Below, one piece after another: positions 1-64,000 of a stretch of DNA of 64,000 nt. The stretch's first letter is position 1; each line of letters opens with the position of its first letter. Source of the DNA: Daphnia pulex (lineage: Eukaryota; Arthropoda; Branchiopoda; Diplostraca; Daphniidae); the NCBI RefSeq assembly GCF_021134715.1, contig NC_060018.1, positions 3,799,501 through 3,863,500 of the forward strand, in the 5' to 3' direction. The position numbers and the translations under genes were made by a program. The notes under the pieces were generated by a model that saw only the letters and a program-made list of their open reading frames with translations, was not told the DNA's origin and did no database searches.

Positions 1-36
1 TCTTGGCATTTTTTTTTTTGTTTTTGAATGTTTCAG

Positions 37-5206
<5,170 letters not shown>

Positions 5207-6130
5207 GAGTACGTCCTCACGCATTTTTGAAAAAAAAAAGAAAACATCCTTAATTTTCTCTCTCTATCGCTTCCTATTATGACGATTATTATTATTATTC
5301 GTCGGCTGTGTGTCGCGTATCCCGAAATTCCAAGTTGAAATTATATGAAAAACAAAATAACTCGACTCGGTTCGCGCGACTGTGTGTAGTAATGTTTGCT
5401 GGTGCATCAGCTCATAGTGTATCACGAGCCTATGCCAATCACACACACAGACAGCAGTTTTTGTCATATAAGTAGTTGTGTGTTGCGTCCATTCTACAGA
5501 TCCCCTTACTAGTCCTGACTTTTGTTTCCTTTTTCAATGAAAATGTCGGTTCCATCGCGTCAATCCTAATTCAACTATTAATTGTTCAACGTGGACGTTG
5601 AATGAGGCACAGTTATATGTAAAGATATAACCGGTCATAGTATTAAAAATCGTTTTCGATCGGTTGTATTCCTTTACGTTTTCCTGAAGCGCCGATGACT
5701 GCTCTCTTCCTACTCCCACCTCCTATTACATTCTTGTCGATTTTTTTTGTTGTTGTTTCTGTCACCCTATACTACCACAATTACATTTCGAAATAGAAAA
5801 CGTTAGGTGAAACACCAAATACAGTACCTTTCGCTGGCTGTTCAGCTGTCGAGGAGACTAGAAAAACACACTACAAATTCAAATTCTTCTACACCAATTA
5901 TAACCGGTTAAGGAAAAAAAATAAGAAAAGATTCATGGATGAAGAAACAACAAACTGTAATATGTTTATTCACATCAATTTTGTAATTGTCTGTATCATC
6001 TTGTCTTTCACCGTTCTGCTACGCATTGATTTAATACATGACGTCTTGAAAGCTGAAAATATGGGTCTGATATGCTCGTTTGAATTCACCAATACCATTT
6101 TACCTACCGAATACTATATGTAGTATTAGT
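5207..6130 (+). other. Probable Fak 3'UTR and downstream spacer
   Basis: This AT-rich stretch follows the Fak stop codon. No splice-compatible coding exon is visible on either strand. No clear poly(A) signal decides where the transcript ends. Confidence 0.5.
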
Positions 6131-6236
6131 TTGTCGGTTCCATCCATCAAATTAAGCCTCTCTTTATGACTATACTGAACTTACGTCAGGCCGCTAGCCG
6201 CTGTAGTCTAACGTTGCGCTATCTAATTAGGATTGC

Positions 6237-6490
6237 TGACAGTAGAACTCCACCATTTTAAATAATTTTTAAAAATTTCTTTGTATGCGACAGTAGAACT
6301 CCAACGACAGTAGAACTCAAGAGACACAAGAACTCCTTTTTTTAAATATTATTAAAAATACCCGACAATAGAACTCCAGTGCCCGACTGTAGAACTCCAC
6401 TACGCGACAATAGAACTCCAATAATTTTTTTAGTTATTGTCATGTCCGATAATAGAATTCAAACGATTTTAATATTATAGAACTCCATTG
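6237..6490. repeat. Degenerate tandem repeat, unit GACARTAGAACTCCA
   Basis: About eight to nine copies of a roughly 15-base unit occur here with irregular spacing. Clear ones are near 6237, 6290, 6304, 6363, 6384, 6403, 6448 and 6473; one variant at 6322 reads GACACAAGAACTCC. The spacers are T-rich or A-rich. No known family was recognised. Confidence 0.75.
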
Positions 6491-6499
6491 AATTTTAAA

Positions 6500-7890
6500 T
6501 ATTTTAAATGTCCTCCAACGATTTTAAAATTACATTCCTCTCGGTCAATCATTTGTCTCATTAGCCGGTCTTGCCGAATGAATCGGATGTACAGTATCTC
6601 AGATCAGGAACATGGCGTTTTACGGGCAGGTCCAGTGAGTCAACTTTAATCATACATCATTAAAATTTTCTTTAACTTTAGTGATCAAAAAAGTGGCTCC
6701 CATACCCCCCAATCTCATCAGATTTATTTGTATGTGATGTGTATCTGATTATTCATTTCTCGTGAGTCGTGTCGTGATGTTAAGCTTCGGAAAGCAATCC
6801 ACCATCCGTTCCGTACAGTCAAACGTGGTAATCGTGAGAAATCTTTTGGCTGTCGGTAGGTGGCAAAAATGGATTGTCCCCCATCCACCAGGTGACGCGA
6901 GTGTCTTCGTGGGACGAAATATTTGCCATTTGTTTCCGAGACTCTGACTGAAAGTGTATTCCAAATTCATACGGAATTGCGGTGTCGATCTACATTTTCA
7001 GATGAAATCTGAAATGTAATTGGTAATGCTAGTTTGAATTTATTATATTCAATTAATCATAGACGTTTCTATCTGAATTTACAGGCAATCTGGCATATAA
7101 TTTCACTTGGCCAAATAATGTGACGACGTGGGTCGAAAGTCGAAACTGCTGTCCATTTTGCCGAAATGTCGGCAGTTGTTAAAGCCGGTACGTCTCATCT
7201 CGTGCAGAAACACTTCAGAGCTAGTAAAGTAATTCTGTTGATCAATTTCCCTGCAATAATGCATTATGTTTTATTAGTTGATGTTCAGGTCAGAGATCCC
7301 TTTGCTCAACTGTTGTGGATATTGAAAAAATGACAAAAGTCTGAGCTTTATGACTGTTGTAGCATCAACGTGGTTTTGTTGCAGCCAGCTGGTGGGAAAG
7401 GTGTGATCGAGTCAAGTTCAGCTGCAGCTGCTGCATGCAGTTTATCGAGCTGTTGTTATCCCTATTTTTACAACAGGAATGAATTGGTGGTAATTTGACT
7501 GATGTTATTGGTTGTAACTTGGGAAGTCTTGATTTTTTGTTTGTTTTTTAAATTTTGTATTCAATTGACAAGTTTAAGATTAGATTAAATTGTCGAAAAT
7601 TATGGGTAATATTTCTTCTTTCCAAATAATTGTTTCCGTTCAAAGATAGCCACATTGTTAATCAGCTTCCACTGAGTTTTTTTTTCAATTTTCTTCCAAT
7701 CCAACTAGAACAAAAATTCCCACTCAGTATTACCAAGTTTTTATAACATATTGGAAGTAGATGTACAGAATTCTTTCCTGGTTTCTTTTTTTCAATTCAA
7801 ATTAATTTTAAATTAAGTAAATTTCATTAGCGGTACCATATGTTCACATTTCAAAATTTTATTGGTTCATTAATGTTCTTTTGCTTTGTA
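6500..7890. other. Gene-poor stretch with possible promoter-like pieces
   Basis: No convincing gene is seen. Two short ATG-initiated pieces followed by donor-like sites occur at 6611 and 7165, and a CTCF-like CACCAGGTGACG box occurs at 6889, so one or two 5' exons of unrecognised transcripts are possible. The rest is AT-rich. Confidence 0.3.
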
Positions 7891-8657
7891 GGAGTTCATG
7901 GTCAGTTTCATGTTTGAGCTGTTTATGGTGTTGCTGTTTGGTGTACAGTGGTTTTGAAGTCCCTATCCAGTTGAGAGATGCTCTGAAGCAGACTTGCAGT
8001 TCAACATCACACTTAAATGTGTCATTTGCCTATGTTGGTGTCCATGCAGTATATGCCGTGTTGAAAAGTTGGGTAAAATAGTCAATGTTGCCTGATGGCT
8101 GTCGGTCTTGTTTTATCGGCTGCATTTTTCGATATGTCGTCTCTTGGTACCGGCATTGAAGTAATGCTTGATGTTTCGTTCAGTTGTCGACTTTTAATTA
8201 AATCTTTATTCGTTTTTCAGTTTCATCGTTTGCTACTTTGCTGCCGTTCCATAGACTTGATCATTGTTAAAACTGAGGAGAGGTTGCTGAAATTCAAGAC
8301 TCGTCAATATAAATTATGTAGATGTAGAAAAATTACAAGTGCATATCTGGGCTCCCTTCTTCAGTGGCCCCGTTTCCCTAAATAACCACTAACCAACGCC
8401 CGCCGGTGGTCACTCACTCACTGCGACAACCAGGAGGAAGGGAGATGTTTGGTCGACCGGGGACTTGCAAGGCGCATGATTCGATGAAATCTGTTGGAGG
8501 GTCATGAGTCTAAGCCGGAAGCCTTCTATGACACACTGCTCTCATAATAACTGCTCCTCAGCTTTCTTCGCTCTTTTTCCGGTTTCTCTTAACCATGGCC
8601 GGGTAATCTCCCTGGTCGAGTCAGTCGGGCAGTGTCTCCCCCTGCTTGACTGGCTAC

Positions 8658-8806
8658 AGTTTGTACCGGACGGTTTGTTTAATAAATAAAACAAGTATAA
8701 AAAACCATATAATGTTTTCATTTTATAAATTGTTAATAGGTAACAACTTGATTAACAAGCATATTTATGTAACGTTGTTTATTAAACAGACCGTCCGATA
8801 CAAACT
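8658..8806. mobile_element. MITE-like hairpin element (left arm)
   Basis: This 149-base AT-rich segment is bounded by terminal inverted repeats of about 29 bases. The left end begins AGTTTGTACCGGACGGTTTG; the right end is its reverse complement with two mismatches. There is no coding capacity. The short size, TIRs and AT-rich core suit a non-autonomous DNA transposon, but no clear target-site duplication was found. Confidence 0.65.
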
Positions 8807-9338
8807 CTTAGTTAGTACTATTGCTCAAAAACTGATTCTCTTGAATCAGCAGACTCGAGTGTTTATAGCGCCGCCAAGGTAGATATTTCTGAATGGTACC
8901 CGTCTTGTCAACTGCTAATGATTCGTGTTCTTGGTTTGACAGAAGCTGTGTTGTGTGTGTTGATCGTCTCCACCATGCACGCGATAATGAAGACCAGCAA
9001 CGTCTTGATCAAGGAGAAGCAAAGAACGACGATGTAACTACTAAATAGCGGGGTGGGTACCGCTAAATTCATTCTTAGTTGAATGTCGAATCGCTAATAG
9101 CATTGTTGGTTATGGTAGAACAGTTTTCCACACTGGTACGCTGTATGACGTCGAGCATTGCCAAAATGGAAGTGATCTTTGAAGAACTGAGCGTCTTCAA
9201 AGCCAGCAATGTTTCTTTTTTAAAATTACTGTGGTAATAATTCAAGATGATGAAGTCTAATTAGGTAGAAAACCTTTCTGAAAAGTTTAGGAGCCATTGT
9301 TAATTTCAATTGGTGTAAAGTGAGTTTTAAGCCATAAT

Positions 9339-9775
9339 CATTTGGTATTAATTTTTATATGGGTTGTTGTAGACCCATTCCAATCCCCAGCAACGTAAAC
9401 CTGCAGAAGGAAAGGCACGTAAAACTTGTCATGCAGTGGTGTAGAGGTTGGGTGAGAACGGGATGTATTACATAACCATTTGGTATTCATTTTGAATTTT
9501 GATATTGGTTGTTGTAGACCCACCCCCAGCAACGACAACCTGCAAAAGGAAAGGCACGTTAAACTTGTCAAAAAGAGGTTGGGTGAGAACGGGATGTGTT
9601 ACTGTTACATAACCATTTTCATTTTGATATTGCTTGTTGTAGACCCATCCCCAGAAACTTCAACCTGCAAAAGGAAAAGGCAGTCCGCCTGTCCTTCACA
9701 TTCGAAGGTCACGGAGATCATTGCATAAAACGTGTCATGCAGTGGTGTAGAGGTTGGGTGAGAACGGGACGTGTT
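9339..9775 (+). repeat. Three tandem copies of a ~130-base unit upstream of the Tyr-rich gene (left arm)
   Basis: Three direct repeats share the blocks GGTTGTTGTAGACCCA, CCTGCARAAGGAAARGCA and GAGGTTGGGTGAGAACGGGA. Copies run about 9339-9470, 9471-9607 and 9608-9775; the third is longer because of an insertion around 9690-9735. They lie directly upstream of the TATA box at 9839, so they may be a duplicated upstream control region. A mirror set lies at about 16260-16696. Confidence 0.8.
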
Positions 9776-9838
9776 TCATCATTTTCAAGTAGCTACAATA
9801 GCCGCAAGGCTTAAAAGGTGAGGGTGATCAAAAAATCG

Positions 9839-9875
9839 TATAAAAGGAGAGAGAAAAGGCGAAGGTAAATCAGTC
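9839..9875 (+). promoter_or_regulatory. TATA box and initiator of Tyr-rich gene (left arm)
   Basis: TATAAAAGG at 9839-9847 is followed about 31 bases later by TCAGT at 9870-9874, a good arthropod initiator. The predicted 5'UTR leads to ATG at 9933. The promoter looks intact although the reading frame downstream is broken. Confidence 0.7.
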
Positions 9876-9932
9876 GAGGGAGCATCTCCGACACGGCAAC
9901 AACTGCAGCGCTCTGTCTGTCAGTTCGCATCC

Positions 9933-10835
9933 ATGGGTAAATATTCTGTCTTTTACATAGAGTTTGGTATCAATCCTTCTTTTGATTATGTATGCCTGTT
10001 ATTATGTAATATTTATGTAAAAATTTATAATTGTCTAGCAAACTATGGCGTAGTGCTGCTGTTGGGTGTTGAATCTTTGATGGCTGGGTCGACCACTGGT
10101 GAACCGATGTTTTCTTGGTATGGCGGATACCAAACCGCAACGCCGCCGCCTTACTACCCAAAAGCAACTTACGCAACGACCAGTTACTGCACCGAGGTCT
10201 TCAAGTACTACACCACTAAAGCACCGGACTTCAATAGCACAACTTACGCTGCCCCGAGCCACTACACTGACGCCCTGAAGTATTAGTCTGCCCCGAGTTA
10301 CTACACCACCAAGGCGATGGAGGATGACTACGCATGCTGCCCATCCTCCGAGGCTCATATACCGAGGCTCCTAAGTATTACTTTGTTCTCATCTACTTAT
10401 TGCACCGATTTTCCTAAATACTACTCTGTTCCCAGCTGCTACACCGAGGCTCCCGCTGATTACTACACCGAAGCTTCAAAGTACTACTCTGCCCTGATCT
10501 ACACAACCATAACTGAGGCGGCCAAGTATTACGCTGTCCTGACTTGCTGCACAGAAGCTGCTCTTTCGTACTACGTTGAACAGGAATACTGCACTGATGC
10601 TCCAGTTCACTACACCACGACCTACGCTACACCGCAGCTCCCAAGTACTACACCGAAGAAGCCGCCTACAACAACGTATGCTGCCTAGTTTACTACACCG
10701 AGGCTCCCAAGTACTACATCACTAAGGCACCGGAATTCTACACGTCTATACATGCTGCCCCTGCCTACTACACCGAGGCCCCGCATTACTACAACACTGA
10801 AGCGCTCAAGTACTACACTACACTACTGTAGCTAT
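9933..10835 (+). pseudogene. Secreted tyrosine-rich repeat protein, broken, unit 1 (left arm)
   Basis: A first coding exon of only ATGG (9933-9936, donor gtaaat) can be joined to an exon starting at 10039 (acceptor tctag). The product begins MANYGVVLLLGVESLMAGS, a plausible signal peptide, then YYTTKAP, TTYAAPS and HYTDALKYY type repeats. The frame hits TAG at 10284-10286; the sister unit at 11036-11041 has TATTAC there, so a C-to-G change made the stop. Beyond it, recognisable YYTEAPKYY-like repeats continue in shifting frames to about 10835. Tyr/Thr/Ala/Pro repeats with a signal peptide suggest a structural extracellular (cuticle or egg-coat-like) protein. That role is inference; no named family is claimed. 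Confidence 0.7.
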
Positions 10836-11540
10836 CGTTGATGGCTGGGTCGACTGCTGGTGTAGCGATATCTCCTTGGTATGACGGAAACCAAACCGCA
10901 ACGCCGCCGCCTTCCTACTCAACTTACGCAATGACCAGTTCCTGCACCGATGTCTTCAAGTACTACACCACCAAACCACGGGAGTTTTATACCACAACTT
11001 ACGCTGCCCCGAGCCACTACACTGATGCCCTGAAGTATTACTCTGCCCTGAGTTACTACACCATCTAGGCGACGGATGACACCACATGACTACGTATACT
11101 GCCTATCCTACTACACCGAGGCTTCTAGGTATTACTCTGTACTCAGCTACTTATTGCACCGATTTTCCTAAATACTATTCTGTTCCCAGCTGATATACCG
11201 AGGCTCCCGCTGATGTCTCCATCAAGACGGTCGAATACTACACTGAAGCGACAAAGTACTACTCTGCCCCGATCTACACAACCACAACTGAGGCGGCCAA
11301 GTATTACGCAGTCCCGACTTGCTACACCAAAGCTGCTCTTTCGTGCTGCGTCGAACAGAGATACTACACTGATGCTCCAGTCTACTACACCACGACCTAC
11401 GCTAAACCTAGCTACAACACCGCAGACCCCAAGTACTACACCGAAGAAGGCGTCCATACACAACTACGTACGCTGCCTAGCTTACTACATCGAGGAATTT
11501 AAGTATTACTCCTCCAAACTGCTACCAAACTGAGGTTCAT
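10836..11540 (+). pseudogene. Tyrosine-rich repeat, tandem unit 2 (left arm)
   Basis: This is a second, diverged copy of the exon 2 body of unit 1, beginning near MMAGSTAGVAISPWY (10838) and open to a TAG at 11066-11068. The repeats then continue in other frames (for example 11213-11533). It has no TATA box or ATGG exon of its own, so it arose by internal tandem duplication of about 770 bases. Several frame changes make it non-functional as read. Confidence 0.65.
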
Positions 11541-11639
11541 ATGTATTACATCAGCAATTCTTCCCACCTTGTCACCACTATTTACGCTACTCCGAGCTAT
11601 ATACCGAGCTCTTAAGTATTTTTTGGATGGGTTGAAAGA

Positions 11640-12945
11640 TTATTGAAATACAAGATTGATTCATAAATCACAATTGCATGTCTATTTTCTCTTAAGTACC
11701 TTTTCTCCTGCTGATCATTGCATAATGTGAAAAATATTTTTGAGTGCTATGTAAACTTACAAATAATGATCTTGCAAAATACAACAATGAAAATTCAAAC
11801 TCCTGTTTTACATTTCAAAATTTTTTTCCTATCATTAAAATTCAAAGACCAACAAACAATATTTCTAAAAATTCAAAATCCACCATCTATTTTTCTGCTA
11901 AGTCCAGACTTTTGTTTTTGAAAAAAAATTTAAAAAAATCCCCCCTTACAAAGTTTTTTAAAAATTTTGCTAAAAAATTTGATACGAATTTTTATTGCAT
12001 AAAAAATTTATTTTCATAATGATCACATACATTTATTTATCCTGTGGCCCCCAGGGGGGGGGGCCTGTCGCTTTCTCTACCGCGATAATAACATGATGCA
12101 AGTTATATGCAAGTTATTATTTGTTTGGTGCAGAAAGCTTGTTTTATCTAGCAGTTCTCGACTGTTTCAAACCTGACATTGATCAGGTTGCCTCAGTCGT
12201 ATACTGCATGATTGAATGAAAACTCAAAAGACGACAGATCAAACTTTTAACGCAGCAACACAAAATATCACTGGCAGAGCAATTTCGTATGGCATGGATG
12301 AAAACGACAACACAAAATTTTTGAAGTCAGGAACCCAGATGGAACAGCTCAGCTACAACAGCACAGCAACTTCTGGATCACACTGCAATCGCATTCAGCA
12401 TACAACAGTTCAATCTGTCTTTGTCACACCTTTCACCATTTGGCTGCAACAAGGTAACCACCAGCATTTGTTTTACCTGTTTAAGAAAAGAAAATTATTT
12501 TCGAGAAACACAACTGTGTACACATTATAACAAAAGAATACAAAGAGTGACAGAAAACTACGCAGTCCAACAGAAAAACTTTGATATCCGATTCAAAGCT
12601 TCTATAGTAAACTAAATCTGTAGTACTTCTGCAAGACATTTGATCAAAAAATAATTACTTTTTACTGTTGAATGGGGTGAGACGTAAGCCAAAGAATAGG
12701 CAGCGAGACGCACGAGGCACGCCATTTCGGAAATGTACAGGAACTTCCCAAGTCTGAGGTGAATGATTTGGCAAATTGGTTTCTTCATGCTATATCACCT
12801 GTAAATTTTCACATCAACATTTTACATTCAATAACAATAGGAAATTTAACAATCAATACGGAAAATACCTTTTAATTTTCATCGTGAGAAACGTCACAAC
12901 CAACAACCCACTTCTGCTGCGTCTTGGATCAAAATGGCCGATAAG
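11640..12945. other. AT-rich, unrecognised inner arm segment (left)
   Basis: No recognised gene. It contains A/T runs, a ten-G run at about 12054-12063, and an ORF at 12216-12530 whose codons up to about 12453 end at a donor-like gtaacc. This could be an exon, but no partner or homology is recognised. The same sequence is mirrored at 13089-14394. Confidence 0.4.
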
Positions 12946-13088
12946 CGTCCCTGAAGACAATCGGCAATCGCGCTATCTGGTGGACATCATACAGCCACTT
13001 ATTCACAGCCACCTATTGACAGCCATTAGACTCCTGAATAAGTGGCTGAAATGATGTCCACCAGGTAGCGTGAGTGTCTTCAGAGAAG
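12946..13088. promoter_or_regulatory. Palindrome centre with paired CTCF-like boxes
   Basis: A diverged inverted pair flanks a short spacer. The right half reads CCACCAGGTAGCG (about 13059-13071) and the left half its counterpart CGCTATCTGGTGG (about 12970-12982), each followed outward by GCCATTTTGAT. The box resembles the CTCF core CCACCAGGTGGCG and the outer block resembles a YY1-type AAAATGGC site in reverse. Back-to-back promoters or insulator sites are possible; this is inference. Confidence 0.35.
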
Positions 13089-14494
13089 CTTATCGGCCAT
13101 TTTGATCCAAGACGCAGCAGAAGTGGGTTGTTGGTTGTGACGTTTCTCACGATGAAAATTAAAAGGTATTTTCCGTATTGATTGTTAAATTTCCTATTGT
13201 TATTGAATGTAAAATGTTGATGTGAAAATTTACAGGTGATATAGCATGAAGAAACCAATTTGCCAAATCATTCACCTCAGACTTGGGAAGTTCCTGTACA
13301 TTTCCGAAATGGCGTGCCTCGTGCGTCTCGCTGCCTATTCTTTGGCTTACGTCTCACCCCATTCAACAGTAAAAAGTAATTATTTTTTGATCAAATGTCT
13401 TGCAGAAGTACTACAGATTTAGTTTACTATAGAAGCTTTGAATCGGATATCAAAGTTTTTCTGTTGGACTGCGTAGTTTTCTGTCACTCTTTGTATTCTT
13501 TTGTTATAATGTGTACACAGTTGTGTTTCTCGAAAATAATTTTCTTTTCTTAAACAGGTAAAACAAATGCTGGTGGTTACCTTGTTGCAGCCAAATGGTG
13601 AAAGGTGTGACAAAGACAGATTGAACTGTTGTATGCTGAATGCGATTGCAGTGTGATCCAGAAGTTGCTGTGCTGTTGTAGCTGAGCTGTTCCATCTGGG
13701 TTCCTGACTTCAAAAATTTTGTGTTGTCGTTTTCATCCATGCCATACGAAATTGCTCTGCCAGTGATATTTTGTGTTGCTGCGTTAAAAGTTTGATCTGT
13801 CGTCTTTTGAGTTTTCATTCAATCATGCAGTATACGACTGAGGCAACCTGATCAATGTCAGGTTTGAAACAGTCGAGAACTGCTAGATAAAACAAGCTTT
13901 CTGCACCAAACAAATAATAACTTGCATATAACTTGCATCATGTTATTATCGCGGTAGAGAAAGCGACAGGCCCCCCCCCCCTGGGGGCCACAGGAAAAAT
14001 AAATGTATGTGATCATTATGAAAATAAATTTTTTATGCAATAAAAATTCGTATCAAATTTTTTAGCAAAATTTTTAAAAAACTTTGTAAGGGGGGATTTT
14101 TTTAAATTTTTTTTCAAAAACAAAAGTCTGGACTTAGCAGAAAAATAGATGGTGGATTTTGAATTTTTAGAAATATTGTTTGTTGGTCTTTGAATTTTAA
14201 TGATAGGAAAAAAATTTTGAAATGTAAAACAGGAGTTTGAATTTTCATTGTTGTATTTTGCAAGATCATTATTTGTAAGTTTACATAGCACTCAAAAATA
14301 TTTTTCACATTATGCAATGATCAGCAGGAGAAAAGGTACTTAAGAGAAAATAGACATGCAATTGTGATTTATGAATCAATCTTGTATTTCAATAATCTTT
14401 CAACCCATCCAAAAAATACTTAAGAGCTCGGTATATAGCTCGGAGTAGCGTAAATAGTGGTGACAAGGTGGGAAGAATTGCTGATGTAATACAT

Positions 14495-15199
14495 ATGAAC
14501 CTCAGTTTGGTAGCAGTTTGGAGGAGTAATACTTAAATTCCTCGATGTAGTAAGCTAGGCAGCGTACGTAGTTGTGTATGGACGCCTTCTTCGGTGTAGT
14601 ACTTGGGGTCTGCGGTGTTGTAGCTAGGTTTAGCGTAGGTCGTGGTGTAGTAGACTGGAGCATCAGTGTAGTATCTCTGTTCGACGCAGCACGAAAGAGC
14701 AGCTTTGGTGTAGCAAGTCGGGACTGCGTAATACTTGGCCGCCTCAGTTGTGGTTGTGTAGATCGGGGCAGAGTAGTACTTTGTCGCTTCAGTGTAGTAT
14801 TCGACCGTCTTGATGGAGACATCAGCGGGAGCCTCGGTATATCAGCTGGGAACAGAATAGTATTTAGGAAAATCGGTGCAATAAGTAGCTGAGTACAGAG
14901 TAATACCTAGAAGCCTCGGTGTAGTAGGATAGGCAGTATACGTAGTCATGTGGTGTCATCCGTCGCCTAGATGGTGTAGTAACTCAGGGCAGAGTAATAC
15001 TTCAGGGCATCAGTGTAGTGGCTCGGGGCAGCGTAAGTTGTGGTATAAAACTCCCGTGGTTTGGTGGTGTAGTACTTGAAGACATCGGTGCAGGAACTGG
15101 TCATTGCGTAAGTTGAGTAGGAAGGCGGCGGCGTTGCGGTTTGGTTTCCGTCATACCAAGGAGATATCGCTACACCAGCAGTCGACCCAGCCATCAACG
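14495..15199 (-). pseudogene. Tyrosine-rich repeat, tandem unit 2 (right arm)
   Basis: Mirror of 10836-11540. The open part runs 15197-14967, then degenerates in the same way as the left copy. Confidence 0.65.
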
Positions 15200-16102
15200 A
15201 TAGCTACAGTAGTGTAGTGTAGTACTTGAGCGCTTCAGTGTTGTAGTAATGCGGGGCCTCGGTGTAGTAGGCAGGGGCAGCATGTATAGACGTGTAGAAT
15301 TCCGGTGCCTTAGTGATGTAGTACTTGGGAGCCTCGGTGTAGTAAACTAGGCAGCATACGTTGTTGTAGGCGGCTTCTTCGGTGTAGTACTTGGGAGCTG
15401 CGGTGTAGCGTAGGTCGTGGTGTAGTGAACTGGAGCATCAGTGCAGTATTCCTGTTCAACGTAGTACGAAAGAGCAGCTTCTGTGCAGCAAGTCAGGACA
15501 GCGTAATACTTGGCCGCCTCAGTTATGGTTGTGTAGATCAGGGCAGAGTAGTACTTTGAAGCTTCGGTGTAGTAATCAGCGGGAGCCTCGGTGTAGCAGC
15601 TGGGAACAGAGTAGTATTTAGGAAAATCGGTGCAATAAGTAGATGAGAACAAAGTAATACTTAGGAGCCTCGGTATATGAGCCTCGGAGGATGGGCAGCA
15701 TGCGTAGTCATCCTCCATCGCCTTGGTGGTGTAGTAACTCGCGGCAGACTAATACTTCAGGGCGTCAGTGTAGTGGCTCGGGGCAGCGTAAGTTGTGCTA
15801 TTGAAGTCCGGTGCTTTAGTGGTGTAGTACTTGAAGACCTCGGTGCAGTAACTGGTCGTTGCGTAAGTTGCTTTTGGGTAGTAAGGCGGCGGCGTTGCGG
15901 TTTGGTATCCGCCATACCAAGAAAACATCGGTTCACCAGTGGTCGACCCAGCCATCAAAGATTCAACACCCAACAGCAGCACTACGCCATAGTTTGCTAG
16001 ACAATTATAAATTTTAACATAAATATTACATAATAACAGGCATACATAATCAAAAGAAGGATTGATACCAAACTCTATGTAAAAGACAGAATATTTACCC
16101 AT
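15200..16102 (-). pseudogene. Tyrosine-rich repeat protein, broken, unit 1 (right arm)
   Basis: Mirror copy of the unit at 9933-10835. The mini exon is at 16102-16099, exon 2 starts at 15996, and the same premature TAG lies at 15751-15749. Sharing of the stop in both arms means the mutation predates the duplication or was copied between arms. Confidence 0.7.
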
Positions 16103-16160
16103 GGATGCGAACTGACAGACAGAGCGCTGCAGTTGTTGCCGTGTCGGAGATGCTCCCTCG

Positions 16161-16196
16161 ACTGATTTACCTTCGCCTTTTCTCTCTCCTTTTATA
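16161..16196 (-). promoter_or_regulatory. TATA box and initiator of Tyr-rich gene (right arm)
   Basis: Mirror of 9839-9875 on the minus strand, with TATAAAAGG at 16188-16196 and the initiator near 16161-16165. Confidence 0.7.
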
Positions 16197-16259
16197 CGAT
16201 TTTTTGATCACCCTCACCTTTTAAGCCTTGCGGCTATTGTAGCTACTTGAAAATGATGA

Positions 16260-16696
16260 AACACGTCCCGTTCTCACCCAACCTCTACACCACTGCATGA
16301 CACGTTTTATGCAATGATCTCCGTGACCTTCGAATGTGAAGGACAGGCGGACTGCCTTTTCCTTTTGCAGGTTGAAGTTTCTGGGGATGGGTCTACAACA
16401 AGCAATATCAAAATGAAAATGGTTATGTAACAGTAACACATCCCGTTCTCACCCAACCTCTTTTTGACAAGTTTAACGTGCCTTTCCTTTTGCAGGTTGT
16501 CGTTGCTGGGGGTGGGTCTACAACAACCAATATCAAAATTCAAAATGAATACCAAATGGTTATGTAATACATCCCGTTCTCACCCAACCTCTACACCACT
16601 GCATGACAAGTTTTACGTGCCTTTCCTTCTGCAGGTTTACGTTGCTGGGGATTGGAATGGGTCTACAACAACCCATATAAAAATTAATACCAAATG
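16260..16696 (-). repeat. Three tandem copies of a ~130-base unit (right arm mirror)
   Basis: Mirror image of the repeats at 9339-9775, upstream of the minus-strand copy of the tyrosine-rich gene. Confidence 0.8.
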
Positions 16697-17228
16697 ATTA
16701 TGGCTTAAAACTCACTTTACACCAATTGAAATTAACAATGGCTCCTAAACTTTTCAGAAAGGTTTTCTACCTAATTAGACTTCATCATCTTGAATTATTA
16801 CCACAGTAATTTTAAAAAAGAAACATTGCTGGCTTTGAAGACGCTCAGTTCTTCAAAGATCACTTCCATTTTGGCAATGCTCGACGTCATACAGCGTACC
16901 AGTGTGGAAAACTGTTCTACCATAACCAACAATGCTATTAGCGATTCGACATTCAACTAAGAATGAATTTAGCGGTACCCACCCCGCTATTTAGTAGTTA
17001 CATCGTCGTTCTTTGCTTCTCCTTGATCAAGACGTTGCTGGTCTTCATTATCGCGTGCATGGTGGAGACGATCAACACACACAACACAGCTTCTGTCAAA
17101 CCAAGAACACGAATCATTAGCAGTTGACAAGACGGGTACCATTCAGAAATATCTACCTTGGCGGCGCTATAAACACTCGAGTCTGCTGATTCAAGAGAAT
17201 CAGTTTTTGAGCAATAGTACTAACTAAG

Positions 17229-17377
17229 AGTTTGTATCGGACGGTCTGTTTAATAAACAACGTTACATAAATATGCTTGTTAATCAAGTTGTTACCTATT
17301 AACAATTTATAAAATGAAAACATTATATGGTTTTTTATACTTGTTTTATTTATTAAACAAACCGTCCGGTACAAACT
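17229..17377. mobile_element. MITE-like hairpin element (right arm copy)
   Basis: Mirror copy of the element at 8658-8806, carried by the palindrome duplication rather than by independent insertion. Confidence 0.65.
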
Positions 17378-18139
17378 GTAGCCAGTCAAGCAGGGGGAGA
17401 CACTGCCCGACTGACTCGACCAGGGAGATTACCCGGCCATGGTTAAGAGAAACCGGAAAAAGAGCGAAGAAAGCTGAGGAGCAGTTATTATGAGAGCAGT
17501 GTGTCATAGAAGGCTTCCGGCTTAGACTCATGACCCTCCAACAGATTTCATCGAATCATGCGCCTTGCAAGTCCCCGGTCGACCAAACATCTCCCTTCCT
17601 CCTGGTTGTCGCAGTGAGTGAGTGACCACCGGCGGGCGTTGGTTAGTGGTTATTTAGGGAAACGGGGCCACTGAAGAAGGGAGCCCAGATATGCACTTGT
17701 AATTTTTCTACATCTACATAATTTATATTGACGAGTCTTGAATTTCAGCAACCTCAGTTTCACCAATGAATCAAGTCGAAGCCGGAAAGCGGCAAACGAT
17801 TGAACTGAAATGAGGGGAGATTTTAATTAAAAGTCAATAATTAAATGAGACTTTACATCAAGCATTACCTCAACGCCGGAACAGGTAGCAAGAGAAGACA
17901 TATCGACAAAACGAAGCCGATAAAATAAGCCCAACAGCCATCAGGCAACATTGACAATTTTATCCAACTGTTCAACACTGCATGGACACCAACATAGGCA
18001 AATGACACATTTAAGTATGATGTTCAACTACAAGTCTGCACAAGCTCCATTCAAGTGCAGCTCTCAACTGGAAAAGGGCTGCAAAACCACTGCACAACAG
18101 CAACACCAAAACAACTCAAACATCAAACTGACCATGGAA

Positions 18140-20570
18140 TCACACAAAGGAAAATAACATTAATGGCCAAAGAAAAAAATATTGATAATAAAATTTGCAA
18201 AGAAAAACATGAAAATACATGCAAGTGATGTTTAACTTTGGCTTAAAACTGTTAAATAAACAAAAAACCACCTGCAAAAAACACCTAGTAGTTAAGGCAA
18301 TGATTAACTTCAAATGTACACTAAACTAGAGAAAAAGAAATAAAAAATATTACCATAGACTGTGTTATGTTTTTAAGAATGAAGGGAATTTCTGTTCTGT
18401 TAGATCTAACAAAATTTACAACTCTTTACAAGAACTTTCCACAAAAGCTAACTTATTTAGAAGCATGAAATAAGATGTCACTTGTCTTCGACATCAAGAA
18501 CAAAATGCTACCCTACTTGATTTATCTTACAATACATTATTACCATTTCAGATTTCCTGAGTGTTTTCAACACATTTTTGTCTTGCAATTTAGTAGAGAC
18601 CCTCTCAAAAGCGCATCTTCGTGACATGGCAGCGATAACGTGGAGTAAGGTAGAAGATCTTCGACATGCTTTTATAAAATAAATCAAATTTAATTTAGAG
18701 AAGACTAGAACATGGACTTTTCGAAAAGTAAAAAATCCACGACTCACTAACTTGCTTTTGAATTGTTCACTTTCAATTCAGCTTGGTCGAATGGCGTGGA
18801 AATACCTCATGGTTTTTTCAAAGTAAAAGCGAAAAACACCGTCAGCAACACATTTACATTTCCGTCTGTCTCAAAAAGCAAATGGCGGAATCCGGAATCG
18901 TCACCGGTCACTCACTCACTCACGAACAAACACTCCGCCACCTGGTGGACACAATTTTACACACCTATTGACTAGTGACTACCCCTAAAATTGTGAAAAA
19001 ATAAAGAATTAGAGAATGAAGATTTACCAGGCAATTCTTGACTTCAGAAAAGAAACATGTACCAAAGTTGACATTTGAATAAGTAAATGCAGGCTGAAGT
19101 GAATAGGCCCATATCAAACATCTGCTTCTGTAGTTCTCATTTCCCAAATACCCCGAAAATCTAGAGTCAGGAATCTAGAGGAAACAAAGATGTAAATTTA
19201 GCATTTCAAATAATATTATTCAGAAGAAACATGTAACAGAATAATAAACAATAAGAGAATGAAGATGGACTATGCAATCCTCTAGAAACTGCAAACATTT
19301 ATCACAACCAAATGAACGTGGAAGGCAAGAGTAATAGAATTAGTTAAAAACATGTTGACACATGGTATGGTATACTATATACATATACTTACCATTTACA
19401 TTTAGCATGCTGAATTACCCAACAAACCACAGCACGCGATAAGCACAATTTCTTCGAAAAATCACATTGCCTTATCTTGGAAAGATCTAGGCATCTAGCC
19501 TGATATTTGGCGTTCAGCTCAAGATTTCACATGAACTGGCACCTACATAACAAAGTTCTGCTTTATATTTTAATTGGTTTGCAAAGCAAAAACATGAAGC
19601 GGATATACATTACAAACCAGGACGATCACTACTGTGGGGATCTATCAGTTGTTGTCGATTCTCGTCGTGTCGACCAATGCCAGCAGCCATTTTGAAAGTA
19701 ACGCGCGAGGTGCAGCATTGCCATTTTCAGTTTTGCAATTAAAAACGTCCGCATTATGGCATCATATGGCATCTCCGCTAGCCAATCAGCCAAAGCGGCA
19801 AAAGTCTGGCTGTGAACTTTGAATAATTTTTGAATAATTTTCCAATAAAATAAATTGTGCCTCGCGCCTAGCGTCGCCAGTTTCCCTCCGGGACTTTTGG
19901 GGTTTAACTTAAATGAGGGAGTGTGCATAATAAATTTTTGGGGGTTCGGAGAAAGGTTATAGGTATATAGGTTAAGTATTTTTTCGCGCAATGTAGGGTG
20001 ATTGCTCGGCGCTTATTATAAACATCATTTCGGGGTGTAACTGTAATCCAGGAGCAAGCCTAACTATTTTTTTTTCGGTTACCTTTTGACCATTTTCACA
20101 ACTTGTATCATTTGGATCCCTATCATGTTGGAATTGAAGACATTTAATGCAACTTTAAAGCCGGACTATCTAGGCAACAAATTTTGTTTTCTAATGAAGA
20201 GAGGGCAGAATTTTCATCAACTCACTTATAGATTAGCGAAGTGTGATTTATGGATCAACTTAGTTGAGTAGCCTAGTGAATTTCTTACGAAGCATTCTAA
20301 GTAAATTTATGCAACCAACTCCGCGGATTATCCTCCACGAATAACCAATTCCATTCGTCATCATTTTTCTAAAATCATTTCTCATGACCAAAATGTTAAG
20401 CTCTATGTACCGCTTTTCTATTCGAAACTCGGTGTCGTTGGATAGCTGTCACAAGCAGGGGTATGGAGAGAAATCGAACAAAGGTTTTTATATAGCAAAC
20501 CGCGATTGGTTGTATTAAATTCCAACTCGTAACACGTAGTTATACAATGCCAAGAATGAGGGTAGTAAAG
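18140..20570. other. Region without recognised genes
   Basis: AT-rich sequence between the palindrome and the IP3 receptor remnant. A CTCF-like CCACCTGGTGGAC box lies at about 18939 (minus orientation) with ATGGCGG about 40 bases further out. A single splice-bounded open stretch on the minus strand at 19174-19028 (49 codons, acceptor ctctag, donor gtaaat) may be an exon, but nothing connects to it convincingly. Confidence 0.4.
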
Positions 20571-20674
20571 CCATGATTTTAAGACAATAAGACTAGTTTT
20601 ATCATATGAATACCCTCATTCCAGTTCACAAAAACGCTGAAATAAGAACAATTGAGAGAAACTGAGTTTGTGTT

Positions 20675-22450
20675 GCGGTAGACGACGTCAAACAAAAGGA
20701 CGGAGAAGAAGAACGGATGGGTGCTGAGTCCGAGGAAGCAAAAGATGAGGTAAACGACGTGGTAGACAATCTCCGTGTCCGTGCAGATTTGTCTGACGCT
20801 CCGCTGGAATGTCCCGGCGTTGCCCATGATGCTCAGCAGATGGACGCCCTTCAACACTACCGCGGCGGTGCCAAGGAGCATCAGTGTGGGTTGAGGGCCG
20901 GCTGAGCAAATAAGCCGGAGGATGACTGTCATGACGAGAGTCCTGATACCCGACGGTTTGGGTAACGTGATGGCCACAGCGGCGGATAGGAGCATGACGG
21001 CCCAGATGAGACCTGAATTAATAAATGGAAAAGATCGTTGAAAAGATGGAAATGGGAGTTACTATTCCAAGTTGGGCAGACCTGAGAGGTGAGTGCCAGG
21101 ATCAGGAGCCGGTCCGTCAGTGTCAAACGGGTAAAAGAAGGCGACAATCAAGTTGATAATGACGGCCAAATTGAAGAGGATGGACATGTGCGAGCTGACC
21201 CAAAAGAGGAACGGCTGTCCGCGCAATTTCTTCTGCCATTTCATCTCGTCAAACATGTCGTCGACTCCTTCGAAGAAGGCGGCCACTTTCGATCCCTGGT
21301 CGTCCCGCTCCGCCGTGTGGAAGACGCGCACTTTCGTGTCGTTGGTCAAATACTCGCACATTTCCGGAATGGGGAAGACAATCTGCTCCATCGTCCGGTC
21401 GTGACGGACAATTTCGATTTGCGCCGTGTGATCGGCGTAGCACTGCAGGGCCGCATCACCGCTAACTCCGTCCACTGGCGGCGGTTTCATCAGGGCGGCC
21501 AATTCTTTGTTGTGCTGCGCCAATTGGTGGCACAAAATGTAAATGTTCTGGCCGACTGGCGACTTCTTTCGGATTGGCCGCCTCTTCTCCACCGACCAAC
21601 TTTTGGTGATAGGCTTTGCAGGCAACGTCCACCAATTGGCGAGGATTCATGTTGTACAGGATCCTTTCCGCGTTCTCGCTGTCGCCACGACTCTCCATGA
21701 CGGCCAGCAACAACCCAGGCGTTGTTTTTCAACTCTAAAACAAGATCCATTCTCCGTTGTCCTAAATAATTGATACAATAATTATTAGAATCAAATGGAA
21801 TGAAAGGAAATTGTTACCTAATGGATTGATGTCGGTAAGAAGAAGAGCCGTGATGATGTCCAGTCCATTCGACTCGTGAGTGGCGATGCAGTTTTGGTTT
21901 TCGTGACAAGGTCCTTGGCACTATTCCGTCAATGTTTCCAGGGTTTGGTTGATGAGGGTGACGTTGTGCTCATTAATGTAGAGGCCGAGCAGACCCAGTT
22001 CACCCGTCGTCGATCCGCAAATGCAGTCGATGAACATGAGTGTCTCTGACACTAAATTGCAACTGTTTTTGTTGGACTGGGCCCGCAAAAAGTTCTGCAG
22101 GTCTCGATTGTGATTCTCACACAGCAACTGCAGGAAGCGGAAGACGGGCAGCATTACCAGAACCTTGGCCGAAAACTTGGACTCCATGTCCGAATCAGTT
22201 GCCGTAGTTAACTATAAGGGCGAATTACATTTATTTTTGTAAGAATTTTAATAAAATCACGAATTCAAGTTATGTTGTACCGATTTGGGTTGTTGTTGTT
22301 GTCTCACCAAGTCCTCCAGCGTCGAGTTGACACTACTCAACGTCGTTGTAGTCGAATCATCCAACCTGGAGCTGTTCCACGAGTCACTGTAAGGATCCAT
22401 GCGCTCCCCTACAGTGACGTTACCGTTTGATGCTCTTGTGGACATCATGC
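20675..22450 (-). pseudogene. Inositol trisphosphate receptor fragment, broken
   Basis: The translated minus strand matches the C-terminal regulatory region and first membrane helices of IP3 receptors. Motifs include [53 protein letters not shown] and LLGTAAVV. Exons with proper GT-AG borders: about 22440-22281, 22211-21818, 21761-21082 and 21012-20675. Three lesions are visible. TAG replaces the expected Tyr codon before [11 protein letters not shown] (about 21923). A two-base deletion follows MDLVLELKNNA (about 21715). A frameshift precedes [12 protein letters not shown] (about 21560). Homology stops after LLFDVVYR, so the pore and C-terminus are missing. Retained introns argue for a segmental duplicate, not a retrocopy. 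Confidence 0.9.
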
Positions 22451-22454
22451 GTTG

Positions 22455-22685
22455 ATGTCGAGAGTGAGTCAGCATTCTTGTTGAGGACAATCTTGATTTT
22501 AAGATCCTTACCTCTGTCCAACTTGCTTGGGTCAGTCAGGGATTCATAACGGATCTTGTCTAGGGCATTTGAGGAGTGGGAGATCGACTATAGAAGGTGT
22601 TGATAATCAAGCTCATAAGCTGAGCAATCTTGGCCTGGAATGTGAAAGTCTCAGCTTCGTCTTCCATTTGAACTTCTCCAGGCAT
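22455..22685 (-). pseudogene. HSP90 N-terminal fragment, broken
   Basis: Minus-strand translation from ATG at 22685 matches the start of cytosolic HSP90: [14 protein letters not shown], then [14 protein letters not shown]. About ten residues of the expected ATPase-domain helix are then missing, with a frameshift. [16 protein letters not shown] follows in another frame, then a decayed DLKIKIV block. A splice acceptor (cctttttag) sits directly before the ATG, as in animal HSP90 genes with a 5'UTR intron. The sequence then runs into IP3 receptor-like sequence near 22450 on the same strand, so the two remnants are fused. Confidence 0.9.
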
Positions 22686-22689
22686 CTAA

Positions 22690-24390
22690 AAAGGAAAAAG
22701 AAATATTTCAGTAAGAAATGTTTGTCAATTGTTGTAGATCACACTCAAAAATTGAAATTCTACATATCTATATGGACTTGAGGCATACCAAAAAATGTGT
22801 AAATAACCAATTTGTTTGTCTAAACACATAGGAAAACTTACTTTGTTTTAGAAGATATGTTGTTGTTATTTTATTATTTTAATTGTTTTATTTTATTTTA
22901 TTGTTATTTTTTATTTTAAGTTTAAGTTTAATAACATTCAAACCATGTTCAAACGTAAACAAACAAACCGGACGCTTTTTTGGATCTACATGTATTATAA
23001 GGCCGCCGGACAGTCGTTAAAACTACTACCGAACTCACTTCTAGTAGGCCTGGAAACTAGCTTCTTGGGTTGACGCGCTTCAAGCCGGGAAAATGAGCCC
23101 CAATGTGGCGCATCTAGCGGCATAAAATAAAGATTAGTGCGTCTTTGGCGGGAATAGCGGTGGCCATCGAAAGCTAGTGGCGCGTTTTTGGCGACTGCGA
23201 TTTTACAGGGAAAACGCTGTGTAAAAACACAGATACCCCTGGAAATTACATCTATCTGAAAGAGATTTCTGCGAGCAATCTATGTCTATAAAAAGTGAAG
23301 GCATTTTGCGTAACATTTCCGTACGTTTCGTGTTGAAGAATACAACCTTTTTTCGTACGTTTGAATAGCGATTTGTATCGTAGCGGTGGCGTGTCGAAAC
23401 TGAGCCTCCTTCGACTGTGACTAGAATCCCTACGGGAAAATAAAACAAAATAAAATAAAATAAAATGGACATGACTATAAAAGATGACTGAGGAGAAAAA
23501 TTTAAAAAAATCATTAAATGTACCAACAGCCTTTATACAAACAGCGTTCTGAAATTCTTCTAAGTTCTAACAGGAGTAACAGCTAAGCAAAGGGATCTCC
23601 TCCTTTTAAACATCAATTACTTTTATTTGCTCTGAAGTGTGTCCACATGGGATGCACAGCCACAATCGATGACAATAATGGTACTTGCAAGTAGCATTAG
23701 GAACGTAAGATGGAATGAATCAGATGAATAAATGTTAAAAAAATAAATTTTGTGTGTAAATTTGTACATTCTGTTGCGAATCCTTCAAAATTACTTTAAA
23801 ATCTAATTTAGCAAATGAGTAATGGGGTATTTCTAATTTTAAACATTTTAGACAAATGTAAAGAAAAATAATTTATTGTCTAAAACAAAGATGTTTTCCA
23901 AAAACCTTCCGGACTTTTCATATACGAATCGTTATGGTATAAAAAAATTCAAAATGAATTTTTGCCAAATGTTATAATTTGTTGTTGCATGAAGTGAAAA
24001 AGGTTTGTTTGCAAATGAGAGAAGCAAAAATTATTCTAAATCTCACAGCTAAAAAGTTTGGTTGAGTTTTAAAGTATAGAAGTGTATTGATTCAGGTTCA
24101 GGTGTTTCAATTTCGTTTGTTAATATTTACTTCACTAATATATAATATAAACAGGCCATATTTTTCATTTATAGCAGCATAAATATAACGTTTTCAGAAC
24201 TGAATAACTTTAAGGAAAGAACTTTAAGCTTAGTTTTTACAGAGGGGTTATTTTATACCACAAGCCGAGGAATTTGATATACCACACCCAGAAACTTAAT
24301 ACTGAAAAGGAAGGCAAGGATCAATGAAAAGTAAAGAACTTAAATACTAAATATAGTATTTGAAGGCAGATTTGAATGGTACAAGTTTAA
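22690..24390. other. Spacer upstream of HSP90 fragment
   Basis: AT-rich with simple runs (TTATTTTA at 22870-22920, AAAAT units at 23435-23465). A motif-rich patch at 23030-23200 contains GGCGCATCTAGCGGC near 23109, similar to arthropod CTCF-like sites. It may be the former HSP90 promoter/intron. No gene is seen. Confidence 0.4.
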
Positions 24391-24391
24391 G

Positions 24392-25194
24392 CTAATTTTC
24401 GTCTTCGTATTCTTCCTTATCTTGCGACTCACGTTTCGATTTTCGATATTGAAGTGTTTTATAAACGGTCCATCCAATGGCCATACCAGTGAAACCCAAG
24501 GAAACCACAGTGGCTCCAACAGTTGCAGCCAAAGACGTGCAGTCACCAATGGTAGCAGGTAAGTTATTGGCAAAATCGGGTGATATTTCACGACAAAATG
24601 TGTGTGCCCACGATTGACAATTGGCAAAGATAAAATCATACTTGCCCTCGTTAAGGCGTACTTCCTTTGCACGACGAATAAGTTCTCGGGGTGAGATTAT
24701 TACAGAGCCAACAAATATTTGGCGCTGCACTTGTTCTGGGTATTCGCGTTTCACTTTGACCACGAACTCAGCACCCGTTAGACCACCTGACGTGTCAGCA
24801 TCCAGCGTGTAAACGGATTCCGGCGACTCGAATTTAACTACAACACTCCAATGCATGAAAGCTTTCATATCAAGAAAACCAGAGGCCAATCCCATGCTTC
24901 GACCGGAAGAAGCTAATGACTGAAGTTTAGTAGCGTAGACATAGAAATGAGCCATCCTTTCGTTGATATCTTCTTCTACTATTTGGCCTATATCGACGCT
25001 AGACGACAAGTCCACCAGAGCGATTCTATTCTCCTTCTAATGGAAAAGGAATTTTAGCATTTTGACAAATGATAATTTAACACATTATAATTAAATATAT
25101 TATTTGTACTAACCCGATCATTTGGAGTGGAGTACGATGAAGCACCTCCTTTTATTAGCGAATTAGATCTGAGTCCGGTTGTTAGAGGTGAGTT
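24392..25194 (-). CDS. LRAT/papain-fold-like membrane protein, 5' end unresolved
   Basis: Two exons read in one frame: 25194-25114 (27 codons, acceptor aaagcag, donor gttagt) and 25036-24392 (214 codons plus stop). The long exon contains HWSVVVKF, YTLDAD and, about 90 residues later, FANCQSWAHTFC. The H...NC spacing resembles LRAT/NlpC-P60 thiol enzymes, where His and Cys are catalytic. A hydrophobic helix of about 22 residues follows (about 24555-24470), then a charged tail ending YEDEN, so a tail-anchored acyltransferase- or hydrolase-like protein is plausible. No initiator Met lies in the first exon listed, so an upstream exon is missing, or translation starts at MAHFYVY (about 24954). Family assignment is tentative. 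Confidence 0.65.
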
Positions 25195-25518
25195 CTGCTT
25201 TAAAAAAGTAACCAGCATTAACATCTCACACTACGAGACAGAGACCACACTAAAATAAAGATACGACGCCTTTGTAATTGCTGTGAGCCTTTATTTCTGT
25301 AGTCCCATGAATCACAATGTTTGCTGATTATAAAAAAATAAGCTCTTAAATCCAGGAGCTTGGCATTTTTGGTATGCAAAATGTTGGCTTTGGAACTGAT
25401 TTCACAGACTCTCTGGTTGTAACGATCTTGCAAAACTGTCCATGACATTCATAGGAATTGAGGCGGCATTACATTTCACTATCAATTGAGTTAAACTAGA
25501 CTTGAGTTGGCAAGGGAA

Positions 25519-25995
25519 TCAAGCTTGATCGAGCCCTTTCTTGATCTTCTGCATCAGACTGGGGAGCTGATTGATGTGGTAGTTGACACAATCAACAGCA
25601 CAGCTTTCAAACTCTGCTCTGAAGCGTTTCATGTCTCCCTCACTAGGAGAGGGTCCAACTTTTTCCTTGATTTTGTCCTGACACAGTAGCACCCCTCGCT
25701 GGAGCCGTTCCTGGAACTGCCCCATCTCGTTTTGCACGAAATTCTGCGCCACGTTAACATCACGAGTGCAATGCTCCACACAAGCATGAACACTGTTCAT
25801 CGATGCCGTGCTATCAGAGCAGCACTCTGCCGCGCACAGGTGCATGGTACGCTGATAAAAGATAATTTCAACACAAGTCAAGGAAGTAATTTAACCATGA
25901 TCTTATACCTGCATCTTTCGAAGTTTGGATTTTTCGATTTCATCGACGAAATTGGAGAGAGCAGACTCAACACGGCGCTGTGCATCTTCGGCCAT
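25519..25995 (-). CDS. Fam136a: FAM136A homologue, mitochondrial intermembrane-space protein
   Basis: Two exons (25995-25909 and 25851-25519) encode 139 residues, close to the 138 of human FAM136A. The product begins MAEDAQRRVESALSNF and ends KKGLDQA. Paired cysteines CAAEC, CVEHC and CAVDC are spaced like the CX3C pairs of the family, and KFQ/ QFQERLQR follows the second pair as in homologues. Family members are small soluble proteins of the mitochondrial intermembrane space; the cysteines probably form disulfides. The start was chosen as the first ATG in phase with a good donor. It lies only 173 bases downstream of the NGRN stop codon on the same strand. Confidence 0.92.
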
Positions 25996-26167
25996 GGTTG
26001 CAAAGTGATAAAGAAATAAGAAACACAAACGCCATCTAGCATTCAGGATTGAAACTGTAGAGACTAAACTTCCTCATTACTCATAACATAACTCATTATG
26101 ACTAAACGCAGGTGTATTTCAATAGAAACAAAAACTAGCCTTCAACTTTTAAATAGTTATGAAAAAA

Positions 26168-27611
26168 CTATTTCGATAAATTTGGAACTCTATAAAGAAG
26201 TTCTCCGTCTGCCGTGTAGAATGAATCGCCTTTTTGGTAGATACTATCAGTATTTTCGCCATTTTCCGTCTTCGTCAAGATCCTTGAATTTTGCTGCTGA
26301 AAACATTTGATTACAATTTAGAGATAATTATGATTAATAGAAGTATAGTAATACCGTGTCTCTATCTTCGCTTAATTGTACAATTTTCAAGTCAGCCTCC
26401 TCGAGGACTTTCCGTTCCGAATGGGTAGACTCTTGAGATGACCACTTGGGAGGCGATTTGTTCGAAAGGTATTGAAGCACCAAGTCTTTGTCGACGCTAA
26501 CATCTTCAGGCTCCAAATCAACTTCTGTAGATTTAAAATTGTTCTTCACTATACTTTCTTCTGTTATTCCCATGTCTTTTTTCAACTCCTGCAGAGTTAC
26601 TCTCTGGTTTTCCTTGAACATTCGTGACTTTGATGGATGTGTTGAAGTTCTTGTAATTTCCTGCTGTTCTTCTACAACATTTGCTAATGGATGAATTTCA
26701 ATAGGGTTGGATAGATTTAATTCCTCTGATTTTGGTTTTTTGGGAATCCATTTAGCAGTAGCAATAGCTTTAGCTACTTGCGGTTCAATGCGAAAATGCT
26801 CTGCAATCATCTCAAATGTCCACTGTTGCGGATCACTGTTGTGTAGAAAACGAATATGTTCCTTATCTGACCACGAAAGAGTTTTTTCTTCAACCGCATC
26901 TTTGAAATATTTTTGCTTGACCATCTTCATTTTGACAAGTTCCTTAATCTCTTGTTTTTTGCTCTGTGCTTCATCGTACATTTTGTCAAACTTGTTCACA
27001 TTCACTTCGTCATCAAAATCTTCTTCCCTTGCGAACTCATTTTCATTAGCAAACTCTCCAAGGGCTTCAACCTGTCTTCTTATGCCAGGGTTTCTTTTGA
27101 CTGTGAAACTGGCCATTTTCTTGAAGTCTCCTCTGCACTTATTCTGAATTTCCCTTAGTCTGTCAGATTCTTTGACAAAATGATTACCAACTTTCCATTT
27201 GCTGGGTACACCAATTTCTGATAGATTTGCATTTCCCTGATTTCTTTCTTCACCATAATCTTCTCTTTCTTGGCTTCTGAATCTAGAGGTGTAAGTATCT
27301 CTATTATTTGAATACCTATTTTTGTGTGCAGGACGATCTTCCCAGCTGTCTTCATCATCAGCATTGAAACTTGTATGTCTGCTCCCTGAATTAGAATTGT
27401 ATCTCTGAGGATATCCATCACTATTCTTTTTGTAATCCCGGCTGTTATCATTCCTTTTTGGATAGTCAAAATCATCCTTTTTCACATACTTTTGTCTCTT
27501 TCTTTCGAAGTCTGCATTTGAAAAAGATGCTCCTTTATAGTCGGTAAAATTATGACTAGATGTGGTAAGGCTTCTAGACTGAGACAAACGGGTGAGTACT
27601 GATCTCCACAT
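26168..27611 (-). CDS. Ngrn: Neugrin (NGRN) homologue, mitochondrial rRNA-associated protein
   Basis: Exon 1 (27611-26355) joins in phase 0 to exon 2 (26296-26168), giving 461 residues. The N-terminus MWRSVLTRLSQSRSLTTSS is Arg/Ser-rich and acid-free, typical of a mitochondrial presequence. A low-complexity Arg/Asp/Asn/Ser region follows (residues 25-125). The neugrin core reads LSWSDKEHIRFLHNSDP, QWTFEMIAEHFRI and AKWIPKKP. The second exon supplies the conserved end DSFYTADGELLYRVPNL. Human NGRN works in a mitochondrial 16S rRNA pseudouridylation/ribosome module; the same role here is inference. It is longer than human NGRN (291 residues) because of the disordered N-terminal part. Confidence 0.88.
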
Positions 27612-28613
27612 ACTGAAAAATCAAAGATTTTTATTTTCTTCTTCTTCTATTAACAAGCACGTGTGTCAAACTGAATTCAGAAAACACAGACGGACGGTCG
27701 GCAGAATCAGACAGCAGACGAATTTTTCAACAACATTGCCAGATGTGTAAATTCGGACCTGTCACATGGATAATTTCAATAAAATAATTTTGGTTTTTTC
27801 AACATGTTTATTTTTGTTATTTTTTGTGGTTAAATGATCACAGCAATGGCTTAATGTGACTTTCTAGCTTCTAGATGTTATCGCAACAAAATGGAGGAGC
27901 AAGTCAATGTTAGTGCAGCAGTTATTGGCGAACGCCATTAGATAGAATGAGGGAGGATGATAAAGTCTATATTTTCCTCGTCTATTTCATTATTTGACAC
28001 ACCCTTGTCGAAACATGTTGGAAAAGGAGGGGAAGTGGGAGGAGGACGTTCAAGTAAACCAGGAGCCATCGTGTGGTGTTATTCGTCGTCTCCGTCGTCG
28101 TGCAGGTTATGTATGCGTGACTTGAACTTTTTTTCTTATTTTATTTCTATTTTCCCTCCGTGTATCAACAACTGAGTCTCCATGGAAACGTCCCGGAGTA
28201 CCTAGCACGTAGGTACATAGAATAAGGTGAACACTGCACTCCCCCACGAAACTCACATCATCCGATTCAACTCCCGCGGTCTTTCCCCACACGACGACGT
28301 CGACGGTGGCCAGTTCCTTTCGGCCGTTCTTTTTTTTTCCCCTACCACCCACCCTCTTGTGTACCTCCCCTCTCTCATGTAGACGTCTACACTGGAAAAG
28401 CTAAAAGTTCAGGTGTCGTCTTAGCCGACTAGTCTGTCTGTACACGGACGAAGGCGAGTTAAGTCACGGCGTTCGACGTGAAGCTCGGTTGGCCGCGGGA
28501 TTAGAAAAAAACACAAACAAACCTAGTGCAGCGAGAAGGATTATTATTGACAATCAGTTCTGCAGCTCCTGTTTGTTCCGCTTGGTCGGGAAGGACTAGC
28601 GAAATCGACCAAT
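27612..28613. other. Divergent intergenic region between NGRN and the EGF/LamG gene
   Basis: This 1-kb gap serves as upstream region for NGRN (leftward) and the EGF/laminin-G gene (rightward). A CACGTG E-box lies at 27658-27663, about 50 bases upstream of the NGRN ATG, and CGCCATTAGATAG occurs near 27931. The stretch from about 28380 to 28613 is GC-richer and probably contains the 5'UTR of the rightward gene. No TATA box stands out. Confidence 0.45.
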
Positions 28614-31600
28614 ATGATTGGAATCGACTGCTGTGCTGTCATCATTGGATTGGCGGCTTTTCTCATGGCCTCGTCATCTGCCACCACTCAAAGCTCATCA
28701 TCTGACGGAAACAACAGCATCAACGACCCGGAATTGATAGAGCAAGTAGAGCTCCACTATCATCATCCGCCCTCATCTGCTGGTGCAGCAGCAGCACTGC
28801 GTAATGATGTTTTGGCGTGCCAGTCGGATCCTTGCTTTCATGGCCTTTGCATTGATCACACGAACAAGTAAAAAAAATGTCCCTTTTTTACATTGAATTG
28901 AAATTTTTTATTAAAAATAACTTTTGACTTTGTTTGATGTTAAAAAAAAATAGTTCTACTTACTCGTGCTTCTGTGAGGACGGATACACGGGTTATCAAT
29001 GCCAAACCAACTGGAACGAGTGTTGGAACGGACCCTGCAAACACGGAGGCACTTGCGTCGATGGTATCGGACGATATCACTGTCTTTGTCGACCAGGTTT
29101 CACGGGTAAATTCTTTTATCTGTGTGAATTGAAGAGAACGCAATTGAATTGACTTCATTTATTGATGAAGGCGACGACTGCCAAGTCGATATCGACGAAT
29201 GTCAATCGGATCCGTGCCAGAACGGAGCAACGTGCCAGGATGGGGACAACGGGTACCGTTGCCGCTGCTTGCCCGGCTACGAAGGTGCATTTTGCCAAGT
29301 GGACGTTGCCGTTTGTCGACATCAGCAACACAACAATGACACTAGCAGTCGCGATATTTTTTTACCGCCTACCTGCCGACACGGAGCGCGTTGCGTGGAA
29401 GGACCCGGTTTAGCCTATCATTGCCTATGTCCAGAAGGTTTATTTTGGCTTTTATTGTTTCATATCTATCGGTAACCCCCTTTTTTTTTAACTCATTTCC
29501 ATACGAAAACCAAGGTTGGACAGGCAAACACTGCGAAACGGACGTGGACGAATGTTGTAGCAATCCGTGCAAGAACGGAGGCCATTGTATCGACTTTATT
29601 GGGAGTTATCAATGCGCATGTGCTCATGGTAAATATGCAGCTGTTGTGTGTGCACAGTAGACCGTACACTAAAAGTACCGTTCAAATTATGCTCTGTCAC
29701 TTATTGAATATTTGATGGAACGGCCGAACCACTTTTCCTGACGCATCCATTAACGCCATATCGGGACGAAACAAATAGGTTTCACCGGCCGGAATTGCGA
29801 GACGGCGCTGGAGCGATGCGACGATAAGTTATGTGGCTACCAGGGCATGTGTTGGCTTGATGGCGATGATGGACAGACTTCCTGCTACTGCCGGCCCGAC
29901 TTCCACGGAGCCCATTGCGAGGACCAATATAACGAGTGCCTTCTGCCGGGGACCAAATGTTTGAACGGTGGCCAATGTATCGACCAGGTGGACGGCTATT
30001 CCTGCTCATGCCCGCCACTATGGTAAATTGACACATAACGTGCATACCAACCGAAATTATTGGACTCCTTTTATTCCTTCTTTCATGACTGATGCCCATA
30101 ATAACGAGGTCATTGATTTCTTGTCAGGACTGGATCGCGCTGCCAATCTGTCAATAATCAAACGGGGCACGAAGAAGAATACGGAATGACATCGACATCA
30201 GTGTCGCCAGCTGTCTCTACAATGTCATCAAGGCAGCAAGCAATTACGACGCAGGAATCGACAACAACACAAGTGCCACTCCATCAGATGGATATGACGA
30301 CTCTATCCAATGGCAGCGACCAAGTTTTATCAACACTCGAATCGGATCGCGTCGACAAAGAAACCGAGCAAACAACGACAGTAGAGTGGACCACATGGAT
30401 TGCTGTGACGACGACTAACCTTTCGCGAGAGATGGAAAACACGATATGGACAACGGAAACTACTCAAGAGACAACCAACGGATCAATACCGAAAGACATG
30501 CAGACGTTACCGACGACATTGTCAGATGAAACGACGCCCATGTCCACGACAACCGATGCGTTAGAGACCACCACGACTACGCTATTATTAGAGACTATTA
30601 CAACTGATACGGCCATCCAGACGAAAACGACCGTTTATTCGACTGGGATTCCTAGCACAACCGTTCCGAACCCCGCCGAGTCCAGCAAACCGGAAAATTG
30701 GGGATCTGATGGCCGTGAACGTGAGATGAATAATTTCACAACGCCAGTCAGTCATGTCAGTTTCCCTTTTGATCCGACTAAATTGACCACCAAACCTGCC
30801 ATCTCCTATTCCACTCAATTTGATGATCGGATTCCCACTACAACAACATCACCTACCGTCACTTTATTTACGCTGCCTAATGATAAGCCTCCGGAAGATG
30901 TTACGTCCGGCGTTACAGCGATCCATCAGGAGACGGATGGACGACCTCCAGAGGCTGATCTCGTTTCAATCACTTTGGAACCCGAGACGGAAATGGCGAC
31001 TACAAGTGCAAGCTCCGATTTGGATATTCCCCTATCCATCTATCCGGAAGAGAGCAACACTACAGATACTCCGTCTTTGCCAACGGATCCATCTGTGGCA
31101 ATAACCACCCTCCCGACTGAAGCCGATAACACCAGAAATCACACGACGACGGTGAAAGCAATGTCTGGAGAATATCCACTGATGGAGCCAACTTATCCGG
31201 CACTATCACCCGGAATTCCGGCCGGCTCGTGCACCAGTGATGTCTGCATGAACGGGGGCACTTGCGTTATGACCCAAGAAGGATGGCAGGTACGCACGCA
31301 CATCCAGCTCTTAAATCGAACGGCGAATTTTTACAAATTTTCAATTAATCTTTTTTAGTGTCGCTGTTCGTGGAGGAACGAAGGGCGTCGCTGTGAAACG
31401 GACAGAAAACTACGAGTGCCGCAATTTCATGGAAATTCTTACCTCAGTTACGCGGTGGCGGACCGGATGCACTCAGATGATCCGAATAATCAGCAGGTGT
31501 TGGAAGCTCGACTCGAATTTAGTACCACTGCGCCGTTGGGTTTGATCTCTTACATCCACAGCATCGACGCTCACGTCTACCTGGCCGTTTATGTTGAAAG

Positions 31601-33224
31601 AAGCGTCCTAAAATTCCGGTTGTCTTGCGGGCGTCAACAAATGACGCTGGTGGAAACAAAGTACAACGTTTCCGATGGAGATATCCACGCCATTTTTATG
31701 AGGTCAGATCTATTTGTAAATAACTTTGAGCTAAGATTTAGACGAAGTTTATAAATGTGTTGCTATATATAGATTCCTCAAGGTGGAGGACAGAAATTCT
31801 TCCAGTACCTTTTGTATGGGTTCCGTCAAACTGAACAATTCTTACTCGATGAACGGCGAACAGAGATTGGCCGATGACGAACGTTTCACCTGGCCGGGTA
31901 GACTTCACATCGGTGGTCGACCAACTGGAGTACCCACTCCGGCAGAACTTGTCTTCTTGCCCGGAATAATCGGATGCGCCTATACTTTGGAAGTAAATTT
32001 GCGTCTTGCGTTACTTAATTGATGCAATCATCTTTTCAAATGCAAATTGTTACCAGGTTGACGGAAATCGGTTGGACATGATAGCAGACGCTGTTCAAGG
32101 AAAAGCGCTGGATGAGTGTCCGGATCGTCGAGCCAACTGCGGCGGATTGCGATGCCTCAACGGCGGAATATGTCGCACCCACCTGGATAACAACGAAAAG
32201 GAAGATGAACAACAATTTCAAGGTGGTGGATGCCTCTGTCCGATGGGATGGGTGGGGGACCAGTGCGAAATCCGCCAATGCCCGTGCAATCCGTGCCAAG
32301 TCAACAGCACCTGTTTAATGAGCCCCAACGATCAAATGGTTTGCGTCTGCAGTTACGGCCGAATTGGGTCCCTCTGTGAAATTGGTAAGTCTCTTTTTTA
32401 CAAAAATCTACTTTAATTTCACTTCATAGTTTGCTACTCTAAAAATCATTGGGAGCGAATTCAACCGTATTTCAATTGTTTTCACAGCGGTGAACGTGAC
32501 CCGCCCGCAATTCGACGGCACGTTCATGGGCCACTCGTCTTACCTCAGTTTGACTCCGCCGCCATTCATCCGCGAACATTTTGAACTCAAATTCAGTTTC
32601 GTCACGGACGACGCCCGTCAAGTGGCTCTGCTTCTCTTCATTGGCCAGCAAGTCAATGCAGATCAAATGACTGCATCTGGAATCGAAGAGAAAAAGGACT
32701 TTTTGGCTGTTAGTTTCATTCGCGGTCATGTTGCTCTTACGTGGGACTTGGGTTCGGGAGCCAGGAGGATTTTTACAGCTCGCCCTGTCTCCGTCTCGAC
32801 AATGGGAGGCCACTCGGTTCACGTCGGGATGCGGGGCCGAGTGGCTTGGCTTCAAGTCAACAACCAGCCGACCGTCACCGGGAGATCGCCTGGACTCATG
32901 TCTGTTCTCAATGCTCATCCTAGTCTGTTTTTAGGCGGCCATTCCTCTTTCAACCATTCGCGATTACCTTCCGACCTGCCGCTGCATTCCGGCTTTCGCG
33001 GATGCATTTACGACTTGGTGTTCCGCTCCCGTGAATTCGCCGACCGTGACCAAGAATTCGATCATCACAACACAATCAACCATTGGCTGCCGCCCGTTCA
33101 GTCTGGCCGAGGTGTTCGCCAGTGCTCCATTCCGTCGTGCCGACTGCGTATGTCCAAGACCATCGGAGAAAACATCACGTCGTGGAGCGGCAACGACGTG
33201 GAAGATCAATTCGACGATTGCTAA
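28614..33224 (+). CDS. Secreted EGF/laminin-G protein, eyes shut-like
   Basis: Ten exons in phase: 28614-28867, 28954-29105, 29171-29437, 29515-29628, 29779-30022, 30128-31289, 31359-31702, 31773-31992, 32057-32384, 32488-33224, giving 1273 residues. A hydrophobic signal peptide (residues 1-22) is followed by seven EGF-like domains, several calcium-binding (DIDEC, DVDEC). A Thr/Ser/Pro-rich mucin-like block of about 340 residues is encoded at 30185-31200. An eighth EGF, a laminin-G domain, two more EGFs and a final laminin-G domain follow. No membrane helix is present, so it should be secreted. Domain order with a Ser/Thr-rich middle suggests eyes shut/EYS, an extracellular photoreceptor-matrix protein; a crumbs-like protein is less likely without a TM segment. 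Introns between EGF exons are mostly phase 1. Confidence 0.9.
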
Positions 33225-34684
33225 TGGAAAAAAGAAAAGAAATTATTTCAAAACACTCGCGAGAAAACAAAGAATAGCAAAGTTAGCTGGTTGAAAATTT
33301 CACTGCTCTAAAATGAAAATTCATTGAGAAAACAATAGAGTCGCGCGGGAGGTGGGGAGTGTATTTATTTCTCTTATTGATGATTGTAATAGTACAATCT
33401 CGTTTGTTTTACTTTTCCGTGACCTTTGTCTCTTTTTTTTTTTTGGTCTCTACCACCCCAACAAATTTCTATAATCAACACACACGCACACACACACATA
33501 CATACAGGATATGAATTTAGGAATATTGAATGGAGAGAAAACGAAAAAAAAAAAAAAACTCAAAATGTCGGGAAAAAAGGAAATGTCGCTGCTGTGAAAC
33601 AGGCATTTGGATTTCTCACGTAATACTTGAACCGGAAATTTTTCAATTCCTAGTTTGTTTTCTCTTAACTATTATAAAGCTGCGATGTACCGGTGATGAT
33701 GGGAAGAGACTAAATTCTCAGTCCTGCGAATGGTGGCATCTAAATGCCCAGCCTTAAAAAATACACACACACTTACACACAGATGAGATCATGCGAGTAG
33801 GAGGCCAGGGAAGGGGACTGAGACAAACCAAAATAGGGAATATCATAAAGACGACTAAAATTGGGAAAAGAGAAACATCGGGAGTCGGTCTATCGGGGCA
33901 CTGTTCGCTTGAATGAAATTTACTCGAAGAATTAACCACGAAACGATGAAAGCTATTTCATAGAATTGTCATCCGAATATTATTACATGTGAAGCAATTG
34001 ATATCAAATAGATTCGGATAGGCGGTGGAAGCTTCAAGCTATTTGTAATTCCCCACAAAAATTCAAATGTTTATTCCCTGTGATGACAGGGAAAGATCAA
34101 GCCGACTGGAGAGAAAATGATTCAACCATTTTTTGACTGCGAGAAATCAACGGAAAAAAGACTCCGCAGTTTTGAGAAAAAAAAATTTGTTTTCGTTGGA
34201 CCTACACCCCTCACAGGATGAGAGGGGAAAAAATACCTAAACGATAGACTAAAATTCCGATCACTAGCTTTTCTCTGCCAGAAGGCGCGGTACATTAGTA
34301 ATGAGAAAAAAAAATCGAGTGTGGGGGAAACAAACAGAAAAACAGCTGCCTTTCCACGCATACGCAACACACATGGTTAAAAAACGAGCAAATACTCAGT
34401 GTAAAATGGTGGCTAAATGGAACACATGTTGAGTGGCCAACAAGCTGCTACAACGATAGGAGGGGGTCCAGAAATGCCTTCCTAGAATGTAAAAAAAAAG
34501 CTGCCGAGTTCCATTGGATTGAATTTAAACGGTGGAGGCTATTGGGAAAAGTGAACGGAAATAGTTTCTCGATCACGCTGTGTAGTAAATTGAATTTGCA
34601 AATGACCGAAAGGAGGGAAGTATGGAAGGTGATGGGCTGTTTTTTCTTTTTTTTCTTTTTCGTCGTAAAGAATTGTTTAGCAGG
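33225..34684. other. 3'UTRs of two convergent genes and spacer
   Basis: The EGF/laminin-G gene (+) and the MARVEL gene (-) converge here. The stretch holds a CA-rich microsatellite (about 33479-33505), A-runs and a second CA run near 33763-33780. No coding exon is supported. Confidence 0.5.
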
Positions 34685-35551
34685 TTAATAGGCAGGAGTG
34701 CCTACGGTTTCGCTCTTTTGGACGCTCCGGACTCGTTCGCCCTGAGCAATTTCTCCTGCGCGCCAGCCCTTGAATTTGAAGAAAGCGTCGACTCCGTAGA
34801 CAATCATGGAAATGAATCCAAAGAACTGCACAGACAAATAGAAATGTAAAAATATAGCCAGAAGAAACAGACATCAATACGCCAAAATATTGTAATTTGG
34901 ACCAACAATGGAATGAAATTCCACCTGAAAAACAAGTCAATGGAAAACTCACCGAAGCGGCAGCCCAAGCTTCAAAGAGACTGCCTTGAGCTGCGCAAGC
35001 AGCCGAAGCAGTGAGCATGAAGAAACACCACAGGCCACAATAGCCCATCTCCTGTTAATATTTTCATGGATTATTATAAATGCATCAAAATGAAATAAAC
35101 CGACCGCCGGGTGCTATATAATCAACGGTTGTACTAACCACCATAATCCAGGGAACGAAATAAAGCTTCTCGATGACGTGAAAGAGGTAGAAGGCCAATA
35201 AGATGCCCGTGATCCAAAAGCCTCCCATCGCACAAAAGTTGAACCAGTTGGCCCTCGAGTGCCAATTAACTTCCGACACCATCACGCAGATAAAACCGAG
35301 AATATTTAAAACCTAAAACGTGATAGTCAATGCAATTAGCATAACTCATTTATGAACCAAACCAACACAGTTAAACATGTAAATATAGATATAAAGCCGA
35401 GAAGGAGCTTCATTACCATAATGGCTATTTTCAACATGCCCGGAATAGTACGGATGTAGGATGGATCAAAGCGGATATTAGTGGTGACTGTGGTAGCCGT
35501 CTGTGTGACGGTCGTCGTCGAGTAGGTTCCAGGAAATCCTGTTTCAGCCAT
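34685..35551 (-). CDS. MARVEL-domain four-helix membrane protein (CMTM-like)
   Basis: Four exons, all phase 0: 35551-35417, 35312-35139, 35051-34953 and 34825-34685, encoding 182 residues. The Thr-rich cytosolic N-terminus (TTTVTQTATTVTTN) precedes four hydrophobic segments at about residues 40-60, 72-95, 103-125 and 130-150. The C-terminal tail is polar (RAGEIAQGERVRSVQK). Size, topology and the first-helix GMLKI...NILGFICV pattern fit CKLF-like MARVEL (CMTM/plasmolipin) proteins, which act in membrane trafficking and apposition at the cell surface. The exact orthologue is not assigned. Confidence 0.85.
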
Positions 35552-37089
35552 CTTCTCTTAATTCCTTGTTGGTACTTTGGTAGTTTCCAGCTGCTGCTGC
35601 TGCCGCATCACGTCGTGTTCACGTATTACAAAAAGAAAGAAAAAAAGGTTCAACCGATATTAGTGGCGCGTGCCGATTAAGCATGTGTCAGGAAACAAGT
35701 ATTCAATTTCCGAGCTTCGTTATTAATAGACATTTCCCTCCTTGCCCGCCCCGCTTCCTTCTCACAAGGAGGTGTCGACAGGAAAAGAAATTGCACTAGA
35801 TAAAAACGAGACTATGATAAGCTTAAAGCCGGTATAATCTCGTTGCACGACTAGGGGGAGGGATGACAGAACGCGCTTCGTGTACACGACGTCATTGGAT
35901 TGGATAGAAAAGGAGAGGGGGGGGGGGGAAACGATCCTGCCAGAACTTGAAACATGGTGGGCAGTCGTCGGAAACTAGGAAGGCAAGAAGAGAACAAGAT
36001 CGGAGTGTGGTGAATGGAAATGGAAGAGGCTTTATTGATCGGATCCCTTTCGCCAGGACCCGCCAAAAAAAGGAAAAAAATAAGAAGGAAATCAAATGTC
36101 GTGAAACGCCCAGTCGTCCATCAAGCCAGTCGTCATCAGATCATTGGGTACATATATATCTGGGCCTGTTGGCTAGTATACCAACCATTATTACTCTCCA
36201 CTGATCTGAAACCTATCGAGCAAAGGGTAACCATAGGAGAGCTAAAAAATAGAGTTGGGAGGGTTCTACCATCATCATTTATGCATTCAGACTGACACCC
36301 ACAACAAGGCCCAGGAGAAATGTTGTTGGCATTTGTGGCCTTACTACATATACATGTACAATAACTTCACTTGGGGCTTCACTTGGCAGTTGTTAGTCAC
36401 TGTCACGTCTCCGTTTCTGGGAATCGATTAGAAAACCGTTTGAGCTTAGTATAAGGACACCCAGGGACGACGACGCGATGATGTCACGAGTCAAGGCTTC
36501 CAGCTCAGCCAACCGTCACAGGCTTACCAACAACTTGATAATGATTTTTGCAATACACACACAGCTCAGTTGATAAGTCAAAACCAAGGACATGAATTGG
36601 GCAGAAGAACAAGTCAAACGAACGAGAATTACCTGCTAAATTGAAATAACACTTGACTAGGCACAGGATCACTATTTAACGATTCACAAAAAAAAAACTT
36701 GTGCTTTGTTGAGAGAATCTAAACACACGCAACCGTCAAGCCGTCAACGTATGAACGTAGTGTTTTCTCAGTGGGGTGGCAAAGCGGGAACTTGGGGGAG
36801 GAGGAAAGAAACATCACGCATATTATCTGCGCATGGCAGCAACGCCAGCACCACCTAGCGGTAAAAATAACAACCTCGTTTACGAAACCAATTCTTTGCG
36901 ACGTACAACTTTGTGAAAAAACGGAGAACAAAATCGGCAAAACGAGGAAAATTTAATTAATTGATCGAGTGGGCCTGGATTGAAAAATGTGCGTTATTTA
37001 ATTTATTTCAACAATCAAAGAATCGAAATTGAAATCTTCTCAATTCTAAAAGAGAAACTGTACGAATCCGTGCTCCAAATGAAACGCAA
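35552..37089. other. Upstream region of MARVEL gene
   Basis: It probably contains a 5'UTR and regulatory DNA for the leftward MARVEL gene. A G-run lies at 35918-35927, and a CACCTAGCGG (CTCF-like) box lies at about 36852. No coding exon is supported. Confidence 0.4.
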
Positions 37090-37521
37090 ATGAGGTATTG
37101 GTTTACTTCATTTATAAATAGGTCAATAAGACATGAGATGATTGGAAAAGAACGAACTGAAGAAAGTCAAATCATGTTTACTTTCTTTGAAACCATGATA
37201 AAGACATTTTGGGGGACTAGGGTAAAAGAAGCCGAAAATAAGCCGCAATACATCTACGATTCCAATTTGGGCGGTTGGAGATACACTAGACAGGATAATA
37301 ATCCAGAATTCGCCGGATCAATGTCATCAGTGATGGACAGCAATGAATCGTACCATTTTACCAATGCTCGATGTGAATTTCTGGTTTTGCCGTCGTCGGG
37401 AACCCAAGGTCTTCCACTACTCGACCCCAACTGTCGTCAGCCCAGCAAGCCGTACGGACATCGCAAACCGCCCAATCAGTTAGGCTGGATTGAATGGATT
37501 TACCTCGTTCTGACCATCTAA
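37090..37521 (+). CDS. Unrecognised protein, possibly last exon
   Basis: This open frame of 143 codons has an aromatic-, Asn- and Pro-rich product (for example QYIYDSNLGGWRYTRQD, then RKPPNQLGWIEWIY). AATAAA at 37571-37576, 50 bases after the stop, suggests a real transcript end. The start is uncertain: ATG at 37090, 37168 or later, or a splice entry at the tag near 37221. There is no signal peptide and no family is recognised. Confidence 0.4.
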   Translation: MRYWFTSFINRSIRHEMIGKERTEESQIMFTFFETMIKTFWGTRVKEAENKPQYIYDSNLGGWRYTRQDNNPEFAGSMSSVMDSNESYHFTNARCEFLVLPSSGTQGLPLLDPNCRQPSKPYGHRKPPNQLGWIEWIYLVLTI

Positions 37522-37570
37522 TCCTCTTTCTTTTCTTTCGCTGAATCAATCTTTTCTGTCAAAACTCTCG

Positions 37571-37576
37571 AATAAA
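37571..37576 (+). terminator. Poly(A) signal AATAAA
   Basis: A canonical hexamer shortly after the stop codon of the unrecognised ORF at 37090-37521. A T-rich/GT-containing stretch follows. Confidence 0.45.
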
Positions 37577-37589
37577 ATCATTTTCAATC

Positions 37590-38660
37590 AAATGTCTAAA
37601 ATATTAATATTTCGTTTCTTTGGCCTTTTAAAAATCTATTTCCCGCAGATGGGGGCGGATGGCTTTTGATGGTAAATAACAGCTGGAGTCGTGAAAAAGT
37701 ATTAAGTCGACGACTGTGTACACTCGTGGCCAGGGATACTGCTGCGCAACTGACCGGCTGATAAACAAACCTGTCAAAACTGCCATCAAAATAAAATGCA
37801 AGGCAAATATTGGCTCAGTCTGCAAAGCGCTTGGTGACGGGCGAAGGAATATTGGGGAACTTGGCGACCAAGACGACGCAATTTCACAAAGTGAAATCTT
37901 ACCATTTCAACTTAAATATATTCTTTGTACTAGTCGAGTGTTAGCCGTAAATGCTCGATTGCTCATCGATTGATCAAAGAATATGTCCGTCACAGGGCTT
38001 TCCGGAATCGGGTTGATTTTGCCGTTTTTAATCGGCTTTGATCATCGCAGCTGGGCGTTGGCAGTACAGCGATAAAACTGGACGTAACGGCAAGTTAATG
38101 ACGACCATTTATTTGTGCGTGGGCGGCCGAATGTCGAAACGACCAAGTTTCTGAATCGCTGCCTCTCTGATGCTGGCCCTGCTCTCCCGTCACGTTTCCC
38201 GATCTGCGACACGCTGTGCAATGATGCAGTCTTTGCTATTTCAAACCACCTAAAGCTATAACCGAACGGCTATTAATAAATCAAGAGGGTTAATGACCAA
38301 TGCGGAAAAGTAGTATACTCGAGTTGATTGTCATTAACAACATGACGAATGAATTTGAATCCGAGTTCTCCGGGCTCGTAATTAGTTTAAATTATTTAAA
38401 AAAAAACAAGAATTTAACGATTGCATCCTCGCTGATTTCTATGGGCACCAAAGAGGGGCATCCATCCTTCGGCGTCCAAATAAAAAAATTATCCATCGAC
38501 ACGATTACATAAAGAGAATATCCTGGAACTACCGTCGAATGAAAATGCCAAAATGCACGGTCAAATGAGCGATGATGTTTCATCTATTGATTTTTCATTT
38601 TTCAGCCTTCCGGCAATGATGGCCAGAGAGAGTGTAGAGGAGGAGAGAGAGAGTGTTATG
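37590..38660. other. Spacer without recognised gene
   Basis: No coding exon is supported on either strand. If the bestrophin fragment that follows belonged to an intact gene, its missing upstream exons should lie here; none was found. Confidence 0.45.
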
Positions 38661-38685
38661 GGTTGTGGATATTAAATTATAATAA

Positions 38686-39478
38686 AAGATGGTGTCACTG
38701 GCCTTCTATACATCCTCTTTTGGCTGCTGTCTGGACGGGCGCCCGTGCCGTCGATTCCGGCGAGAAAGAGTGTCACACTGACAGCAACACTATCCCCGAT
38801 ATGGAGCGTGCTCGAGTTCTTATTTTATGGCGGCGTGATGAAAGCTGTGGAGCAAATGGCGAGCCCATTCGGCGATGACAACCAAGATTTCAATCTTAAT
38901 TTCCTCGTCGAGCGACACGTCAAGGTATATCTAACATCAGATACATCATACGATTCACTTCGTTTCTCTGCTCTCTCACACAACCCAACACATCAAATAA
39001 CCTAACCCTTTTTTTTTCTACCATCTCAATATACTCAACTTTAATTCCAATTTCGGCTTGAAATTTTCTTGGGAGGCCCAAGGGGACTGCGCTGTTGAGC
39101 GTTGATTTGCTGGGCGACAATTACTCGCCGCTCGATGATCCCGAAGGAGAAATCAAATATTTCAGAATGGCTCCGCCAGAGTTTCAACCGATGCGACTGC
39201 AGTTCCGCACCCAATCGCCGCAACAGCTCGGTTCCTTTATGTTACATTCTGCGCGATGGCAACAGCGGCAACATATCCAATCTTTGAAAGAAAAAGGAAA
39301 ATCAAATATAAACCAAAAGCCACCGCTATACCGCGCTCTATGGAAACAGGGTGAGATTCACAACGCAGTTCTCTCTCTAGTTATTCCCATCGCTGGGTTC
39401 ATATCGCTGGCTGCATTTGAGTTTATGGGCTATTGCATTTCATTTTATCAATTCCCAAGCAGGGAAAATATTCGATAG
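38686..39478 (+). pseudogene. Bestrophin (chloride channel) fragment with frameshift
   Basis: The segment LEFLFYGGVMKAVEQ followed by PFGDDNQDFNLNFLVERHVK matches the bestrophin family block after the last membrane helices (consensus-like FF.GW.KVAE..INPFG.DD.DFE.N..IDR). A donor at 38925 and an acceptor at 39081-39082 join it in frame to LLSVDLLGDNYSPLDD and a tail to the stop at 39478. Upstream, LLAAVWTGARAVDSGEKE lies in a different frame; one extra base near 38799 separates the two. The channel N-terminus and first helices are absent nearby. It is either a pseudogene or the 3' end of a diverged gene carrying a sequence error. Confidence 0.75.
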
Positions 39479-39479
39479 A

Positions 39480-42400
39480 TATAATAAGGTATATTGTGCT
39501 AGGCTCTTTCTATACTTGGTCGAGATATTCCGATTCGTTCGCCCGGTCCGTTCGTTCCAATTCGTGATGCGCAGGACGACAAGCGACGATCACCGCACAA
39601 TCGACCAAGATCGATCTGTTTGCTGTGTCTCTCCTCTAAAAAAAAAATGCATTTAATACGCGTATATTCCAATTCGAATTTTTCCTCTTTTTTGCGCTTT
39701 TACGATCACCATAACAATAACATGATCTCGTCCGCTATAGCAAACATTCCCGACTGCATTGCACAGCTTCCATTTTTCTTTATACGATGAATGCCATATC
39801 TATCAAATATCAAAATACAAGGGCAAATAATAAAAGGGAGAAAGAGAAAGGACTATTCACATGACCAAATAATGAATTCGCTTTCCCTTTTTATTTTTGT
39901 TTGTGGAAGATTTCATAAATCGGCCAATAAAAAAAATATGCAGCCAAAGAAATCCGGGGGGAGGGTTTATTTGGTTTGCCGGGACCAAACGTCGTTCCAT
40001 CATCCAATCAACAAATAGTATTTAAGTGAATAAACACAAACTATATACCGCTGATGACCGTATATACACACACACACAGACCGCATGAATTGTTGATATT
40101 TCTGAGTGAGTCCTGACTTTTCCTTGATTGAATTTCTACTCGCTCCATCTTATTTCATTCCCGTCCGTCCCTTAAATCTTCGTTCGCCTATCGCCCCGGC
40201 TGCTGCTTTTACTACGAGCAGTAAGCGAAGTGAGGAGGATTTATTGACACAGCGCTGCCGCTTTCGTTCGTTATTGTCCGACGAGTCTAGACGATTGGGG
40301 GAGAAGCGATGACTTTTGTTGGAACAGAAAAGCAAACAAGAATAAGCGTTAACGGCGGACGAAGAGGCGAATAAGATGGCGAAGGCGGAAGTCTCTGCTG
40401 CTGAAACTTCACATGGGTCTCGCCTCCATCAAGCTGCTGCTACTATTCTAAACAATACAATCTATTCTATTACGAAACACACACATCAGACACTCGAAGA
40501 GGAACAAGAGACGGAGAGAAGGAGGGGGGGACCCATTATTACGAGAAAATATATATCCAGCACGAAGCACGAATGATGTCACAACAACCAGACGAGCTCC
40601 GCGCGCTGGCTTATTTACATCCGCAGCACGATGCCCGGTCGCTCTGCTTCAAGATTTGGAGTCGCAACAACAACAATAACTTTTTTTCATTCCTCGGGGT
40701 TCTTTCTCATCTCCAGAGGTTCCGCTGCCACATCAATTCGGTCGAGAGTGAAAAGACCGCACAGATTGTCTTTAAAAGATTACAACGACAAGGAGCCGTA
40801 CAATAAAACAACTCTGGTGATTACTTTTTATTATTATGTATGCCAGGAAAAAACAGCCTCCCCTACAATGGAGTAGACTTGACTAGACTGTAGTTGTGGC
40901 CTTTGTGTGATGGTTGGCTGCCAATATGAAATGGGAAGAAAAGGGGCAGCAGACGGCCGAACGACCGTACAATAACAACGCAGGCTCTTCTGAGTAATGC
41001 TCAACTCGTTCATGGGGGGCCATAACGTGTAGAGTAGAGCGCCGGCCAAGATGCAGGTCACGCTCTAACCTACTCCTCCATCTCGGATGCGGAGGAAACC
41101 GCAGGTCGTCTGCTCTCCGTCTAAACATCAACCGACGCGCAAACGTAAACGACTTCCCTCCAACCCCCTCACCCCCCGCCTCACTCCTTTGTAGTAGGCG
41201 CCTTGTTCTAGAAAAGAAATCTTGTCCAGCCGCTAATAACGCCCATCAGCAGCACATGTGGTACCGAGTAGAATGGAAAAAGAATGAAAAAAGAAACCTC
41301 CCGAAAATCTGGGAGGGATCTATGAACGCCACAGACGTTCTACTACTACTAACCTCATTTATTAACATAAACTAAAACAAACCAAAAAGACTAGAGTGAA
41401 CACAGGAGTACTAGTATCGTACACGCAGCCATTTGGGCTATCCAGCAGAGTCGGAGACTACACGCTTATCCTTGTTGGTTTGTTTTAGACGCGTCTATAA
41501 TTAGGTGTGTGTCTTGTCTGTCGCTTCGAGTCTTGTGCAAACCAACACTTTTATTTCTGAAAACAAAAAATGTCAGAAAAATGTTTTCTTGGCTTGCTGT
41601 TGGCTTGATTCAGTCGTCGGTCGTCAGGCAGGCACAAATCAAGTTAGAGATACATTAGACATTCAACAGAGATGTTTGCATATGTTTCATACAATTCATC
41701 GCTTATCTCCGGGTAGGCGGGGTGGACGGCAGCAGTCAAGGAAAACGCGGGGGCGTCTCACTAGACGTGTTTTTCTTCTTCGTTTACTCGATCCCGTATT
41801 AGCTTATGTGGCATAAATATGCCGTGGATAGGCACGAGGTCCGCCACGTCTTTTTTCCCGCGGCTCCCGCCTTTTCTTGCGGTGTAGTGTAGTTATAAAT
41901 TTAGATGAAAGCAACAAGAAATAATTGGAGCAAAAGCCCATCGACTCATCACCGCAACTCGGGCGGCTCTAGGCTGCAACCGAGACAGGTAGAGCTGACT
42001 GAAGTCAAAGTCAACAAGATAATCAAATCGTAACCGGAGAGAGTCCAGTCAAGTCGCAATAAGAGAAATCCTTGGTAGAAGGTAGTAGGTAAAAAGTAAG
42101 TACTACGTGACCGGAAGGCGGATGCTAACGATGCTGGCGCAGAGATAACAAAAGGTCGTTTCTACAAGTCAGCAAATATTGAAATCAATTAAGATCAACA
42201 AAGAGACTATAGAACTATAGAAGTGAATAGTGCATATGCTTGGACTTCCTACTCTGGGCTCTGGCGAGTCTAAATTTTAATCGAAATAACCGACGATGCC
42301 AAATGATTCCGTTTCCTTCCTTAATGGCTCCTATGTTTGTCCCTTTTAAATGATTATAAAGGGTCCTATAAAAATAACAATTGGCAAATGAAAATGGGCT

Positions 42401-45400
42401 GATGGTTTGAGAGCAATAAGAAACGGATACGCATTGTCGTCTTTCACCGGCTCGTTAACTTGGTGACGTCGGAGACGATCATCAGCAATCAGCCAACTAA
42501 AATATTTGCCACTCTCCCTTCATTAATGTGCGCTCGTCTTCGTTAAGAGTTTAACAACGTCACTTTGTACGCCAGCGGCAGCTGGAAGATATTGTCATAT
42601 TATTCAGGACACTAAGTATACGTGGCATGGACAACTTTGGCCTTCACTCACTCTCCCTGTCTTTCCCTGTGCTCTCCAGGGAAGCTGTCGGGACGTCCAT
42701 CAAGCCAAAATACTTTTGCGGGAATTCTTGTGAATGTTCTTATTTCTTTTTCCTTATTCCGAAGCTGTGAAGTTTTAAGGGCTTCACGGTTTGTCGAGAG
42801 CCTTTATGCCGTCAGTCAGTAGTCAGTAGTTGTATGGGCAAGTAGTTATATAGTTGGCCCAGTCTATTTGCCCAATATTCCGCCTTTCCCGTACAGTCCC
42901 AGTCGGCAAGGATCTTTTCTCTGAATCGCTCCAAACAGCCCTGCATGGGCTCCAACTCTTTGCTGTTATAACGGACTAGTCAATATTGGTTTTGTCCTCT
43001 CTCGGCCGTCCCAGAAAAAACCAGAGAGAGAAAAAAAGGGTAGAAAAGTGGGATGTAGTCCATTTATATATATCGATGGACCGTGATTTTTTAGCACAAA
43101 GCAGAAACTCGACCAACTTTTCGGTGAATACACATAGACAAGTCTTTATCGGATGGTTAAGCAAACACTATAGATGCACGACTGACTGACTGACTGACTG
43201 GCTGTCTGCTGGTTGCTTGCTTGGCCGACTGGGATTGCCAATTGTGTTTGGTGTCGCCCTACATATAGCCAAGGCACACACATAAAAAGCCTTTATGTTC
43301 ATAACATACATCAATAATAACATTAGGCTTCTCCAGTAAATGAGGGTGCGAAAAAAAATAAGATGGGGAAGGACAAGCGTCTGACGAGTCTATTGAACCA
43401 GTAAGACTTAAATGTGTATGTATAGTGTAGGTTTGTCCGGTTATTATACGTACATCGCCCACTCCAAAAATTGGTTAGTTCCAGTCCCTCCAAAGGAGCG
43501 CAAAAAGAAATCTGCTACACGTGAATGAGTGTGTCTCCGTGTCTAGACTAACGCTGGTTCATCACTCTTGATTGTATTACAACAAACCCGTCGATGGAGC
43601 GTGGAAGACCTTACAGAGGTGCTGGCCAGTTCGATCAACGAGCCAACAAATAAAAAATAAAATCCAATAAAAATTGACAGGAAATCAAAGTATAGGAACA
43701 AAAGAAAAAGAAGATGGAGCAGCCTGCTGGGGGAAAGGGGATTAAAAAAAACGCCAAATAACTAAGTCGTCGACTGACAAAATAAAAAGGGGGGGAAAAA
43801 TAAGGAAACTGCTGGCGTGAACTCGATTTTGCGCTCGTGAGCCTGAAACATATATATATAATCTTCCTCAGGATGCGTCATCACTTCCGGAGGCGGCAAC
43901 CAATTGATGAGAAAAAACAACAAAGTAAAAAACAAACTGTGAATGGATGGCAGAAAAAAGGTGCTCAATATTGGCTTGGAACTAAAAAAAGAAAGAAAAA
44001 AAACACAACTGGGCTTCAGGCTTCTGCTGATGAAATCTAAAGCAATCTCGTTTCAGCCTACAACATCCGGTCGTCATCCTATGGAAACAGGATGAATGGA
44101 TTCGATAGGATTCATCGTTAAAAGCAAGAGTACGAAATCGCCATGCACTTTAGTTGTATACATACATTGTACAACAGTGCCTTATGTAATGCTACTTCTG
44201 CAGCAATAAGTAGTTACCTACTTTATATAGCCCTAAGGTATCTACATAATAGATTGCGGCAGTCATTAGTGGCGCATCCTGTCCGATCTTGGCTCCTTCC
44301 GCCCGCTTCCGCCCTTATAAAAACACTTGAGCGACGAACCAGAGAAGATCATTAGCCGATCTATAAGCAAATGCAATTTCTCCCGCTCACGATCTTCCTT
44401 CTGGCAAAGTGAGCACTCGCCAATTCAAAAGGGCACCCCTGGAAAAAAATGCCAAAGAAAAATAAAATATCTACTGAATTTGGCATCCATTCCCAACTAT
44501 TTGAACCCTGAAAAGAAAAAGGAAACAAAGTGAAAGATTCGAATGGGATCTCGAGTTATGTTTCATATCCCACGCAGCAGTAATGATGCTCTCTCGATGG
44601 CTACACAGGATCTTTTGTGACGGCCGTGTCTGAGTGGGAGCTATACTGTGTGAATGGCAGCCGTGCAACAAATTCGGCGCTTTTCTCTCTCTCTCTCTTA
44701 AAGTAAAAAATAAAAAAAGTTTGATCACGACGATGCCCAACTCAATATCTTTCTGGACTTTCCTTCCGTACTTCCTCTCCCCTCTTTTGTTTCGGATGGC
44801 GAGCGTAAATCATCATTCGCGCCTCCGCCACTGCTGGGCTACTGCTCCTGCCGAGTATTATACACTGACTCTGGCACGGACTGGTGCTCTTTTCTTCTCC
44901 GTTCCATTCCATTCCTGGCCCGCCGCTCGTTCCATCATCTCTCTTTTGGCCTTTTCAACTTGCTCTAATCTATCTTTGGAGTTTCGGGAAAACTTTTTCA
45001 AAGAGCAAACCGCAAGCGCAACGAATGGACAAGTGACAAACGGGTGCGGTCTGCCGGGTGCCCAGACTCCCGATGCGGCGCTGGTCACGGCGGCAAAAAT
45101 GATACGTCCACCAAAGATAAAAAATAAAAGTCCGTAAAACTTCTCACAAGTTGCCGAAGCTGCAAAAAAGGGGGTCTCGGTGAACAAAAGAACGCGTGGA
45201 AAAAAAAAAAAGATTTGCGCAGTTTTATTTTATTATTTTTTAATTTTTCAGAGAAACAGAGTCGACCAGCTGGAACAGAATTATTATCGGGCCAGCGCAA
45301 CAGCCAACAGCCTCAATATCTCAACTTTTTTAAGGAAAAAAAGATTTCGCACGACGAATGGGAAACGTCGTCTCCAGCATTTGAATGCGCTCAAACGGAA

Positions 45401-48400
45401 TGAACCGGTCGTCATCAATCAATTTGTGATTGTAATTTACGAAATGTACGGCCGATAAGAGCCAACCTCACTATACGCTGAAATATGCAGATGTTTCATG
45501 AAATGTACGAGACCAGTTTGCAAGTCCACATTCAGTACAATTAGTTATAACTTTATGTCGTTGCAATTTTGAAAAAAAGAAAAATTCGGGGGGTAAAAAA
45601 TTTCACAATCAATCGTCAACCTTATCTCATTCGGAGAATTTCTCGTTCGATTCCCAAAAGAAGAGAGAGAAAGAAGAAGTAATACAAAGGAAATGTAAAT
45701 ATAAAAATGAGTGAGACGACGGCGAAAGCATTTTGATATGATATGCGATGACGCAAGTACGGGGGCCAGACAGACAGACGACAGCACGAGCGCTTATATT
45801 AAACTGAAAAACGCATAGAAGTGGAAAAAAGAATAAAAATCGACGATTCCTTTTTTTTTCGGCGCTCGGGGAAGAAGGGCTTGTAAAATAGAAAAAACGG
45901 ACAAATAAGAGAAGAAAAAAGGGTGGGACCGTGTGTGTGTTATTTGTTTGGTTGTCGTCAGGCGTGAGCGTCGCGTTCTCAACAGCTATAGGACGACGTT
46001 ATTAATATTATTATTATTTCATTATTGGTGTGAGCGCCTATACCAAATGGGGATAGAGCGGCGTCGATAGTTGCCATGGTTATTACATCTCCACGTGTGT
46101 ATATCCCAATTGATAACAATCAAAACTGAAGAGACGATATTAAAAAAGACAAGGAAGAAGAATCAAGTGTGGGCGGCTGCTCAGACAAGAAACTGTTGAT
46201 GGCAACCTTCAACACCCACATAGTCCCCAACTGAAACTTTTCTCGGTTCTCATATTTAACACGCTCTCTCTCTCTGCTGGCTAGCCATTTCCGAGTACAC
46301 GCATTACCAAAGGCTGCAGCTACCCAACACCTCCCTGCATCTCTCAACTCAGCTGGAAATGGAGGGTGAATGAATGTATTGAATACTTCGATAAATAACC
46401 CAAAACTTGGTACTTCAGGATCGGAATCTCCGATCCACGAGACTGACTTGCGAGTAGCTAGTCTTTTTTTATAAAAGGCAAAACAACGTACGGCATTCAA
46501 AAGTAAAACGATACCCTTCTGTATTCGTTTCCCGATGTAATATGCATCAACATTCTCATTCCCCATCCGATATTCGTACGGACCCTACTATAGCTACTAA
46601 CGGAATATCGCCCCAAAGTCGAATTCTCAATAATGTACCAGAGGAAAGGATTTCGGAGAAAAGAGATCGGGAATATAATAATACAAATAAAACAACGCCA
46701 CGCGCTTTGACATCAAAGAAAAAGAGAAAGAAAGAAAAAAAAGCAGAGCCTTTTTCTATAATGCGATACACATCCTTAGACTAATATAATAACAAACAAT
46801 AGTAGGAGGAGGAGGAGTTTTTGCCAAGTCGTTATGTTCGACAGTTAGATATACTAGATGATTTACCGAGAAGAAGAAAACAAGATAAACAAGATTTGTT
46901 TTCTCCTTCCCGCTTCTTCCCGACGAAGATAAAGTGTATAGAGAGATCTAAATATTCATGCGGCACTTGATATACATCCAACGGTATATACGCTATGAAT
47001 AGGAGATTTGCAGCAGGAATAATAACGTTAGGTGATTACATCAGGGAATACAGTATGGATCTGACGAGCAATAGCAGAGCTCTAGGCAGGAAGAGACAAA
47101 GCTGCTGGTGCTGGAGAGCAGAAGGGAAAAATGAGCTACAAAGAGCTGTCTGAAATTTTAAACATCATTAAATCTCTATAGAGCACGCGATTGGATGTGT
47201 ACATATATATATAGCCGCCGACTAAATATTACAGTAACAAAATCACCAACAGGGGAAACAATCAACAACTGAAACTAAAACGGAGTCGCAAAAGAAAAGA
47301 AGTTTCCCAGCTGTTCTAATGCTGGAGGCCCTAGCTCTGCTTCTCTCTGCCTTATATAAAGTTTGAAAAGAAATTGAGAGCTTAAGTGATCTATAGGGGG
47401 AAGAGTGACGGGACGGGAAAGTAAGAGAGAGAGTGCGTCTTGAGCTGGGCTGAGTCCCGCAATCTGTGATGAACATCACCGGGAGACGTGACGAGACGGG
47501 ACGTGTCGTGTTTACTCAGTTCAGTCGAATTCTCAGCCCGGCTCGCTTCTTGCTCTTCCATGTCATTTTGCAGTCAATAAAGGGGTTCCCTACGTGTTTG
47601 GCAGAGAACTCTACTACAGCATATACACCCACCCGACCCAGCACACACTGCCACCTTTCATCCACGAGCTTCTCCAGCATCCAAGGCAGCAGCAATGAGG
47701 TAAGGGACTAGAGAGTAAAAGAGCCGCGTAGGAGAAGGGAAAATAAAAATTGACTTGGCTTATAGACTTTTGGGATTGTCAGCACAAGTCAAGTCGAGCG
47801 TGATCTATACCCAGTCGGCAATGTTTGGTCTGGCTGTTTTACGGGACCCAGGGCAGCGATTCCCTGAAATTTCAAATTTTCATAAGCTTGGAAGGAAGGA
47901 TGGTAAAACACAAATCATGTCGAAGCGGAAAAAACTTATTATTGCTCACAGCTATATTGGATAGAAGTGCTAGACATATCCAGTTTCGGCTTTCACGGAG
48001 AAAACGAAAAATCCCGACTGACAACCGCAAGTCGGTCCCGTGGCAGTCGCTGATGATAACTGTTATAGGTTGAGCAGCGATGCCGTTAAGTAAGACTCTT
48101 ATATACAGTCTTACCACACCAACTAATGATGTAACTCTCCACGCTGAATCTATACTCACTAACCGCAACTAACAAAGAGAGAGCCAGCAAGCAGCTTAGC
48201 AAAACGGTCAACAGTACGCCACTAAATCACTCAATTAAGTAGCTGGGGAAAAAAAGGACCACAACGATTACCACGGATAGCTGAAGTTGTCCTCATTTCA
48301 TTCGAGCCAATTCAAGCCAATTACATTGCTGCCGCTGCTAGTACGATATACATAAGCAGCACAAGGCAATGGCAACAACAAGCTTCGATAGAAGACAGGG

Positions 48401-49620
48401 TGTATAATTGGACTCGTCTGTCAATCCGGCAGTCAAAAAATACCCCTACCTACTACTTTTATGTCGGTGTGTGAGTGGGTGTGTGTGTACGCGAGTAGGC
48501 ACGATAGAGGTGGGTAGGTGGAGTACATAAATACATCCAAGCGGCGACGCTATGTGTGTACTAGTAGTCACGTGCTGCTACTGAAATTCCTTCAAACGTC
48601 CCCGATGAAAAATAAAACAAAAAAAAGGGAAAGACGATTTTCTCCGCACGGCTATCAAAAGTCGTGGAATAGTCACAAGTCCTAGAAATGGAGAAAGAGA
48701 GGAAAAAAGAGAAATAGAGAAAAGGCCAAACACAAGAGGATATGGAATAATAGAACCGGTTGTGTCGGATGAGAAACTCCTTCGTGTCCTCTCCTCTAAT
48801 TGGCAAAGCAACAAAATCCAGTCCTTTTGCCATCGGTCGCCAAGCAAGGCCATCCAGATCAACAACGACAACAACAAACTTTACAACTACATGAATATCA
48901 TCATTAGAATACTTCTGCAACCCCCCCTCTCACAAACCCAGAAATAAAAAAGCAACGACAAGGAGAAAAGGAGAGTCCAAAAAGCTTCCAAACGGTCGAT
49001 CCAAATGTTGACATGAAATAGATTCCCTTTTCTGGTCAATGAAAAGAAATCGAAAAAAAACACATCAAATGTCCAAACAAGAAAGTCAAACGTAGAAGAA
49101 GATGAGGGTAAAAAGATACTGTCGAGATATATCATTACGGTTCTAATGGGCGGGAAATGATTTCAGTGGAAGCGAAATGGGAGAATCACGACGTAGAAGA
49201 AGAAGAAGAAGCAAAACAAAAATTATACAAGAGCAGGTGAGGTGGGCGGGAGCAGAACGAGGAGGATAGCGCGCGCACGGACCTCAGCAGCAGTGCCGGT
49301 CGGTCGGTCGGTTCGCTTTGGAGTTGTTTGTGAGAGTTTGTACGACTCTAAGAAAAAAAAAAAGGTGGCAGCGGTGATGGAATGAGGGTGGGCAACTTTT
49401 AGTGGAGCATGCGCAACACCAACACGCTCGTCTCTCTTCTTTGATTTCTTTCCTCCCTTTGCTTTTCGTGCTGCATTTTGTTCTTCAATCCCGTTCGTGT
49501 GTGTCTATAAAAATGGACAAAGATGAGTGAAACTCTGCCGTGTATAGTGTGCCGAGTTGATCAGCGGCGACTACAACGACGGCGAACGACGCTGGCGACG
49601 GCCAGGCCAACGGGAATAGC
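39480..49620. other. About 10 kb without recognised genes
   Basis: Between the bestrophin fragment and the Pdfr promoter no exon with homology was recognised. ORFs are short and low-complexity. Simple repeats occur: CA at about 40068, GACT units at 43180-43202, CT at 44682-44698, GT near 45930 and 48475-48490, GAA near 49195. CACGTG boxes lie at 43518, 46092 and 48569. It probably holds regulatory DNA or introns of unseen transcripts. Confidence 0.5.
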
Positions 49621-49626
49621 GGGCAA

Positions 49627-49665
49627 TATATAAGAAGTCCACGGCACAAGTCAAAAAGCTCAGAG
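49627..49665 (+). promoter_or_regulatory. Pdfr: TATA box and initiator of Pdfr
   Basis: TATATAAG at 49627-49634 is followed about 30 bases later by CTCAGAG (49659-49665), a fair initiator. It lies about 480 bases upstream of the first 5'UTR splice donor, consistent with a single long non-coding first exon. Confidence 0.55.
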
Positions 49666-50144
49666 TCGGTCGGGAGTCGTTAGTATGCGCCAGAGTGCCA
49701 AACCCGCCGGACCAGCGGTCGTACAGTTCCACAGACATCAGCACAACCGCCACTCACTCAACAACAACATTTTTTGGTTGCTGACTTGCTGCTGATGGTC
49801 ATCAAAACGAATTTACCTGTTTCTTATTTTTACCTGTGCATCACCGTCTATAGTTGTGCAAAGGCACAGTGCCGTTGATTGATACGTCTACTGCAACAGA
49901 CTGACATCGCGTTATTCCTCATTCAAAAAAGTTACTGTCCATTAAAAAAACGGCTTTCCCCCATTTTTTTTTATACAAATAAAAAATTCGGAGTTCAGTT
50001 TTTATTTTTTTCGCTTCAAAAGTCAAGAAAAAAGTGCAGGTGTGCCGTGCAACAACAGCGTGGAAAGAATCAACTATGGCGAAATCACCCATTAGCGGAT
50101 CTTAATAATACACGCTCAAACTCTATACGACGCCAACGACGAAG

Positions 50145-52314
50145 GTAAGTGAGATTTCTGCGAAATGAAACTTCACTTAATTTCCCAACTACCTGATGAG
50201 CGTTTGTTTCCACATGTTGTCGCCCCGTTTCGAATGAAAAGTGTTTTAGAGTTGGGCGCAAAATTTTTTTCCCCGCGCCAATCAGTTGGCGACATCCGCC
50301 TAGCTCTAAGAATTAAGGGGACCCTACCTCATCTGTTTTATTCTGTCCAAGTCAAGGAAGTCGCTCAATAATGATATTTAAAGCCTGGCTCGCAGGTGGA
50401 TTGGCATTCCTCTACGGTTCGTTTCTCTTGATCCATTTTCGGAATAATAAATAGAAGATGAAGAAGACTGACACAGCCACAGTTTGCCGGAAGTGTCGAA
50501 TTTCCTTGAAAAAAGAAAGGGGGGAATATTCGATTTGGTTGCTGGTCACTGGACAAAAGCTCAGTGCTGTTGCTGCATTTTCTAGTTAGAGAGATGATGG
50601 ATTTTCGCCCCGTGAGGTCTATTGAAAGATAATTACATAGGCTACGCTTTAGAGCTACCGCACCGAAGTACAGTAATACACCATTGGATGGAGAGAAGAG
50701 CAGCGTAGAGCCACTGGGCATCAGCAGCAGCACTTCAAGCCCGTCAGCAACAAGAGGGGAGGCAAAAAAAAAAAAAGCCCACACACAAACACAACACGCG
50801 CTACTCTGCCATTTTCATGTTCTCTTTTTTATCTGCGGCCTTATAGTAGACTTTATGGCTTTAATTTAGTGCCGCAAACTCGTCCAAGCCCAGGCATCTG
50901 ACTCTCGCTAGTAGTTGAGCCCAGTCATCCGATCCCCTACCAATCTTCCTTCACGCATTCGGCCGATTGGCAAACGGGCACAAACACTTGACATTGTGTC
51001 CGACTCTCTCTCCTATTTCTGTATACGGGCGACGTGCACGAACTCTAGAAAATAAAAAGGACAGAGAGATTATAGACGAAGAAATGTTAAGCCAAGCGTG
51101 GCCAGCGGACGTGATTGCAGACAATCGCTAAGATTATTTAGGCCCATTCTTTTTCCTTTAGACCCAGCAGACCCACGGCAGCAGCAAACATCGAAAGCGA
51201 AAAGAGTAGAAAGGAAAATAGGACTCGGCGAAAAGGTGAAACGAGTCCAAAAGAGCAGCCCTCACATCCTGGAGGATTCGAAAAAAAAGTATCCAATCTA
51301 CATAAAGACGTTACTCTTTAGTTTGTTTGATGTCGGAGCGCCGCTAGGAGTTAACAAAAGAGAAGAGCAGTCGGGCGTCTAAATAAACATAAAGGGTATA
51401 GGAAAGAGTCTGTGTCGGTGAACACAAGTCGAGTTACAGAATCGCGTCGAATGAAATAGGGGAGACAAGGTTAGCGCTTGGACGAACCCGCAGACAGTAG
51501 ACGACGCGCAAAAGGTAAACTAATAATAACATATGCCCGTGGAACAATTTCGCCCGTTGGCTCTACCAACACAGAGAGAGAAAGATCGAGTTAAACAAAC
51601 AAAAGAGCCATTTGAATTCGGTTGTTCTGAACTCTGGAGAAAAAAAACAAGCTGATGCGACGGAACGTATCACTTTCATCTGACGTTGGATGCGTGCTGG
51701 ATTGAGGAACATGGGCGTTGGCACCAGGCCGACGTTGCGAATGCTGCTGGAGGATAAGGGTCAAAAGTAAACAAAGTCTACAAAAGGCCAACTTGTCGGT
51801 GATGGAAATCTCTCTGGCCGTCCAGCACGAATCTCAATCATCGTGTGGTCTCTAGAGAAAGAGAACAGTCGATCCAGTCTCCTCAAGTTCTCCCATCTGC
51901 GCCCTTGGCCGGCAGGCAGACAGGACACGATCACCGGTTGTTGTATAGTTGCCGGCTGTGTGTTATATCACACCAAAACAGCTTAAATCCATCCCCAAGA
52001 CGAAGGAGGGAAAGAAAAAAACAAAAAAACAACAAACATGTTTTGCGTTGTGTCTGTGATTCATCACCGTCGCCGGGTCTGCACGCAACACCTGCGGCTG
52101 GGACCGTCCCGGTATGGGGAATGAAGGCGCATCCTTCATGACGCGATCACGTCATGAATTAAATGAATCTCTTTTTCCAAATTTCTCTCTCGTTATATTC
52201 CCATTTGCATCTTACCTCATACCTCCTCCAGTGCTCCCTCCGTCTCGACTCCTTTTTTGATTTTGTCTCATCCCTTTTCATTCTGATTCGTTCCTATTAT
52301 TCTTTTATTCACAG
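50145..52314 (+). other. Pdfr: 5'UTR intron of Pdfr
   Basis: A consensus donor GAAG/GTAAGTGAG at 50144/50145 and an acceptor TTTATTCACAG ending at 52314 bound a 2.17-kb intron before the coding start at 52435. The upstream exon has no long open frame entering it, so it looks non-coding. Nothing else coding is seen inside the intron. Confidence 0.55.
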
Positions 52315-52434
52315 ATCAACGGCGGCTGACACTTGACACGGTCGTCATCCTCGTTAGCAGATTCGCAGACTTTCACGTTTCGCTTTGGTTTGATTGTCTT
52401 GTCCACCCACACACACACACCGGTTAGATTCATC

Positions 52435-55400
52435 ATGGAACAGTGTCGCCAACTCTACCAAGAAGCTCAACGCGACTTAGAAGGTAAGTGCCGCCTAATT
52501 GATTGGTTCTGGCGATAACAAAAATGGACCGGTCGGAATACTTTTAGCGGCTGATCCAAACGTCAGATTCACATCATTAGTCTCAGATGATATAATGAAG
52601 TCGGCATTTTCCACTTAAAATTTTTTTTTTTTTTAAACAGAGACGAGTCAATTTCAAGTTTTTTGCCGTGTAACGTGGGATACTCTCCTGTGCTGGCCGC
52701 CGACGAGACCCGGTGAAACGGTCCACTTGCCCTGCCCACCGCGCCAGGGCATCGATCCCACTCGTACGTATCAAAAACTCAATTCTCTACTTTTCCAGTC
52801 ACTTGGCGGTTCCACCCAATTTTTTCCTACCCTTTAGCGTTCTGTACGGAACCGTCTAATCTAGAATGCGAGCATTATTGCAGACTTCAATTATTGCAGA
52901 CAATACGCATTGAATATACAAGCGTAAGGTTAATTCAAGTGCTCATGGTTCATAGTAGAGCGACCACAAGGAACGGAATAGAGAAGAAAGAATTCAATAA
53001 AATAGACCATAGTCCATAACAACATCACGTTAGCCGACCACCAGGAAGAAGAAGAAGAAAGAAACAGTTCTTCGTAACTTCTTTTTCCTATCCATATATG
53101 TAGGGAAAAAGAAAGAAAAAAGATTTCCCTAGAGGGGTATAGCTGCTGCTGTGAGCCTGCAGCCCCCCTAGCCAGTAATAGGAGCAGCAGCAGCACTCCA
53201 ATCGCATCAGCTAAAGAGAAAATTGATTAGTGAATTCGGCACTGTACTTTTTATTTAGCGTAACGCATACGTTTTGTTGCAGCACACGCAAGAACTATCC
53301 GCCAACTCTTGCATCACGCCATTGATTTTTTTACATAATACCACCGTAAAAACAAAAAGAAATGCCTAGTCTGATCCCTGTTCTTATTTGCTGCAGAATG
53401 GGCCGAAAGGCGATGCCTAGACAGCGGAGTATGGGAAGGCCCACCGCCTTCGGACGCCAGCGACGCCGCAGCGGCGGCAGTGGCCCTGCAGAACGACGCC
53501 GATGACATGCAGCAGCAGGGCTGGACAAATTACAGTCAATGTTTCCTGCCCGAAATACGAGACTTGATGAAGAGATTGGACAGCGGCAGCGGTCAAGACG
53601 CCGAGGTGATTCACTTACGTATATCTATTACTGTATGACCAAAGGGTGGCCAAAGAGCCTAGAATTTCTAGGCGGATTATCGGCAGAAATTCTCCGATGC
53701 TTCTAGAATAGAATTGACGTCCTCTGACTCGAGGTCGTGAATGCTAAACACATGAAATTGACAGCCGACAACACATCAAAGAAGCTAGATTGCATCAGAC
53801 GGATATTATGTGTGTAGAGGGAGATAAACCGTTAATCAACAGGCTGTTGGGCACAGACAGCCTCCACCATTTTGTCTGATGTCTATTCTACTCGCCAAAC
53901 AAACTCACGTCTGTTCAGTCTATGAGAATTTTCATCTGAATCCAACCGGAATGAATCGAATTTAGGGAGGACCACTAGCTTCAAGAAAATTCGGCGAACA
54001 TTTATTTGGATAAATTAACAACGGGAAATCTCGATCTCTCTCTCTTCTCTTTTTACTCAACGAAATAGAACAAACTGATTGTGGCTCAAGCGACCCGAGT
54101 ACTGGAACTGACCGGCTTGACTGTCTCGCTCATCTCCTTGATGATTTCCCTCTTCATTTTCACCTACTTCAGGTGATTTATTCCATCTCTCCCTCCCTTT
54201 CAATCATCATTAATACGCCACTCTCTCTCTTTTCTTTCTTTGTGATCCGCCGTCACGTGCTTGGAATGCACAAAAAAACGTCCGACCGAACAATACAAAC
54301 AACTACATATTGCTACACACAAACAACAACAACATGAAAAAAAAAAGGAGTTTACAAAATCACCGGACCCGCATTCATAAAAACCTGTTTGCCGCTATCG
54401 GCATTCAGGTCATCATCCGCATGACGCTCTACTTGGACCAGGCCGTTTTCGTCTCTGAAATGGTGGGTGGCGGCAGCCATCAAACGCTCATCGATTCCAG
54501 CACGGTAGCAGCCGCTGGAGCCAGAGGCATCCACGAAACCGTAAATAAATTCCTGATGCCATCCAAAATTTGTTCTTTTCCTTTCTTATTGATTATTAAT
54601 GCGATTACAAGTTCTAATGATGACGCCATGCCATAGCATGATTGATGATTAATATCCTTTTTCGATTTTTTTCCCCCCTTTTTCATACGCAAATCTCCAA
54701 TTCATCTCTGACTCCCCAAATAAATAATAGCCGATTTTGTGTGAGTGGTTTTACATCGTCCTCGAATACGCCCGCACTACAATGTTCGTCTGGATGTTCA
54801 TCGAGGGCCTTTTCCTCCACAATCTCATCACAGTGATGGTCTTCCGGCCGGATACTTATCACAAACTCTACCTGGCGCTCGGCTGGGGTATTCCCATCAT
54901 CTTGACGGCCATTTGGGCCGCATTCACCGCAACTCATCAGACAACTTCCGCGTAAGTGGGCCAGAATAATCATCGGTGCGAGACAAAACAAAAATGACGA
55001 CAGAAATTATGACGAGACTCAATTGGCACTGCATTTAGGTGCTGGTTGGGTTACAATTTGACGCCGTCCTACTGGATCCTGGAAGGACCTCGCCTAACCA
55101 TCATTTTCATCAATTTACTTTATCTGCTCAACATCCTGCGTGTGCTGGTGACTAAACTCCGCAACAGCCAATGCAGCGAAGCGGAACAATTAAGGTGCGC
55201 TATCTTCAATCGTAACCGTTCAGATTATTTTCTCGCTCGACCATCACTATCACCTCTCTCTTTCTTCTAATTAGAAAATCGGTCAAAGCAGCGATGGTTC
55301 TCCTCCCGTTGCTGGGCATCACCAACGCATTGGTGATGATCAAAGCGCCACTGGATCGATCAGTCGTCGAATTCGCCCTGTGGTCCTATTCTTCCCATTT

Positions 55401-55988
55401 TCTCACCTCTTTCCAGGGATTCTTTGTCGCGTTGCTCTACTGTTTCCTCAACGGCGAGGTAAGTCGTCCAACCTCTTTGTTTCCTTTTTTTCTTTTCTTT
55501 TCCCTTTCCTGTTTGCGCTATCTGACATGTGACACTTCTATGGAAAACAAGCGGCACGCAACCTTTCATCATTTATTTCTCCTTGAAAAAATGTGATGCG
55601 CGTGGCGCTGGATATTATTAATGCGTTGACGTGACTGAATTAAAACTTGTAAAAATAAATAAAAAAAAAGGTTCGCTCGACGTTGGCCAAGAAAATGCGC
55701 AACTACCTGACGGACCGACAACTCGGCACGTCCTTTTTGGGTTTCGGTCCTGGTTCCACTCGCCTCATGAGTCAATTCGCCAACCCGTCCACTCAAGTCG
55801 AGACGGAGCGTGAGGCTCGCACGGTGCTCGACGACCAGCAACTGCAACAGTTGCAACCGGGATCCACGGCGGAGAAACATCCACGACACCTTCTAAGGGC
55901 TTCCTTCTCATTGTCGGCTGCTGCCCAACAGCACCAGGACACCAGTCTCGAGCCCATCAACAAAATGATGACCACTACGCTAGTCTAA
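52435..55988 (+). CDS. Pdfr: Pigment-dispersing factor receptor (class B GPCR)
   Basis: Nine exons: 52435-52483, 52641-52763, 53397-53605, 54069-54172, 54348-54540, 54731-54951, 55039-55194, 55275-55458, 55671-55988; 518 residues in one frame. The N-terminal hormone-receptor domain shows CRVTWDTLLCWPP, LPCPP, RCLDSGVW and WTNYSQC (an N-glycosylation site). Seven helices follow. YWILEGPRL in ECL2/TM5, VKAAMVLLPLLGITN in TM6 and FLTSFQGFFVALLYCFLNGEVR in TM7/helix 8 fit PDF receptors better than DH31 or DH44 receptors. The C-tail is Gln- and Ser-rich. PDF receptors couple to Gs/cAMP in circadian neurons. There is no clear signal peptide after the chosen ATG, which is the first in the exon; an alternative upstream start was not found. 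Confidence 0.93.
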
Positions 55989-56816
55989 CGAGTCTCTTTC
56001 GTCACGCCCGCCATCAGCACGAACGGCGGGGAAAAAAACACACACTACAGCAGCGGCGTGCAGTATACTTGTCTCGACACGCCGTTCAGCCGAGGAATCT
56101 TTTTTGACGCGCCGTCAAATTCCTTTTCTTCCTTTCATTTTGTCACGCACTGGATATAGGATCAAACAAAAAGAGCTCCGCCTCACTCCGCCTGTTTAAA
56201 AGAAAAATCCTGGTCCATCAACGTCAAACAACACAATTCTCAATAGGACGAACCCAGATCATTATTATGTGTCACATACAGGGACTCCCCGTCATCGGCT
56301 CCTCCTATTTGCTCGTCGTTCAAATTTTTTTCCCCCCCGTTCGCCCCCCGTGTGCGTGAATAATTCGTGCAGCAGTCCAACAGTCGCCAATGTCTCCAAC
56401 GCCATAGGTCAAAAAGGATATGATTGCAAACGTGACTGGCGACTGTTCATCGCACTAAAAGAAGAAGATGTGCGAAGATGTGTTTTGTGTTATATAATAT
56501 CTGTTTCTAATACGTACATGGTCGTCCTAGTTGTCATATTATGATTAACACTTCTCTTTTTCTCTCTCTCTTTTTTTACGGCATCATCTCTTTATCTTTC
56601 TTCCCTCGTCTGCTCCATCCGTGTTATTATGTACTGTACATCTCTCACAGACACGTCGCCAAACTATACCCCACACTATATATATCGCTGCCCTGCTGCT
56701 GTATACGACGCAATATAAAATATCTCTATTATATTATAATATATCGCGGACAAATAGACGTTATACGTTCCCCCCATCTGACACTTGCGTTCGCCTTTTT
56801 TTTACTATCGAATAAA
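55989..56816 (+). other. Pdfr: Pdfr 3'UTR ending at AATAAA
   Basis: Non-coding sequence follows the stop codon. AATAAA at 56811-56816 is the first canonical poly(A) signal after it, giving a 3'UTR of about 0.85 kb. Confidence 0.5.
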
Positions 56817-59800
56817 CACATCGGCTGCACAATGGTTCTACCAATAACGCTAGTGCGCTTTTGACCATAAAGTATGGCCTCAAGTCCGCCCTACAAATGA
56901 GTCTGTTGTTTCAGAATAACCAAACAGCGACTTAAAAGTTATTTTCATTCCTCTCTCTGCCTTCATTAAAAAGTATGTTCAAATGGATTTCACCAAACAG
57001 ATGAAGCCAGAAAAAAAATGTGGGGCCCTCGGGAAGATTAGGGCGCGGAATTGTTCAACATGGCGTGGAAAACAGATAGATCACAGTTAGAAGTTGAACT
57101 TGCACCCGGAAAGAGCCAAGAGCCAAAAAATAATAAAAAGTGAAAAAGTCGGGAACAAGAACAAAGCTCGTGATTGGTCTTTCTCGTCCGCTATTAAAAC
57201 AATCCACAAACCGAGTTCACGAGAAATCAATTTGCGTCAGTCAGTCGGGAGTGGATGATGGACGGACGCGGCACGAGATCCATTATGATTGCCCCTTTCT
57301 CCCCGACTCTTATCCCGATTCGAACTTGGCACAATGGGGAAAGATGGAAGAGATGCCGTTATGGTATGAAAGAGGGACAGTCGGCTACAGTAATAGAGAG
57401 GATAGGGGGGGTTGATTATTAATCAGTTTTGATTCATCACTCGAATTCAGTCGTGCACGACTCGAGGGTTTCCAAAGTAAAGAGACGAGGGAGATGGATA
57501 GACACAAGAAGAATATGATAACAGAGAGATATATCGGTCACGGGAGAGCCTCGCAAGCAGATGAACAACTTGGCACTAAACTATACGTATAGGTGAAATA
57601 AATTTCACTAGAACTCATTTTTTTTCCCCATGCATTACTGAGACAAAAATAATAAGGTCGACACGATACCGGAGAAAGGAACGGCAGCACTTTTCCGAGT
57701 ATTCTTATCTGCTATCACTGTGAGTTTACGCAATCGACCCGCACCAATAATAAAATTGAGAGAGAAAAAAAAGTCTCTCAGAATTGGATTGCCGTAAAAT
57801 AAAATAGAGGAAGAAGTGAAGGGAGGAAAGTGAAACGGGCACGCGCTGTTGAAGACTCGCCTATATATCCTATATATACGACATGAAAGGGCAAAATAGA
57901 TGGATGAAAAGTCTCTCTCAGAGGAGCAGGATATACTCGTCTATAAAGAACTCCCGAAAGCGAAAAAAAACGAGAACCGTCGGCACTCTGCATTCGCCCC
58001 TGTGTTGCTTCTCTCCAACCTGTTTCATTTAGGATGAGTGCTGATGTTTTAGTCTGATGCTCGGCACTTGAAATATGTATCGACATGTCAGGCATGCCCA
58101 AGGGCACGGCCAAAGTTTTCCTCCTTTCTTCTGATTTTGAAAAAAGATCAAAATTCATGATAAAGACGGAAAAGGTTTCACTTTCTTTCTCGATAAAAAA
58201 CGTGAGTGGGAGATTCACCGGAAGCGAAAGCGAAAAAGAAAGTAAAAAAAAAAATAAATAAATAAATAAAAATACGGAAATGTTCCGGTAGATCGGACTC
58301 GAGCCATCACCATCTGTTCCACTTGACTGAAATCTCCATGGCTTTCTACTTTTGATTTTCTTATGAATAACAAAACGGCTTTAGAGAGACCAAAACTGAC
58401 ATCGTCAATGGACGTTGGAGGGATGATCCCTAGTCCATTGACAAAGTAGTTGTAGCATCCGTAGAAGCGGCGCCTTACGTCGCTTCAACTCGTCGTTATC
58501 AATGCCAATTGGAGCGTCGCCCCCAACAACCTGATGTTATTGGGCGTGTCATTGGGCTATGACAAACTATTTCCGTAACAAAAAGAGAATTTATTTTTAT
58601 TCCATTTTCATGTGAAAACTTGGCTATTACAGCCACGGGTAGGTAAAAAGGAAAAATAAATAAAAGTTGGTAAAATGAGTTTTAATGGGTTCGAGTTTCC
58701 CTGCTGGCAATTCAAATGTCGTTCGTCGTTATAACAAAATGGTCGAGGAGGATCGTTTGCTTAGTGCCCGTGTAACTTTAGTCGAAACTTTCTGCTTTGG
58801 ATTACGCAACCGCGCCAAATGACGACACGGCAAACAGGGAGGAAAAAAACAAACAAAATAAATTCTGCTTAATGCTGGCGCGGGACCAGCGCCTGCAGAC
58901 TAATTCGGGACAGATTCATGTGCGTGTGCCGGGGCGACCGTGGGGACGACGACAAACATAAGAATTCTTGTCCTCACTCTCCAGTGAGTTATTCTCACGT
59001 CTTCAAGGTAGCAATTAACAACAACACACACACACAGACGCAGAGACTGGCGTTGAGTGAAACACAGAAACGTGCAACAAATCAACAGGCGACAATAATC
59101 AAATGAAGCGAGAAACATTTCTAGTTTAGGAGCGGCAACGCATGCAGCACTTCGTTTCACAAACTTTATTGTGTCGAGACTGTCACGTTTCTAAAATGGC
59201 GCGTCGCTAAAGCCGGATGCTGATTGCGGATGCTCTTATTGGCTGCAAGAAATAATAAACCCGGGGGGTTGGGGGAAAAAAATCTCGGCGTGAGGGAATT
59301 TTTCGTGAAGAATGTCGTGACCCCCCTCAAGGAAAAACAGGAGACGAAAAAAGACACAACTTTGACGTTTCTTATTGTGTTTGAACCAGCTGAGGTTCCC
59401 TTAACGTTGTTTAGTCATGAAAAAGGCTTTTTACATGAGAATGTCAACGATGAAAAGAAATGGTACGTACGTTCCTGTGAACCACGTAAATCCATAAAAT
59501 TTGAAAAGAGCACTGAGCAAAGCATTTGAATTGCCTTGCCAACTCAGTTTAAACTGCTTAATCCACATGTGGAGGAAAGCACCTGGGGCAGCAGAGAAAA
59601 CTTGTCGGTGTGTAGACCCTTGGGCCAAGCCTTTTTTACTCGCATTGAAAAGAATGCAGTTGAAACTCCCTCAAACTAACTTAAGGTTTACTTATATGTC
59701 TATATGGTTGCTGAACTTACTTGGCAAACTTGCAGTGTAGCAGAATAATGCAAAAGTGATGAGGGGAGGTCTTGGAGAATCTCGAATTGATGTTTAGCCA

Positions 59801-62533
59801 ACCTTGATGAATGTCCAATTCCTAAAACAAAATCAACAGTTAGCAGTAAATTAACACTGAGAATTCTCACAAAGCAACAGCTGTTGCATTTGATTTATGA
59901 AAAGCTATACATACATGGAAAAGCTGTAGATGGGAGAACCTGAAATGCTCCAGGGGAGAAGTGTGTGGTCCTGGGATCGAGTTTCGTTGCACGTCAAGCA
60001 CTGTACGTGAGATTATTGACTTTGATGGAAGACACATATCTTTTAGTGTCAACGAAATCTAATAACGCCGGCGACTGGACTGATCTCAAATACATAAGGC
60101 TACAAATTGCATTTGCATGCTGGTCTCCATCACGTGAGCGATCGTGACAATATGGTCGATTGAGTTTCAAGGTTCTCTTTTTTTCCACTTTCACCTGACA
60201 ATTCTCACAAATTCGCAGTATTTACAAGTATTATTTAGCACACGGATGTTTCACAAAATGGAAATGGAAATTCACTTCAAATATAGACCTGGAAACGAAA
60301 ATTTCTGACAGCAACAACACATTGCCAAATTTTCTGAATTCAACGAAAAATATGCAAATTTTTTCACTTCATTTTTCTCAACTTTGTCAGCTGGAATCAT
60401 CGACAAAAACTCCAGATGTATAAGGAAGAACGCGTATTGTGTATTGATAAAAACATTGTTTACGGATATAGTTGGCACAAATTGGGTCACGTTATTATAA
60501 TAATATAGTAATATTGTATATTAAGCTCAAGTTAAGTTAAGCTACCCAGTCCACATATTATTAATATTATATTTATATTAGATATAGAATCATCTACATG
60601 GGCAGTTGCAAGAAATAGCAACGCCCTGGTTATTAATAGTTGTAACGGGATGAGAAAGACATTGACAGAATACCGAAACTGATGAGCTAAAAACAAGAGA
60701 GACAAAAAGGAGACGTTGGATTACACAACACCCACAGCAAGGAGCACAAAGAGACACAAAATAATAAAAAAAAGGAGTGGATATAATAATAAAATGCAAA
60801 TCATAAAATCAAATAAAGACGCGCGTAGTTTCAAACCAACAAAATAAAACTGAAAATACCGGCTCCAGCGTGATTCATAAATTCAGCGCTACCGGTGATA
60901 AGCCTGCCTGTGTGTGTATATCTGTGTGTGTGTCTGTGCATGTAGATACTTGCGCGCGTGCTTGTTCTGGAACCCTACCAACAAATAATCCTCTTTAATT
61001 TTGAATCAAATATTACACAACTCTCCGAAGCGTTCACTTCTCGCAGTTTCAAATAGAACAACACGAAGAAACACATATAGGAAAAGAGCACTGGCACTGG
61101 TAACGAAACAGCATCAGTAATTTAATGATTACGATGATTACTCGGGTATACATGTAGATTGTCTTTTTCAAAACTAAATATAATCCTCTCTTTTCTTGAT
61201 TGCTTCTTTTGTTTTGTAATAAAGGACTTCTTCTTTTGTTACGGGTTGAATCATTTCCCTTAATCGTATCAAAAGTTTGACTTGCAATGACGCAAATGAA
61301 AAACAAAACAAAAAGGCACTGGCTACATCGCATTCATGGGTTTCCCCTTTCGCTTGAAGCAATCACCGTAATCGTTCATCATGAAATTTTAATTCTTTGA
61401 ATTATTGATCGAATAACAAAACAAGGTCAACTTCGAGAGTCGGTCGTCATTTTTTAACATTTCAAACTCTTTCTTTTTATTCAAAGATTTATTCTTTTTT
61501 GGTGAATTATTTAATCTCTAAGAAGCAAAACAGCAAATTCTCTAGTGCATCATATTATTCAGTGTATGTGTATATAAGTGTTTGTGTTTATGTGTGTGTA
61601 TGTGTGTGTGTAGCTCTGGATGGTTAGTAGTTGCATATACCGTATAACAAATGAACAACAGCAGCAGAGTCAATATTTAAGCTATTTTAGCGTAGTAGCG
61701 CTTCCACCCATAATTTTTTTTTTTCGAAAAAAGGAATAATAAAAGAAACAACGAATCGTCATCAAGTTGATATTACATTGCATGCATTATATAACCGGTG
61801 AGAGAGAGAGAGAGAGAGAGAAGGCGGATATATAATAGTTAAAAGAGGGAAGCTAAAAAAAAAACAACCAAAGGAAGAAAACATTTTGTTTTTAAAAAGT
61901 TTCGGTGAGCTAATCAGAATCTCTTTGTCACGGAATAAAAATGAAAAAAACAAAAACAAGGAAAACTTGTCAAAGAATATTTCAAAAAGAGTTCAACAAA
62001 ATGGCAGTGACGAAATAGAAGAAATTCCAAGAAAAAAAAAGAACTCGTTTGTTATTTTGGGGTAAGGTATTACATCATGAACTTTTTTCTATAGAGCCGA
62101 GAAGAAATCCTACAAAAAGGACAAAAGAAATTGCATCTTTTTTTTTAATTATTTGTTTTTGTTTGTTGTGTAAAACATCTTCCAATCTTCTTCTCGCTGC
62201 GCCTCTTATCACAGGCTATCAACGGCCACTTCTTCCTCATCTTTTAAAGTTGATCTCTCTCTTGTATTTCCTTTTTCTATTGATATTTGTATCAACAGTT
62301 TGTGTTTGCCAATAAACGATGGACGTCCCGAAATTCTTCGATTTTGTTTGCCGGCTAGAGATGACGAATAAACGCGGCATAGTTTTACATGCACCGGTTG
62401 TAGACAGCAGTAGACGTCCCTCGAAAGTTACTGATGTTTTGGACAAACTGTTTGTAGTTAAAATTTTAGTTTTTCTTCTTTTTCATTACGAGAGGCTCTT
62501 CTTTTTCATCGGTGTGGAAGACTAATTAGTAGA
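56817..62533. other. Gene-poor spacer and probable perlecan 3'UTR
   Basis: No homologous exon is seen. Simple repeats include AAAT units at 58252-58270, GT at 60910-60935 and 61565-61612, and GA at 61800-61821. The part next to 62534 is probably 3'UTR of the minus-strand perlecan transcript. Confidence 0.5.
61800..61821. repeat. GA microsatellite
   Basis: About eleven GA/AG units in a row lie in the gene-poor spacer. Confidence 0.8.
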
Positions 62534-64000
62534 CTAATTAGCGGGCGGTTCGTAGTCGTCATCGGCGTCGTCTTCCATCAGCAACTTCAGCTCTTCACTG
62601 CACCCGATCAAAAACAAAAAGAAATGAAAGAAACAGAAAAACAAATACACACAAACAAATCGAGCCGCTAAACAGTCAATCAACCGAACCAAGGCATATA
62701 TTATATATGTATGTGAAACACGAAGATGGTGAAAAAAAAAAGATATTAAAGAATATTTTTTACGGACAAAGAAAAGAGGATTTCAAATGCAATTTCGTGT
62801 CGTAAATCGAGTTTGGGCGACGTCATCGTCTGCACGCGTGGTGGCCATGGTAACGTTAGAGCGGCAAGAGCTCTCTCACTCGTCCTTTTGAAGTGGCACT
62901 CGAGCGAGTCGGCAAAGTCGATTAGAGAAGACCTCTGTAACTCTATTACAGTTGCCAGCCTCAGTTTTAATACGTAGTGGAGCTGGAACGGTTTGTTAAA
63001 AGGTTCAATTTCATTTTAGAGTAGAGTTTTTGGCAGGCAACTAGCAGCAGCCTGCCTGTGCAGCAAAGAGAAGGGCCGCGCGCGCTGAGATCAATAGAGA
63101 GACGGGGCGTGGACGGACGAGGCAGAGAGGGCCAAAATAATTATGACAATGTTTCTTCTTGTTGTTCATCACGTATACAACAACAGGTTGTGCAATCTTT
63201 TCTACGCACAAAGGGCCTCTATAATTAAATGACGGTTCAGTTCACGAGTCTTGCACTGACGACGGCAAGCAACAGGGCGGCTCCTATCCTGTACAGCGGC
63301 GGATCCTGTTGCCTCAGACAAATGGAAGAGGAAGCGGCCGTTCGAGATTTCGGCTTCAACACGTCCCGCTGCCCAATATTACTGCTGTTGGGATGGACTT
63401 TCCCGTTCTTACTACTCCCACCGCCCTTGTACGATTTAGAACGGCGACCGGACTCGTCCGGATCGCCGATTGCCGTGTAATAGCTCTGGTGGTGTTCATT
63501 CCCACCCATTTCCAAAACACTTGAATTCGTATGGCCAGCTCCTCCTCGACTGAGAACCAAAGAAGACGACATCATGGACATGCGTCTATACTCACCACCA
63601 CGTTACCAATCAAGTGAAGGTGTTCCATCGAGTCAGAGCAGCGTGATTTGGGGTGAGAACAAGAACAAGAGAGTGATCACGTTTAAAACCGATTTGGTTT
63701 GAGATTATCGGCGATCCTTAAAGGATTAGGTGTGAAGGAAGAAGAACACTAAAAAGAAGGTGTCATGATACCTTGAACAAGGAACGACGTTGATGGCCGA
63801 CAGGGCTGCCCGTTGAAAGTTAATGACTCCCGATTCCTGGATCTCCAGATGATGGATGCAACCTTTCAGGCCGTGGATGTAACGACCCGTCGTCATAGCT
63901 TCGGCGTTCGGTAATCCACCGACGTAAATGTTGCCCTTAGTGTTGAGGACTTGATGAGGTCCTTCCGGACTGCGGCCATTCTCTAGGATCACTCCATCCA
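62534..64000 (-). CDS. trol: Perlecan-like proteoglycan, 3' end (last laminin-G exon and terminal exon)
   Basis: The exon at 64000-63772 (continuing beyond the window) encodes the end of a laminin-G domain: NGRSPEGP, NTKGNIYVGGLPNAE, TTGRYIHGLKGCIHHLEI and NVVPC. This resembles the final laminin-G domain of perlecan (GRSPG, NAKGSVYIGGAPD, TGGRF...GITGC). The donor at 63771 leaves phase 2. The terminal exon 62597-62534 (acceptor gggtgcag) fits that phase and adds an acidic tail (EELKLLMEDDADDDYEPP) to the stop. Perlecan is a secreted basement-membrane heparan sulfate proteoglycan that binds integrins and dystroglycan. The assignment rests on one domain, so agrin or another laminin-G protein remains possible. 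Confidence 0.75.
63237..63585 (-). CDS. Alternative terminal exon of the perlecan-like gene
   Basis: An open stretch of 115 codons starts after an acceptor (gagtatag) at 63586, in the phase left by the laminin-G exon donor at 63771. It reads RRMSMMSSSLVLSRGG to a TGA at 63237. The tail is Ser/Gly/Lys-rich and ends with a short hydrophobic run (IGAALLLAVVSARLVN), which could be a GPI-anchor signal. The exon would replace the acidic tail encoded at 62597-62534. Its use is inference; the intron of 185 bases is ordinary and the polypyrimidine tract is weak. Confidence 0.45.

Follow-up and report, generated by a model that had tools for sequence, protein, structure and literature searches.

A giant palindrome of Daphnia pulex and its dispersed relatives, with arms very probably homogenised by gene conversion

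The 64,000-nucleotide stretch of Daphnia pulex DNA analysed here (the window) contains a giant palindrome that is one of at least 25 dispersed relatives. These are very probably the product of an old inverted duplication that was scattered and whose arms have been homogenised at each locus separately through gene conversion from one arm to the other. An ancient inverted duplication followed by conversion had already been proposed in the original prediction for the window locus, which lies on contig C2, and it remained the best reading in view of how identity is distributed, the grouping of arms within their own locus and a junction common to three loci. The analysis is based on one D. pulex assembly from one individual.

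Comparison of the window with itself recovered the palindrome as a single inverted match at 7868-18165 (97.6% over 10,362 columns), with arms within 3 bp of those predicted. The high-identity tract of the arms (Table 1) differed by three mismatches, at 10019, 10293, and 12039, and one indel in the G-run at 12053. When the left and right sides were compared in steps of 100 columns, 25-42 columns matched outside 7853, corresponding to no homology, 68-81 matched at 7854-8329, and 98-100 matched from 8330 to 12928. The border at 8278 was abrupt, in that identity rose from 77% to 100% between adjoining 150-column steps and not gradually, as had been anticipated. The outer flanks were homologous and collinear (77% over 452 columns, E 7e-89), and 42 bp matched between the halves of the 143-bp centre (88%, E 8e-11), in agreement with the earlier description of near-identical arms accompanied by diverged homologous sequence on both sides. 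On the right outer flank, a relative at C2:786939 extended to about window position 19754. Direct tandem copies within one arm (10073-10703 and 10834-11495) were only 82% identical, which argues that homogenisation proceeds from arm to arm and is not general. The three window mismatches were all A/T or C/G exchanges, types accounting for 10 of 42 over the compared loci, and three are too few for an exchange-type bias to be built on. No tRNA gene was found in the window, nor any Rfam family at the curated threshold.

Each arm carries two tandem copies of a Tyr-Tyr-Thr-rich gene (YYT). In left copy 1, coding similarity extends beyond the in-frame stop, the single TAG inside a 286-aa frame. Related YYT frames without stops were found elsewhere, with 360 aa at C7:10783600 and 402 aa at C10:16075045. 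Despite the decayed look of their genes, the window arms are identical; protein function is thus not necessarily what keeps arms alike. Upstream of copy 1 are TATAAAA and TCAGT, which we take to be promoter-like motifs; in an alignment of 25 arms, TCAGT was present in all 25 and TATAAAA in 23. Selection on this promoter was looked for and not found, the mean divergence being 0.10 compared to 0.07-0.08 in the YYT parts, in an alignment where three distant rows were out of register. The best-conserved block of the arm, its divergence given as the pairwise mean over 17 loci, was predicted to fold into two stem-loops, and a conserved-pairing check of the few variable sites at 12066-12212 counted nine positions, four of them paired and none compensatory. 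A match to the Histone3 stem-loop at 12021-12070 was taken as chance (15.5 bits against a cut-off of 34, E 0.24).

Table 1. Features of the palindrome, in window coordinates.
Feature	Position	Strand	Evidence
Left outer flank, diverged, collinear with right flank	7850..8279		77% over 452 columns; relatives at 80-87% elsewhere
Left arm, putative homogenised tract	8280..12945	+	99.936% to right arm
Promoter-like motifs, left YYT copy 1	9839..9874	+	TATAAAA 9839-9845, TCAGT 9870-9874
Left YYT copy 1, decayed	9933..10822	+	start 9933, intron about 9937-10038, in-frame TAG 10284-10286
Left YYT copy 2, decayed tandem copy	10833..11500	+	82% to copy 1; 2 TAG inside match
Most conserved block of arm, two stem-loops (predicted fold)	12056..12235	+	divergence 0.019, fold z -6.1
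Centre	12946..13088		42 bp at 88% between halves; comparison with other spacers
Right arm, putative homogenised tract	13089..17755	-	arm-to-arm alignment
Mirror of conserved block	13799..13978	-	arm alignment
Right YYT copy 2, decayed	14535..15202	-	mirror of left copy 2
Right YYT copy 1, decayed	15213..16102	-	mirror of left copy 1
Mirror promoter-like motifs, right YYT copy 1	16161..16196	-	25-arm alignment
Right outer flank, diverged, collinear	17756..18185		77% flank match and abrupt step

A search with YYT as the query gave 150 scored matches in 72 loci. Inverted pairs made up 25 of these loci, on 10 different contigs, and all 25 had one orientation, with the YYT 3′ ends facing the centre; the 47 others were single-armed. 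In the eight palindromes read at base level, the arms were 99.8-100% identical in substitutions (39 mismatches in 43,892 bp of arm), with the exception of one 353-bp block at 99.7%. In one 1.8-kb module, nine loci differed pairwise by 1.7-11%, and both arms clustered by locus in all eight palindromes of the tree built on it. The core of the window was 92-100% identical, by step, to C2:4054k. Spacers were homologous among the palindromes, with a different arrangement at C12:9823k, C2:1216k, and C10:13637k. A spacer inversion between the arms, considered for C2:4054k and C3:9731k, was dropped, since the orientation of a locus is arbitrary and nothing shows such an inversion.

The dispersal over many contigs and the homologous spacers would also suit a foldback-type DNA transposon, whose very long terminal inverted repeats are made in one step at insertion, so that arm divergence would only date the insertion and no conversion would be needed. 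The single-armed locus C2:1550k, which is bounded by inverted repeats of 1.14 kb (99.7% identical), fits this reading as well, and foldback elements often lack a transposase, according to passages of PMC4079207. We nevertheless consider it unlikely, because the arms end at different positions from locus to locus (8280 in the window, 8309 at C3:9731k, and 9253 at C2:1216k, all in window coordinates), the arm of C2:4054k ends far past its window-like part, single-armed copies are common, and the diverged but collinear sequence bordering the window core on either side would have no explanation. An apparent transposon terminus at 6699 was rejected, as it is not common to the family and relatives run beyond it. 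No Pfam transposase was found in six spacer ORF pieces, submitted as whole ORFs; a THAP/P-type transposase had been suspected by eye in the spacer, and the Pfam matches were all below the curated cut-offs. As described in parts of PMC4079207, the foldbacks Tetris and Galileo resemble the Daphnia family in being dispersed, with long inverted repeats around a middle and no transposase found, and differ from it in that the Daphnia copies have no common terminus seen, variable arm ends, and many single-armed members.

The argument for conversion draws on three loci, C3:9731k, C12:8647k, and C2:4054k, which have in common the arm-spacer junction between AACGGC and TTTGAGTTC; one of three single units also starts exactly there. 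Since the three palindromes have the same junction, the palindrome predates their split. Between these loci, 67/1725, 85/1729, and 87/1741 sites differed (3.9-5%), and without conversion the arms of each should therefore differ at about 67-87 of ~1,730 sites; the arm differences within the loci, in the same module, were 0, 0, and 5. The relatives elsewhere thus back the conversion reading independently of the window flanks. The link of the window itself to this class rests on the tree and not on the junction, because the spacer is apparently lost there; the ~1.25-kb spacer of the relatives appears to have been deleted from the window centre. Independent recent inverted duplications, with a second arm young and separate at each locus, are less likely still. 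They would agree with the very low arm divergence of the eight palindromes, and single units do seem to be the older form (of the 29 spacer copies having an arm no more than 7 kb away, 19 had the 3′ arm alone, and the 5′ arm alone occurred in none), but they do not accord with one orientation in every pair, with one junction at loci so diverged, or with the diverged collinear flanks of the window, which a young copy would not leave.

Outer flanks were compared at six palindromes, the comparison at C12:9823k not being counted owing to an insertion inside its arm. At C3:9731k, an offset flank match of 70% over 232 columns accompanied a diverged edge of ~40 bp, and no outer-flank homology was found at C2:4054k, C10:13637k, or C2:1216k. 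Among the palindromes compared, only the window has clearly collinear flanks that have diverged; the original argument from such flanks to conversion holds there and is mostly particular to that locus. Arm differences also appear to cluster near the arm ends, 20 of the 39 mismatches lying within 200 bp of them compared to 7.3% expected, and 11 of 30 when the C3 edge cluster is left out, a comparison weakened by the arm ends having been set by the aligner. At C2:4054k, one mismatch was located in the outer 5.6 kb and 11 in the inner 2.8 kb. An assembly artefact through chimaeric reads, scaffolding, or polishing that made the arms identical is highly improbable: although the evidence comes from a single assembly and scaffolding errors can create false palindromes (in passages of PMC7953838), the two outer flanks are different old versions with different best relatives, 25 inverted pairs of one family have one orientation, and polishing might erase differences of about 1% but scarcely ones as large as the ~23% of the flanks. 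Some genuine differences between arms could have been lost through polishing with short reads.

Under the preferred explanation of arm-to-arm gene conversion, a unit with two tandem YYT genes would have gained an inverted second copy of itself beyond a spacer, and single and palindromic forms would have come to occupy many loci. The arms of each palindrome would recombine, with pairing probably in a hairpin or across sister chromatids, and one arm would be copied into the other, presumably repeatedly and not in a single event per locus, so that the two arms remain almost identical even as the loci diverge from one another. The tract converted in the window would correspond to the two arms of Table 1; ~430 bp on the outer side and a portion of the centre would lie beyond it and would have kept a divergence of older date, about 23% and 12%, respectively.

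The best-known gene-converting palindromes are those of sex chromosomes, and Daphnia is, to our knowledge, an animal without sex chromosomes of the mammalian type. The parallel originally drawn with sex-chromosome palindromes therefore stands for the mechanism and not for the setting, since 25 inverted pairs lie on 10 contigs. A GC excess in the arms is a feature of primate X palindromes that is not universal; none was found in the Daphnia arms (0.392-0.406 in palindromes, 0.381-0.406 in single-armed rows). According to passages of PMC8981503 and of PMC7953838, which cites Rozen 2003, mammalian X and Y palindromes are kept identical by gene conversion; as there described, they resemble the Daphnia palindromes in having inverted arms above 99% identity, more alike than their age predicts, and spacers that differ from one related palindrome to the next and can turn into arm sequence. 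In contrast to them, the Daphnia palindromes have arms of 4-8 kb, with many related copies in one genome, and the window arms carry decayed genes. Likewise, palindromes in animals reproducing without sex, the bdelloid Adineta vaga and the springtail Folsomia candida, are described in parts of PMC7953838, where they are proposed to allow gene conversion; those are reported as unrelated collinear gene blocks, whereas the Daphnia ones form one repeat family. In the passages concerned, that survey did not screen D. pulex, its annotation being lacking.

Regarding function, the palindromes could constitute a dispersed set of hairpin-RNA genes, a reading that we regard as doubtful. As the YYT 3′ ends face the centre in every pair, the promoter-like motifs occupy the outer ends and are directed towards the opposite arm, and the long inverted repeat is related to the stop-free YYT frames elsewhere. 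If this were true, transcription running through from either side would produce long double-stranded RNA that matches intact YYT genes. Conversion would then preserve perfect hairpins, and the result would be a self-homogenising family that silences the gene family to which it belongs. The Daphnia arms are much longer than typical hpRNA arms. The hpRNA loci of Drosophila simulans, as described in parts of PMC10317233, are likewise inverted gene copies related to genes elsewhere.

Converting palindromes in D. pulex were not found in the titles and abstract openings searched, a coverage outside which most subscription papers and the preprints beyond PMC fall. The family would contribute a further example to the discussion of palindromes in asexually reproducing animals, as presented in passages of PMC7953838. 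Daphnia is a genus with mutation-accumulation lines, and the single-armed scored relatives are built-in controls for the palindromic ones. If the conversion reading is right, the rate, tract length, and bias of conversion, together with spacer decay, would be measurable by comparing copies.

Self-comparison of the window (C2:3799501-3863500) delimited a large inverted repeat whose core arms differ by 3 mismatches and 1 indel over 4.67 kb. The original prediction described this structure as an old inverted duplication with later equalisation of its arms, bordered on the outer side and at the centre by diverged but collinear sequence, with an abrupt change of identity at the core border. The sequence pattern was confirmed and the interpretation is supported: the outer collinear stretches match at 77% (452 columns), a 42-bp part of the 143-bp centre matches at 88%, and stepwise identity along the two sides changes abruptly at the border. 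Beyond about 7850 and 18185, the left and right sides show no match to each other. When compared in 150-column steps to relatives on the same contig (C2), the core was 92-100% identical to the locus near 4,054 kb (C2:4054k) and 89-100% to that near 3,987 kb (C2:3987k), and the left outer flank was 70-86% identical to C2:4054k. The left flank also matches other loci, reaching 6699, and the right flank matches C2:787k, reaching about 19754. Given the similarity of the core to its C2 relatives and the diverged flanks with separate matches, the flanks appear to preserve an old pair and the core to have been equalised recently. Among individual sites, 10019 carries a derived state in the left arm alone and 10293 in the right arm alone, while at 12039 the left arm agrees only with C2:3987k and the right arm with the other 15. 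Exchange with neighbouring C2 loci may have played a further part in the history of the core.

Features of the palindrome and its surroundings (window positions)
Feature	Position	Strand	Remark
Kinase exon	2860-3342	+	ordinary-looking gene near palindrome
Minisatellite	6288-6420		17-21-bp units
Inverted repeat	7868-18165
Core, left arm	8280-12945	+
Conserved block	12056-12235		mirror at about 13799-13978
Core, right arm	13089-17755	-
Dispersed repeat	19853-20500
Neugrin-like	26337-27620	-	ordinary-looking gene near palindrome
Laminin G	32430-33221	+	ordinary-looking gene near palindrome

Each arm carries two tandem copies, 82% identical to one another, of a decayed gene for a Tyr-Tyr-Thr-rich protein (YYT). 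Copy 1 has kept promoter-like motifs and the start and is ended by an in-frame TAG after about 83 codons, beyond which coding similarity extends; one TAG is also present in the same YYT hit at C2:3987k and C2:4054k. The window YYT may encode a putative short functional peptide, and open frames of up to 402 aa occur in some copies elsewhere in the genome. No Pfam match above the cut-off was obtained for three window ORFs of the YYT region. The protein had 169 relatives at E <=1e-5, and those named by organism among the 120 matches listed belonged to D. pulex or, once, to D. magna.

Across the genome (133,188,837 bases, 13 contigs), the arm as DNA query gave at least 106 matches (32 of 1,017 candidates scored) and the YYT protein at least 150 hits (150 of 1,927), counts that are lower bounds because only part of the candidates was scored. 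Joined into one locus where gaps were below 12 kb, the YYT hits formed at least 72 loci, namely 25 inverted pairs and 47 single-armed copies. The YYT 3' ends point to the centre in all 25 pairs, and every listed mirrored hit pair has an equal score in 20; unequal scores were found in the window, two loci on C11, C12:8642k, and C12:9400k.

Eight palindromes were compared at base level (the window, C2:4054k, C12:9823k, C3:9731k, C12:8647k, C10:13637k, C2:1216k, and C9:610k), with the outer side of the arms only partly covered for C12:9823k and C9:610k, and 39 mismatches were counted over 43,892 bp of arm. In a 25-row tree of the arm module 10833-12609, the arms paired by locus in 8 of 8 palindromes, four pairs being identical and four supported at 100/99-100, whereas module divergence between nine loci was 1.7-11%. 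Mismatches within 200 bp of the arm ends made up 20 of the 39 (7.3% expected), or 11 of 30 without an edge cluster in C3. This clustering backs conversion in a supportive manner only, since the arm ends were set by the aligner. In C2:4054k, 1 mismatch falls in the outer 5.6 kb of the arm and 11 fall in the inner 2.8 kb, a pattern such as patchy conversion would leave.

The spacers between the arms are homologous from palindrome to palindrome, and the arm-spacer join AACGGC|TTTGAGTTC, read by eye, is common to C3:9731k, C12:8647k, and C2:4054k; the palindrome therefore predates the split of these three loci. This argument leaves out C12:9823k, C2:1216k, and C10:13637k, whose spacers are arranged differently. 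Pairwise, the three loci differ at 67/1,725, 85/1,729, and 87/1,741 module sites, against 0, 0, and 5 differences between the arms within a locus. Because copying of a whole palindrome would also carry its arm differences, the arms, judged from these sequence comparisons, must have been equalised after the loci split. A transposon with fixed ends, young duplications that arose independently, and an assembly artefact were weighed as alternatives and are each considered very unlikely. Assuming equilibrium and no polishing effect, the conversion rate (c = 2mu/d) is estimated at about 0.7-1.3e-5 per site per generation, with d = 6.8e-4 from 30 of the 39 mismatches (C3 edge cluster excluded) and mu = 2.3-4.53e-9 as given in PMC12926508, which also quotes, for D. 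pulex lines, a conversion rate of 6.47e-6 per heterozygous site. No GC excess was found in the palindrome arms, which agrees with the absence of GC bias reported for D. obtusa (PMC12926508).

In the most conserved arm block, 13 of 180 columns vary across 17 loci, compared with a mean of about 35% elsewhere. The block is predicted to fold into two stem-loops (z -6.1). An Rfam search gave no family above threshold and the block showed no compensatory changes; it is a candidate structured RNA or control element. The boldest reading, that the palindromes are hairpin-RNA genes, would suit both their single orientation and the promoter-like motifs at their outer ends. The orientation can also be explained by one founder, however, and we regard this reading as rather unlikely.

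Regarding the origin of the palindromes, 40 of 281 candidate spacer copies were scored; 29 had an arm within 7 kb and 11 had none. The arm lay on both sides in 10 of the 29, on the spacer 3' side only in 19, and on the 5' side only in none. Since one-sided arms were always 3', single units are probably the older form, and palindromes arose when a 5' arm was added on one or a few occasions; the same asymmetry argues against the view that single-armed copies are what chance losses have left of palindromes. In the single unit C4:4063k, one of three compared, the match starts exactly at the AACGGC|TTTGAGTTC join, and in C4:4348k and C5:10865k it starts 98 and 184 bp further in. The arm-side counts leave room for more than one palindrome origin.

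Other repeats were also noted. The minisatellite recurs beside unit ends and in spacers of several relatives, and sequence 86-97% identical to the dispersed repeat occurs at over 20 sites across many contigs. Inverted repeats of 1.14 kb, 99.7% identical, surround a single-armed copy (C2:1547246-1548383 and C2:1554035-1555172), and a separate 0.98-kb stretch at C12:9831721-9832695 is self-palindromic, with 95.7% identity between its two strands read 5' to 3'. Open frames at C1:4454095-4456152, by eye a candidate F-box/leucine-rich-repeat gene, adjoin the C1:4444k palindrome. Further inverted pairs of flank-related sequence lie on C6 (about 4.25, 4.58, and 5.13 Mb), C8 (about 11.02-11.04 Mb), and C9 (about 7.80-7.81 Mb); in many of them the mirrored matches score the same or almost the same.

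The mechanism of arm-to-arm gene conversion is known; as far as our literature searches show, the setting is new, in that many homogenised palindromes located outside sex chromosomes belong to one dispersed repeat family. Homogenised palindromes may be commoner in the D. pulex genome than this family of at least 25 pairs would suggest.
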